NCBI GenBank assembly: GCA_029210985.1 | Contig: JARGFR010000007.1 | Location: forward strand, 1 to 44,616 | Length of the DNA: 44,616 nucleotides | Direction of reading: 5' to 3' | DNA from: Spirochaetaceae bacterium | GTDB lineage: Bacteria; Spirochaetota; Spirochaetia; DSM-2461 | Shown here: positions 1-44,616 of the stretch, one piece after another | Numbering within the stretch: the first letter of the stretch is position 1 | How the letters are laid out: every line of letters starts with the position of its first letter | Made by a program: the position numbers and the translations under genes | The notes under the pieces: generated by a model | What the model was told of the DNA's origin: nothing | Seen by the model: the letters and a program-made list of their open reading frames with translations, nothing else | Database searches by the model: none

Positions 1-130
1 CCAAACGATTTCCGCGGATCAGATAACCCCTGATCGTATCTCCGGCCATCAGGAATCGATGAACCCGGTCCAGACCGTATTCCTTATGCATCGATTTCGG
101 GGTATCACCGACTAACGGTTTCTTGGTCAC
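1..130 (-). CDS. hslO: Probable Hsp33 redox chaperone, N-terminal part only
   Basis: A gene on the minus strand begins with GTG at 130 and runs off the left edge after about 43 codons. An AAGGAG ribosome site (137-142) sits six bases upstream, and the start overlaps the stop of the MFS gene (GTGA), so it is translationally coupled. The visible peptide contains DRVHRFLMAGDTIRGYLI, which matches the first strand of Hsp33, where E. coli has DQLHRYLFENFAVRGEL. Hsp33 is a cytosolic chaperone activated by oxidation of a C-terminal zinc site, but that end lies outside the window. The family call therefore rests on the N-terminal motif only. Confidence 0.6.
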   Translation of the reverse strand, partial: MTKKPLVGDTPKSMHKEYGLDRVHRFLMAGDTIRGYLIRGNRL

Positions 131-1329
131 ATGTCGCTCCTTGAAGTACCAAAAGGTAACGAATTCCCACCCCCGGCGTCGAGATGGTCGAAGGAAGCGA
201 TCCTGGGATCCGCCATAATCCAGATCAATCCCGCCGCGGGGAAAAGGATCCCGGAACCAAAGAGCAGTCCAAAGCCCCCGGCCTCCAGGAGGAAGCCTCC
301 CAGAACACTGCCGATAAATTGAGATCCGCTGTATGAGATCGCCATGAACATTCCCATACCCAGGGCACGTTTTTTGGGTCCGATGGTCCTGTTGACCCAA
401 TCCACTCCTGCAATGAGATAGAACCCATAGCAGAAGGCATGCGTCAATTGAGACAACAACAACGGAAGTGCATGCGGCATGAATGCCAGCAGAGAAAGGC
501 GAAGAAGGATCGACAGCTGAGCGATAATAAGCATCCGACGATGGCCGAGCCGCATGAGAAATCGGCCCCCGAAATACAGAATCGGCAACTCCGCAATAGC
601 CGCGACGACGAACATACCGCTGACCCGATGCACACCGACAATCTCAGCGAAATACAAAGAACCAAACGACCGATAGAGGGAAAAACCGATATTCCCCAGG
701 AAACCCACAGCCAGGAAACGGATGTATGCCGTTGGAACTCGAGTGGTTGCGAACGGAGCTCCATCCACCTCATGGGGCAGCGCTGCCGGCGCCAACGGCA
801 TTGACGCGGTTTTTACCGCGAATGCCGTCATAAAGGCGATGAAGAAGAATCGGGCATCGGCTCCTTCAAACAGTGCACTGGCCTGAAGGAGCAGCGATAC
901 AAGGATGAACCCGACTGTACCCCACACTCGTGCACGGCCATAATCCCTCGCGGCGTTCACCAAGGCTCTTCCGCTTAAAGCGTCCATCATCGGAAAGATC
1001 GGTTTATAGAAAAAGCCGAATAGAGCGGCTGCGGCCATCACGGCTGAAAACTTCGTCATATGATGTATAAGAAAAAGACTGAAGGCGGACATCATCAGAA
1101 TAAAACCGATGGAAGTTCGAAATCGTCCGCTGCGATCCGCGGTTCGCGAAAGCAGTAAGGGAGCGGCCAGGCCGGATAATTCCATAATCCCGAGCAGCAG
1201 CCCTATCCGCGATGGGGAGTATCCGAGGGTGTCCAGATAAATCGGCAGAAACGGAAAGATAACCGCAAAGGCTCCGAAGAGTACCCCATACACCGCGGAA
1301 AGACGGAGAACATTCCGATCAAGGTTCAT
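127..1329 (-). CDS. MFS transporter (MFS_1-like / LacY-nucleoside symporter type)
   Basis: The 400-residue protein has about twelve hydrophobic segments and the usual two-lobe MFS length. The loop after the second segment carries SRTADRSGRF, a form of the MFS loop 2-3 signature (GxxxDRxGRR). Segment one, with FPFLPIYLDTLGYS, resembles the MFS_1-like group that includes LacY and 3-phenylpropionate (HcaT-type) proton symporters. The substrate cannot be read from sequence. It lies six bases after the HAD phosphatase gene and overlaps the downstream Hsp33-like gene by four bases, so the three probably share one transcript. The ribosome site is weak, which fits coupling to the gene in front. Confidence 0.85.
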   Translation of the reverse strand: MNLDRNVLRLSAVYGVLFGAFAVIFPFLPIYLDTLGYSPSRIGLLLGIMELSGLAAPLLLSRTADRSGRFRTSIGFILMMSAFSLFLIHHMTKFSAVMAAAALFGFFYKPIFPMMDALSGRALVNAARDYGRARVWGTVGFILVSLLLQASALFEGADARFFFIAFMTAFAVKTASMPLAPAALPHEVDGAPFATTRVPTAYIRFLAVGFLGNIGFSLYRSFGSLYFAEIVGVHRVSGMFVVAAIAELPILYFGGRFLMRLGHRRMLIIAQLSILLRLSLLAFMPHALPLLLSQLTHAFCYGFYLIAGVDWVNRTIGPKKRALGMGMFMAISYSGSQFIGSVLGGFLLEAGGFGLLFGSGILFPAAGLIWIMADPRIASFDHLDAGGGNSLPFGTSRSDM

Positions 1330-1335
1330 ACCGAA

Positions 1336-1947
1336 TCAATACCCGAGAATCTCGCCAAGCTGATTCTTCCAGTGCGAAACCGGCATGTCCTGAACATGCA
1401 GCACCCGGCCGCCGAGTTTTTCAAATCCTCTGATGTTGGCTTGACTGTCGTCCACCAGAAGAGTTTCACCGGCCCTCAGACCCAAGTCGCCCAAAATCCG
1501 TTCATAAGAATCCCGATGAGGTTTTCCCCGATAACCCAGTCGGCGCAGATCCCATATCCGAGGAAACAGATCGGACACACCCAAAGCGTCCAGCGTCCGA
1601 ACCGCATGCTCTCGGGGTGAGTTCGTGAAAAGAGCATAATCCACCGGCAAATTCAGTAGGAACTCCCGCAGCTCGGCATCCGGTGACACCCATTCGTTCA
1701 TGTTCGTCGGATGAACCGTCTGTATAAAGGGTTCGGGATCGTATAGGCCATGGCAGATTCTGAGCCACTGCAGCGTTGTACCGAACACCGCCGCCTTTCC
1801 CTTTCTCATCCCCTCGGCTTCATCGAAATCGACGCCGAAATACTCTGCCACAAACCACGCGATACGGCGATTCATTTCCTTGAGAACGCCGGCGGAAGCG
1901 GGATACAGGGTGTTGTCCAAATCAAAGAGGATGAAGGAAGCGCTCAT
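1336..1947 (-). CDS. HAD-superfamily hydrolase, pyrimidine 5'-nucleotidase-like
   Basis: This 203-residue protein has all four HAD motifs. They are DLDNT near residues 9-13 (nucleophile Asp and acid/base Asp), TNS near 108, the Lys of GYRGKPHRDSY near 142, and DDS near 167. The early DLDNTLYP followed by a small helical cap matches the Sdt1/SSM1-like pyrimidine 5'-nucleotidase branch, which dephosphorylates nucleotides or small phosphoesters. The exact substrate is unknown. It is the first gene of a minus-strand set with the MFS transporter and the Hsp33-like gene, and is divergent from the acyltransferase gene at 2024. Confidence 0.85.
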   Translation of the reverse strand: MSASFILFDLDNTLYPASAGVLKEMNRRIAWFVAEYFGVDFDEAEGMRKGKAAVFGTTLQWLRICHGLYDPEPFIQTVHPTNMNEWVSPDAELREFLLNLPVDYALFTNSPREHAVRTLDALGVSDLFPRIWDLRRLGYRGKPHRDSYERILGDLGLRAGETLLVDDSQANIRGFEKLGGRVLHVQDMPVSHWKNQLGEILGY

Positions 1948-2023
1948 GGCCCGACCCTATCCCGGAGTCATGGTTTAGGTCCAGTGACTTGCCCATGCGG
2001 AGCCTCCGGGCTATCTTCAATCC

Positions 2024-3292
2024 ATGTCCCCTTGGTACCGCCTGGATAATGCCGGCAAACTCTACCCAGCACTGAGGGGATCGCGACGTACGACGGTATT
2101 CCGGCTGTCGGCGGATTTGACGGCACCGATTCACGTCGGCCGGCTCCAGAAATCTCTGGACACATTGATGCCCCGATTCCCCTACTTCGCTGTTCAGCTT
2201 AAGCGGGGGGGGTTCTGGTATTCCCTGGATTCATCCCCGCATCCGGTGCTCCTGGAACGTGATTCCCGGTATCCCTGCATGAGTTACCCTCTGCGTCGGC
2301 GAGGAACTCATCCCTTTCGAGTACGGAGCTGGAGGAACAGAATAGCCGTCGAGTTTTCCCATGTCCTCTCAGACGGAACAGGAGCGCTCGTGTTTCTCCG
2401 TTCTCTGCTGGCCGAATACCTCCACCAGTCCGGTGTCCCCAGGAAGGACTGCGGGGACTTGCCTTTACCAGGTGAGAAACCCGGTGAAATGGAGGACGAT
2501 GATGCGTTCCGAAGATTCGGCAATCCCAGCCTGCCTGGTCCGCTGTCCCTGGAAAAGGCTTTTAGACTCCCACTGGCTTTTGAAAACCCGGGGTACTACA
2601 AAATCACTACGGGAATCATGTCTGCGGCTGTGTTGAAAGATCGGGCTGGACGCTATGGGGTCTCAATTAACGATTTCCTGATATCCGTTATGCTCGATTC
2701 GTTCAAGAACCTGTTGTCGGACATGCCCGATAAACTGAGAAGTCAGGTGATCGCCCCGATTCGCATCAATGTGCCTGTCAATCTGAGACGGTTCTGGCCC
2801 TCCCCGACGATGAGGAACTTCTTTGTCAGCGTGGATCCCGAGATCGATCCCCGATTGGGCGATTGGACCCTCGAGGAAATTGTTGAGAGAACGGCCAATT
2901 ACATGAAATATGAGACCGATCACCGACAACTGGCTTCGCGGATGGCAAGAAACATCCGTGGTGAAATGAGGCCGGCAGCCCGGCTGCTTCCCCTGGCGGT
3001 GAAAGATATCATCCTGCCCGCCATCTACTCCCGATATGCCGAAACACGTTATACCAGCGGCTTGAGCAATCTCGGCGCGATCCGTATGCCCGAACATCTG
3101 GAAACGTACATAAAGCGATTCGATTTCATACCTCCTCCGGCCATGGGAGAAAAAGTGAAGGCTTCGGTCATCGGATGGAAAGATACGGTACATCTGAGTT
3201 TTGGACGATTGGTGAGGCCGGCTATTTCAGAACTCTACATATTTCGGAAACTCATCTCACTGGGTATACCTGTGAAGATTGAAAGCAATTAG
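2024..3292 (+). CDS. Condensation/alcohol acyltransferase-like enzyme (HxxxD)
   Basis: The 422-residue protein starts with WYRLDNAGKLYPAL, typical of a group annotated as alcohol acetyltransferase-like within the chloramphenicol acetyltransferase/condensation-domain superfamily. The catalytic HxxxDG motif is visible as SHVLSDGTG near residue 114. The SNLG motif near residue 346 lies where this fold usually has its second conserved (DFGWG-like) segment. Members move acyl groups from CoA or carrier proteins to alcohols or amines; the acceptor here is not known. No strong ribosome site precedes the start. The gene is followed after 15 bases by the zinc-ribbon membrane protein, and the pairing suggests a joint role in modifying a lipid or envelope compound (inference). 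Confidence 0.75.
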   Translation: MSPWYRLDNAGKLYPALRGSRRTTVFRLSADLTAPIHVGRLQKSLDTLMPRFPYFAVQLKRGGFWYSLDSSPHPVLLERDSRYPCMSYPLRRRGTHPFRVRSWRNRIAVEFSHVLSDGTGALVFLRSLLAEYLHQSGVPRKDCGDLPLPGEKPGEMEDDDAFRRFGNPSLPGPLSLEKAFRLPLAFENPGYYKITTGIMSAAVLKDRAGRYGVSINDFLISVMLDSFKNLLSDMPDKLRSQVIAPIRINVPVNLRRFWPSPTMRNFFVSVDPEIDPRLGDWTLEEIVERTANYMKYETDHRQLASRMARNIRGEMRPAARLLPLAVKDIILPAIYSRYAETRYTSGLSNLGAIRMPEHLETYIKRFDFIPPPAMGEKVKASVIGWKDTVHLSFGRLVRPAISELYIFRKLISLGIPVKIESN

Positions 3293-3307
3293 GAGGAGGC
3301 GATCTAT

Positions 3308-4018
3308 ATGCCCTACTGTTCACGATGCGGAGTGGAAGTGGACGACAATGTCGCCCGGTGTCCTCTCTGCGACGCTCCGATACAGAAGTTTTCGGGAGAT
3401 GACGGATCTCCCTGGCCTTCCGAAGAGGCTCCCCTCCCGCCGACACCTCCCCTGAGCAGCGATGAGCGCATCGCGTTGGCCAAAACCATTACAACTCTGG
3501 GATTCCTGATTCCAGCTTCAGTCGTGCTGACTGTGGACTGGTTCATTTCCAAGGAACTGGATTGGTCTCTCTACACATTGATTTCCCTGGGGGCGGCATG
3601 GATGTGGGCCATCATCCCGTTGATGTTCGCCAGGCTTCCCTATCTGATCATCGGATTGGCAACCCTTGTGGCCGTCGCCCTGGAATGGGGCATCGGTCTG
3701 ATGTCCGGCAGCATTATCTGGATACTCAAGATGGGCATGCCCATTGTGATACTTGCCGGAGGGTTGGCGGCTTTGGTGACACTCATGGGCCGCACAGCCA
3801 GAGAAGTCGGAAGTAATCTGGCCGGGTGGATACTCATTGCCGCGGCGATTCTGTCCATGGGCATCGATATTTTCACCAACTACGGTATGAGAGGATCATG
3901 GACCCCGGGGTGGTCCATCGTTGTGGTCTCCACTCTTTTACCCATTGCCGCTCTGCTGCTCTACATTCATTATAGACCCTCAAGACGATCAAGGCTTAGG
4001 CGTTACTTCCATGTTTGA
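3308..4018 (+). CDS. Zinc-ribbon membrane protein (DUF6320-like)
   Basis: The N-terminus is a short zinc ribbon with CSRCGVEVDDNVARCPLC (two CxxC pairs, residues 4-22). A Pro-rich linker follows, then about six hydrophobic segments over residues 55-225, and an Arg-rich tail. An AGGAGG ribosome site at 3292-3297 supports the ATG. From memory, DUF6320-type proteins of this layout often sit beside the condensation-type acyltransferase found immediately upstream, so I infer a two-gene unit. The molecular function is not known. The ribbon may be a structural or regulatory sensor domain on a membrane carrier. Confidence 0.65.
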   Translation: MPYCSRCGVEVDDNVARCPLCDAPIQKFSGDDGSPWPSEEAPLPPTPPLSSDERIALAKTITTLGFLIPASVVLTVDWFISKELDWSLYTLISLGAAWMWAIIPLMFARLPYLIIGLATLVAVALEWGIGLMSGSIIWILKMGMPIVILAGGLAALVTLMGRTAREVGSNLAGWILIAAAILSMGIDIFTNYGMRGSWTPGWSIVVVSTLLPIAALLLYIHYRPSRRSRLRRYFHV

Positions 4019-4042
4019 GAGACTGGGGAGATGCCGTCCCGG

Positions 4043-5167
4043 TTAATCTTCCTCGGATATGGGCGGGAGGGATTCCTTGAGTGCAAGGCATGCCTTTTCT
4101 GCGGAAGCGAGCTCCTTTTTTGCCGCTTTTAACGCCGTCTGCTGTTCCTTCACCGTCTCCTCTAGAACGGCGGCCTTCTCGGCCTTGGCATCCCTGTCGG
4201 CTTCGGCTATCAGGTATTCTTTGTGGGCCTTCAATGCCGAGATATCGGCTTCCAAGCCGGCAATCCGGTTTTCCGCCGCTTCCAATTCTTTTCGTCTCGC
4301 TTTCAATTCGGCGGATTCCGAGGCAGCGGGCTTCATGCCTATCCAGGTACGCCCCAATTCCCGATACGCATCATCGAGAGTGTTCCGGTTCTGTTCCAGG
4401 AGTGACTCGATGTAGGAGACTCGCTTCTTCGCACCGCCCTTTCCGGGCATTTCTTCCAATGAGGCTTCCAATGCCTCGAATTCCGCCGAAATAGCCTCCA
4501 GCCTGTCATCGATTTCCTTGCCGCGATCCTGAAGTGCCTTCAGTGTGGCCATGGGCAGTGCCGCTGGTGTATCGGTAAAAGCTTCGGCGGACATTGTATC
4601 GAAGATGCTCAACCCGGCTTTGCCCCAAAGACGCTCAAGGGCAACCGATGCGGTCTTCTTCCGGCCCGCCCAGAGCAGGGCCTTGCCTCGCGTGAAAAGG
4701 GCGGCGGTTCGTCCTTTGTTTTCTCCTTCATATCTGTAAACAGCGTCCTCGGCTTCATGGAGTCGCTTTTCGGTCTTAATCAGGTCTTCCAGCGCAGACT
4801 CCATTTCATCACCGAACTGACGAGAGGATTTCCACAACTCCCATGCGGCCCGACCCAGTTCCTCCAGTGCGGATTCCTCTCGGTTTTTCATGCTGCGAAG
4901 TTCAACTTTCAGGGATTTTTTTTCTTCCTGCAGCTCTGTTCGTTTTTCGTTGTCGGCCAGAATACGACGCAGAGAATTCTCCGCATCCCGAATCTCTCCG
5001 GAGAGACGCCTCACTTCCTCCAAGGTGTCGGAAGGGAGTTTGGGAAGATTTGCCTCGTCAAGTTCCTGACCGAGATTGGCCAGGATTACATCCTCGTTCT
5101 CCCGCTCGGAAGCGATGGCGTCTTCCTTGTCGGCGATACGTCTATCCAGTTTTTTCAGATCGTTCAT
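4043..5167 (-). CDS. Coiled-coil protein of unknown function
   Basis: The 374-residue product is highly charged, rich in Glu, Lys, Ala and Leu, and reads as long heptad-like coiled coil at residues 1-160 and 215-365. A short less regular middle contains AGRKKTASVALERLWGK. No signal peptide or transmembrane segment is visible, so it is probably cytoplasmic or a peripheral scaffold. Its ATG lies one base after the stop of the OmpA-family gene (TGATATG), so it is the last gene of the operon that starts near 7784. I do not recognise a family. A structural or filament-like role is only a guess. Confidence 0.75.
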   Translation of the reverse strand: MNDLKKLDRRIADKEDAIASERENEDVILANLGQELDEANLPKLPSDTLEEVRRLSGEIRDAENSLRRILADNEKRTELQEEKKSLKVELRSMKNREESALEELGRAAWELWKSSRQFGDEMESALEDLIKTEKRLHEAEDAVYRYEGENKGRTAALFTRGKALLWAGRKKTASVALERLWGKAGLSIFDTMSAEAFTDTPAALPMATLKALQDRGKEIDDRLEAISAEFEALEASLEEMPGKGGAKKRVSYIESLLEQNRNTLDDAYRELGRTWIGMKPAASESAELKARRKELEAAENRIAGLEADISALKAHKEYLIAEADRDAKAEKAAVLEETVKEQQTALKAAKKELASAEKACLALKESLPPISEED

Positions 5168-5168
5168 A

Positions 5169-6419
5169 TCAATTCTCCAATATGGTAATTTCTACTCGCC
5201 TGTTCCTGCGACGGCCTTCCTCGGTTGAATTATCCCCGATGGGCTGCGTGTGGCCCATTCCCCTGGTCATCACCTGGGTATCGGGACGGACACCCGACTC
5301 GATGAAATAACGTGCGACGGTTTCAGCCCGCTGTTCTGAGAGCAGCTGACCGTCGTTTCGCGGATTCACCATGGCCGTATGGCCTGTGATGAGAATGTCT
5401 CTGTCCGGATACCGGGAAAGTATACCGGCAATGTGTTCCAATTTGTTCTTCTGGCCCGGAAGCATCACCGCCTGGTCGGGGAAGAAATTAATATCATCGA
5501 GAGAAACCATCACTCCATCATCGGTGACTTCCGCCCTGAGATCCGGCCTGTCCAGATCTTCAATTTCCCGAACCAGCGCATCTTTATCCATGGGATCGGC
5601 ATACACCGCACGGCCCGCGGAGGTCCCCCGGAATGTAAAAGAAGAACCGTCGCTCATTGTGTATGTGTAGGTAAAAATTCCGTCGACGGCATAGTTGCGG
5701 CCTTTTCCGGCATCCCACCAGAGGACCTGTTCGAAGACGCCCTCGACTTCAATGGGAAACCAGTCGGAAGATATGATGCGCAGGTGAACGGGATCCAAAG
5801 GATCGGGTATCCATCGGTAGCCATAGACCACTTCCAGCACTTCGAAAGAGGAACCGTCGAGTACCTCGGTACCCCGGTACTGATAATCCACAGGGAAGTC
5901 GATGAGGAGGGTTTCGGGTATCCCGAATGTCGGTCCAAGATTGAACACTTCGCGGCCTTCCCCGCTCCATCGATCGCCGGGGAAGAGGGCTTCGGCGGGA
6001 AACACCGGTACATTTCTCACCGCGGGGACAGGAGAAGAATCCGGAATCTCGGACAGCAGGCCGTCGACATTTCTGTCGTAGCTGACTTCATACTCTCCGG
6101 ACCACTTGTATACACCGGTATCGATGTCTTTCTCGGCAATGTCATAGTGATTCCAAATTGTTCCGGAATCGCCGCCGCCTTCAAGAATTTCCACGGCAAT
6201 TTTATTGAGGATTTCAGACCGGGAAGAACTCACACCATCGATAAAGACCTCTTCATCAACGATGACGTTCAGATGCCACTTGTCACCGGCGGAGTGATTG
6301 TATCGGAAAAGAACCTGGGCGGGAGTTATCACGGCACCTGCCAGAAAGACGACGGCCGCCAAGGGGATAATCCGAAAAACCATGTGATAATTATAGATCG
6401 TCTTAGGAGCAGAAATCAT
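5169..6419 (-). CDS. OmpA-family peptidoglycan-binding protein with large novel N-terminal domain
   Basis: The 416-residue protein has an N-terminal hydrophobic stretch (IIPLAAVVFLAGAVITPAQ) consistent with export. A beta-rich domain of about 280 residues that I cannot place follows. The C-terminal OmpA domain occupies about residues 305-416. It contains ITGHTAM, LLSEQRAETVARYFIESG and EEGRRRNRRVEI, which cover the Asp/Arg peptidoglycan-binding region of the family. The start overlaps the upstream gene by four bases (ATGA). An internal ATG at residue 13 would give a cleaner signal peptide but has no visible ribosome site. It likely tethers the outer membrane or a periplasmic complex to the cell wall. 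Confidence 0.82.
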   Translation of the reverse strand: MISAPKTIYNYHMVFRIIPLAAVVFLAGAVITPAQVLFRYNHSAGDKWHLNVIVDEEVFIDGVSSSRSEILNKIAVEILEGGGDSGTIWNHYDIAEKDIDTGVYKWSGEYEVSYDRNVDGLLSEIPDSSPVPAVRNVPVFPAEALFPGDRWSGEGREVFNLGPTFGIPETLLIDFPVDYQYRGTEVLDGSSFEVLEVVYGYRWIPDPLDPVHLRIISSDWFPIEVEGVFEQVLWWDAGKGRNYAVDGIFTYTYTMSDGSSFTFRGTSAGRAVYADPMDKDALVREIEDLDRPDLRAEVTDDGVMVSLDDINFFPDQAVMLPGQKNKLEHIAGILSRYPDRDILITGHTAMVNPRNDGQLLSEQRAETVARYFIESGVRPDTQVMTRGMGHTQPIGDNSTEEGRRRNRRVEITILEN

Positions 6420-7390
6420 GTCACCGCATTGAGAATGACCAGGGTCAGGAAAGTATTCAGGGAAAAACCGGCCAAAAAAGCCAGTGTTGCGCCAAGCTCG
6501 GACTTCAGCGCACGACGTCTGCAGGATCGAATCAGGGGTACGGTATCCCTGGGAAGACCATCACCCCAACCGATCATTTCGTCCACCGCGTCCCCGGCTC
6601 GTAGGTAGGCGCTGAGGGCCAGGAGGTCTCTCTCCGCTCTCAAAAAACGGGCGTGACGCCAGTTGGCCGAATAGACGAGATAGAATACGACACCCGGAGG
6701 GAGAAGAGGCAGAAGCGGGAATAGAGCACCTGTCAGCGCCAATCGGGCGGTCGGCGATGCCTGATGGGAACTGAACGCGGCGGTGGCGATACTGAAGAGT
6801 GCCAGGGATCCCGCCAGCAGCGCCCAGGGTGTGACGGTATTCCAATACTCATTTTTCTGACGGCCGGACCAGACGGCCCTGGGAACGATGTCCTGACCTT
6901 CATGAAGTATGGCGAGCAGGGGAACGTCCCGGCTGCCGTACATCCTCAGAACCCCGTCTCGACTTTCCAGAAAACCCACCAGATAGACTTTGGCTCCTTC
7001 CTGAAGGGATGTCATGCGCTTCCAGGGCATGGGGCTTGGATACATCTCCGGAAATCGTTCCTCAAGAAGCGTTCTGGCGTCGGGCGTTGTGGCTCCTTCG
7101 GACGGCATCAAATAGATGTCCGCACCGGACATCACCGCCTGCACGGTCATACCGTCACCTCTCACCCACAGGGAATCGTCCCCCTGCAGCGCTTCAATCC
7201 TTCCGATAAAACGGTGAGCACCGAGAGGCCCGCGGTCCGTTCCGGATCTGAAACTCACCTTCGGCAGCAAAGCGGAATTCCTGACCCGTTCCCGAAAGCG
7301 GCGCCAACGGGATCGGGCTCGCATACCGCCTAATCCGGGGATGAACAGATAGCATATGAGAACTATGAGAAAGGCGGTTGCAGTGAGCAT
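6416..7390 (-). CDS. Membrane protein of unknown function
   Basis: The 324-residue protein begins with one transmembrane helix (residues 3-20) and an Arg-rich stop-transfer region. A beta-rich soluble domain of about 150 residues follows, then two close hydrophobic segments near 185-240 and one at the C-terminus (305-322). No family is recognised. It begins four bases after the stop of the small gene at 7395 and overlaps the OmpA-family gene downstream by four bases. A shared envelope role with its neighbours is likely but unproven. Confidence 0.75.
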   Translation of the reverse strand: MLTATAFLIVLICYLFIPGLGGMRARSRWRRFRERVRNSALLPKVSFRSGTDRGPLGAHRFIGRIEALQGDDSLWVRGDGMTVQAVMSGADIYLMPSEGATTPDARTLLEERFPEMYPSPMPWKRMTSLQEGAKVYLVGFLESRDGVLRMYGSRDVPLLAILHEGQDIVPRAVWSGRQKNEYWNTVTPWALLAGSLALFSIATAAFSSHQASPTARLALTGALFPLLPLLPPGVVFYLVYSANWRHARFLRAERDLLALSAYLRAGDAVDEMIGWGDGLPRDTVPLIRSCRRRALKSELGATLAFLAGFSLNTFLTLVILNAVT

Positions 7391-7394
7391 AGAA

Positions 7395-7784
7395 TTAGAC
7401 GTCGACGTTGAAAACCATCCCGCCGGCCGTGGAGCCGCTGAGTGTGCCGAATGCTTCGGGCCTGGCCTTGATTGCCTGGTGCAGCTCGGCTGCGTATTGC
7501 TTGATCAGGGCATCGGCCCGCTCGGGTGAAGCGTTGATGGTGTTGGCTTTGTATGAAGAATCCTGCTTGATGCGCTGAAGGTTGTCTATCAGGCTGTTGA
7601 GGAGCTGCACTCTGGATAGGGGCACGGTGTTTTGACCCGAGGCGGCGGGTATACCGGAAATGTGCCGGAACTGAGCGAAAACAGTTTGGGACGGTCTGAC
7701 CGGTACCGAAACCCGATGACCGGACTTCGTGAATCTGGCTATCTGAAGAGAAGAGATATGACCGGCCGCACCACCGAATCGCAT
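7395..7784 (-). CDS. Small hypothetical protein
   Basis: A 129-residue reading frame starts at ATG 7784, chosen because GGAGG lies about nine bases upstream. A TTG three codons earlier is possible but sits on the ribosome site. The product has no signal peptide or membrane helix. The middle is helical (VQLLNSLIDNLQRIKQDSS) and the last third has AELHQAIKARPEAFGTLSG. The family is not recognised. It is the first gene of the operon leading to the membrane protein, OmpA-family and coiled-coil genes, and is separated from the DksA-like gene by about 60 bases. Confidence 0.6.
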   Translation of the reverse strand: MRFGGAAGHISSLQIARFTKSGHRVSVPVRPSQTVFAQFRHISGIPAASGQNTVPLSRVQLLNSLIDNLQRIKQDSSYKANTINASPERADALIKQYAAELHQAIKARPEAFGTLSGSTAGGMVFNVDV

Positions 7785-7843
7785 TGACCACAACCTCCAC
7801 CCCTATTATCGGTAGTTGAGGTCGGACCGTTAAATTTTCGTAT

Positions 7844-8206
7844 TTAGTTATGGATTCTTCGCCGCTCGGAGTTCGATTGGCATTCGATGCACATCACTGA
7901 GTACGGGATGGCATCCATACGCGCTTCCCCGATTTTCTTACCGCAGCTGGCGCAAATGCCGAATCGCCCGTTCTCCAGACGTGCCATGGCGGCCTCGATG
8001 CGCTGAAGGCGTATCTTGTCTTTGGTACCAACAGCCTCGAGAGTCCGAGCATCAATGTCATTGGAGGCGACATCGGCAAGATCTTTTACACCAATATCTT
8101 CAACGGCAGCCCGGAAATCATCATTTTCCGCGAGTAAGGACTGTAGCACTTCCGCTTTGAGTTTATGTAACTTCTGCCGCATCCGGTCTTTAAAATCACT
8201 GTCCAT
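7844..8206 (-). CDS. TraR/DksA-family zinc-finger regulator
   Basis: The 120-residue protein has an N-terminal coiled coil and a C-terminal C4 zinc finger, CASCGKKIGEARMDAIPYSVMCIECQ in outline (first pair CxxC, second pair CxxC). This is the dksA/traR layout. DksA proteins insert into the secondary channel of RNA polymerase and, with ppGpp, shift transcription during starvation. The coiled-coil tip carries DIDARTLEAVG rather than the classic DxxDxA, so this may be a DksA-like paralogue instead of true DksA. GGAG lies seven bases before the ATG. It is divergent from infA and has its own TTGACA-type promoter. Confidence 0.85.
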   Translation of the reverse strand: MDSDFKDRMRQKLHKLKAEVLQSLLAENDDFRAAVEDIGVKDLADVASNDIDARTLEAVGTKDKIRLQRIEAAMARLENGRFGICASCGKKIGEARMDAIPYSVMCIECQSNSERRRIHN

Positions 8207-8233
8207 TGATTACTCCGGTTGAAAAACGGAGGT

Positions 8234-8262
8234 AATTTGAACCATAGGGCGTGATTTGTCAA
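8234..8262 (-). promoter_or_regulatory. Candidate promoter of the DksA-like gene
   Basis: On the minus strand TTGACA (8257-8262) is followed after 17 bases by CAAATT (8234-8239). The -35 is a perfect match, the -10 is weak. Transcription would begin about 20 bases before the start codon at 8206. Confidence 0.4.
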
Positions 8263-8285
8263 GGAGGTCTTCACTTATGGCGGTC

Positions 8286-8314
8286 TTGACGGGCAGGCGG
8301 GGCTAAAATAATAT
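8286..8314 (+). promoter_or_regulatory. Candidate strong promoter of infA
   Basis: TTGACG (8286-8291), a 17-base spacer and TAATAT (8309-8314) make a good housekeeping-sigma promoter. The inferred start, near 8321, leaves a leader of about 30 bases before the infA TTG codon. Confidence 0.65.
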
Positions 8315-8349
8315 ACGCACGGCATTAGGCCGAAAAAGGAGGGCTCTTT

Positions 8350-8565
8350 TTGAAGGAAGAGGCCATTGAGGTAGAGGGAATTGTCAAAGAATCTCTCCCT
8401 AACACCATGTTTAGAGTAGAACTAAAAGCGGGTCATCTGATATTGGCCCATCTGTCAGGAAAGATGCGCAAGCATTACATCCGCATCGTTCCCGGCGATC
8501 GAGTACGTGTCGCCCTGTCCCCTTACGACCTGACTCGGGGACGAATCATTTACCGAGAACGCTGA
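8350..8565 (+). CDS. infA: Translation initiation factor IF-1
   Basis: The 71-residue protein is a single S1/OB-fold domain with the IF-1 hallmarks: [11 protein letters not shown] at the start, [22 protein letters not shown] and the ending [15 protein letters not shown]-1 binds the ribosomal A site during initiation. The start is TTG at 8350, supported by a GGAGGG ribosome site (8338-8343) and by alignment with the usual IF-1 N-terminus. The 3' end overlaps the convergent Smr gene by 16 bases. Confidence 0.97.
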
Positions 8566-9017
8566 CGCAGTAGAAACCAAGTAGCCCCCGATCCGCCGTC
8601 TTTGCGGCCCGCCCGCCCGAAATCACCGATTTCAGACGACATTTCCAAATACTTACGGACCAGGGGAGCCAACACCGATCCGTCGGTGGAATGAAGGCCC
8701 TTGCCGTGTATGATCAGTCCTTTGCGATAACCTCTCCTACGCATGCTGCGTATGAAACGTGCCATTTCTTCCCGTGCTTCCCTACCGGTGAGTCCGTGAA
8801 GGTCGAGTGTGTCCTGGTGTGCCCGACGCAGCCAGATTGATCGACCTTCGCTGACCGGAGTCACTTCGATCTTTTCTCTATTCACCACGACGTCCGCTCC
8901 CGGAGGGTAGCGTTCCAGCCAATCCTGGTCGGAGACTTCGGAGGATTCGGGCACCGATGACGGTTTTTGCCGATCTTTACGGTTCTCCCATTGATCCAAT
9001 ATCGAATCAAAGTCCAT
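8550..9017 (-). CDS. Smr-domain protein
   Basis: The 155-residue protein has a variable N-terminal 60 residues and a C-terminal Smr domain. The latter shows [15 protein letters not shown] (about residues 71-85), [10 protein letters not shown] (about 101-110) and the final [10 protein letters not shown]. Small stand-alone Smr domains are nucleases or nucleic-acid binders related to the MutS2 C-terminus, and some cleave mRNA on stalled ribosomes. Its start overlaps the batD-batE gene by 11 bases, making it the last gene of the bat operon. The link to Bat function is not obvious. Confidence 0.88.
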
Positions 9018-11046
9018 CCGATTCCTCCGAAATAAAGTCCAGAGAATCTTCGTTCAGCCAACCTTCCAAACCATACCCTGTTCGCACAAGACGATCAGAT
9101 CCTTCCTCCGCCACCACCTCCACTGCTGTCCCGGCGGGAAGTTGAATCCAGTCTGTGGAAAGAGGGCCGGGTATTTTTCTCAGCGGATCGGAGTCGGCCA
9201 GAACAATTGCGGTGGGAGCTCTCCACCTGGAATCTGTGTACAGGAGTAAGAAAGAAGACGCCACCGTGAGGATGATGGAAGAGACGAAGAGTAACACCAG
9301 CCTCGCGTCCCTTCTAAATAGAAGTATCGTGAATGCGGCGAAAAAGGCATTCACCGTCACCAGCCAGAGCGCGAAGACCAACGCAGGCGGCCAAATAAGC
9401 GGAACCGGAATCTGATCGTTCAATACGAACCGATCCTCCAGAATCTCCAGAGTATCGGCAATTCGCCTGGTGCCAGGACGGAGAAACAAAGCCCGGCGCA
9501 GATGAGATACGGACCGATCCGCATCACCAACCACCATCTCGACAACCGCCAGGTCGTGAAGCAATCCCGGATGATCCCCAAGTTCCAGCCGAAGAGAACG
9601 ATATGTTTCGAGAGCCGTGTCCCATTCGCCTCTATAAGCCGCATCGGCTGCTTGGACGGCACGTTCGACTTGCTCAGGATTTCCATTGGACGCGGAAAGC
9701 AAGAGCGGCAGAATCAACATTGCGGCCGCCGCACGAATTCCCGGCTGCTGAGTTCCCGGGCGCCTGATGAGAAACATCGTGGCCAGCAGAATGAATCCCG
9801 GCAGAGCCATAACAAGCCAGAACTGATTACGCCAGTGAAACGACACAGGGCCAAAACGGAAAAGTTCGGCTCCAAGGAGTAAGGCGGCGTCGGAATTTGC
9901 GGTATCGCCTAGGGTGGCCTCAACCGAAAACGTCTCTTGATAAGCTTCGGTCCGGCGGATTCGACCGGCACCGATGGGCTCGAGCCAGATCCATCCGGGA
10001 ACGTTTAAAGGCAGATTCCCAGGGGTTTCAATCTGAAAATCGAAACGATCTTCTCTCCATCCCTCATAGCCACCTGGACCGGGAATATAGGATGATGAAG
10101 AACCTCGACTGACCAGAGTGGCTCCTTCCAAGGAGGGTTCGGGCAGCCTGAGTACATTCATGTTGCCTTCGCCTTCGACGCGAACTCTCACCGATAGAAT
10201 ATCACCCACCCGGAAAGATCCTTCGTCCCGTTCCACGTCCAATCGGAAGCGGCCGACGGCGCCGGACTGCAGAACCTCGTTCGGGAGAGCGACAACTTCC
10301 ACGGCAAAGGACGGCGCCGCCCTTGTCAGGCCGGCGACCGAAACGCGCGCCGCCGGAAACACTACGCGTCCGGGATCCCCGGGAGTCCATATCCACGAGG
10401 CCATCGGTACATCGTAGAGGATGTCCTTTCCATGGGACCGGGTCACAATACCCCCCAGGCCCGGCGATTCTTCCAGCAGTCCTTGAGGAGCGGAGCTCAA
10501 TACCGCCGAATCGGCAAGGGAAAGAGATTGGAGATTCAGGGCTTCGAGAACCACTGGCAGGGCCTGGCCCTGCCAAACCGTCTCCGGCACAGATCGCCAT
10601 CGGGTAAACACAGGATAGGGGAATCCGGCTTCATCAGCTTCCAGTCCGATGACTTCTTTCGGTTCGGTGACGGCTTCTCGCTCACCGGCTTTGATTCGGA
10701 ATGGGTCAATCGTATGAAATCCCGGTGCGTCCACACGAATCGCAGCCAGGACCTCTATCATCCTGACTGTTTCTCCGTCCGAGGATTCCGGTAGCCATGG
10801 TCTTGCATAAGGATAAGACCACCAGACAAGAGGACCCTCGAGTTCGGGACGGAGAATCTCAATCTGATCGTTCCAGGGAATACCCGTCCGGATTCGGATC
10901 GTGAAGCGGTCACCGCGTACGACCCGGTCGGGATCAAATTCAAGAGATGCCGTTTCCCCACTCAGAACAGCAATGCTCAGAAGGCCGAATAGGAGGCTTA
11001 CCAGTCCTCGGTGTAAACCACGTCGTCGTCGCGTTGGCTCAACCAT
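9007..11046 (-). CDS. BatD-BatE fusion protein (aerotolerance-type operon)
   Basis: The 679-residue protein joins two Bat components. Residues 1-30 form a signal anchor. About 32-400 are BatD-like beta-sandwich repeats beginning ASLEFDPDRVVRGDRFTI. A membrane helix follows near 408-426 and another hydrophobic patch near 440. TPR-like repeats lie near 460-530 (AAYRGEWDTALETYRSL and the next repeat), then two membrane helices at about 550-605. A C-terminal SH3-type domain (AGTAVEVVAEEGSDRLVRT, EGWLNEDSLDFI) covers about 625-672. TPR plus SH3 is the BatE layout. GGAGG eight bases before the ATG supports the start, which lies 49 bases inside batC. Bat proteins form periplasmic complexes of uncertain biochemical role. 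Confidence 0.82.
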   Translation of the reverse strand: MVEPTRRRRGLHRGLVSLLFGLLSIAVLSGETASLEFDPDRVVRGDRFTIRIRTGIPWNDQIEILRPELEGPLVWWSYPYARPWLPESSDGETVRMIEVLAAIRVDAPGFHTIDPFRIKAGEREAVTEPKEVIGLEADEAGFPYPVFTRWRSVPETVWQGQALPVVLEALNLQSLSLADSAVLSSAPQGLLEESPGLGGIVTRSHGKDILYDVPMASWIWTPGDPGRVVFPAARVSVAGLTRAAPSFAVEVVALPNEVLQSGAVGRFRLDVERDEGSFRVGDILSVRVRVEGEGNMNVLRLPEPSLEGATLVSRGSSSSYIPGPGGYEGWREDRFDFQIETPGNLPLNVPGWIWLEPIGAGRIRRTEAYQETFSVEATLGDTANSDAALLLGAELFRFGPVSFHWRNQFWLVMALPGFILLATMFLIRRPGTQQPGIRAAAAMLILPLLLSASNGNPEQVERAVQAADAAYRGEWDTALETYRSLRLELGDHPGLLHDLAVVEMVVGDADRSVSHLRRALFLRPGTRRIADTLEILEDRFVLNDQIPVPLIWPPALVFALWLVTVNAFFAAFTILLFRRDARLVLLFVSSIILTVASSFLLLYTDSRWRAPTAIVLADSDPLRKIPGPLSTDWIQLPAGTAVEVVAEEGSDRLVRTGYGLEGWLNEDSLDFISEESDGL

Positions 11047-11594
11047 GAGTCCGCCTCCTTTCTTTTAACATAGTCGAGGAGCCTTTGGCTGTCCTCGTCT
11101 CCCTCGGTACTCCGATCCTCCCCGGCCAGATTATTCTGGGGTACTGCCGAGCGGATTCGTGACAGGGAATCTTCCAGATTAATCTTTGCATCGATATCCG
11201 ACGGGCGGATGGTGAGTGCATTTCGGAATGCCCTATAGGATTCGTCGTAACGCCCTCTGTGGTAATACAGGACACCGCGGTTGAAGGCTATTCGGAACAG
11301 GATATCCGCATCATCGGTGTTGCTCTCCGCCATGCTCCAAGACCGCAGCGCCGCGTCGCCTTCGCCCAGTGCGAAGTACACGTTGGCGAGGTTGTAATAG
11401 ATGACATCCTTCCCCACCCGTATCTCATCATCGGCCCAGAGATATTGAAGGATGGCCTTCTGATACTGGCCCCTTCCATAGGAGAGATTTCCAGCCAGGA
11501 CTCGGGTTGACGGCGTCGAATTCTGACATGAGATTGTCAGAAGAAGGAAACCAAGTATTCCCATCCATGTCGGTCTCTTCATATCTTTCGCCAT
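10998..11594 (-). CDS. batC: BatC-like TPR lipoprotein
   Basis: The 198-residue protein starts with a short hydrophobic signal ending in LLTISCQ, a likely lipobox with lipid-modified Cys about residue 23. Three TPR units follow (VIYYNLANVYFALGEGDAAL, AFNRGVLYYHRGRYDESYRA and flanks), then an acidic tail. The position between batB and batD fits BatC. It probably recruits or organises the VWA proteins at the membrane surface. The start overlaps batB by 16 bases with AAGGA seven bases upstream, and the 3' end overlaps batD by 49 bases. Confidence 0.82.
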   Translation of the reverse strand: MAKDMKRPTWMGILGFLLLTISCQNSTPSTRVLAGNLSYGRGQYQKAILQYLWADDEIRVGKDVIYYNLANVYFALGEGDAALRSWSMAESNTDDADILFRIAFNRGVLYYHRGRYDESYRAFRNALTIRPSDIDAKINLEDSLSRIRSAVPQNNLAGEDRSTEGDEDSQRLLDYVKRKEADSWLSQRDDDVVYTEDW

Positions 11595-12547
11595 GGGAAA
11601 ATCCTTACAAACAAATACAAGCCGAGAAACAGCAGCGCCGGAAGCAGGAAAGTACGATAACGGGTCATCCCCACGAATCTGATTCCGCGGCTCTCGGCAA
11701 ATTCTTCGGCTTCAACAATGCTGCGCGTCAGTTCCGCTGCGGCTCCGGGTCTGTCCAATTCATGGTAGGAACCTCCGGTATCCTCCGCAAGACGTTTGAG
11801 TGCGTCGGTGTTGACTTTGGATATGACGGGTCTGCCGGCGGCATCTTTGACATAGTCACCGTTGCCCAAAGGAATCGTGGCACCTTCCGCGGTTCCGACC
11901 GCCAGGACACGAACCGGTATGCCCGCTTCGGCCAACTCTCGGGACACCCTTTCAACCCTTCCGCTCAGCGATTCTCCGTCGGTGATGAGCACGATGGTTC
12001 TTTGTCGTCCTGCATCCTTGGGGAATGAATCAACGGCCGTACGCAGAGCGGCTTCGATATTGGTTCCCGGAACCGTGGAGATTCCCGGTCCAAGCCTTTC
12101 AATCCACAAGTCCAGAGTCACTCTGTCTTCAGTCATGGGTACGGCCAGGATGGCGTCACCTTTGAAGGGAATAAGGGACAGCCGAGCATCAACGAGGGTA
12201 CTCGAGAGCTGCCGGAGTACATTGACGGCCCTTTCATGTCGATTTGGGAGCAGATCCTCGGCCTTCATGCTCCGTGATACATCGTAAGCGACAGCCATAT
12301 CCAATCCCGATCGTTCGCCCGTAACAGGACGACGGCCGCTCCGGGGTTCCGCAGCCGCCAGCAGGGACAAGACAAAGAAAGCCGTCATGGAGAAATCCCT
12401 GAGAAAACTTCTGACTTGCCACTCGATGTCGTCCCGGCCCAGCGCCCTCATGTTTTTTCGAGATCGAATACCCATAAGAAAAGAACCGACCACCAGCAGC
12501 GGAACGGCAAACAGGCCCCAGAGCATGTACGGATAGGCCCAGGTCAT
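11579..12547 (-). CDS. batB: BatB, VWA-domain membrane protein
   Basis: The 322-residue protein has two N-terminal membrane helices (about 8-26 and 52-68), a von Willebrand A domain over about 80-290 and a C-terminal helix (about 297-317). The metal-ion site is a variant form. It has DVSRSMKAED, where DxSxS is conserved, then a Thr in GTNIEAAL and Asp in LITDGES. This is characteristic of BatB in the MoxR-Bat system. The start overlaps the batA stop by four bases (ATGA). Confidence 0.9.
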   Translation of the reverse strand: MTWAYPYMLWGLFAVPLLVVGSFLMGIRSRKNMRALGRDDIEWQVRSFLRDFSMTAFFVLSLLAAAEPRSGRRPVTGERSGLDMAVAYDVSRSMKAEDLLPNRHERAVNVLRQLSSTLVDARLSLIPFKGDAILAVPMTEDRVTLDLWIERLGPGISTVPGTNIEAALRTAVDSFPKDAGRQRTIVLITDGESLSGRVERVSRELAEAGIPVRVLAVGTAEGATIPLGNGDYVKDAAGRPVISKVNTDALKRLAEDTGGSYHELDRPGAAAELTRSIVEAEEFAESRGIRFVGMTRYRTFLLPALLFLGLYLFVRIFPWRKI

Positions 12548-13545
12548 GGTGATTCACCCATCAGAAATTTTCTGGATAGATACGCCATGAGCACCAGAGA
12601 GGCTCCGAAGATAAGCACCGGCCGATGAAGAGGTCGGCTGTTCACCCGAACGGTGACCCGCCGTTCAACGGCTTCCAGGGCGTCAACCGACTGAAGGACC
12701 GTCTCCAGGGACCCCGGACTGTTGGCTCTCCAATAACCTCCGCCGGTCGTCTCGGCCAGGGACCGCAGCTGTTCCTCGTCAAAGCGGGTGACAATTGTCC
12801 CGCGGGTGACCACGCCTGTCTCCGAGTTTTCGAGGACGATGGGTACTTCCTCCTCGCTTCCGATGCCGATGGAATAAATGCGGATATCCTTGCCCGCCGC
12901 CAACCTTGCCGCTGTTTCCGGCCGAATTTCCCCGGCATTGTCGTCACCGTCCGTGAGAAGCAGGATAATCTTCTCCGAGGCGGTGGAATTCGCCAGGTGG
13001 AGCGCAGCGACGGCAAGCCCCATGCCTATAGCCGTGTCGTCACCGAGATCGCGTATCGCCAGTTCGTCCAGCCGTTCGGAGAGCCAGTCAAAATCGGCGG
13101 TGGGGGGGCAGCGGAGCACCGCTTCGCTGCCGAAGGAAACCAAACCGATGGAATCGCCGGACCTTCCATCGATGAACCGACGAATCATCTCCCTGGCGGT
13201 ATCGAATCGATTCACAGGCGGAAAATCCTCGGCCGCCATACTGGGTGACTGATCCAGGACAATCATGATATCGATGCCTCGGGACAGATGAACCTCGTCC
13301 CTCTCGGTTATCTCCGGACCGGCAAGAGCCACCACCAGGGCCGCTGCGCCCAACCAATAAAGTGCATCCGTGAAGATGACGGCTGCCGTGAGCCAGGAAC
13401 GGGGCTTTCGAAATCCATCACCGCCCCAGATATCAAATGGAAACGGTACCCGACCGCCTCTCTTTCGCCAAAGGAATCGTGCCCAAACCAGCATGGGAAA
13501 AATCAGAAATAAGGCAAACCAGCCCGGAACGTTAAAGTTGAGCAT
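12544..13545 (-). CDS. batA: BatA, VWA-domain membrane protein
   Basis: I start this gene at ATG 13545, where GGAG lies about seven bases upstream and the peptide opens with a membrane helix (GWFALFLIFPMLVWARFLW). A longer frame from 13611 has no such support. The roughly 333-residue protein has paired N-terminal helices, a VWA domain with LDQSPSMAAED (DxSxS), GDDTAIGMG and LLLTDGDDNAG, and a C-terminal helix. BatA and BatB are thought to act with the MoxR ATPase at the inner membrane. The start overlaps the preceding gene by 14 bases. Confidence 0.9.
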   Translation of the reverse strand: MLNFNVPGWFALFLIFPMLVWARFLWRKRGGRVPFPFDIWGGDGFRKPRSWLTAAVIFTDALYWLGAAALVVALAGPEITERDEVHLSRGIDIMIVLDQSPSMAAEDFPPVNRFDTAREMIRRFIDGRSGDSIGLVSFGSEAVLRCPPTADFDWLSERLDELAIRDLGDDTAIGMGLAVAALHLANSTASEKIILLLTDGDDNAGEIRPETAARLAAGKDIRIYSIGIGSEEEVPIVLENSETGVVTRGTIVTRFDEEQLRSLAETTGGGYWRANSPGSLETVLQSVDALEAVERRVTVRVNSRPLHRPVLIFGASLVLMAYLSRKFLMGESP

Positions 13546-14410
13546 GGCTCTTCTCCCATTCCTTGACTGCTGACTCCACAGAATCAAGAGTACGGAGTAG
13601 ACGTTTGTCATCGGCGAAACGACCGCCGAACTTCACCATGTCCCCATCCTGTAGCACTTCAAGGATCTTACCCTGAGGTTTTTCGGGTTCTGAGAAATGT
13701 GGCAGCACGGCTATTTCCGCTGTCGTGGCGCTGCGGCAGTCATAGTCGATTCGGGATCCCAGATATATTCTGATGCCGTCGGTCAGGTCGGAATACCAAT
13801 AGGGAGCCGTGGCCGAACCGACCGCCGATCGAAGCCGTTTTATAAGTCGTTTCAGCTTTCTGGCCGGTCTGCCTATTCGATAGATGTCTCTTGATCTCTT
13901 CACCCATTTGATAATGAACCTCACCAAACCGAAAAAGAGAAAAGGCGCCATTGCAGTGAAGGCCAGGATCAGTGCGACGGCCAGTCTGGTGCCGGGCATC
14001 AAGAGCTGTCCTCTCAAGCTCCTGACACCTTCATGTGCACTGTCGAGGATCGAATGAGTGGGAACCTTGATGTCCCTTATCTGCAGTGCGCCGAGTTCCA
14101 TATCCGGCAATGTCCGGGTTCCGGGCGCAAAGGGAGTAAAAGCGATGGTAATGGATACCGTGTCTTCGGTCTGCTGGACGGAGATATCTCGAATTTCAGC
14201 CCAATCGGACTCAGGCATATTATCGGGAACATCCACCGCCAGCGGCGAATCCAGGGAAAACTCAATGAGAAGATTGACATGATCACCGACAAAAAACGTC
14301 GGAGGGGTAAAACGGACGTCGGTGAGGACGGCCTGCGCACCCACGCCGAAGGTCAGAAAGGAGGCGACCAGACCGACCAGCAGGATTCGGATTTCGCGGC
14401 GAAACATCAC
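13532..14410 (-). CDS. Short BatD-like membrane protein of the bat operon
   Basis: The 292-residue protein has a signal peptide (LLVGLVASFLTFGVGAQA), a beta-rich domain of about 110 residues beginning VRFTPPTFFVGDHVNLLIEF, one membrane helix near 147-170, and a basic cytoplasmic part. The beta domain resembles the repeats of BatD. The place between DUF58 and batA is where many moxR operons carry a DUF4381-like gene. The start is GTG 14410 or the adjacent ATG 14407, overlapping the DUF58 stop, with AGGAG upstream. The exact family is not certain. Confidence 0.7.
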   Translation of the reverse strand: MMFRREIRILLVGLVASFLTFGVGAQAVLTDVRFTPPTFFVGDHVNLLIEFSLDSPLAVDVPDNMPESDWAEIRDISVQQTEDTVSITIAFTPFAPGTRTLPDMELGALQIRDIKVPTHSILDSAHEGVRSLRGQLLMPGTRLAVALILAFTAMAPFLFFGLVRFIIKWVKRSRDIYRIGRPARKLKRLIKRLRSAVGSATAPYWYSDLTDGIRIYLGSRIDYDCRSATTAEIAVLPHFSEPEKPQGKILEVLQDGDMVKFGGRFADDKRLLRTLDSVESAVKEWEKSHAQL

Positions 14411-15279
14411 GATCCCCGTCTCCTCTTGAAAAACGCTTGAAGACTCGCCGCAGGCTCATCATCCGTTCCGACTTCCAGAGTATCCGCCCCGACGGATCGG
14501 CAGTCGTCAAACCAGCGGCGTCTGTGGTCGTCCCAGAATTCGGCATACGATTTGCGCATAGTGGTCATTCGGCCCCAAGCCATCATGGTTTTACCCGACT
14601 CGGGATCTTCCAGTTCAACCAGGCCGGTGGGCGGAAAACTTTTATCCAGGGGATCGGTGAGCCGCATGGCGATGACATCGTGCTTCCGGGAAAGAAGCGC
14701 CAATTCATTCTGATAACCGTCGGACCGGAAATCCGACAAGATAACCACAATGCTCTTGCGTTTCAGATTCTGATTGGCGGTCCTGAGAGCCAACGCGAGA
14801 TCAGAACCGCGGCCCTGGGCACGATGCCCCAGAACTTCACTGATTTGTCGAAGCACGTGCCTGCGGCCTTTCCTGGGCACCACTAGACTTTCCACTTTAT
14901 CGGAAAAAAGCAGACATCCGACTCTGTCGTCATTCGCCACGGCGGCCAATGCTAAAAGGGCAAAGAGATTGCCCGCCACTTCCCTTTTGTCCACATCACC
15001 GCTACCGATGGATAAGGATGCCGAGACATCCACCAGAACGAAAAGAATCAGCTCCCGTTCTTCCTTGAATGTTTTCGAATAGGGAGCGGCCATCCGGGAT
15101 GACACATTCCAGTCTATAAAACGGACATCATCCCCGTACTGATAGTCCCGGACTTCGTTGAATTCAAGACCCGGACCTTTGAATACCGAGTGATAATTGC
15201 CCGCAAATAATCCCTCCACGAGCTTGCGGGAACGCACATGGAGTCTGCGGACCCGGGAAGGCAGGTCGTCTCGGATCAT
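14407..15279 (-). CDS. DUF58 protein of the MoxR system
   Basis: The 290-residue protein carries the DUF58 signature GLEFNEVRDYQYGDDVRFIDWNVS in outline, followed by a VWA-like core (LFVLVDVSASLSIGSG, VVILSDFRSDG). DUF58 proteins accompany MoxR ATPases and VWA proteins in nearly all such operons and are proposed adaptors or substrates in complex assembly. It starts nine bases after moxR with GAGG at good distance and overlaps the next gene. Confidence 0.9.
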   Translation of the reverse strand: MIRDDLPSRVRRLHVRSRKLVEGLFAGNYHSVFKGPGLEFNEVRDYQYGDDVRFIDWNVSSRMAAPYSKTFKEERELILFVLVDVSASLSIGSGDVDKREVAGNLFALLALAAVANDDRVGCLLFSDKVESLVVPRKGRRHVLRQISEVLGHRAQGRGSDLALALRTANQNLKRKSIVVILSDFRSDGYQNELALLSRKHDVIAMRLTDPLDKSFPPTGLVELEDPESGKTMMAWGRMTTMRKSYAEFWDDHRRRWFDDCRSVGADTLEVGTDDEPAASLQAFFKRRRGS

Positions 15280-15287
15280 CGGCTACC

Positions 15288-16265
15288 TCACGGAACCGAA
15301 ACCGCGGCCAGCAGGCTTGCAATGACGGCGTCGGCATCCATTTGTTCGGCTTCAGCCTCATAGGAGAGGACGAGTCTGTGGCGCATAACCATAGGTGCGA
15401 CAGCTTTGACATCTTCAGGAAGGACAAATCCGCGACCCTCAAAGAGTGCCTGTACCCGGGCGCAGCGATAGATGGCCAATGTCGCTCTGGGGGAGGCTCC
15501 ATATTCGATATACCTGGAGAACGGCAGTTTCCTTCGATCTTTCACACGACTGGCTGCGGTTAGAGAGACGATATAACGCTTGATGGATTCCTCGGCTTTG
15601 ACAGACTCCGCAGCTTCTCTGAGAGAACGTACCCGATCTCTGTCCAGAATGCGTAGAAGGGGAATGTCCGGGTCATCAACCATACGTTCCAGCACGGCCA
15701 GTTCCTCCGCGGGACTGGGATAGGCCACATTCACCTTGATGAGAAAGCGGTCAAGCTGAGCCTCGGGAAGCCGGTAGGTGCCTTCCTGTTCAATGGGATT
15801 CTGTGTGGCCATCACGAAGAAGGGTTCTGGCAGAGGGTATGTCTGCTCACCGATGGTCACCTGACCTTCGGCCATCGCCTCCAGAAGTGCCGATTGGACT
15901 TTGGCCGGCGCACGGTTGATTTCGTCGGCCAGGATCACATTGGAGAAAACCGGTCCTTTTCGGGGAACGAATTCTCCGGTTTGCTGTTTGTAGATCATGG
16001 TGCCCGTTAAATCCGCCGGCAGCAGATCCGGGGTGAATTGGATTCGTTTGAACATCGCCGAGGTGACGTCCGCCAAAGTACGGACCGCCAATGTTTTGGC
16101 CAGACCCGGAACCCCTTCCACCAGGACATGTCCGCCTGCGATGATTCCGGTAAGGAGGCCATCGACCAAATCGGACTGGCCGACAACACGTTTCCCCATT
16201 TCGCTTCGGGCTTTTTCAATCAGTTCCCCGGCCTCAATTATCCGTTTCTCATTCACTGCGTCCAC
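15288..16265 (-). CDS. MoxR-family AAA+ ATPase
   Basis: The 325-residue protein has Walker A GVPGLAKT (about 55-62), Walker B and following helix ILADEINRAPAKVQSALLEAM, sensor 1 ATQNPIEQEGTYRLPEAQLDRF and an AAA lid domain. MoxR ATPases act as chaperones that help mature protein complexes, here presumably with BatA/BatB. The start is GTG at 16265 with AAGGA eight bases upstream. It follows argJ by 12 bases, so it may be co-transcribed with it. Confidence 0.95.
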   Translation of the reverse strand: MDAVNEKRIIEAGELIEKARSEMGKRVVGQSDLVDGLLTGIIAGGHVLVEGVPGLAKTLAVRTLADVTSAMFKRIQFTPDLLPADLTGTMIYKQQTGEFVPRKGPVFSNVILADEINRAPAKVQSALLEAMAEGQVTIGEQTYPLPEPFFVMATQNPIEQEGTYRLPEAQLDRFLIKVNVAYPSPAEELAVLERMVDDPDIPLLRILDRDRVRSLREAAESVKAEESIKRYIVSLTAASRVKDRRKLPFSRYIEYGASPRATLAIYRCARVQALFEGRGFVLPEDVKAVAPMVMRHRLVLSYEAEAEQMDADAVIASLLAAVSVP

Positions 16266-16277
16266 TTTTTTATTCCT

Positions 16278-17552
16278 TCAAGTCCGGTAATCGGCGTTGA
16301 TTTTCACATATTCTTCGGAGAGATCGGAACCGATGACGGTGGCGGAGGAGCGGCCGTCGCCGAGTGTTATGGTGACTTGCACGCACTCCTCATGAGGCGG
16401 CCATCCCAGGGGCGGTACCGGCAATTCCCGTTTTTTTAAATATTCAATAAGAGAGGCTTCCTTCTCTTCATTAAGAAGAAATCTTCCTTTTCCGTATATC
16501 GCTTCATCACCGATACTCAATTCCAGGACGTCGCGATTCAGGTCCAAACCCGATCCGCCGCAGGCGGCTCCCAGGGCTTGAATGATACGGCCGACATTCG
16601 GATCGTTTCCCCGCACGGCTGTCTTGGTCAGCGGCGCGTTGGCAATGGAACGGGCGATGGAGGCGGCTTTGATTTCATCATCCAGTCCGGAAACGGTGAT
16701 TTTGATGACATGACCGCAGCCTTCTCCGTTTCGCACCACGTCTTCCGACAGAGCGGCGGCCGTTTCCGTCAGACTCCGGCGAAACTCAGCATCCCCGGGA
16801 TATGGTTTTCGACGGGATGAAAAGAATAAAACGGTGTCGCTTGTGCTCATTTCTCCATCAATACTGATACGGTTGAAGGTGTTCGCCACAACCTCGGGGA
16901 GCATGCGGCGGGCGATGTCCCGAGGTATATCCACGTCTGTGAGGAAGAATGCCAGCATTGTAGCCATATCGGGCTCAACCATTCCGGCGCCTTTGGCCGT
17001 GGCGACGATTCGGCCCCCGCCGCAGTTTGAGCTTCGTATTTTTGGCCAGGCATCAGTGGTCATGATAGCCCGGGCAAATGGGAGAAGAGAGTCGTCGGAC
17101 GGAGCCTCACACAACCCCGGAAGAACCGCTTCCATCTCCGTTATCGGCAATTTCCAACCGATAACTCCCGTAGAGGATTGAAAATAGGGACCCTCAGCAC
17201 CGGAAAGTTCGGCAGTGAGACGGGAGAGTCGCTGGGAGTCTTCCAGCCCACCGGCGGCGCCGACGTTGGCCACACGGTTATTCACCAGCAGACCCTGTAC
17301 AGCCGGGGCGTCGAGAAGACGCCGACCGGCCACAACAGGCCATCCGGGGAACGCATTCCGGGTGAACACACCGGCGAATGAGACGGTGGGTTCTTCCAAA
17401 CGGATCACCGCGAGGTTCATGTTCTGTTTCCCTGCGTCGGGTTTCTCTGCCGGGACAAAATCCATTGAGGCTGCCGCCGCCTGGAATCCTTCGGGAAGAA
17501 CGGCCTCGGACTCAAGGCGCCTCATCCAGGCGGAGGAATCGAAGTATCGCAT
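16278..17552 (-). CDS. argJ: Bifunctional ornithine/glutamate N-acetyltransferase
   Basis: The 424-residue protein matches ArgJ throughout: an early FAGVFTRNAFPGWPV, the self-cleavage region KGAGMVEPDMATMLAF (the Thr of ATML becomes the nucleophile of the beta chain), and the second-half DTVLFFSSR and IARSIANAPLTKTAVRG. ArgJ moves acetyl from acetylornithine to glutamate and may also use acetyl-CoA, so it drives cyclic arginine synthesis. The variants SSTGVIG and NCGGG are usual for the oxyanion and substrate regions. No other arg gene is nearby. It lies between the RND system and moxR in the same direction. Confidence 0.95.
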   Translation of the reverse strand: MRYFDSSAWMRRLESEAVLPEGFQAAAASMDFVPAEKPDAGKQNMNLAVIRLEEPTVSFAGVFTRNAFPGWPVVAGRRLLDAPAVQGLLVNNRVANVGAAGGLEDSQRLSRLTAELSGAEGPYFQSSTGVIGWKLPITEMEAVLPGLCEAPSDDSLLPFARAIMTTDAWPKIRSSNCGGGRIVATAKGAGMVEPDMATMLAFFLTDVDIPRDIARRMLPEVVANTFNRISIDGEMSTSDTVLFFSSRRKPYPGDAEFRRSLTETAAALSEDVVRNGEGCGHVIKITVSGLDDEIKAASIARSIANAPLTKTAVRGNDPNVGRIIQALGAACGGSGLDLNRDVLELSIGDEAIYGKGRFLLNEEKEASLIEYLKKRELPVPPLGWPPHEECVQVTITLGDGRSSATVIGSDLSEEYVKINADYRT

Positions 17553-17581
17553 CGGGGCTCATGATAGCGAAAAAACACCTT

Positions 17582-17711
17582 GGACGTCCATGTTGAAAAC
17601 TACTCACACCCGCTTGTTTGGACGACCTGGACGTCCGAATCCTCGGCGGCGTGAAATATCGGTGCGGATATGCCCCGATGTCTCGTTTCCGCCGACGTTT
17701 TATTGGACGTC
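17582..17711. repeat. Three GGACGTC(C) palindromic elements before argJ
   Basis: The 8-base palindrome GGACGTCC occurs at 17582-17589 and 17629-17636, and a 7-base match GGACGTC at 17705-17711. The first lies about 30 bases upstream of the argJ start on the minus strand. They could be operator half-sites or could simply reflect codons of the small reading frame they partly overlap. Confidence 0.35.
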
Positions 17712-17773
17712 TTCGACCCGTCGGGAGGAACATCAAGAACCCAGCCCGAAATATTGAAAGTCTGAAAATCCAT
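17600..17773 (-). CDS. Possible small protein (57 residues) between RND pump and argJ
   Basis: A reading frame of 57 codons starts at ATG 17773 (an adjacent ATG at 17776 touches the stop of the RND gene). AGGAG at 17780-17784 is six bases from the second ATG, giving a good ribosome site inside the end of the pump gene. The product begins MDFQTFNISGWVLDVPP, is polar, has no membrane helix and one Cys near the end. No family is recognised. It fills most of the only sizeable gap in this operon. It may be real, coupled to the pump gene, or a chance frame. Confidence 0.4.
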   Translation of the reverse strand: MDFQTFNISGWVLDVPPDGSKTSNKTSAETRHRGISAPIFHAAEDSDVQVVQTSGCE

Positions 17774-17776
17774 CAT

Positions 17777-20700
17777 CTACTCCTGAACGGCCACAATGGC
17801 GGCTTCGGTGATGAGAGCGTTCCGGTTCTGAGCATCCCGAGTCTTCCCAAACAGCCGATTCATCCGGCTGCCGAATCCGGCCAAAAGAGACAGGACGCAG
17901 GGCAGGAGGACGAGAGTCAGGAATGTGCCGAAAAGCAGACCAAACGCGATAGAAACCGCAATAGGCACCAGAAACTGTCCGCCGACGCTCTGTTGGAAAA
18001 TCAGGGGCGCCAGACCGATGGAGGTGGTCATGGTGGTCATGAGAATGGGGCGGAACCTCTTGATTCCGGACCGGAACGCTGCTTGATCGGCTGACAAACC
18101 GTCATTTCGCACCATGCGGTTGAATGTGGAGATGAACACGACCGAGTCGTTTACGATGATACCGGCCAGGGCCAGGACTCCCAGGAATGAGATAAAGCTC
18201 ACCGGAATCCCCATAACCATATGCCCGAAAACGGCGCCGACAAATCCCAGCGGAATCAGAGCCATGATGATGAAAGCCTGTCCCACCGATCCGGTGGCGA
18301 TCATCAGGATGGAGAACATCACGATCAAGGAACCCGCCATGGCGAAAATCATGGATTTTACCATTCGGTCGACTTCTTCGGCCTGCCCCCCGGCGGAGAG
18401 TGCGACATCCGGTACCTCCGCTAGAATACGCGGAACGATAACGTCATTCACCTCGGCGAGAACGACGTTTAAATCATTCACCGAGTCATCGAATCCGGCA
18501 TTCACACGAATAGCCCGGAATCCGTTCTCTCTCTTTATCTGCGCCAAGCCCCGTTCTATACCGTAATCCATCACATCGCCTGTCAGGGCCCACTCCCCCG
18601 AGGGAGTCATCACGGGATACTGGTCCAGTTGGTTGAGGCTCCGGCGTTCGTTCGCATTCATCCGAAGAACGAGGGGAACCTGCCTGCTCCCGTCGGTAAT
18701 TTTTGTCACCTCTTTGCCGTACCAGCCGTTTCTGATTTGCGACGCCAGGGAGAGCGGGGTGAATCCCAGAGCTCGGCCTCTGTCGTTGACTTGAAACACC
18801 AGTTCCCGAGGTCCCCGGGGTGCGTCGTCACCGATATCCTTCACACCTTCAATTTGTGACAATTCGGTTTTCAACATTGCGGCGGCCTGTTCCAGAGACT
18901 CATAGTCTTCCCCTATGAATCGGATGGAAATCGGATAACCGCCGAAAGCGCTCTCCTCACCGAGTCTAAAAGTCTCGGCCTCGGCGATGGGTCCTATATG
19001 TTGATTGAGCGCCGATGAGAATTCGGACATCGAGTAGGACCGCTTTTCATTGGGTATCATGATAAAATACACCCAGACGGTGCGTCCCCGGCCCCAAGAG
19101 AGAACATCAACGATGCCATTTTCATAGCCGTCCTTGGGATTCGACCATTCTTTCTCCGCGGCAAGTTCCAGGGCATCATCGGTGACTTGTTGACGGACTT
19201 TGTCCACAACGGCGGCGGATGTTCCGGCCGGAAAAGAAATTTCAGCATAGGAATAGGGCATTTCCACATCGGGGAAGAACAAGGCCTTCACATGGTTGCC
19301 CGCCATGGCTCCCACCAGAATCAGGACGGCCGAAACCATAACGGCCACCGAGATGCCTCGATGAGCAAGAGCGGCCTTGAGTAAAGGTGAGTAGACTTTA
19401 TGGACCAGCCCGTCCTGAAATCGATCCAGACCCCGCCTCAACCTGCCGGGCTCGCCTTCGGTCTGACTGAGAGCCTTGGAATGAGCCAGGTGCACCGGCA
19501 GGATGATGGCCGCCTCTATAAGTGAAAAGGCCAGGCTGAGAATAACCACCAGACCGATCTGGGATGTGTACTGACCCATTTCTCCATAAATGAAGAAGTA
19601 GGGAGCGAATGCGATCATCGTGGTGACGATGGATACGGTGACCGGACCCAGCACTTCTTTTGTGCCGTCCAAAGCGGCCCTTAACGGGCTTTTACCCAGG
19701 TCTTTCCAATGGGACCAAATGTTCTCGCCGATGACTATGCCGTCATCCACCAGGATTCCCAACACCATAATCATGCCGAACAACGACATTTCATTGATTG
19801 TGACACCCAGTATCCACTCGATGAAAAACAGCCCCAGAAACGAGAACGGGATGCCGAAGGCGACCCATAGGGACAGGCGGAGATTCAGAAAGGCTCCCAG
19901 AATCAACACCACCAGGATCAGTCCGAGAAGTCCGCTGAAGCTCAGAGTTCCAAGGCGTTCTTCGATTTGCTCCGAATCCCGGATGAAGGGCTTGAAGGTT
20001 ACCAGGTCTCCGTACTCGGCCGATGCATCTTCAATCAGTTTGTCGACGGTCTCCGAAATCACCAGAACATCTTCTGCATTGGTATACATGATGTCGAATC
20101 CGATGGCCGGGCGGCCGTTCGCGCGGGTGTATACGGCTTCTTCGGGCCACTCTTCGGTCACCTCGAAAAGTTCTCCCAGAGACAGCCATTCATCTCCGAC
20201 ATTAATCGGAACCTCGGCAACCGCCGCCGCCGTGGAACGCCTGCCGTAAGATCGAATCTCCAGAATTTCTGTTCCGGTCTGAACCGACCCTGCGGCAATA
20301 TTGAGATCCGATGCAAGTATGGCCCGCTCAATATCCTCGGAGCTCAACCCGTATTGGCGAAGCGCCGCCGGGGAGATGCCGACCCTGATCTCTTTCTGGG
20401 GCATTCCCCAGGCGTCGATTTGGGAAACCTCGCCGCCGGCCAGAAGTTTTTCCCGGAATTCATCTCCGATTCCCTGGAGAACGTCCAGATTATCAGGGCC
20501 GTAAATAAAGAGCAGCATGACACGATTCCAGGATTCTTCCTGGGAGACGATGGGGGATCCGGCATCCTCCGGGTAATAGGGCACGGATTCGACTGCGGTC
20601 CGGATGCGGTCGATGACCCGATCGACGAGGATATCCGGAGAAGTCTCCAGCCAGACGTGAACATAGCCGTCTCCGGTGGTGGAGGCCATCCTATCGATGC

Positions 20701-20929
20701 CTTCCAGTCCCTTGAGGCGTTCTTCTATAGGTATGGTGAGACCCTCTTCAACCTCAACAGCCGAAGCACCGGGCCAAGACACGTTCACGTTCACATAATC
20801 AAAATCGATCTGAGGCCAGACCCTCCTGCGCAGCTGGGTGAATCCGAATACTCCCGCAACCATCACAAGCAGAATGAGCCAGTTGGTGACCATCCTGTGG
20901 GAAGAAAAATATCGAATAACCTTCTTCAT
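17777..20929 (-). CDS. RND-family efflux permease (AcrB/CusA-like)
   Basis: The 1050-residue protein has the twelve-helix RND plan, with single N-terminal helices at each half (residues 15-32 and about 530-548) followed by large periplasmic porter domains. The relay helix contains GILVDDGIVIGENIW with the two adjacent Asp. The second half has the equivalent GIIVNDSVVFISTFNR, ending in FRPILMTTMTTSIGLAPL. The pump uses the proton gradient to expel compounds. The substrate is not evident, but the sequence looks like the multidrug/hydrophobe group rather than a metal pump. It overlaps the adaptor gene by four bases (ATGA). No outer-membrane TolC-type gene is in the window. Confidence 0.93.
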   Translation of the reverse strand: MKKVIRYFSSHRMVTNWLILLVMVAGVFGFTQLRRRVWPQIDFDYVNVNVSWPGASAVEVEEGLTIPIEERLKGLEGIDRMASTTGDGYVHVWLETSPDILVDRVIDRIRTAVESVPYYPEDAGSPIVSQEESWNRVMLLFIYGPDNLDVLQGIGDEFREKLLAGGEVSQIDAWGMPQKEIRVGISPAALRQYGLSSEDIERAILASDLNIAAGSVQTGTEILEIRSYGRRSTAAAVAEVPINVGDEWLSLGELFEVTEEWPEEAVYTRANGRPAIGFDIMYTNAEDVLVISETVDKLIEDASAEYGDLVTFKPFIRDSEQIEERLGTLSFSGLLGLILVVLILGAFLNLRLSLWVAFGIPFSFLGLFFIEWILGVTINEMSLFGMIMVLGILVDDGIVIGENIWSHWKDLGKSPLRAALDGTKEVLGPVTVSIVTTMIAFAPYFFIYGEMGQYTSQIGLVVILSLAFSLIEAAIILPVHLAHSKALSQTEGEPGRLRRGLDRFQDGLVHKVYSPLLKAALAHRGISVAVMVSAVLILVGAMAGNHVKALFFPDVEMPYSYAEISFPAGTSAAVVDKVRQQVTDDALELAAEKEWSNPKDGYENGIVDVLSWGRGRTVWVYFIMIPNEKRSYSMSEFSSALNQHIGPIAEAETFRLGEESAFGGYPISIRFIGEDYESLEQAAAMLKTELSQIEGVKDIGDDAPRGPRELVFQVNDRGRALGFTPLSLASQIRNGWYGKEVTKITDGSRQVPLVLRMNANERRSLNQLDQYPVMTPSGEWALTGDVMDYGIERGLAQIKRENGFRAIRVNAGFDDSVNDLNVVLAEVNDVIVPRILAEVPDVALSAGGQAEEVDRMVKSMIFAMAGSLIVMFSILMIATGSVGQAFIIMALIPLGFVGAVFGHMVMGIPVSFISFLGVLALAGIIVNDSVVFISTFNRMVRNDGLSADQAAFRSGIKRFRPILMTTMTTSIGLAPLIFQQSVGGQFLVPIAVSIAFGLLFGTFLTLVLLPCVLSLLAGFGSRMNRLFGKTRDAQNRNALITEAAIVAVQE

Positions 20930-22053
20930 GAGTCTTCCTCCGTGCCCAGAGAAAGTCCGGGTATGGGGTTCTGGAGGACCGTTGTCACCATCAGCGTGCC
21001 GTTCGGGAAGTCCGGTGCCAGCAAGACATCAGAAGCATCCTGAGCCAGGATGTTGACAGGCAGCAGCGCCAGTTTCCCATCGTCATAGACCGGCAGCCTG
21101 CCGTCCACAAGAGCGCCGCGAGGCACTCGGAATGCCGAGTCGATGCGGCGTCCCTTTATTTCGGCGGTGACGAAAGTGCCGGGCAGCCAGTCGCCGTCGG
21201 ATTCCATGGCGACGTGAATCATGGCGGTCTGGGAACCCGCGCTTAGAACGGGCTCAATCCGCACCACTTCGCCCAGTCCCGGTCGGGAGTCTCCCGATCG
21301 GGACACCCTGACAGGGTCGCCCGGAGCGATGTCACGAAGCTTGTCAGAACTCACGGAAAGACGCAGTTCCATATTGCGGGTGTCCATCAATGTGGCCAGA
21401 GGCTGCCCCGGGGAGACCCAGGAACCGATGGAAAGGCCTCGGCCGGTAATCGTACCGGTGAAAGGGGCTCGTACATTGTGGTCTTCCAAATCCAAAGCGG
21501 CGGATTCCAGAGCATGCCAAGCTCCCACAACGCCCATCGTCGAAGCCAGCAGTTTCTGTCTGTCGCCGTTCATCGGCGGAACCGGCAGATTGCCGGCATC
21601 GGCTTCATTCAGTGCTGCAATGAACGTGTTCCATGCGGCACGGTCCGCATCACCCAGGCCAGCAGCCGTCAGGAACTGCGAAGAGATTCGAATCATCTCA
21701 GTCCGGGCACTCTGATAAGCGATAAGAGCACGCCTTTTGTCCAAAGAGATGAGGATATCGTCTTTTACCACCTCAGTCCCGCCCTTGAGATCGGATGCGG
21801 TCTGAACAACCTTACCGGCCAGAGGACTCTGAATCTCCAGAATCCTTGACGATTCCAGGAAACCGTCCGCGAGAACAGCGACATCCTGGGACTCGGCGAT
21901 GAGTTCTCGAGTTCTGACTGTGCGAACCTCTATGGGTGATTCCACTTTGGCCGCTTCAGCTTTGAAAGAAGTCAGCAGGAACATCGAAACACCGCCGATC
22001 AGCAGAATGCCGATGACGGTCAGCACAGAAATCGTCTTTCTCCTTTTGGTCAT
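20926..22053 (-). CDS. RND efflux membrane fusion (adaptor) protein
   Basis: The 375-residue protein has an N-terminal membrane anchor (VIGILLIGGVSMFLLTSF) and a split lipoyl/hairpin domain (ILEIQSPLAGKVVQTASDLKGGTEV and VRAPFTGTITGRGLSIGSWVSPGQPLATL, shown here as outlines). A beta-barrel region follows. This is the AcrA/HlyD adaptor fold that couples the inner-membrane pump to an outer-membrane channel. It is the first gene of the long minus-strand run and overlaps the pump gene. Confidence 0.9.
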   Translation of the reverse strand: MTKRRKTISVLTVIGILLIGGVSMFLLTSFKAEAAKVESPIEVRTVRTRELIAESQDVAVLADGFLESSRILEIQSPLAGKVVQTASDLKGGTEVVKDDILISLDKRRALIAYQSARTEMIRISSQFLTAAGLGDADRAAWNTFIAALNEADAGNLPVPPMNGDRQKLLASTMGVVGAWHALESAALDLEDHNVRAPFTGTITGRGLSIGSWVSPGQPLATLMDTRNMELRLSVSSDKLRDIAPGDPVRVSRSGDSRPGLGEVVRIEPVLSAGSQTAMIHVAMESDGDWLPGTFVTAEIKGRRIDSAFRVPRGALVDGRLPVYDDGKLALLPVNILAQDASDVLLAPDFPNGTLMVTTVLQNPIPGLSLGTEEDS

Positions 22054-22352
22054 AGTCTTTCCTCCTACAAAAAAACCGTATCTAACCTATACTGCACTAC
22101 TACACTAATACAGTAGTCCAATTCCATCAAGAGCAAATCGTCACGGAAAATGATTCCTCCATCCGACATCTATCCGACGACTCTCGACTCACCTGCATTA
22201 TGCAATCTTCATACCAAACGTGAACAATGGACTGACGCTCGCTGACGTTCAACCTTATTGGTATTTTTCACCAATTAATTCGGCTTTTTTCGCCTCAAAC
22301 CCCGACGAGCACAGTGTCTCCTCAAGTCCGCCGAAGGGTGTATGATGCGGAC
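22054..22352. other. Divergent intergenic region between efflux operon and rmuC
   Basis: About 300 bases without a gene separate the adaptor and rmuC. It is AT-richer than the flanks and holds an imperfect palindrome near the adaptor start. A plus-strand frame from GTG 22314 would extend RmuC by 13 residues, but they look unlike a protein start. I see no RNA gene or clear terminator here. Confidence 0.5.
22098..22119. promoter_or_regulatory. Imperfect palindrome upstream of efflux adaptor, possible repressor site
   Basis: The 22-base segment has arms ACTACT and AGTAGT separated by ten bases, with partial symmetry continuing inward (four of six further pairs match, and the rest are transitions). 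It lies about 45 bases upstream of the adaptor start, where a TetR-type repressor site is usual for RND operons. No such regulator gene is in the window. Confidence 0.3.
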
Positions 22353-23204
22353 ATGAATCCAATTTCCATTTCATGGCTCATCGCCGGAATAGCAGTCTTC
22401 GCGTCAGTGCTGATGGCAGTCGCTTTACTGCGGGGAAGATTGGGCAGGGATGATGTCTATCGGAATACCCTTCTCCAGAGAATTTCAAAGCAATTGGACG
22501 CACTGGACCATATCGGCAAGCAGGTAGAGGGATTGGACAGGGCTTTCCGTATCCCCCGGGTCAGAGGAGGTTTTGGTGAGACGATGCTGGAGGAGCTGCT
22601 GCGTTCATGGCTTCCCGCCGGTTCATGGAGTGCTCAATACACTTTCCCCGACGGAGCAAGAGTGGATGCGGTTGTCCGGATGGGCTCCCGGCTGGTGGCA
22701 GTCGACTCAAAATTCCCGCTGGAGCGTATGGAAGCATGGCTGGAGAATGACGATGCCGGAATGTCCGGAGACGTCAGACGTTCGGTGATCGGCCATGCCG
22801 AGACCATCGCGTCCAAATACATTCGTCCCGACGATGGAACGCTGAACTTCGCACTGATGTATCTGCCTGCGGAAAATCTTCATTACAGACTGCTCCGGGA
22901 TGATGACGGGACGGTGATGCGGGAATGTCTCTCCAGAGGAGTTCTGCCGGTGGGACCCATGAGCTTGTTCGTCTACCTCCAAACCGTGTCTTACGGTTTG
23001 CGAGGATTGGCTCTGCCTTCCGAAGGCCGGGAACTCAGAAAACGTGTGGACCGCCTGAGACGGGATTTTTCCGCGTTGATAAAGCCGCTCTCGACGGCAT
23101 CCACCCATTTGAAGAACCTGGTGAAATCCTGGGATGAAATCGAACGCCGGGCCCTTCGTATGGAAGATGGTCTGACGGCGCTTGAGGATAAAAAAGAAGA
23201 CTAA
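22353..23204 (+). CDS. rmuC: RmuC-domain DNA recombination protein
   Basis: The roughly 283-residue protein has an N-terminal membrane helix (ISWLIAGIAVFASVLMAVALL), a short coiled coil and the RmuC nuclease-like core. The core has GGFGETMLEELL, a PDGARVDAVVRM...VAVDSKFPLE segment with the PD-(D/E)xK-like Asp and DSK, and YLPAENLHYRLLR. RmuC limits certain DNA inversions in E. coli and may be a nuclease. It is shorter than the E. coli protein (about 475 residues) because the coiled coil is reduced. I use ATG 22353 because the membrane helix then begins near the N-terminus. Confidence 0.85.
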   Translation: MNPISISWLIAGIAVFASVLMAVALLRGRLGRDDVYRNTLLQRISKQLDALDHIGKQVEGLDRAFRIPRVRGGFGETMLEELLRSWLPAGSWSAQYTFPDGARVDAVVRMGSRLVAVDSKFPLERMEAWLENDDAGMSGDVRRSVIGHAETIASKYIRPDDGTLNFALMYLPAENLHYRLLRDDDGTVMRECLSRGVLPVGPMSLFVYLQTVSYGLRGLALPSEGRELRKRVDRLRRDFSALIKPLSTASTHLKNLVKSWDEIERRALRMEDGLTALEDKKED

Positions 23205-23234
23205 GAGATTGTCTCACCGGTGATGTCGGCGATT

Positions 23235-23828
23235 TCAGCCCAGATCGATTCGGCTGGAGATGATTCGGGAAATCAGGCCGTATTGCAGAGCCTCTTCCGC
23301 GCTCAGCCAGTAATCACGATCCGTATCGACGGCGACTTTCTTCACATCCTGACCGGTCTCACTCGCAATCAGCTGGTTGATTTTCTCCCTGAGCTTCTCG
23401 AGTTCTTTGGCATGGATTTCGATTTCAGTCGCCACTCCGCGGATTCCCGAGAGCGGCTGATGGAGGAGGAAATGGGCATTGGGAAGACTGAGCCGATTTT
23501 CTTTCTTGGCCGCCAGATGCACAAGAGCGGCGGCACTGGCGACTATTCCCATACCGATGGTGATGACATCCGGTTTGACAAAACGCAGCATGTCGAAAAC
23601 CGCATAACCCGCATCCGCATCCCCTCCAGGGGAATCTATGAACACCTTGATGGGATCATCGCCGTCGGCCTCCAGCAGCAGAAGCTGCCTGATCAACTTC
23701 TCGGCCATTTCCTTATCGATTCCTCCCGAGAGAAGGATTGTCCGAGTCTTGAGCATTTTGACCTGCAGGCCCTCAGAAACATCCTTTCCGTTTTTTTCAT
23801 CTTTATCATCGTCATTCAAATTGAACAT
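23235..23828 (-). CDS. ClpP-family serine protease, variant active-site loop
   Basis: The roughly 197-residue protein is clearly ClpP-like: IKVFIDSPGGDADAGYAVFDML, the nucleophile region GMGIVASAAALV, LPNAHFLLHQP with the catalytic His, and TDRDYWLSAEEALQYGLI with the Asp. The Ser is followed by Ala-Ala where classic ClpP has Met-Gly. This suggests a second, specialised ClpP or a TepA-like peptidase. ATG 23828 is preferred over a GTG six codons upstream because GAGG lies at a proper distance. No Clp ATPase gene or trigger factor is adjacent. It is divergent from era. Confidence 0.85.
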   Translation of the reverse strand: MFNLNDDDKDEKNGKDVSEGLQVKMLKTRTILLSGGIDKEMAEKLIRQLLLLEADGDDPIKVFIDSPGGDADAGYAVFDMLRFVKPDVITIGMGIVASAAALVHLAAKKENRLSLPNAHFLLHQPLSGIRGVATEIEIHAKELEKLREKINQLIASETGQDVKKVAVDTDRDYWLSAEEALQYGLISRIISSRIDLG

Positions 23829-23917
23829 GTATTTTACCTCACTCACGGTCCGGCGCTGTCTACGCGCCGGTTAAAGTAATATAGTGAGCCACGATGAACG
23901 AGACAAGGAGAGACGAA

Positions 23918-24910
23918 ATGAAATGCGGATTCGTCGCCATTATCGGCCGCCCATCGGCCGGCAAGTCAACACTTCTCAACGCGTTGTGCGGAGAGAAGGT
24001 GGCCATCACATCTTCGGTACCGCAAACCACGAGGAACGCCATCCGGGGTATCGTCAATCGATCCTCCGGACAGATCGTCTTTCTGGACACCCCCGGCTAT
24101 CACGACTCAGACAAGAAACTGAATATTTACCTCAAAGATGTCGTCCATCGTTCACTGGACGACGCCGATGTCGTGCTCTATGTGATGGATGCCAGCCGTC
24201 CACCGGGAAAGGAAGAGGGAGCCGTGATGAACCTGCTTGCCCGTTCCGGAAAGCCGATTGTGGCGGCAGTGAACAAAACCGACCTGAATACGCCGCTTCT
24301 GACTGAAATCCGAGGATTGATCCGGGTGAACCTGAATCCGTCCGAGCTGCTGGAAATTTCGGCAATCGAGGGTCGGAATCTGGAAGGAGTGGTGCAGGCC
24401 GTCATGGAACAATGCCCGGAAGGGGAGCTTCATTACCCGACCGACTTCTATACCGACCAGGATCCCGAGTTCCGCATAACTGAAATTATCCGGGAACAGG
24501 CTATTATCAGGAGCGAACAGGAAGTACCTCACTCCCTGTATGTGGAATTGGCCGACATGGAGTTCAAAAAACCGCCGGCTTCCGCTGAAAAGGCCGAGTA
24601 TATTCCTTCCGGTGCCCCGGACGGATTCTTTGAGAGAGAGGAACCGAGTACGGAAAATCCTGCGTCCGATAAACCGCCGGCGAAGCCGAAACTCTGGGTT
24701 CGGGCCTTCCTGGTGGTGGAACGGTCCTCACAGGTAGGGATTCTCGTCGGTCATAAGGGTGAGAAAATTAAAGCCATTCGGATCGGAGCCCTGCGGGAAA
24801 TGAAAAAAGTGTTTCCCTGGAAAATCAGCCTGGATCTGAGAGTCAAGGTGAATCCCAAATGGCGCAAGAAGGATCCTCTTCTCAAAAGAATGATGGGAAG
24901 TGGCGAATAG
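23918..24910 (+). CDS. era: GTPase Era with extended KH-domain loop
   Basis: The 330-residue protein has the G motifs GRPSAGKST (G1, residues 10-18), DTPGYH (G3) and NKTDL (G4). At the C-terminus is a KH domain with LVVERSSQVGILVGHKGEKIK and a terminal WRKKDPLLKRM. Era assists 16S rRNA processing and 30S assembly. A Pro/Glu/Ser-rich stretch of about 40 residues (ASAEKAEYIPSG to KPPAKPK) is inserted after the LADMEFKK strand, where typical Era has only a few residues. ATG 23918 is chosen because AAGGAG is seven bases upstream; an ATG eight codons earlier has no such site. Confidence 0.95.
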   Translation: MKCGFVAIIGRPSAGKSTLLNALCGEKVAITSSVPQTTRNAIRGIVNRSSGQIVFLDTPGYHDSDKKLNIYLKDVVHRSLDDADVVLYVMDASRPPGKEEGAVMNLLARSGKPIVAAVNKTDLNTPLLTEIRGLIRVNLNPSELLEISAIEGRNLEGVVQAVMEQCPEGELHYPTDFYTDQDPEFRITEIIREQAIIRSEQEVPHSLYVELADMEFKKPPASAEKAEYIPSGAPDGFFEREEPSTENPASDKPPAKPKLWVRAFLVVERSSQVGILVGHKGEKIKAIRIGALREMKKVFPWKISLDLRVKVNPKWRKKDPLLKRMMGSGE

Positions 24911-24994
24911 AAAAAACGGAACGACGGTTCTCAAACACTTTCCTCATCGATCCTTAACTTGCTCGGGATATGTTCCTCGGACAAGGAAGGATCA

Positions 24995-25888
24995 ATGGAC
25001 ATCGAAATCAAAACAATGGAAGGTTCTCTTGCCGTGGTCGTACTCGGTGGAGACATGGATCTGTACTGCGCCGGACAAGTCAGAGATTGCGCCAAAGAAC
25101 ATTGGGAGAAGCGCAAAGACGCCCTTATCATTGATATGGCACGGCTGGATTACATAGATTCCAGCGGCATAGGGACCATCATCAAGCTCTTTGCCGAGGC
25201 CCGGGAAAGGGGACTGGAATTCTTTCTTGCAGCTGTTCCGCCGAACATCTACAAGGTGATGGAATTGACCAAGCTCATCGGCTTCCTTCCTATTTTCGAT
25301 ACCGTCCCGGAGGCGGTGGGCAAGCTCCATAATTCAAGGATTCAACAACGCTCCGAAGTCGATGAACGAGGTCCGCTGCTGATCAACAGTCGGCATCGTC
25401 TTTTCAACACCAACGGGATGAAGCAGAAGGACTTCAATATTGATTTTGGGCGGATTCGATACCTGAGTCACCTTATCAGCCAGCAGGCCCCGCCGGAGAT
25501 ACGGGAATTCAATCTGCTGGAACAGCAAATCAGTGAAATTGTGAAAAATGCCGTACGGCACGGCAATCTGAACGACATCCGCAAGAAGGTGCGGGTGTGG
25601 TATTCCTTCGACACCGGCTATGCGCGCCTCATCATTCAGGATGAGGGGAAGGGGTTTGCCAAGCTGGAAGAATGGAATGAATTCTTCCGCAAACGTATGG
25701 AATGCTTTGAACATCAGAATTATGAAGGCATGGCCGACTACATCAGCTATCGAACCGAAGAGAGCAACGATGACGACGGAGGAAATGCGTTGTTTGCCGC
25801 GGTGGAATACTGGGACGCGGGAGTGGTGTTCAATGAAACACGCAACGCAGTCGCCGTCGGGAAGACCTTCCGTCAACGAAAGCAATAA
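24995..25888 (+). CDS. STAS domain fused to anti-sigma-type serine kinase (HATPase)
   Basis: The 297-residue protein couples two partner-switching modules. Residues 1-112 are a STAS domain with the phosphoacceptor motif IDSSGIG (Ser56/57), as in SpoIIAA/RsbV. Residues about 145-293 are a GHKL ATPase like SpoIIAB/RsbW: N-box EIVKNAVRHGN (Asn185), G1 QDEGKGF (216-221) and a loose G2 with GGNALFAAVEYWD. In normal systems the kinase phosphorylates a separate STAS protein. Here they sit in one chain, so intramolecular control is possible (inference). AAGGAAGG lies just before the ATG. The next gene, convergent, encodes a SpoIIE phosphatase. No sigma factor is seen in the window. Confidence 0.88.
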   Translation: MDIEIKTMEGSLAVVVLGGDMDLYCAGQVRDCAKEHWEKRKDALIIDMARLDYIDSSGIGTIIKLFAEARERGLEFFLAAVPPNIYKVMELTKLIGFLPIFDTVPEAVGKLHNSRIQQRSEVDERGPLLINSRHRLFNTNGMKQKDFNIDFGRIRYLSHLISQQAPPEIREFNLLEQQISEIVKNAVRHGNLNDIRKKVRVWYSFDTGYARLIIQDEGKGFAKLEEWNEFFRKRMECFEHQNYEGMADYISYRTEESNDDDGGNALFAAVEYWDAGVVFNETRNAVAVGKTFRQRKQ

Positions 25889-25909
25889 CAATTCGGCGTG
25901 ACCCGATCT

Positions 25910-27172
25910 TCAGGCACCCAGGCTGTCGTCGCCATGATTCTCAAAATACTTCAGCAGAACGTAGGTGACATCGTCGTGAAGGTGGGCCGCTCCACGGAAA
26001 CGATCAAAATCTTGAATCAGTTCAGTATGGAGATCGTCCAGTTGTCGATGATGATTCTTTCTGATAATCGATTGAATTCGTTCCGGCGTGTAGAGCGCGC
26101 CTTCGAGGTTTTCCTGCTCCAGGAGACCGTCGGTGGGAACCAGGATGATGTCGTTCGGCTGAAGCCTCATTTTGTTTAGAACCGGTTCATTCTCCGGTGT
26201 AATGCCGATGGGAAGGTTGGAACTGTTTGTTTTTATCCGGCTCAATCGCCCGCCTCGATAGAGATAAATATAGGAATGACCCATATCGCAAATCGTCAAC
26301 TTGCCGCTTCGGGCGTTGAAATCCAGGAACATGCCGGTGATGAATTTCTCCGCTTCGAAGGTGCGGAATAAATAGCGGTTGACCTGCCTGATGAACTCGC
26401 CGATTCCTTTGGAAAAGTCAAAGATACTCGACATGCCCCATATGATTGAGGTGATGAGACTGGCGGCCATCCCTTTCCCCGAAACATCACATATTGAAAT
26501 AACCCATTTGTGCGATGAGTAGTTATCCACTGAATAATAGTCGCCTCCGACACCTTTGGCGGTCTTCGAGGAAGCCACGAGGTCGAAAGTCATCTCATGG
26601 TAGCTGGACACCTCTCCGGTGAGCTTCTTCTGCAGGGACCGAGCCATATCCAAATCGCTCTTTGAGAGATCGGACATGTAAATCAGCATTTCCCTCGAGC
26701 TGAATAATCCGCGAAAGGACGCTCTTTTGTCGGTCAGTGCGTACCAGGTGACATCAAGGGAGTGAAGAGCCTCCCCAAGAATCTCATTCACATTATAGAT
26801 ATTTTCGGTAAAGTCGAATGTCGGAACTTTTTCCGCATGCTCCCGGACCGGGCGGCGTCTCAGGACATCCCGTCCGTACGGCCGGGCGAGGGCGCCCATG
26901 ATGTCTCTTCGAACAATGACGCCAAGAACCCTCATGGCGTCATCCAAGACGGCAACGGCCTGGATGGATGGATGTTCGGCCAGATCGTCGGCCAGCTCCT
27001 CAATACTGGAGTGCTGGGAAACATACCAGGACCGATCGCTCAATATCCCGATTGACTGGGTATTCCACTTCTCTTCACCCAGACGGCGAATGACTCGGGA
27101 ACCGGGCGCATCCGCGTAAATTGAAAGGGGTCGGATGACCGCCTCCTCCGTACCAACCATCACACCAGCCAT
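25910..27172 (-). CDS. CBS-domain SpoIIE/RsbU-type PP2C phosphatase
   Basis: The 420-residue protein has a pair of CBS-type units in about residues 40-160 (SIQAVAVLDDAMRVLGVIVRRDIMGAL, and an N-terminal partial repeat). A linker with SDLDMARSLQKKL follows, then a SpoIIE phosphatase domain from about 190. The metal-binding Asp are in GVGGDYYSVD and ICDVSGKGMAASL, and later DGLLEQ and HDDVTYVLLK. SpoIIE enzymes dephosphorylate STAS proteins in partner switching, so the convergent STAS-kinase protein at 24995 is the obvious substrate (inference). CBS domains commonly bind adenine nucleotides and may sense energy state. GGAG eight bases before ATG 27172 supports the start. Confidence 0.9.
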   Translation of the reverse strand: MAGVMVGTEEAVIRPLSIYADAPGSRVIRRLGEEKWNTQSIGILSDRSWYVSQHSSIEELADDLAEHPSIQAVAVLDDAMRVLGVIVRRDIMGALARPYGRDVLRRRPVREHAEKVPTFDFTENIYNVNEILGEALHSLDVTWYALTDKRASFRGLFSSREMLIYMSDLSKSDLDMARSLQKKLTGEVSSYHEMTFDLVASSKTAKGVGGDYYSVDNYSSHKWVISICDVSGKGMAASLITSIIWGMSSIFDFSKGIGEFIRQVNRYLFRTFEAEKFITGMFLDFNARSGKLTICDMGHSYIYLYRGGRLSRIKTNSSNLPIGITPENEPVLNKMRLQPNDIILVPTDGLLEQENLEGALYTPERIQSIIRKNHHRQLDDLHTELIQDFDRFRGAAHLHDDVTYVLLKYFENHGDDSLGA

Positions 27173-27293
27173 ATTCCGTACTCCAGAACGTCAGTTATGG
27201 CGTTAGGATAGAACCGGTCGATGAAGAATTCATTAAATCCTCTAAATCATGTAATAAAAAACGGCCAATTCTTTCTCCGACAGGAATGGAAAA

Positions 27294-28889
27294 TTATCGA
27301 TATCGCCCCAACAGCGTCGAGACGGTGCCCCGGCCCAGAACATGCAGGAAGTTCAGCAGCCTCGGGCCTTTCTCCTTGCCGATCAGGGCTCTGTAGACCC
27401 CGGAGAAGAACTCCGCCGATTCCAATTCGTGGGCGTGGATGACGTCGTACATCAAGTTGGAAAAATCTTTTTCAGGGATCGTTCCCAGCATATCCGAGGC
27501 CAGTTTTCCCAAATCTCCCACCGCCGCCGAGAGCTTCGGCTCCAGTTCCGCCGGTTCGTCATCGACAGTCCTTAAGGAGAAACGAAAATCTTCGGGGGCA
27601 AATTCGTTCACCCAGTTCCATGCACACTGCGCCCGAACCCGGAATCGGTCCAGATCGGCCTCGGGCACATCGCCGAGATAGGCAATCACGGCATCGACAT
27701 CGCCGGAATGAATCTGCAGAAGTGTGGTGAGGTGACGGATTTGAATCTGGTAGGGAAGTGATTTCGGAACTCCGCCGACTTGGGAGAGCTCATAGACCCG
27801 GGCATCTTTTTCCCATTTCTTGAGTTTTTTGAGATTCTCCGGTTTGTCGAAATATGAGCGCTCGATTTTGTCGTAGTCCTCATAGATTTTCAGGACATCC
27901 AAGTCGAAGCTGATGGCGAATTCACTGTTGGGCCGGGTTCCGGCGAACAGGTAGCGGACGACTTCGGGCTGATAGAATTTCAGGACATCCGAGAGGCTCA
28001 CCACCTCGCCCGTTGAGGAACTGATCTTGCCGCTGCCGCCCTTGACCCGAACGAAATCGTATTGGAACGTCACCGGCGGATCGTGGCCGAAGACTTCCTT
28101 GCCGGTGAGTTTTGCCGTGTCGAAACTGCCGCCTTCGGAGTGATGGTCCTTCCCGGCGGGCTCGAAATCCACCCCTTCGACGCTCCATCGCATGGGCCAG
28201 TCGATTCTCCAGGGCAGCTTCACCGCTCCGGTCTCTCGGAGGTCAACTATTTCAGAATTCCCGCAGGATGAGCACTCATAAGAAATCTGATAGTCCCCGA
28301 CCCGGCCTGTGACACGGGTGGTGTCCCGGTCGCATTGGGTGCAGAACACACTCAAAGGCCACCAGTCCTCGGCCAGAGGCGTGGTTCTGTGAGCATCCAG
28401 CTGCCGCCGGATGTCGTCTCTATGGTCCAGAGCCCTCTTCATACCCTCGGCGTACTTTGACGACCGATACCGCTTGGCCTGATAGATATAGTCGGGCCGG
28501 ATTCCCACCACCGGGAGTACCCGTTCCAGCGCCTTTTCGTTGTGGGCGGCGTAGCTCTCCTCGTCACCCAGGAAGTCGGGCACAAGTGTGATGGGCTTCC
28601 GCAGATATTCGGCCAGCTTCTCCTGATCCGGCATGTTGGCGGGAACTTTGCGGAACACATCATAATCGTCCCAAGAGTAAATGAAATGAACGTTGCGGCC
28701 CCGATCCCTCAAGGCCCTTACCACCAATTCGACGGAGATGATTTCCCGGAAATTCCCGATATGAACTGTTCCCGACGGGGTGATTCCCGAGGCGCAGACA
28801 TAGGTGTCTTTGTCGCCCCGTTCCCGGATGATCTTGTCGGCGGTGATGTCGGCCCAATGGCTGGAGAGCGGCTTCTGAATTGCTTCCAT
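27294..28889 (-). CDS. lysK: Lysyl-tRNA synthetase, class I (archaeal type)
   Basis: The roughly 531-residue enzyme has class I signatures: [10 protein letters not shown] (HIGH motif) and KISSSTGE (KMSKS-like). Between them is a zinc-binding region with CTQC and CSSCG. Class I LysRS is the archaeal form and is also found in spirochaetes and a few other bacteria instead of the usual class II enzyme. It charges tRNA-Lys. I start at ATG 28889 because the peptide there ([20 protein letters not shown]) fits the family. A TTG ten codons upstream is possible. The ribosome site is weak for both. Confidence 0.95.
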
Positions 28890-28994
28890 AATTGGTTCCG
28901 GATGATATCCGAAGCTCAACCCTTAATCAATGACGGAGATATGATGCGCGCGATTCGATACCCGCCGGGATTGTTCCATGATAGCATCATCAGC

Positions 28995-29333
28995 ATGGAC
29001 ACCATCAGCTTGAGTGAATTTGAGACCGTGGAACTCCGGGCGGGAACCGTCATCAAAGTGGAAGATTTCCCCGAGGCTCGCCGGCCCGCCTGGAAGGTGA
29101 CTGTTGATTTCGGCGGCGAAATCGGCATCAGGAAGACCAGCGCCCGCATCACCGATCTTTATGCTCCGGAAGACCTCCTGGGGCGGCAGGTGGTCGGGGT
29201 GGTGAACTTTCCGCCGAGGCAGATCGGCCCGGTGAAAAGCGAGTTCCTCCTCACCGGCTTTTATCGCGACGACGGCGCGGTGGTGATAGCCGTTCCCGAG
29301 CGGGAAGTACCGAACGGGGCGAAACTCGCCTGA
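28995..29333 (+). CDS. csaA: CsaA-type tRNA-binding-domain protein
   Basis: The 112-residue protein is one OB-fold tRNA-binding domain with [55 protein letters not shown] and [11 protein letters not shown] (outlined). This agrees with Bacillus CsaA over its whole length. CsaA is a dimeric export-related chaperone or tRNA binder. The start at 28995 matches the family. Upstream ATG codons near 28940 with GGAG nearby would give a longer, atypical N-terminus. It is divergent from lysK. Confidence 0.9.
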
Positions 29334-29363
29334 AAGTGGGAACGATGGCGACGACAATTCATA

Positions 29364-29394
29364 CATATACCGGCATATACCGGACATACACCGG
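29364..29394 (+). repeat. Short tandem repeat CATATACCGG
   Basis: The 10-mer CATATACCGG occurs at 29364-29373 and 29374-29383, and CATACACCGG at 29385-29394. The repeat lies just past the csaA stop. Confidence 0.6.
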
Positions 29395-29437
29395 AACCGG
29401 CAATGCCTTCCGGGCGGCAGAGCGGCGGCCGGGCGCG

Positions 29438-30238
29438 CTACTCGACTAATCGACCGTAGAGCTCCGGCCGACGGTCGTTCAGGAGATGATTCCTCGTCGT
29501 CACCATCTTGTCCCTCGCCTCTGAAGGATCAATTTCCACAATCTGAACATCATCCGAATCGATGGGTCCTGAAGCGAGGATGTTCGCTCGAGGCGCCGTG
29601 ATCTGACTGGCTCCGGTGAAACGAACCTCCTGACCTCCCCGGAATTCGGTTCCCCATCGATTGGCTGTGACGGCGAAGAGATTGTTCTCAAGGCATCGAG
29701 TCACCATGGATCGCTGGCACCAGTCCAGAACGAGGTTGGCCGGATGGGCAATCACTTCGGCCCCGGCCAGGGCCAGCAGCCTGGCGGTTTCGGGAAAAAA
29801 CCAGTCAAAACAGATCATCATCCCGACTTTCATTCCGTCGACGTCGTACACCTCCGGCGGCTCTCCTCCGGGATCGAAAAGTTCAGATTCAAAATTGAAG
29901 AGGTGGATTTTCCGGTAGACGCCGATAAGTCCGTCGGGGCCGACCAGAGCCGCCGAGTTATACACCGCCTCCCCGTCTTTCTCTGCAAAACCCGCCACGA
30001 CGTGATATTTTCCTTGAGCACAGATTTCACTCAGCATGTCCAGAGAACGGGAGCTCCCGGCATCCTCGGCCAGAACCAGTGCAGACGACCTGTCCTTGAT
30101 GCAGTAGCCGCTGAACGCCAGCTCCGGCAGCACCACCAGATCCGCCTCAATATCGTGCAGAATTCGACCGACACGCCGACGGTTGGCATCCAAATCACCG
30201 AGAACAGGGGAGAACTGAGCATATCCTATGCGCTTCAC
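29438..30238 (-). CDS. Carbon-nitrogen hydrolase (nitrilase superfamily amidase)
   Basis: The 266-residue protein has the Glu-Lys-Cys triad of the superfamily: LPELAFSGY (Glu near 38), YRKIHLF (Lys near 110) and GMMICFDWFFPE (Cys near 144). The spacing fits omega-amidase/N-carbamoylputrescine amidase-type enzymes, which hydrolyse small amides or carbamoyl amines in the cytosol. The precise substrate cannot be told. The start is GTG 30238, overlapping the stop of the gene before it (GTGA) with GAGG seven bases upstream, so translation of the two is coupled. Confidence 0.9.
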   Translation of the reverse strand: MKRIGYAQFSPVLGDLDANRRRVGRILHDIEADLVVLPELAFSGYCIKDRSSALVLAEDAGSSRSLDMLSEICAQGKYHVVAGFAEKDGEAVYNSAALVGPDGLIGVYRKIHLFNFESELFDPGGEPPEVYDVDGMKVGMMICFDWFFPETARLLALAGAEVIAHPANLVLDWCQRSMVTRCLENNLFAVTANRWGTEFRGGQEVRFTGASQITAPRANILASGPIDSDDVQIVEIDPSEARDKMVTTRNHLLNDRRPELYGRLVE

Positions 30239-30759
30239 GGCATTACCTCACTATTTTCCACAACCCTTTTTAATCGCATCGCTTTCGGATTCCATTCGAA
30301 GCATTTTTTTAGAAAAGTCTCACAATCGGCGATCCGGCATGCCCATAAATGATCGGATCCGAAAGTCCAGAGTTCACTCCAGGGCGGTTTCAGAGGCGCA
30401 CCGTCGGAGTCCTGAGCCAGCCAGGAGGACGGAAGGGCGCTCCATATCCCCAGATAGATACCGCCGCCTCGAAAGAAATGCCATCCGCGGCGGTGTCCCA
30501 GAGGCTCCCAGAAATCCGGCGCGATATAAAGTGATACACCAAATGATCGGCGGCCGCCGAGACGTCGGTTTGAGACAAAACGGACGGCCGCACCGGATCC
30601 GTCGGCGGCTGTGGCCGAAGAAATGCGGACACGTTTCGGGGGCACCTCATCCTTCTCAAACGCCCCGCGATATTGCGGTCCCGGAACCTCTCCCTCTCCG
30701 TTGGGTGACTTAAGCACCCAGCCGGATCGGGAATCATCCGAGATAGTCCAAACCGCCAA
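30235..30759 (-). CDS. Hypothetical protein coupled to the amidase
   Basis: The 174-residue product begins at a TTG (30759) with GGAGG six bases upstream. It is rich in Trp, Arg and Gly, has no signal peptide or membrane helix, and shows stretches such as GVSLYIAPDFWEPLGHRRGWHFF that look like a folded beta protein. The last four bases overlap the amidase start. I do not recognise a family. The overlapping frame at 30390-30803 looks like a shadow. Confidence 0.65.
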   Translation of the reverse strand: MAVWTISDDSRSGWVLKSPNGEGEVPGPQYRGAFEKDEVPPKRVRISSATAADGSGAAVRFVSNRRLGGRRSFGVSLYIAPDFWEPLGHRRGWHFFRGGGIYLGIWSALPSSWLAQDSDGAPLKPPWSELWTFGSDHLWACRIADCETFLKKCFEWNPKAMRLKRVVENSEVMP

Positions 30760-30808
30760 GTTCCGCCTCCGTCTTCAAATGAAACCCAAGCAGGCCGATA
30801 CATGAAGC

Positions 30809-31426
30809 ATGATATTCCGATGCCGGTGGTCGATGGCCGCCATGTTACTCATCCTGACCCTCATCGGCGGCACATTCAAGGTGTCCGCTTGGGAACAGAC
30901 CGGAGTCGCATCCTGGTACGGGGGGATTTTCCAAGGCCGTCAAACCGCCAACGGAGAAACTTACGATACATACGGATACACGTGCGCCCACAAAACACTG
31001 CCCTTCGGAACCGTCCTTGATGTGACAAACCTGGCCAACGGCGCTACAGTGCGGGTCCGAGTCAACGATCGAGGTCCTTTCGTCGACGACCGCATCATCG
31101 ATCTCACCTATGCCGCGGCACGGGAATTGGACATGATCCGGGACGGCACGGCCGATGTGCGCATCACGGCCGTTGAGGGAAGCATTCCCGAAGTGGCTTT
31201 TACCGTCCAGATCGGTGCTTGGGGCGACCTGGAAAACGCGGCCGGGCACAGAAAGACGCTGGAGGAGGCCGGGTTGAATCCCACGGCGAAACTGGGCTCC
31301 GACGGCATCACCAGAATTGCCATGGCGGATGTCGGAGAGGATGAGATATTCGGATTGGTGAGTATTCTGGAAAACCTCGGATATACCGATCTTTTTGTAT
31401 TCCAGCAGAGTTCGCCGGTTAATTGA
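30809..31426 (+). CDS. rlpA: RlpA-like septal/cell-wall protein with SPOR domain
   Basis: The 205-residue protein has a signal sequence (AAMLLILTLIGGTFKVSA) and a double-psi beta-barrel RlpA domain: ASWYGGIFQGRQTANGE, AHKTLPFGT and RVNDRGPFVDDRIIDLT. A C-terminal SPOR domain begins FTVQIGAWGDLENA and ends near LENLGYTDLFVF. RlpA enzymes are lytic transglycosylases acting on denuded glycan strands in some bacteria, and SPOR binds such strands at the septum. The conserved Asp of NDRGPF and the His of AHK are present. The usual lipobox Cys is absent, so this form is probably soluble in the periplasm. Confidence 0.92.
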   Translation: MIFRCRWSMAAMLLILTLIGGTFKVSAWEQTGVASWYGGIFQGRQTANGETYDTYGYTCAHKTLPFGTVLDVTNLANGATVRVRVNDRGPFVDDRIIDLTYAAARELDMIRDGTADVRITAVEGSIPEVAFTVQIGAWGDLENAAGHRKTLEEAGLNPTAKLGSDGITRIAMADVGEDEIFGLVSILENLGYTDLFVFQQSSPVN

Positions 31427-31580
31427 TCCGTTCCTCGCCGAATATCTCCAGAACTTCACGAACGGCATGTTCAAACCCTCCGGAAGCCGCTGAGGCAACC
31501 AGGGGATAGAGGACTCTTACCGCCGCAGGGGACCGGGAGACCACCCGGGTATGCCCGGCCCATACTCCAAATAGTGGCAT
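31419..31580 (-). CDS. Possible small protein or gene remnant (53 residues)
   Basis: A short minus-strand frame in the gap between rlpA and crtZ encodes 53 residues beginning MPLFGVWAG and ending in a helix-like EHAVREVLEIFGEERIN. Its third codon positions are GC-rich as in neighbouring genes. The stop overlaps the end of rlpA by eight bases. No clear ribosome site is present. I cannot name it; it may be the tail of a decayed gene or a chance frame. Confidence 0.3.
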   Translation of the reverse strand: MPLFGVWAGHTRVVSRSPAAVRVLYPLVASAASGGFEHAVREVLEIFGEERIN

Positions 31581-31637
31581 GAAGCTTCGGCATGGATTTT
31601 TCCGGGATAACCCTTTACGCTGGAGGAGGAGGAATAG

Positions 31638-32141
31638 ATGTCGGAGCCCTTGAGAAGCATTCTAAGAATCGCCGCCGTCATCGGCGCGTTTATTGGAACC
31701 GCTATATTTTGGGAGGTTGTGGCTTGGTGGATGCATAAGTATGTCATGCATGGAGTCGGATGGTTTCTTCATGAAGACCACCACAAATCCTCGGGGCATC
31801 GGCTCCAGAGGAACGATGCTTATGCCCTGTTCTTCGCCTTGTGTTCATTCCTCCTTATCTATAATGGTTTGAGGCTGGGATGGTCGGCCATGGCGGCCTC
31901 GGGATTCGGTGTGGCACTCTACGGAGTCGGTTACGTCACTTTCCATGACATCATGTTCCATCGCAGAATCCGAGCCATCAAGTACAAGCCCAAGGCGAAA
32001 TACTTGAAGCGGATCATCGACAATCATCGAGTTCATCACGGTACGGTCACCAAAGAGGGAGCAACAAGCTTCGGTTTCCTTTGGGCACCCAGGCCGGCGG
32101 AAAAACCAACCGGTATCATTCCGAAGGAGTTGCAGAAATGA
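31638..32141 (+). CDS. crtZ: CrtZ-type beta-carotene hydroxylase (fatty acid hydroxylase superfamily)
   Basis: The 167-residue membrane protein has the di-iron histidine clusters of this superfamily: HKYVMH, HEDHH, HDIMFH and HRVHH, with hydrophobic helices between. Length, order and the ending GATSFGFLWAP match bacterial CrtZ, which adds 3-hydroxyl groups to beta-ionone rings using oxygen. No other carotenoid genes are in the window, and the enzyme needs oxygen, so its role in a seemingly anaerobic lineage is notable. GGAGGAGGAATAG before the ATG is a strong ribosome site. The stop overlaps the start of the FKBP gene. Confidence 0.85.
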   Translation: MSEPLRSILRIAAVIGAFIGTAIFWEVVAWWMHKYVMHGVGWFLHEDHHKSSGHRLQRNDAYALFFALCSFLLIYNGLRLGWSAMAASGFGVALYGVGYVTFHDIMFHRRIRAIKYKPKAKYLKRIIDNHRVHHGTVTKEGATSFGFLWAPRPAEKPTGIIPKELQK

Positions 32142-32617
32142 TCATCGCCAAAGACGCCGTCGTCATCATCGATTATGCCATCAAAGACACGGAAGGAACA
32201 CTGTTGGAAGATTCCGACGACGGTCCAATGAGCTTCATTCAGGGAACGGGCGTGCTGGTTCCTGGACTGGAGCAGGCTCTGGAAGGTAAGAAAGCCGGGG
32301 ACAGACTGCAAGCGACTTTGACACCCGAGGAAGCCTTTGGCACCCGAGACGAAGAATTGGTGCTGGAAGTCGGACTGGATGACTTTCAGGATCCCGAAGA
32401 AGTTGTGGTGGGATTGAACTTCCAGGCGGAAATCAACAACGAGATTCGGTTCTGTACCGTTGAGTCAATCACAGGCGATACGGTGTTAATCGACGCCAAT
32501 CATCCCTTTGCCGACAAGACTCTGAGTTTCGACATCACCGTCAAGGACGTCCGGGAAGCCACCCCCGAAGAGCTGGACCACGGCCATGTCCACGGGGAGC
32601 ATGGGCATCATCACTGA
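32138..32617 (+). CDS. slyD: SlyD-type FKBP peptidyl-prolyl isomerase
   Basis: The 159-residue protein has the FKBP core with inserted flap (GPMSFIQGTGVLVPGLEQALEGKKAGDRL, outlined; then TPEEAFGTRDEELVLEV) and a His-rich tail ([12 protein letters not shown]). SlyD combines prolyl isomerase and chaperone activities, and the His tail binds nickel or other metals in many species. AAGGAG lies eight bases before the ATG, which overlaps the crtZ stop as ATGA. Coupling to crtZ may be accidental. Confidence 0.92.
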   Translation: MIIAKDAVVIIDYAIKDTEGTLLEDSDDGPMSFIQGTGVLVPGLEQALEGKKAGDRLQATLTPEEAFGTRDEELVLEVGLDDFQDPEEVVVGLNFQAEINNEIRFCTVESITGDTVLIDANHPFADKTLSFDITVKDVREATPEELDHGHVHGEHGHHH

Positions 32618-33630
32618 TCGGAAATGCCGCGCCTGTACAGACCTCGGAATTGATCATAGGTGAGACCGAGCAGTTCGGCGGCCCTGCCTTGATGACCTTC
32701 GGCCACATTTAAGGCATCCTCGAGCCATTTCCCCTCCAATTCCCGCACCGCCGCTTTCAGATCTCTGGGCCATTCGGGAGCGGGTGCGACAAGTACGGTC
32801 GGCGAGCGGGCTTCCAAACCGGACTCGGATTTTATGTCGTTTTCCTCCGCCCAGGGATTTCTGAACGGATCGAGAATCATATGCCGTACAACCGGCCCCT
32901 CATCCCTGTAGACCGCCCTTTCAACGGCGTTCTTCAACTCGCGGATGTTACCCGGCCAGGAATACGTCAACAGCATAGCCCGAACCTCCTCTGAGAAGTC
33001 CGGTGCCGTTTCCCGGCCCAGATCCCTGGACATCTGTACGGCGAAATGCCTGGCCAACAGGAGTATGTCTTCCGCTCTCTGCCTGAGAGGCGGAAGGAAG
33101 AGCACCTCAAAAGACAGCCGATCCAGCAGATCCCTCTTGAATGCGCCGGAATCGCAGAGAGCCGGCAAGTCCTGGTTCGTCGCTCCGATGATGCGGACAT
33201 CCACTTCCACGGTTCGAGAGCTCCCGACACGCTGGAAAGTGCCGTATTCCACGGCTCGAAGAATCTTTTCCTGAACCTCAATAGGAATCAAACCAATCTC
33301 ATCGAGAAAGAGAGTCCCGCCGTCCGCTTCTTCAAATCGACCCTTCCTCATACCTTTGGCGCCAGTGAAAGATCCGCTCTCGTGCCCGAACAGTTCGGAC
33401 TCGATGAGTCCCGGGGAAAGAGCCGCACAGTTCAACTCCACAAAGGGGGCATTCCAGCGCCGGGAGAGGAAATGAAGTCGTTCCGCCGCCAACTCCTTGC
33501 CCGATCCCCGTTCTCCGATAACCAGGATGGAACGGTCTACCCGTGCCGCCTGGCCCAAGAGTCTTTGGAACTCAAGAAACACCTCCGATTCACCGAGGGC
33601 TTCCTGGGGGGTAAGCGCATAATCCATCAT
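32611..33630 (-). CDS. pspF: Sigma-54-dependent activator PspF-like
   Basis: The roughly 339-residue protein lacks a receiver domain and begins directly with an AAA+ domain, like PspF. It shows Walker A GERGSGKE, the sigma-54 loop GSFTGA (GAFTGA variant), Walker [10 protein letters not shown], and the R-finger region. The C-terminal Fis-type helix-turn-helix is [21 protein letters not shown]. PspF turns on the phage-shock operon and is held off by PspA. Divergent orientation to pspA fits. The start is ATG 33630 or 33627; a longer frame to 33705 would translate the presumed binding sites and is unlikely. No ribosome site is evident, suggesting low expression. The 3' end overlaps slyD by seven bases. 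Confidence 0.88.
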
Positions 33631-33648
33631 GCTAGCATAAACTTGTTT

Positions 33649-33704
33649 GGTTTTTTTGACCAGATATTTCACCGCCGGTCGTCTATATTCGGTTTTTTTG
33701 ACCA
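33649..33704. promoter_or_regulatory. Two identical 14-mers, candidate PspF upstream activating sites
   Basis: GGTTTTTTTGACCA occurs at 33649-33662 and again at 33691-33704, exactly 42 bases (four helical turns) apart. Each is an imperfect inverted repeat (GGT...ACC, TGGT before ACCA in the first). They lie 55-110 bases upstream of the sigma-54 site, the expected place for enhancer sites. A perfect GGTCCGGACC palindrome at 33715-33724 follows. Confidence 0.6.
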
Positions 33705-33755
33705 TTTATATGCTGGTCCGGACCTTGAAACCGCGATAATCCGTGTCGAGGAGGG

Positions 33756-33772
33756 TTGGCATGTCAATTGCT
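33756..33772 (+). promoter_or_regulatory. Sigma-54 promoter of the psp operon
   Basis: TTGGCATGTCAATTGCT matches the -24/-12 consensus: GG at 33758-33759 and GC at 33770-33771 with ten bases between. The inferred transcription start is about 33783, leaving a leader of about 33 bases before the pspA ATG. Confidence 0.88.
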
Positions 33773-33815
33773 AAGTCATTGGCAAAGGCTATTATTTTCC
33801 AGAGGAGGAAAGATA

Positions 33816-34529
33816 ATGGGAGTATTCAGCAGATTAGGAGACATCATCAATTCCAACATCAATGCGATGCTGGACAAAGCGGAAGATCCTGAAAAAATGA
33901 TCCGCCTGATGATTCAGGAAATGGAAGACACACTCGTGGATCTTAAATCATCCTGCGCCGCCAAAATGGCCACCCGGGCCGAAATGGAGCGTGACCGGGA
34001 TACCTTGCTGGGCAAGCACCAACGCTGGGAACAGCGCGCGGCTCTGGCGGTGGAACGGGGCAGAGACGATCTCGCCAAAGAAGCCCTGCTTGAAAAGAAG
34101 CAGTGCGCGGGTCAGCTCGAATATGCGGAAAAGGATCTGGAACATTACGAAGGGCTCATCAGCGAGTGCAAGAGCAACATCGCCCAGTTGGAACAGAAGT
34201 TGGAAGAAGTGACTCTTAAGCACAAGATGCTTGTCCAGCGAAGCATTCACGCCAATGAAAAAAAGCGCGCTCGCACGGTGATGTCCAATGCGACAGGCGC
34301 CCAGGCCGTGATGCGATTCGGTGAATTGGAAAACCGTATCGAGAGGATGGAAGCCGATGCCGATCTGGCGGGGAGCACCGCCGCGGGTTCCGATCTTGAG
34401 CGTGAATTCGATCGTCTTGAATCCGATGATGCCATCGAGGAAGAACTTGCCGCACTGAAAAAGACCATAAGCAAGCCTTCCGGTAAGGGAGCGGCCGGCA
34501 AGAACACCGCCGAGAAGACTGATGGTTAA
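33816..34529 (+). CDS. pspA: Phage-shock protein A
   Basis: The 237-residue protein is a PspA/IM30-family coiled coil beginning MGVFSRLGDIINSNINAML with the amphipathic helix and the NAMLDKAEDPEKMIRLM motif. It continues as long helices to about residue 190. PspA binds stressed inner membrane to limit proton leak, forms ESCRT-III-like rods, and inhibits PspF. AGAGGAGG (33801-33808) precedes the ATG. It is longer than E. coli PspA (222) by a Ser/Gly/Lys-rich tail. The pspB-like gene overlaps it by eight bases. Confidence 0.95.
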   Translation: MGVFSRLGDIINSNINAMLDKAEDPEKMIRLMIQEMEDTLVDLKSSCAAKMATRAEMERDRDTLLGKHQRWEQRAALAVERGRDDLAKEALLEKKQCAGQLEYAEKDLEHYEGLISECKSNIAQLEQKLEEVTLKHKMLVQRSIHANEKKRARTVMSNATGAQAVMRFGELENRIERMEADADLAGSTAAGSDLEREFDRLESDDAIEEELAALKKTISKPSGKGAAGKNTAEKTDG

Positions 34530-34716
34530 GTTCTTTGGGATTTTGGTCTTCGTTTTCGCCCCGTTGATCCTTATTGGGCTGACCGTGGGACGAAAACTTG
34601 AAGAGAATGAAGAGAGAATCGATCGGGACAGGGCCATCAAAGAAGGTATGCTGGCCCTGAAGAGACGGATATTGAATCTTGAGAAGATTCGTTCGATACG
34701 GCGGGAGAGGAGTTGA
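34522..34716 (+). CDS. PspB-like small membrane protein
   Basis: The 64-residue protein has an N-terminal membrane helix (residues 3-22, FFGILVFVFAPLILIGLTVG) and a charged coiled-coil tail with regular Glu/Arg/Lys. This is the PspB plan, although sequence identity to E. coli PspB looks low. It lies between pspA and pspC, where PspB is expected; PspB and PspC release PspF from PspA. The start overlaps the pspA stop. Confidence 0.6.
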   Translation: MVKFFGILVFVFAPLILIGLTVGRKLEENEERIDRDRAIKEGMLALKRRILNLEKIRSIRRERS

Positions 34717-35063
34717 TGATTATGGCTGGGTATTATTCGGGCGGAAGGCGGCTGTACAGATCCCGGGAGGGTGAAATCCTGGGTATCTGCCGGGGAATCG
34801 CCGAATGGCGGGATCTCCCGGTAAGCGTCGTACGATGGACATTTATCCTGATTGCGCTATTCACCGCCGTCATGCCGGTCGTCCTCGTCTATTTCATCCT
34901 GGGCCTCATACTGCCCTTGGAACCTGAGTACAGGGAGAGCGGTCGGCGGCGTGATTATCAATCGTCCGAGTTCGAAGACCTCAAACGCCGGGTCAATCGG
35001 ATGGAAGATGAGGAATTAGATAAAGAGAAGGACTGGGAAAACCGGTTCAGAAAAGGGCGTTGA
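34716..35063 (+). CDS. pspC: PspC-domain membrane protein
   Basis: The roughly 115-residue protein has the PspC motif RRLYRSREGEILGICRGIAEW, DLPVSVVRWTFILIALFT, and a long membrane helix ending in GLILPLEPEY (outlined). A coiled-coil C-terminus ends DKEKDWENRFRKGR. PspC senses envelope stress with PspB. The start may be ATG 34716 (touching the pspB-like stop) or ATG 34722; GGGAG and AGGAG sites upstream allow either. It ends the psp operon just before a terminator. Confidence 0.88.
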   Translation: MIMAGYYSGGRRLYRSREGEILGICRGIAEWRDLPVSVVRWTFILIALFTAVMPVVLVYFILGLILPLEPEYRESGRRRDYQSSEFEDLKRRVNRMEDEELDKEKDWENRFRKGR

Positions 35064-35083
35064 CCGTCAGTTGTCCGCCGAAT

Positions 35084-35119
35084 ACGGGTCGTTCCCTTAC
35101 GGAGCGGCTCGTTTTTTTT
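35084..35119 (+). terminator. Rho-independent terminator of the psp operon
   Basis: ACGGGTCG (35084-35091) pairs with CGGCTCGT (35105-35112) including two G-U pairs, with a 13-base loop and a run of eight T. It overlaps the last codons of the convergent membrane fusion protein. Confidence 0.7.
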
Positions 35120-36167
35120 GCTCCGGGAATGAGTTCACCAGGAGTACGAACCGCTCCCAAATGCGGGCCGGCCAATTTTGTGCGGAGCATGTCCGGACGT
35201 CAATCCTCGCAGTGAGATCGGCACAATTCAGGAGAGCCGGACTCCCGGCTTCACCGGATTCATCGAGAGAGATTTCTACAGAGGCAGCAATGAACCCGCC
35301 GGCCGACAGGTCCGAGATGGAGGTGAGGATTCCCTCTACCGGCGGATAGGCCCAGGTGGGACGGGTGTCCAGGGAGAGTAATACACGCTGACCGGGTATA
35401 CATTGATGGATGAAACGCTGAGGGATTTCGATCCGAGCTGCCATACCGCATTCCGGTATCACATATCCCAGCAATCGTCCGGAGTCCACTCGGCGGCCGG
35501 GTCCAAGGGACGGAATCATCACCTGTGAGCCACTGGAATAAATCGATTCGGCAAAATAGAATCGGCCTGAAATCGGCGAAGTTAGACAACAATCATCCAA
35601 GCGGCTCCGCCAGAGTGATTCTTCGGCGGCCAGTGCTTCGAGACTTTCGGAAACCCGTTCCAACTCACGGACAATGTCCGCCGCTTCCCGCTCAACCCCG
35701 GCTTCGAATGCCTCCCGGCGATACACAGACCGAAGATATTCGCTGGTGGTCAGGGATGAGTTGTCATGGAGAATCCTGTTGTTTTCCGCCAATCGCTGAA
35801 GTTCACGCGCCTCGATATCCCGATGTGCACCGAACAGCCTGAGTCGTTGACGGAGATAGGTCAATTCACTCTCTTCTTCAATCCTTTCTCCGGCAACACG
35901 ACTCAGATTCCACAACGGCCATTCGGCGTCCCATTCGACAAGCATCTCATCCTTATCGATGTGAATCCCGTCTTTGAGTTCACACCGAACGATGATGCCC
36001 TCGGACGGGGCGTAGAGTGGAGTCCACGATTCGGGTTCCAGAAATCCTCGGCATTCCACGAAGCCGGGCTTCAACCAGGCGACAGTCACCAATCCGATTA
36101 TCAAAACCAGGGGAAATACAAGGAATGGGACAATATGGTGTTTTCGATGCCGTTGAGACTTAGGCAT
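35097..36167 (-). CDS. HlyD-like membrane fusion protein of an ABC exporter
   Basis: The roughly 356-residue protein has an N-terminal helix (VPFLVFPLVLIIGLVTVAWL), a lipoyl-like half (YAPSEGIIVRCELKDG), a helical hairpin of about 100 residues, a second lipoyl half (CCLTSPISGRFYFAESIY), and a C-terminal barrel region. This is the adaptor of a type I or peptide exporter. ATG 36167 overlaps the ABC gene stop; an ATG four codons upstream is also possible. It is shorter than HlyD (about 478) because the hairpin is short. No outer-membrane channel or obvious substrate gene is beside it. Confidence 0.8.
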   Translation of the reverse strand: MPKSQRHRKHHIVPFLVFPLVLIIGLVTVAWLKPGFVECRGFLEPESWTPLYAPSEGIIVRCELKDGIHIDKDEMLVEWDAEWPLWNLSRVAGERIEEESELTYLRQRLRLFGAHRDIEARELQRLAENNRILHDNSSLTTSEYLRSVYRREAFEAGVEREAADIVRELERVSESLEALAAEESLWRSRLDDCCLTSPISGRFYFAESIYSSGSQVMIPSLGPGRRVDSGRLLGYVIPECGMAARIEIPQRFIHQCIPGQRVLLSLDTRPTWAYPPVEGILTSISDLSAGGFIAASVEISLDESGEAGSPALLNCADLTARIDVRTCSAQNWPARIWERFVLLVNSFPEQKKRAAP

Positions 36168-37812
36168 GAATAATCCCATCGGCCAATTGAACTCGCCTGT
36201 GGACAAAAAGCGGCGGCTTTTCGGCATGGTGGATAATCAGAACAGTCCGATTCAGGCATGCAGACTCCAGGGAATCACTCACCTTGGATGCGCTCATGGA
36301 ATCCAGGGCGTTTACCGGCTCGTCCAGAAGAATCAACGGCGGTTTCCGCAGCATGAGACGAGCGAGGGCCAGCCTCTGTCGCTGCCCGCCGGACAAACCT
36401 CCATCACCGTGTGCAAGATGATGATGCAGGCCGCCGGACATTCCGGCAACGATATCATCGGCTCCAGCGGATTCCAGAGCCTGCCAAAGTCGGCGGTCCG
36501 ACGGCGCCGGGCCGAAGAGGCACAGATTGTCTCGGACCGTTCCTCGAAACAGCATCGGTTCCTGGGGTACCGATCCGACAATCAAAGCCCTGAGGCCCCA
36601 AGGACATTCGATGAGCGACTGCCCGTTCCAATTTATTGTCCCGCCGTCCGGGCGGAAATGTCCCAGCAAGAGGGCGAATAGAGTACTTTTGCCCGCGCCG
36701 CTTCCTCCCCTCAGCCATACTCGTTCACCCTCGCCCACTTCCAGACCAAGATTTCTCAGAATTTTCGGTCCACTATGGTAAGCGAAGTGTAGATTGGAAA
36801 TATCCAAACCTTTCGATATCAGAGAATGAGCGCCCAGATACTCCCGACGAGGGCCGACGTCATCACTCTGACTGAATAATGCCTTGTGACGTCCGGCCGA
36901 ATTCCCCGCACGGGCCAAAGACCGCAGTCCCCCGAGAAACTCATTCATTGCGGCCATACAGCGGCCGGCGATAATAGAAAAGGCAATATACGAACCGAAA
37001 GAAAGACGTCCGTCCAGAACGAAATAAATAGCCAACAGCAAAGTCAGTGCGGTACCGATTCGAGAAACAACAGTGGCGGCAGCCTCCCACCCGGCGTTTA
37101 ACAGACTTCGCTTCTCTTCCAGCTGTCCCAGAGCTTCCATAAAAGAACGCAGATGACGATGGTATCCGGATCCGCATCTCACCGATTTCAAATCTGCGGC
37201 GCCGGCGGATCCCTGGAATAAAGCGGATGCGAGGCGGCGACGAACATTCCAGACCCGGCGTTCATAGGACAAGTCCCGCTCCAGGAAAACCACACCAAGC
37301 ACAAGGGCGGGGATGACGACGAGAATTCTGCCCAAGGCAAGGAGCGGCTGAATGAAAAACATCCCGGGCAGAAGCACAAGCATAGTGAGAGCCGGACCGA
37401 CAAGAGAGCGCAGGAAGAGAGGACGCAGATCACCAAGAAATCCGGCGTCCTCAAAATGCCGAATCACGGCACCTGAACCCCGGCTTTGATGCCAGAATAC
37501 GCGAATCTCCATCAGCTTCCGAACCAGCCGGATACGTTCCTGAAGACGTCTTTCGCGTCCTTCGGCCGCCAGACACCGATCGGCACTCAGCCGCATGGCC
37601 GCTCCGAGCAAGTCCGCCGATATGATGGCCAGAAAGGCCGGGAAAATCAGAGTGCGGCAGTGCTCCGGAATCACTCTGTCGAAGAAAACTCTGTGCAGAA
37701 AAGCCGGCAGCAATGTCGTGAGGGCAGCCATAGCCAGCATGAAGAGGGTGAATCCTTTGGAGGCCCCGCGTCCGGCCCGTAAGTAGGGCTTGAGCCTCTT
37801 GAAAGTTTCCAT
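36160..37812 (-). CDS. ABC exporter (fused permease-ATPase), no peptidase domain
   Basis: The roughly 550-residue protein has a six-helix permease (residues 20-310) and an ATPase with Walker A GGSGAGKST, Q-loop VPQEPM, signature LSGGQRQRLALARLML, Walker B LILLDEP with D-loop NALDS, and H-loop IIHHAEK. It is a type I secretion or multidrug half-transporter like HlyB, but has no N-terminal C39 peptidase. Thus it would not process double-glycine leaders. The Walker B is followed by VNALDSM where SALD is usual. It overlaps the adaptor gene. The substrate is unknown. Confidence 0.85.
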   Translation of the reverse strand: METFKRLKPYLRAGRGASKGFTLFMLAMAALTTLLPAFLHRVFFDRVIPEHCRTLIFPAFLAIISADLLGAAMRLSADRCLAAEGRERRLQERIRLVRKLMEIRVFWHQSRGSGAVIRHFEDAGFLGDLRPLFLRSLVGPALTMLVLLPGMFFIQPLLALGRILVVIPALVLGVVFLERDLSYERRVWNVRRRLASALFQGSAGAADLKSVRCGSGYHRHLRSFMEALGQLEEKRSLLNAGWEAAATVVSRIGTALTLLLAIYFVLDGRLSFGSYIAFSIIAGRCMAAMNEFLGGLRSLARAGNSAGRHKALFSQSDDVGPRREYLGAHSLISKGLDISNLHFAYHSGPKILRNLGLEVGEGERVWLRGGSGAGKSTLFALLLGHFRPDGGTINWNGQSLIECPWGLRALIVGSVPQEPMLFRGTVRDNLCLFGPAPSDRRLWQALESAGADDIVAGMSGGLHHHLAHGDGGLSGGQRQRLALARLMLRKPPLILLDEPVNALDSMSASKVSDSLESACLNRTVLIIHHAEKPPLFVHRRVQLADGIIHA

Positions 37813-37905
37813 GCACAACTTGACACCCGAAAAATCCGATTCTCTTCAATACGAATAAAAAAATCGCGGGAAAATGTGCCCGGGAACCGATAGGATGAAA
37901 GAGTC

Positions 37906-38535
37906 ATGAAACTAAGCCGGTTATTCACACTGATTCTCCTCGTGTTCAGCCTGATGCCCGCGGCGGCATTGCCGGTGAAAGTGGGAGAAGTGGAAATCGG
38001 TTTGGAGAGTTTCGACGGATATCAGGAAGGCACGGCGTTTCTGAGCACCAACGAAGAGGGAACTCAGCTGGAAATCTTCATCGCTTACCGGGGATTCGGA
38101 TTGGATACCGTCACCTGGACCTTCTCGGGCGAGGATGTCATGAGCCTGCGTGATTCAACGGCTCAGGCGGCATGGTGGCGATCCAGGCTGCTGGAAATAA
38201 CCATAAACCAAAACGTGTCCAGGGATATGACTTCCACGGTTCCTCTATTGGTGTACGCCTATAGGAGTCATATCTATCCCTTCGACTCATCGGACCATAT
38301 TATTCGCTTCGTCCGGCAGGGAAAAGATTATGCACTCATCATCACCGAGGATTCACCCGGAGCCGACACCCGCCGTTCCGGCGAAAAAACCTTGCCTGTA
38401 TTCACCGTCCACCTTGCAGGATCCGTCCTGCCTGAATTGAGAGACCTGATTTCTGAAGAAAATATGGTCCGCATAATCGAAGAATACGCCGTTGAGAAAG
38501 CGGCCATCGAATCGATTTTGGAATCTTCCGGTTAA
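37906..38535 (+). CDS. Secreted protein of unknown function
   Basis: The 209-residue product has a typical signal peptide (LFTLILLVFSLMPAAALP, cleavage likely after the Ala-Ala region). A mature part of mixed beta and helix follows, with two short Ser/Thr-rich regions and an acidic helical C-terminus. No Cys is visible in the mature part and no family is recognised. It is divergent from the ABC exporter gene and precedes hcp with an intergenic gap of 150 bases. It may be periplasmic or exported further; a link to the exporter is only suggested by position. Confidence 0.7.
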   Translation: MKLSRLFTLILLVFSLMPAAALPVKVGEVEIGLESFDGYQEGTAFLSTNEEGTQLEIFIAYRGFGLDTVTWTFSGEDVMSLRDSTAQAAWWRSRLLEITINQNVSRDMTSTVPLLVYAYRSHIYPFDSSDHIIRFVRQGKDYALIITEDSPGADTRRSGEKTLPVFTVHLAGSVLPELRDLISEENMVRIIEEYAVEKAAIESILESSG

Positions 38536-38609
38536 GAGTCTGTCGGACTTTCTTCTCCAGGATTACCGACTTCGATAAAAACCCTTAATTAACGAAAAAA
38601 ATATCCATT

Positions 38610-38627
38610 CGGTAACATAGGTTACCG
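38610..38627. promoter_or_regulatory. Perfect palindrome upstream of hcp, likely Crp/Fnr-type operator
   Basis: CGGTAAC, ATAG, GTTACCG form a perfect 7-base inverted repeat with a 4-base spacer. The centre lies about 68 bases before the hcp ATG. A TATCAT at 38648-38653 as -10 would place the centre near -41, the class II activation position. The family of Crp/Fnr proteins binds such dyads. Confidence 0.7.
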
Positions 38628-38686
38628 ACCCGATCTATCTATCTAGATATCATCCGACTCAGATAAAGAAATTATAGGAGGATGAT

Positions 38687-40339
38687 ATGTCCATGTTTTG
38701 TTTCCAGTGCCAAGAAGCTGCCGGCTCCACAGGCTGCACAGTCAAAGGTGTGTGCGGTAAAACCGATGTGGTGGCCGCCGAACAAGATCTGCTTGTTTAT
38801 TCGCTCAAAGGGTTATCCTGGGCCGCCGATGCCGCGGCGAATCACGGTGTTGCCGTGGGGGCTGAAGTGGGCCGCTTCATCATGTACGGTCTGTTCACCA
38901 CCATCACCAACGCCAATTTCGATTCGGCTGTATTCAATTCCCTGACAACCCGCTCCCTGAAGATGCGGAACGATCTTCTTGCCGACGCCCGAAAAAACGG
39001 GTGGGACGGCACCGATGCTCCGGGCGCCGCTGCATGGAATCCGGCTTCGGAAGATGAGTATCCGGTGAAGGCCGCCATGGTTGGAGTTCTCTCCACAGAG
39101 AATGAAGATATCAGAAGTCTGAGGGAACTGGTTATCTATGGTCTCAAGGGCCTCGCCGCTTACACCGAACATGCCGAGAAGTTGGGTCGTGAAGATGAGG
39201 CCCTTTATGAATTTGCCCGTAAAGCACTCTCAGCCACATTGGATGACGAGATGAGCGTTGACGCATTGACGGCCCTGGTGCTCGAAACCGGCGAAAAGGG
39301 CGTCACGGCCATGGCGCTGCTGGATGAGGCCAATACCCGAACCTACGGCAATCCTGAAATTACGGAAGTGAATCTGGGGGTGGGGGACAGACCCGGAATC
39401 CTGGTGAGCGGCCATGATTTAAGGGATTTGAAGGAGTTGCTGGATCAAACCGTCGACACCGGTCTCGATATCTACACCCACGGAGAGATGCTTCCCGCCC
39501 ACTACTATCCGGAATTGAAAGCCTATAGTCATCTGAAGGGAAACTACGGTTCGTCCTGGTGGCACCAGACAAAGGAATTCAACTCCTTCAACGGCGCCAT
39601 CCTGCTCACCACAAACTGTCTTGTTCCTCCGAAACAAGAGTACAAGCATCGCGTCTTCACCACCGGTGCTGCGGGTTTCCCCGGCGTCGTTCATATTGCC
39701 GACAGGAAGGGAGATATGCCTAAAGATTTCTCGGCGGTGATAGAAATGGCCAAAAAGTGTCCCGCCCCCATAGAAATCGAGAGAGGAACCATTACCGGTG
39801 GTTTTGCCCATGCTCAAGTCCTTGCACTGGCCGACAAGGTGGTGGATGCGGTGAAAAGCGGAGCCATCAAACGATTCTTCGTGATGGCCGGATGCGACGG
39901 CAGGCAGAAGGGACGCAATTATTACACCGATTTTGCCCAAGCCATTCCCGAAGACACCGTCATCCTTACCGCCGGATGCGCGAAATTCCGCTACAACAAA
40001 CTCCCCTTGAGTGACATCGGCGGCATTCCCCGGGTGCTGGATGCCGGACAGTGCAACGACAGCTATTCTTTGGCCGTCATCGCCATGAAGCTCAAGGAAG
40101 TTTTCGAACTCGACGATATAAACGACCTGCCCATCAGCTACAACATCGCATGGTATGAACAGAAAGCCGTTATCGTGCTCCTGGCCTTACTGTATCTGGG
40201 AGTGAAGGATATTCACCTGGGCCCCACCCTCCCGGCCTTCCTTTCGCCCAATGTTGCTAAGGTGCTGGTGGAGAATTTCGGTATCGCCGGTATCGGTGAG
40301 AGTGTCGAAGATGATGTGAAGCTGTTTATGGGCGCTTGA
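38687..40339 (+). CDS. hcp: Hydroxylamine reductase / hybrid cluster protein
   Basis: The 550-residue protein has the N-terminal iron-sulfur ligand motif FCFQC then GCTVKGVC, that is CxxC, eight residues, Cys, five residues, Cys, as in class I Hcp of anaerobes. Hybrid-cluster ligands are visible in [36 protein letters not shown] and [14 protein letters not shown]. Hcp is thought to reduce nitric oxide to nitrous oxide and was first described as a hydroxylamine reductase; it protects against nitrosative stress. TAGGAGG precedes the ATG. No hcr reductase is adjacent. A terminator follows. Confidence 0.97.
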
Positions 40340-40386
40340 TGAAAACTGCCGCCCCGGCTCCTTGAGGCCCGGCGGCTTTCTTCCTG

Positions 40387-40417
40387 GGGCTGTCCTCGAT
40401 TGGCAGCCCTTTTTTTA
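40387..40417 (+). terminator. Rho-independent terminator of hcp
   Basis: GGGCTG (40387-40392) and CAGCCC (40404-40409) form a stem with an 11-base loop, followed by eight T at 40410-40417. A second GC-rich hairpin (GCCGCC/GGCGGC) lies just before, at about 40350-40376. Confidence 0.75.
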
Positions 40418-41104
40418 TCAAAGCTCTTCCAAAAGAGCTCTCAAAACGGTGGTTCGGAAGTGAACATGATTCCTGTCGGGCAGAGTGAGCAAGCCCTCCT
40501 CGGCCATCTGGGATAATTCCCGGGATAGCGAGGGCCGCGCCACGCCGAGAAGATCGGCGGTCTGCTCCCGGGAGTATCGCCATCGAGGATTCTCAGTATT
40601 TTGAGATGAGGCTAAAGATAGAAGATGTCCGGCAATCTTCTTTCGCAGGGAATCGAACCGAATGAGACGCAGCTTTTCCGCAAGAAATCTCACTTTGTCA
40701 CCCGCATTCGCCAGATAGGCCCGGAGTACCATCGGTTCCCGAGTGAAGATTCCCAACATCCCTTCATAAGGAATGGCCGCCAATATGGAATCCTCCCGTG
40801 CGATGAGGGTGACGGGAAGCACGGGTTCGGAGCTGATGAGCACGGCCGTGGCCACGGCCGTTGATGCCCCGAAGTGCTCGACGGTGATGCCTTTGCCGGT
40901 CGCATCATCAATTCGAGCCTCGATTCGGCCGGTCACAACGACAATCAATTCATCATATCGCTGACCCTGCTGGCGAATCACACTGTCGGCGGGGTAGTTT
41001 TCCACTCGGGTTCCGGCATCCTCAAGGAGTCCGGCCAATTGAGTTTTGTCGGCACTTTGAAATATCGAACACGCCGCAAAGCCTCGAAGAACCTGGTTGT
41101 CCAT
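40418..41104 (-). CDS. hcpR: Crp/Fnr-family regulator, probably HcpR
   Basis: The 228-residue protein has an N-terminal cyclic-nucleotide-type sensor domain (about 10-125), a dimer helix and a C-terminal winged helix-turn-helix with REQTADLLGVARPSLSRELSQM (recognition helix RPSLSRE). It lacks the four N-terminal Cys of Fnr, so it is not a typical oxygen sensor; HcpR proteins in anaerobes sense nitric oxide through heme. Placement next to hcp, convergent to it, supports HcpR. The GTAAC-N4-GTTAC dyad upstream of hcp is the expected kind of site. No such dyad precedes its own gene. Confidence 0.75.
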   Translation of the reverse strand: MDNQVLRGFAACSIFQSADKTQLAGLLEDAGTRVENYPADSVIRQQGQRYDELIVVVTGRIEARIDDATGKGITVEHFGASTAVATAVLISSEPVLPVTLIAREDSILAAIPYEGMLGIFTREPMVLRAYLANAGDKVRFLAEKLRLIRFDSLRKKIAGHLLSLASSQNTENPRWRYSREQTADLLGVARPSLSRELSQMAEEGLLTLPDRNHVHFRTTVLRALLEEL

Positions 41105-41175
41105 GACGAGAGATTAACCCGGAAGACACCTGGATGCGAACGTCTGAGCGTCCGTTATCAAACTGAAGGTGATTT

Positions 41176-42084
41176 TCAATAGTTCCTTTCTCCCCGGATG
41201 ACACCCAGCAGTTCCACCTTCGAGCGCACAGACAGTTTCTTGTACACATTGGCCACATGATTTCTGACGGTATTGGGACTGATGCCCAGATTGTCGGCAA
41301 TTTCTCCATAAGTCAGGCCTTGAGCGACAGATTCGGCGATATCCCGTTCCCGGGCGGTAAGAGGAAGTTCTTCCGGGACCATCCGTTCGGTTCCTCCGGC
41401 AGATACTATTGAAGACATCTCCCGAATATAGAAGACGATACCGGTCAGGGCCATCCAGAAATAATATAGGGTGAGAAAGAGGAATCTGAGTGAATGGCTG
41501 AAGGCCCATGGCAAGTCTGTTTCCGCAAGGATTCGGCCCACCATCACAAGGGGCAGAAATGCCACCGTCAGCAGTGTCACCACCATCACCGTTACCCTCG
41601 TGGAACCTCTTTTAATCAAGGGAATACTCCTGACGATATCGACAAGAATAACAGTCAGGGCAAGGACATAGAGAATGGCTGCGGACAGGGAGATCGGTTT
41701 CAGGAAACCGGTGAGCAAATACACCGTACCCAGGGCGAAATAGACGGTGCACGCGGTTATCGAGGCCCAAAAAGCCAACCCTTTCCAATGCCTTCCGATG
41801 ATGTGATTCACCGTAGCCGGGAGAAAGAAAAGCAGCAGGGCATATCCGGCGAATTCGGCGATTCCGGTACCGATAACAACACCGCGGCCCCCTTTAAGAA
41901 GTTCTTCCCAGTAAAAACGAACACCGGCAAGCATCAAAAGGACTGCCAGATAGGAGATGAAGAAGAATGTATTGAATCGCCCGGAATTCCTTTTCCTCAT
42001 CCAATAAAGCAGACTCAGCGACACCGCGGAAAATGTCAGTCCGACGCTCAGGATATAAATGAATAGGAAAATATGGTCTAGCAT
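41176..42084 (-). CDS. Membrane-anchored LuxR-type regulator (seven-helix sensor)
   Basis: The 302-residue protein has about seven hydrophobic segments in residues 5-235 and a C-terminal LuxR/GerE helix-turn-helix: ELPLTARERDIAESVAQGLTYGEIADNLGISPNTVRNHVANVYKKLSV, shown as outline (about 240-290). A DNA-binding domain tethered to a multi-helix sensor without a phosphoreceiver is an unusual one-component design. It suggests direct membrane signal to DNA transfer. The target is unknown. It follows the diguanylate cyclase by 12 bases and lies upstream of the Crp-type gene on the same strand. Confidence 0.82.
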   Translation of the reverse strand: MLDHIFLFIYILSVGLTFSAVSLSLLYWMRKRNSGRFNTFFFISYLAVLLMLAGVRFYWEELLKGGRGVVIGTGIAEFAGYALLLFFLPATVNHIIGRHWKGLAFWASITACTVYFALGTVYLLTGFLKPISLSAAILYVLALTVILVDIVRSIPLIKRGSTRVTVMVVTLLTVAFLPLVMVGRILAETDLPWAFSHSLRFLFLTLYYFWMALTGIVFYIREMSSIVSAGGTERMVPEELPLTARERDIAESVAQGLTYGEIADNLGISPNTVRNHVANVYKKLSVRSKVELLGVIRGERNY

Positions 42085-42096
42085 CGAGAGGGCGAC

Positions 42097-43515
42097 CTAA
42101 TAGACAACGATTCGGTTCCTGCCCTGGGCCTTGGCTTTGTAGAGAGCCGCATCGGCCTCCCGGATCATCTCGGCAAGAGAGGCATGCCTGTCGGGTCGTG
42201 ATCCGGTGATTCCCGCACTGACGGTCACCGAGCGGTCCACACCCGGGATTTTCAGATCGGCGACGGAGGCTCGTATCCGTTCGGCGATATCCGCCGCCGT
42301 TTTGACATTGGTATCAGGGAAGAGGATGATGATTTCCTCTCCACCGTATCGAGCAATCATATCCGTCGCCCGGAGGCCGCTTTCGCAGGTTCGGCACACG
42401 TCCTGAAGCACCACATCTCCGACCTGATGTCCGAAGTCGTCATTGACTTCCTTGAAACGATCCAGATCCAGCAAGGCCAGGGAGAGTTCGCGTTCCTCTC
42501 GTCTGGATTTCTCAAACAGGAAACGGCTGTTGAGATCGAAGGCATGGCGGCTGCCGATACCGGTCAGGGCATCCACCATAGCGAGTTTGTAGGTTTCACC
42601 ATGAAGTCGAGCATTTTCCATCGCGATGGCCACCGGTCCGGCAAAAGCCCGGGCAAGTTCGAGATGTCTATGGGTGTAGAACGCCTTCTGATTGGCATCG
42701 AAAGAAATCAATCCGATCACATCACCATGAGCAATGAGGGGTACACCGATCCAGGAGCGGGTCGGCATACTGTCTTCCACCTGAATGAATTTCGGGAAAT
42801 CCTTGCGCACGTCGTTGCTCATCCAGGGCCGCCTCTCCTGAATCGCCCGGGTGGTCAAGGAGCCTTCCTCCGGGTAGGAGAAACGTAAGTTGTCAAACAG
42901 TTTGGGATCGGAGAAACCCTGGCCGCCGATGATTTGCAGATGACCGTCATGAAGGATCTGGACCGTCGCCCGGTCGTAAGGGACGACACGTCGGGCCTGT
43001 TCCAGGACCCGTTTCACGGTTTCGTCCAGGTCCAGACTGGATGTGATGACTTCGATGGTGGCGTTCAGCGTACCGGCTTCCCGAGCCCGGTGGGATGCTT
43101 CTTCCTGCGCCTCCTTGATGCGGGTCATATCCTCATCCGTACCGATGAAAAACCAGGGTGCACCGTTTTCGTCCCGATGAATCACCCCTCCCCTGTTGGA
43201 AATCCAGCGCCAGCCTCCCGCAGGATCCTCGACGCGATAGACTTCACGAAAGAAATCGGTTTTACCCTGAACGAGATCCTGAAGATTGGCTTCGACTCGC
43301 TTTCGGTCTTCGGGATGAAGAAATTGAGTCCAGGTTCTATCGTATGTATGTTCGCCGGGGTGCCCCAAATCCTTCCAGATCTCGTTGGTGAGAGACCGGC
43401 GGCCGTGGTAATCGACAATGAAGATGCCGAGGCGTGACAGGAGGTGTTTCAAGGAATCATTTTCCAGAATCAGGTTGATGAGTTTTTCGATTTTTGGCGA
43501 TTTATTCCTGCCCAT
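42097..43515 (-). CDS. PAS-GAF-GGDEF diguanylate cyclase
   Basis: The roughly 472-residue protein has a PAS domain (about 25-140, LHPEDRKRVEANL and GGWRWISNRGGVIHRDENG, outlined), a GAF domain (about 155-310) and a GGDEF domain (315-472). The active site is YGGEEII, an accepted GGEEF variant, preceded by the product-inhibition I-site RATD exactly five residues before it. It should make cyclic di-GMP in response to a signal bound by PAS or GAF. ATG 43515 is preferred over a TTG three codons upstream. It is divergent from the kor operon. The LuxR-type gene follows closely. Confidence 0.92.
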   Translation of the reverse strand: MGRNKSPKIEKLINLILENDSLKHLLSRLGIFIVDYHGRRSLTNEIWKDLGHPGEHTYDRTWTQFLHPEDRKRVEANLQDLVQGKTDFFREVYRVEDPAGGWRWISNRGGVIHRDENGAPWFFIGTDEDMTRIKEAQEEASHRAREAGTLNATIEVITSSLDLDETVKRVLEQARRVVPYDRATVQILHDGHLQIIGGQGFSDPKLFDNLRFSYPEEGSLTTRAIQERRPWMSNDVRKDFPKFIQVEDSMPTRSWIGVPLIAHGDVIGLISFDANQKAFYTHRHLELARAFAGPVAIAMENARLHGETYKLAMVDALTGIGSRHAFDLNSRFLFEKSRREERELSLALLDLDRFKEVNDDFGHQVGDVVLQDVCRTCESGLRATDMIARYGGEEIIILFPDTNVKTAADIAERIRASVADLKIPGVDRSVTVSAGITGSRPDRHASLAEMIREADAALYKAKAQGRNRIVVY

Positions 43516-43666
43516 AACGTCCAATATATTGTGCTACCTATATCGTGCCGTAAAATCGAACATCATTCCAGCAAAAACATCAACTATCAATAAACATTCA
43601 TATATTGACGAAATCGGTAGTTTTGAAACTTTTTAATGAATTAATCGCTCTTAAAGAATTAAACTG

Positions 43667-43695
43667 TTGACGATACCAACTGCACGTCTTAGAAA
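43667..43695 (+). promoter_or_regulatory. Candidate promoter of the kor operon
   Basis: TTGACG (43667-43672), a 17-base spacer and TAGAAA (43690-43695) form a good housekeeping-type promoter. The start would be about 43702, some 25 bases before the ferredoxin ATG. The rest of the 200-base gap to the cyclase is AT-rich with no gene. Confidence 0.6.
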
Positions 43696-43726
43696 TGACG
43701 CCATCGACGCCTTAAGGAGATTCAGG

Positions 43727-43933
43727 ATGAGTAACTGGCAAATCGATATCATTGAAAGCTGGTGCAAGGGCTGCGGTATTTGCGTCAACTTCTGCCCGAC
43801 GAAAGTTCTTGAGTTGAACCCGATGGGAATAGCAGCGGCTCAAAGGCCCGAGGACTGCACGGGATGCGAACTTTGTGCACGGCTGTGTCCCGATCTGGCC
43901 ATAACGGTAATGAAGTTGGAGCACACGGCATGA
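43727..43933 (+). CDS. korD: 2-oxoacid:ferredoxin oxidoreductase delta subunit (4Fe-4S ferredoxin)
   Basis: The 68-residue protein carries two CxxCxxCxxxCP clusters: CKGCGICVNFCP and CTGCELCARLCP, for two [4Fe-4S] clusters. It is followed, with a four-base overlap, by the alpha subunit of a 2-oxoacid oxidoreductase, which identifies it as the delta (KorD/OorD) electron-transfer subunit. It starts at ATG 43727 with AAGGAG upstream; a longer frame from 43667 overlaps the promoter and is not used. Confidence 0.92.
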   Translation: MSNWQIDIIESWCKGCGICVNFCPTKVLELNPMGIAAAQRPEDCTGCELCARLCPDLAITVMKLEHTA

Positions 43934-44616
43934 GCGATATCCGATTTGTCCAGGGAAACGAAGCCTGTACTCTCGGGGCCCTCTACGCCGGAATGGATTT
44001 CTTCGCCGGCTACCCCATCACCCCCTCTTCAGAGATTGGAGAAATGCTCTCAGGAGAACTCCCGCCCAGGGGGCATACCTTTATTCAAATGGAAGATGAA
44101 ATCGCATCGCTATGTGCGGTTATCGGCGGTTCTCTGACAGGGAAAAAGGCGATGACCGCCACAAGCGGTCCGGGTTTTTCGCTCATGCAGGAAGCCTTGG
44201 GTTATGCCGTGATGGCCGAAATACCTTTGGTTATCGTCGATGTGATGCGCGGCGGGCCGTCCACCGGGCTCCCCACCCAGGTATCCCAAGGGGATGTCAA
44301 CCAGGCCCGATGGGGAATCCACGGCGATCATGCCATCATCGCCCTCACCGCCGGAAGCCATCAGGCCCTGTTCGAGAACACCGTCCGTGCATTCAATCTG
44401 GCCGAAACATTCCGGACACCCGTCATCCTGCTGTATGACGAATTAATCGCCCATATGCGGGAGAGACTGGAAGTACCTCAGGATGGTGAAATTGCCCTGG
44501 TGGAACGCCTCAAAACCTCCGTTCCCAGAGATGTGGATTATCGCCCTTATCTGGCCAGGGAGGATGGAAGACTGCCCATGTCGGATTTCGGCGGCGACCA
44601 TCGATACAACGTCACC
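43930..44616 (+). CDS. korA: 2-oxoacid:ferredoxin oxidoreductase alpha subunit, partial (cut by window end)
   Basis: The gene starts at ATG 43930 overlapping the ferredoxin stop (ATGA) and is open to the right edge for 229 codons. Recognisable are VQGNEACTLGALYAGMDFFAGYPITPSSEI and the later QMEDEIASLCAVIGGSLTGKKAMTATSGPGFSL region, and VDVMRGGPSTGLPTQVSQGD (outlined). These are pyrimidine-binding and thiamine-diphosphate-related parts of KorA. The complex oxidises 2-oxoglutarate or a similar 2-oxoacid to the acyl-CoA, with electrons to ferredoxin. The beta and gamma subunits should lie beyond the window. Confidence 0.93.
   Translation, partial: MSDIRFVQGNEACTLGALYAGMDFFAGYPITPSSEIGEMLSGELPPRGHTFIQMEDEIASLCAVIGGSLTGKKAMTATSGPGFSLMQEALGYAVMAEIPLVIVDVMRGGPSTGLPTQVSQGDVNQARWGIHGDHAIIALTAGSHQALFENTVRAFNLAETFRTPVILLYDELIAHMRERLEVPQDGEIALVERLKTSVPRDVDYRPYLAREDGRLPMSDFGGDHRYNVT

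Follow-up and report, generated by a model that had tools for sequence, protein, structure and literature searches.

The stretch of DNA analysed here (44 616 nt of a Spirochaetaceae contig; hereafter, the window) carries a two-gene unit, 24911–27293, between the end of era (24910) and that of the oppositely oriented class I lysyl-tRNA synthetase gene (lysK; 27294). The first gene of the unit (24995–25888, + strand, 297 aa from ATG) encodes a STAS domain fused to a GHKL kinase domain; in ORF calling the longest version of this ORF begins 12 codons upstream of the ATG, at TTG. The second gene (25910–27172, − strand, 420 aa) encodes a serine phosphatase of the SpoIIE type with a CBS pair. The two genes are convergent, and 21 bp separate their stop codons. 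An initial annotation, made from the sequence alone, had described both proteins; their domains and the positions of the DSSG, N-box and G1 motifs were found as it had reported them.

The antagonist-like STAS domain of the fusion (aa 11–107; 25025–25315, + strand, as are all features of this gene) matched PF01740 at 7.9e-19 in the Pfam scan (67.8 bits versus a cut-off of 22.6) and had PDB matches to TM1442 and SpoIIAA. The expected phosphorylation site, Ser56/Ser57, lies in the DSSG motif (aa 55–58; 25157–25168); judged by position relative to SpoIIAA, Ser57 is the likelier phosphosite of the two. A serine available for phosphorylation is thus conserved as in the SpoIIAA/RsbV antagonists, with the difference that this domain is fused to a kinase and does not stand alone.

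The kinase domain (about aa 143–292; 25421–25870) is of the HATPase type, RsbW/SpoIIAB-like. Its Pfam match was weak (PF13581, 3.6e-05, 24.2 bits versus a cut-off of 27.4); other evidence came from phmmer, in which the kinase part matched SpoIIAB structures 1tid and 1l0o, from a profile of the fusion family, which matched SpoIIAB and RsbW structures, and from the AlphaFold model, for which Foldseek ranks 1–10 with the kinase part were all SpoIIAB or RsbW chains. Mean pLDDT of the model was 66.5, with mostly 75–93 in the HATPase part (∼61–66 near residues 250–270 and at the C-terminus) and low values in the STAS part, so that the docking of the two domains is not reliable.

Conservation within the kinase was computed on 103 kinase domains from Spirochaetia, both fused to STAS and unfused (split). 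In the N-box EQQISEIVKNAVRHGN (aa 176–191; 25520–25567), which includes a candidate catalytic base, Glu181, and a candidate Mg ligand, Asn185, residues N185, H189, G190 and N191 are invariant in fused and split forms alike, and E181 is present in 92% of fused and 100% of split proteins. The G1 box DEGKGF (aa 216–221; 25640–25657) has D216, G218, G220 and F221 invariant. It is followed, at the position of the ATP lid, by a conserved segment specific to the family (aa 222–260; 25658–25774), with W227 invariant and F230 and S257 found in 92% of fused and 100% of split forms; W273 and N284 are likewise invariant or nearly so. The fusion therefore has the ExxxN N-box and DxGxG G1 box of RsbW/SpoIIAB kinases, and retention of these residues makes kinase activity plausible.

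The G2 box (aa 261–267; 25775–25795) differs from the canonical one. Instead of GxG it has GNA, the second Gly being replaced by Ala according to position in a hand alignment; we therefore call the kinase RsbW-like and do not file it as a member of RsbW/SpoIIAB. The initial annotation had seen this box, read as GGNALF, as loose, and had allowed that the kinase might be inactive. The alignment does not bear this out: DGGNALF is a near-invariant signature of a kinase family spread over the phylum (D261 and G263, 100%; N264, 84–97%; A265, 91–92%), and its near-invariance among the 103 Spirochaetia domains rules out decay of the box. Two of the fusions, at L162 (7770–8834, − strand; G2 DKGVSLL) and L159 (7394–8377, + strand; G2 DNGTALF), are divergent, with G2 altered and the linker longer; neither has an adjoining CBS-SpoIIE gene, and in the former Gln replaces the candidate catalytic Glu181.

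In the phosphatase (all features on the − strand) the CBS pair occupies about aa 45–165 (26678–27040). The Pfam scan detected PF00571 on aa 50–96 (1.8e-06), while a profile of the phosphatase family (17 homologues) matched CBS-pair structures across both repeats; the sensor proposed at the outset is thus supported at the sequence level. The second CBS repeat retains G155-L-F-S158-S-R-E, with G155 and S158 invariant, and its acidic residue sits at what we take to be the expected position of the ribose-binding aspartate. The catalytic SpoIIE (PPM) domain (25946–26515; PF07228, 9.2e-38, 130.5 bits) has motifs GGD, DVSGKG, TDG and DD, with acidic metal-binding residues D211, D229, D348, D400 and D401 invariant in the family. 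Between sensor and catalytic domain we predict an RsbU-like helical linker (about aa 166–200; 26573–26677; D173, A177 and Q181 invariant). In sensor-SpoIIE proteins of the RsbU type such a linker relays the sensor signal that activates the phosphatase (PMC12143880; eLife 100376), and a CBS input to the phosphatase of the window is plausible.

A search of 198 genomes for the same gene pair, as the initial annotation had suggested, revealed true fusions in 13 genomes, all of them Spirochaetia, and the DSSG motif is kept in all 13. In a maximum-likelihood tree of kinase domains a branch supported at 99/98 separates these fusions from all other sequences; the fusion of the window clusters (99/95) with those of three genomes from its own family. 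The simplest reading would be one fusion event; as the root of the kinase tree is not fixed, a later split of an ancestral fusion is also possible. Occurrence in 13 separate genomes and in one clade rules out that the fusion is an artefact of assembly or of a frameshift. The L089 and L092 proteins have a long N-terminal extension, which is most likely an ORF over-extension.

In 11 of the 13 cases (the window, G011, G012, G017, G021, G023, G025, G050, G070, G074 and G175) the next gene codes for a phosphatase of the CBS-SpoIIE type, in convergent orientation at eight loci and in tandem at three; for two of the 11 only the phosphatase domain was seen, in G175 (L071, no CBS detected) and in G023 (L077, gene truncated by contig end). 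The remaining two fusions, G059 and G142, have long branches and no adjoining CBS-SpoIIE gene. The phosphatase tree recovers the same three subclades as the HATPase tree, i.e. the window with G012/G017/G021, G074 with G175, and G050/G070 with G011/G023/G025; its deeper order is not resolved, and CBS-SpoIIE proteins not linked to fusions are interspersed in it. Furthermore, CBS-SpoIIE genes adjoin unfused STAS and kinase genes at nine loci (L148, L153, L156, L160, L161, L163, L164, L166, L168). In G048 and G067 (L053, 829–2700, − strand; L056, 1321–3267, + strand) a CBS-SpoIIE protein carries a C-terminal GHKL-like extension, with motifs HELATNAKKAN and GAGLGIV and no Pfam match, and adjoins a stand-alone DSSG STAS gene. 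The same parts occurring in three arrangements argue that STAS, kinase and CBS-SpoIIE act together. Adjacency, congruent trees, permuted fusions and the insertion as a unit described below all bear out the suggestion that the two proteins are a cognate pair. The lack of a conserved gene association, which the initial annotation had named as evidence against its reading, was not what the genomes showed.

The neighbourhoods of the 13 fusions yielded no third conserved neighbour of the fused form, which had also been sought; MFS transporter, RecQ and MerR-like neighbours are common to one genus only. When the sigma factors of the genome were compared with these neighbourhoods none was found near any fusion, in line with the initial annotation, which had noted no sigma factor nearby.

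The two-gene unit is absent from the site between era and lysK in four relatives (L179, L182, L189, L190). In two genomes of the window's genus (G008, G006) and two of a different one (G011, G020), era and lysK converge with ∼10–90 bp between the matches; in G005 the gap is filled by other sequence, ∼660 bp. No fusion was found in the remaining searched genomes of the window's genus, several of which are incomplete; G011 carries its own fusion pair at another site. Since era and lysK adjoin in four relatives and exactly the two genes lie between them in the window, the lineage of the window probably acquired the fusion and phosphatase genes together, as one unit; the module is apparently mobile. 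A repeat search of the insert showed no convincing mobile-element repeats at its ends, and its GC content (∼0.49–0.54), near or slightly below that of the surroundings, is not diagnostic. On the other side of era, and divergent from it, is a gene of a ClpP-like protease of the PRK14512 type (23235–23846, − strand); the family conserves the order ClpP–era.

In most genomes the STAS and kinase are encoded by separate adjoining genes, often beside a gene for a longer SpoIIE phosphatase, and matches of this split type extend past the class to the rest of the phylum. Most of the apparent ‘full-length’ fusion-like matches in our searches were actually such adjoining genes with a stop between them. 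The genome of the window (G000) has one split STAS and HATPase pair, on contig C222. The split paralogues share with the fusion the DGGNALF G2 box, a DSSG STAS and a SpoIIE gene that often adjoins; they differ from it in having separate genes, a phosphatase of ∼550–750 aa (with GAF, not CBS, in the one scanned) and a kinase placed in a separate part of the HATPase tree. Identity to the split kinase is mostly 50–63%; the STAS part is much less conserved, about 20–40%.

The closest solved folds belong to the B. subtilis systems RsbU–RsbV–RsbW and SpoIIE–SpoIIAA–SpoIIAB, which likewise combine a SpoIIE phosphatase, a STAS substrate and a GHKL serine kinase. In these systems, however, antagonist and kinase are separate, the sigma target is known, the G2 box is canonical and the phosphatase sensor is not CBS. 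The joining of STAS and kinase, seen initially as a departure from the norm, has precedents in Rv1364c, CapK and VapK. In M. tuberculosis Rv1364c kinase and STAS also share one chain, on which a sensor and a SpoIIE phosphatase are found too; that chain has four domains (PAS–phosphatase–kinase–STAS) with PAS as the sensor, whereas in the window the phosphatase is a separate convergent gene. The Rv1364c kinase phosphorylates the STAS of its own chain at Ser600 (PMC9138534). CapK–CapS and VapKSC have an N-terminal STAS followed by a GHKL kinase in one protein; they differ from our module in that the STAS substrate is separate and no phosphatase is described as part of the system (PMC13373217). 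CapK and VapK are linked to an immune operon or to the VapC toxin, and CapK has an HTH (EMBO J 2026, PMC13373217); CapK is activated by ssDNA, and its fused STAS is not its substrate (PMC13373217).

We consider it fairly probable that the two genes constitute one partner-switching module. The GHKL domain would phosphorylate the DSSG serine of its own STAS, either within one chain or between the chains of a dimer; this phosphate would be stripped by the CBS-SpoIIE phosphatase. A ligand bound by CBS, presumably an adenine nucleotide, would set the phosphatase activity via the helical linker. The phosphorylation state of STAS may decide whether STAS masks the face by which the kinase domain binds; the kinase domain, with this face masked or unmasked, would hold or free a target protein. 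That the fused STAS would be the substrate is suggested by DSSG in all 13 fusions and by the precedent of Rv1364c. Several points weigh against the module as proposed: the GNA form of G2, the separate substrate of CapK, a second STAS gene at three loci, the fusions of G059 and G142 with no adjoining CBS-SpoIIE, and the L071 phosphatase with no detected CBS.

The target could be a sigma factor encoded elsewhere in the genome. Such an ordinary sigma-factor partner switch is compatible with the proposed module and would merely name its target; we see it as a serious possibility, somewhat short of an even chance. In fold and motifs the kinase domain matches anti-sigma kinases, and the genome has seven matches to sigma70 region 2, of which one is FliA/WhiG-like and another is group 2-like and has region 1.2. 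No relative of these sigma factors, however, adjoins any fusion, and the kinase family is found instead beside an AAA/TPR protein, a 387-aa protein or a second HATPase.

We regard it as unlikely that the fusion acts in trans in the manner of CapK/VapK, with its own STAS being regulatory or ligand-binding and with a separate STAS elsewhere as the substrate. CapK and VapK do have this architecture and a separate STAS substrate (PMC13373217), the genome of the window has six other STAS matches, and a free-standing second STAS gene is located upstream of the fusion at three of the 13 loci (L071, L097, L159). The latter makes self-containment, claimed initially for the pair, doubtful for the family; around the fusion of the window itself, no second STAS or effector gene is present. 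Contig C319 gave only one STAS match, with no separate STAS substrate gene like those of CapK/VapK beside the fusion. The fused STAS keeps DSSG in 13 of 13 cases, as expected of a substrate, and the partner is a phosphatase, not an immune operon. Finally, that the kinase domain has no catalytic activity and serves as a binding scaffold, with the phosphatase acting on STAS phosphorylated by another kinase, is suggested by GNA in place of GxG, the Pfam score just under the cut-off and Gln at the Glu181 position in the L162 fusion, but is quite improbable with N-box and G1 near-invariant over ∼100 proteins, with G2 conserved rather than decayed, and with a Gly to Ala change that leaves a small residue.

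The module is a real, conserved variant of known partner switching. Its main interest is in the spirochaete kinase family, which has a G2 box of its own, and in the target of that family; we found no study of this target in the papers searched, and nothing useful on T. pallidum TP0218–TP0220. The fused module, compact and paired with a single cognate phosphatase, is a simple setting for finding the target and for testing if partner switching persists once the antagonist is tied to its kinase; it also offers a partner switch with a putative CBS input. One could speculate, quite tentatively, that fusion of antagonist and kinase turns a titration switch into a single-molecule switch, in which the phosphate on Ser57 would open or close one protein, under cytosolic adenylate control via the CBS phosphatase, feeding the same target as the phylum-wide STAS/kinase pair. 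The idea of a common target comes from the higher identity of the kinase in comparison with the STAS part.

Several genes recur around the split pairs. A protein of ∼387 aa (L114, 7004–8167, − strand, and ∼23 other loci) is encoded mostly directly downstream of the split kinase, usually on the same strand, and also at the CBS-SpoIIE loci L164, L166 and L168; it has no credible Pfam match and is a candidate effector of the split module. An AAA_16/TPR-like protein of ∼980 aa (L145, 3541–6504, − strand, and 29 other loci) is found near the split pair, on the opposite strand in nearly all cases. At 12 loci (e.g. L130, 6579–7103, + strand), all in the window's family (f1) and including one on contig C222 of its own genome, a gene just upstream of the split pair encodes a second HATPase, whose G2 box, GTGLF, is canonical.
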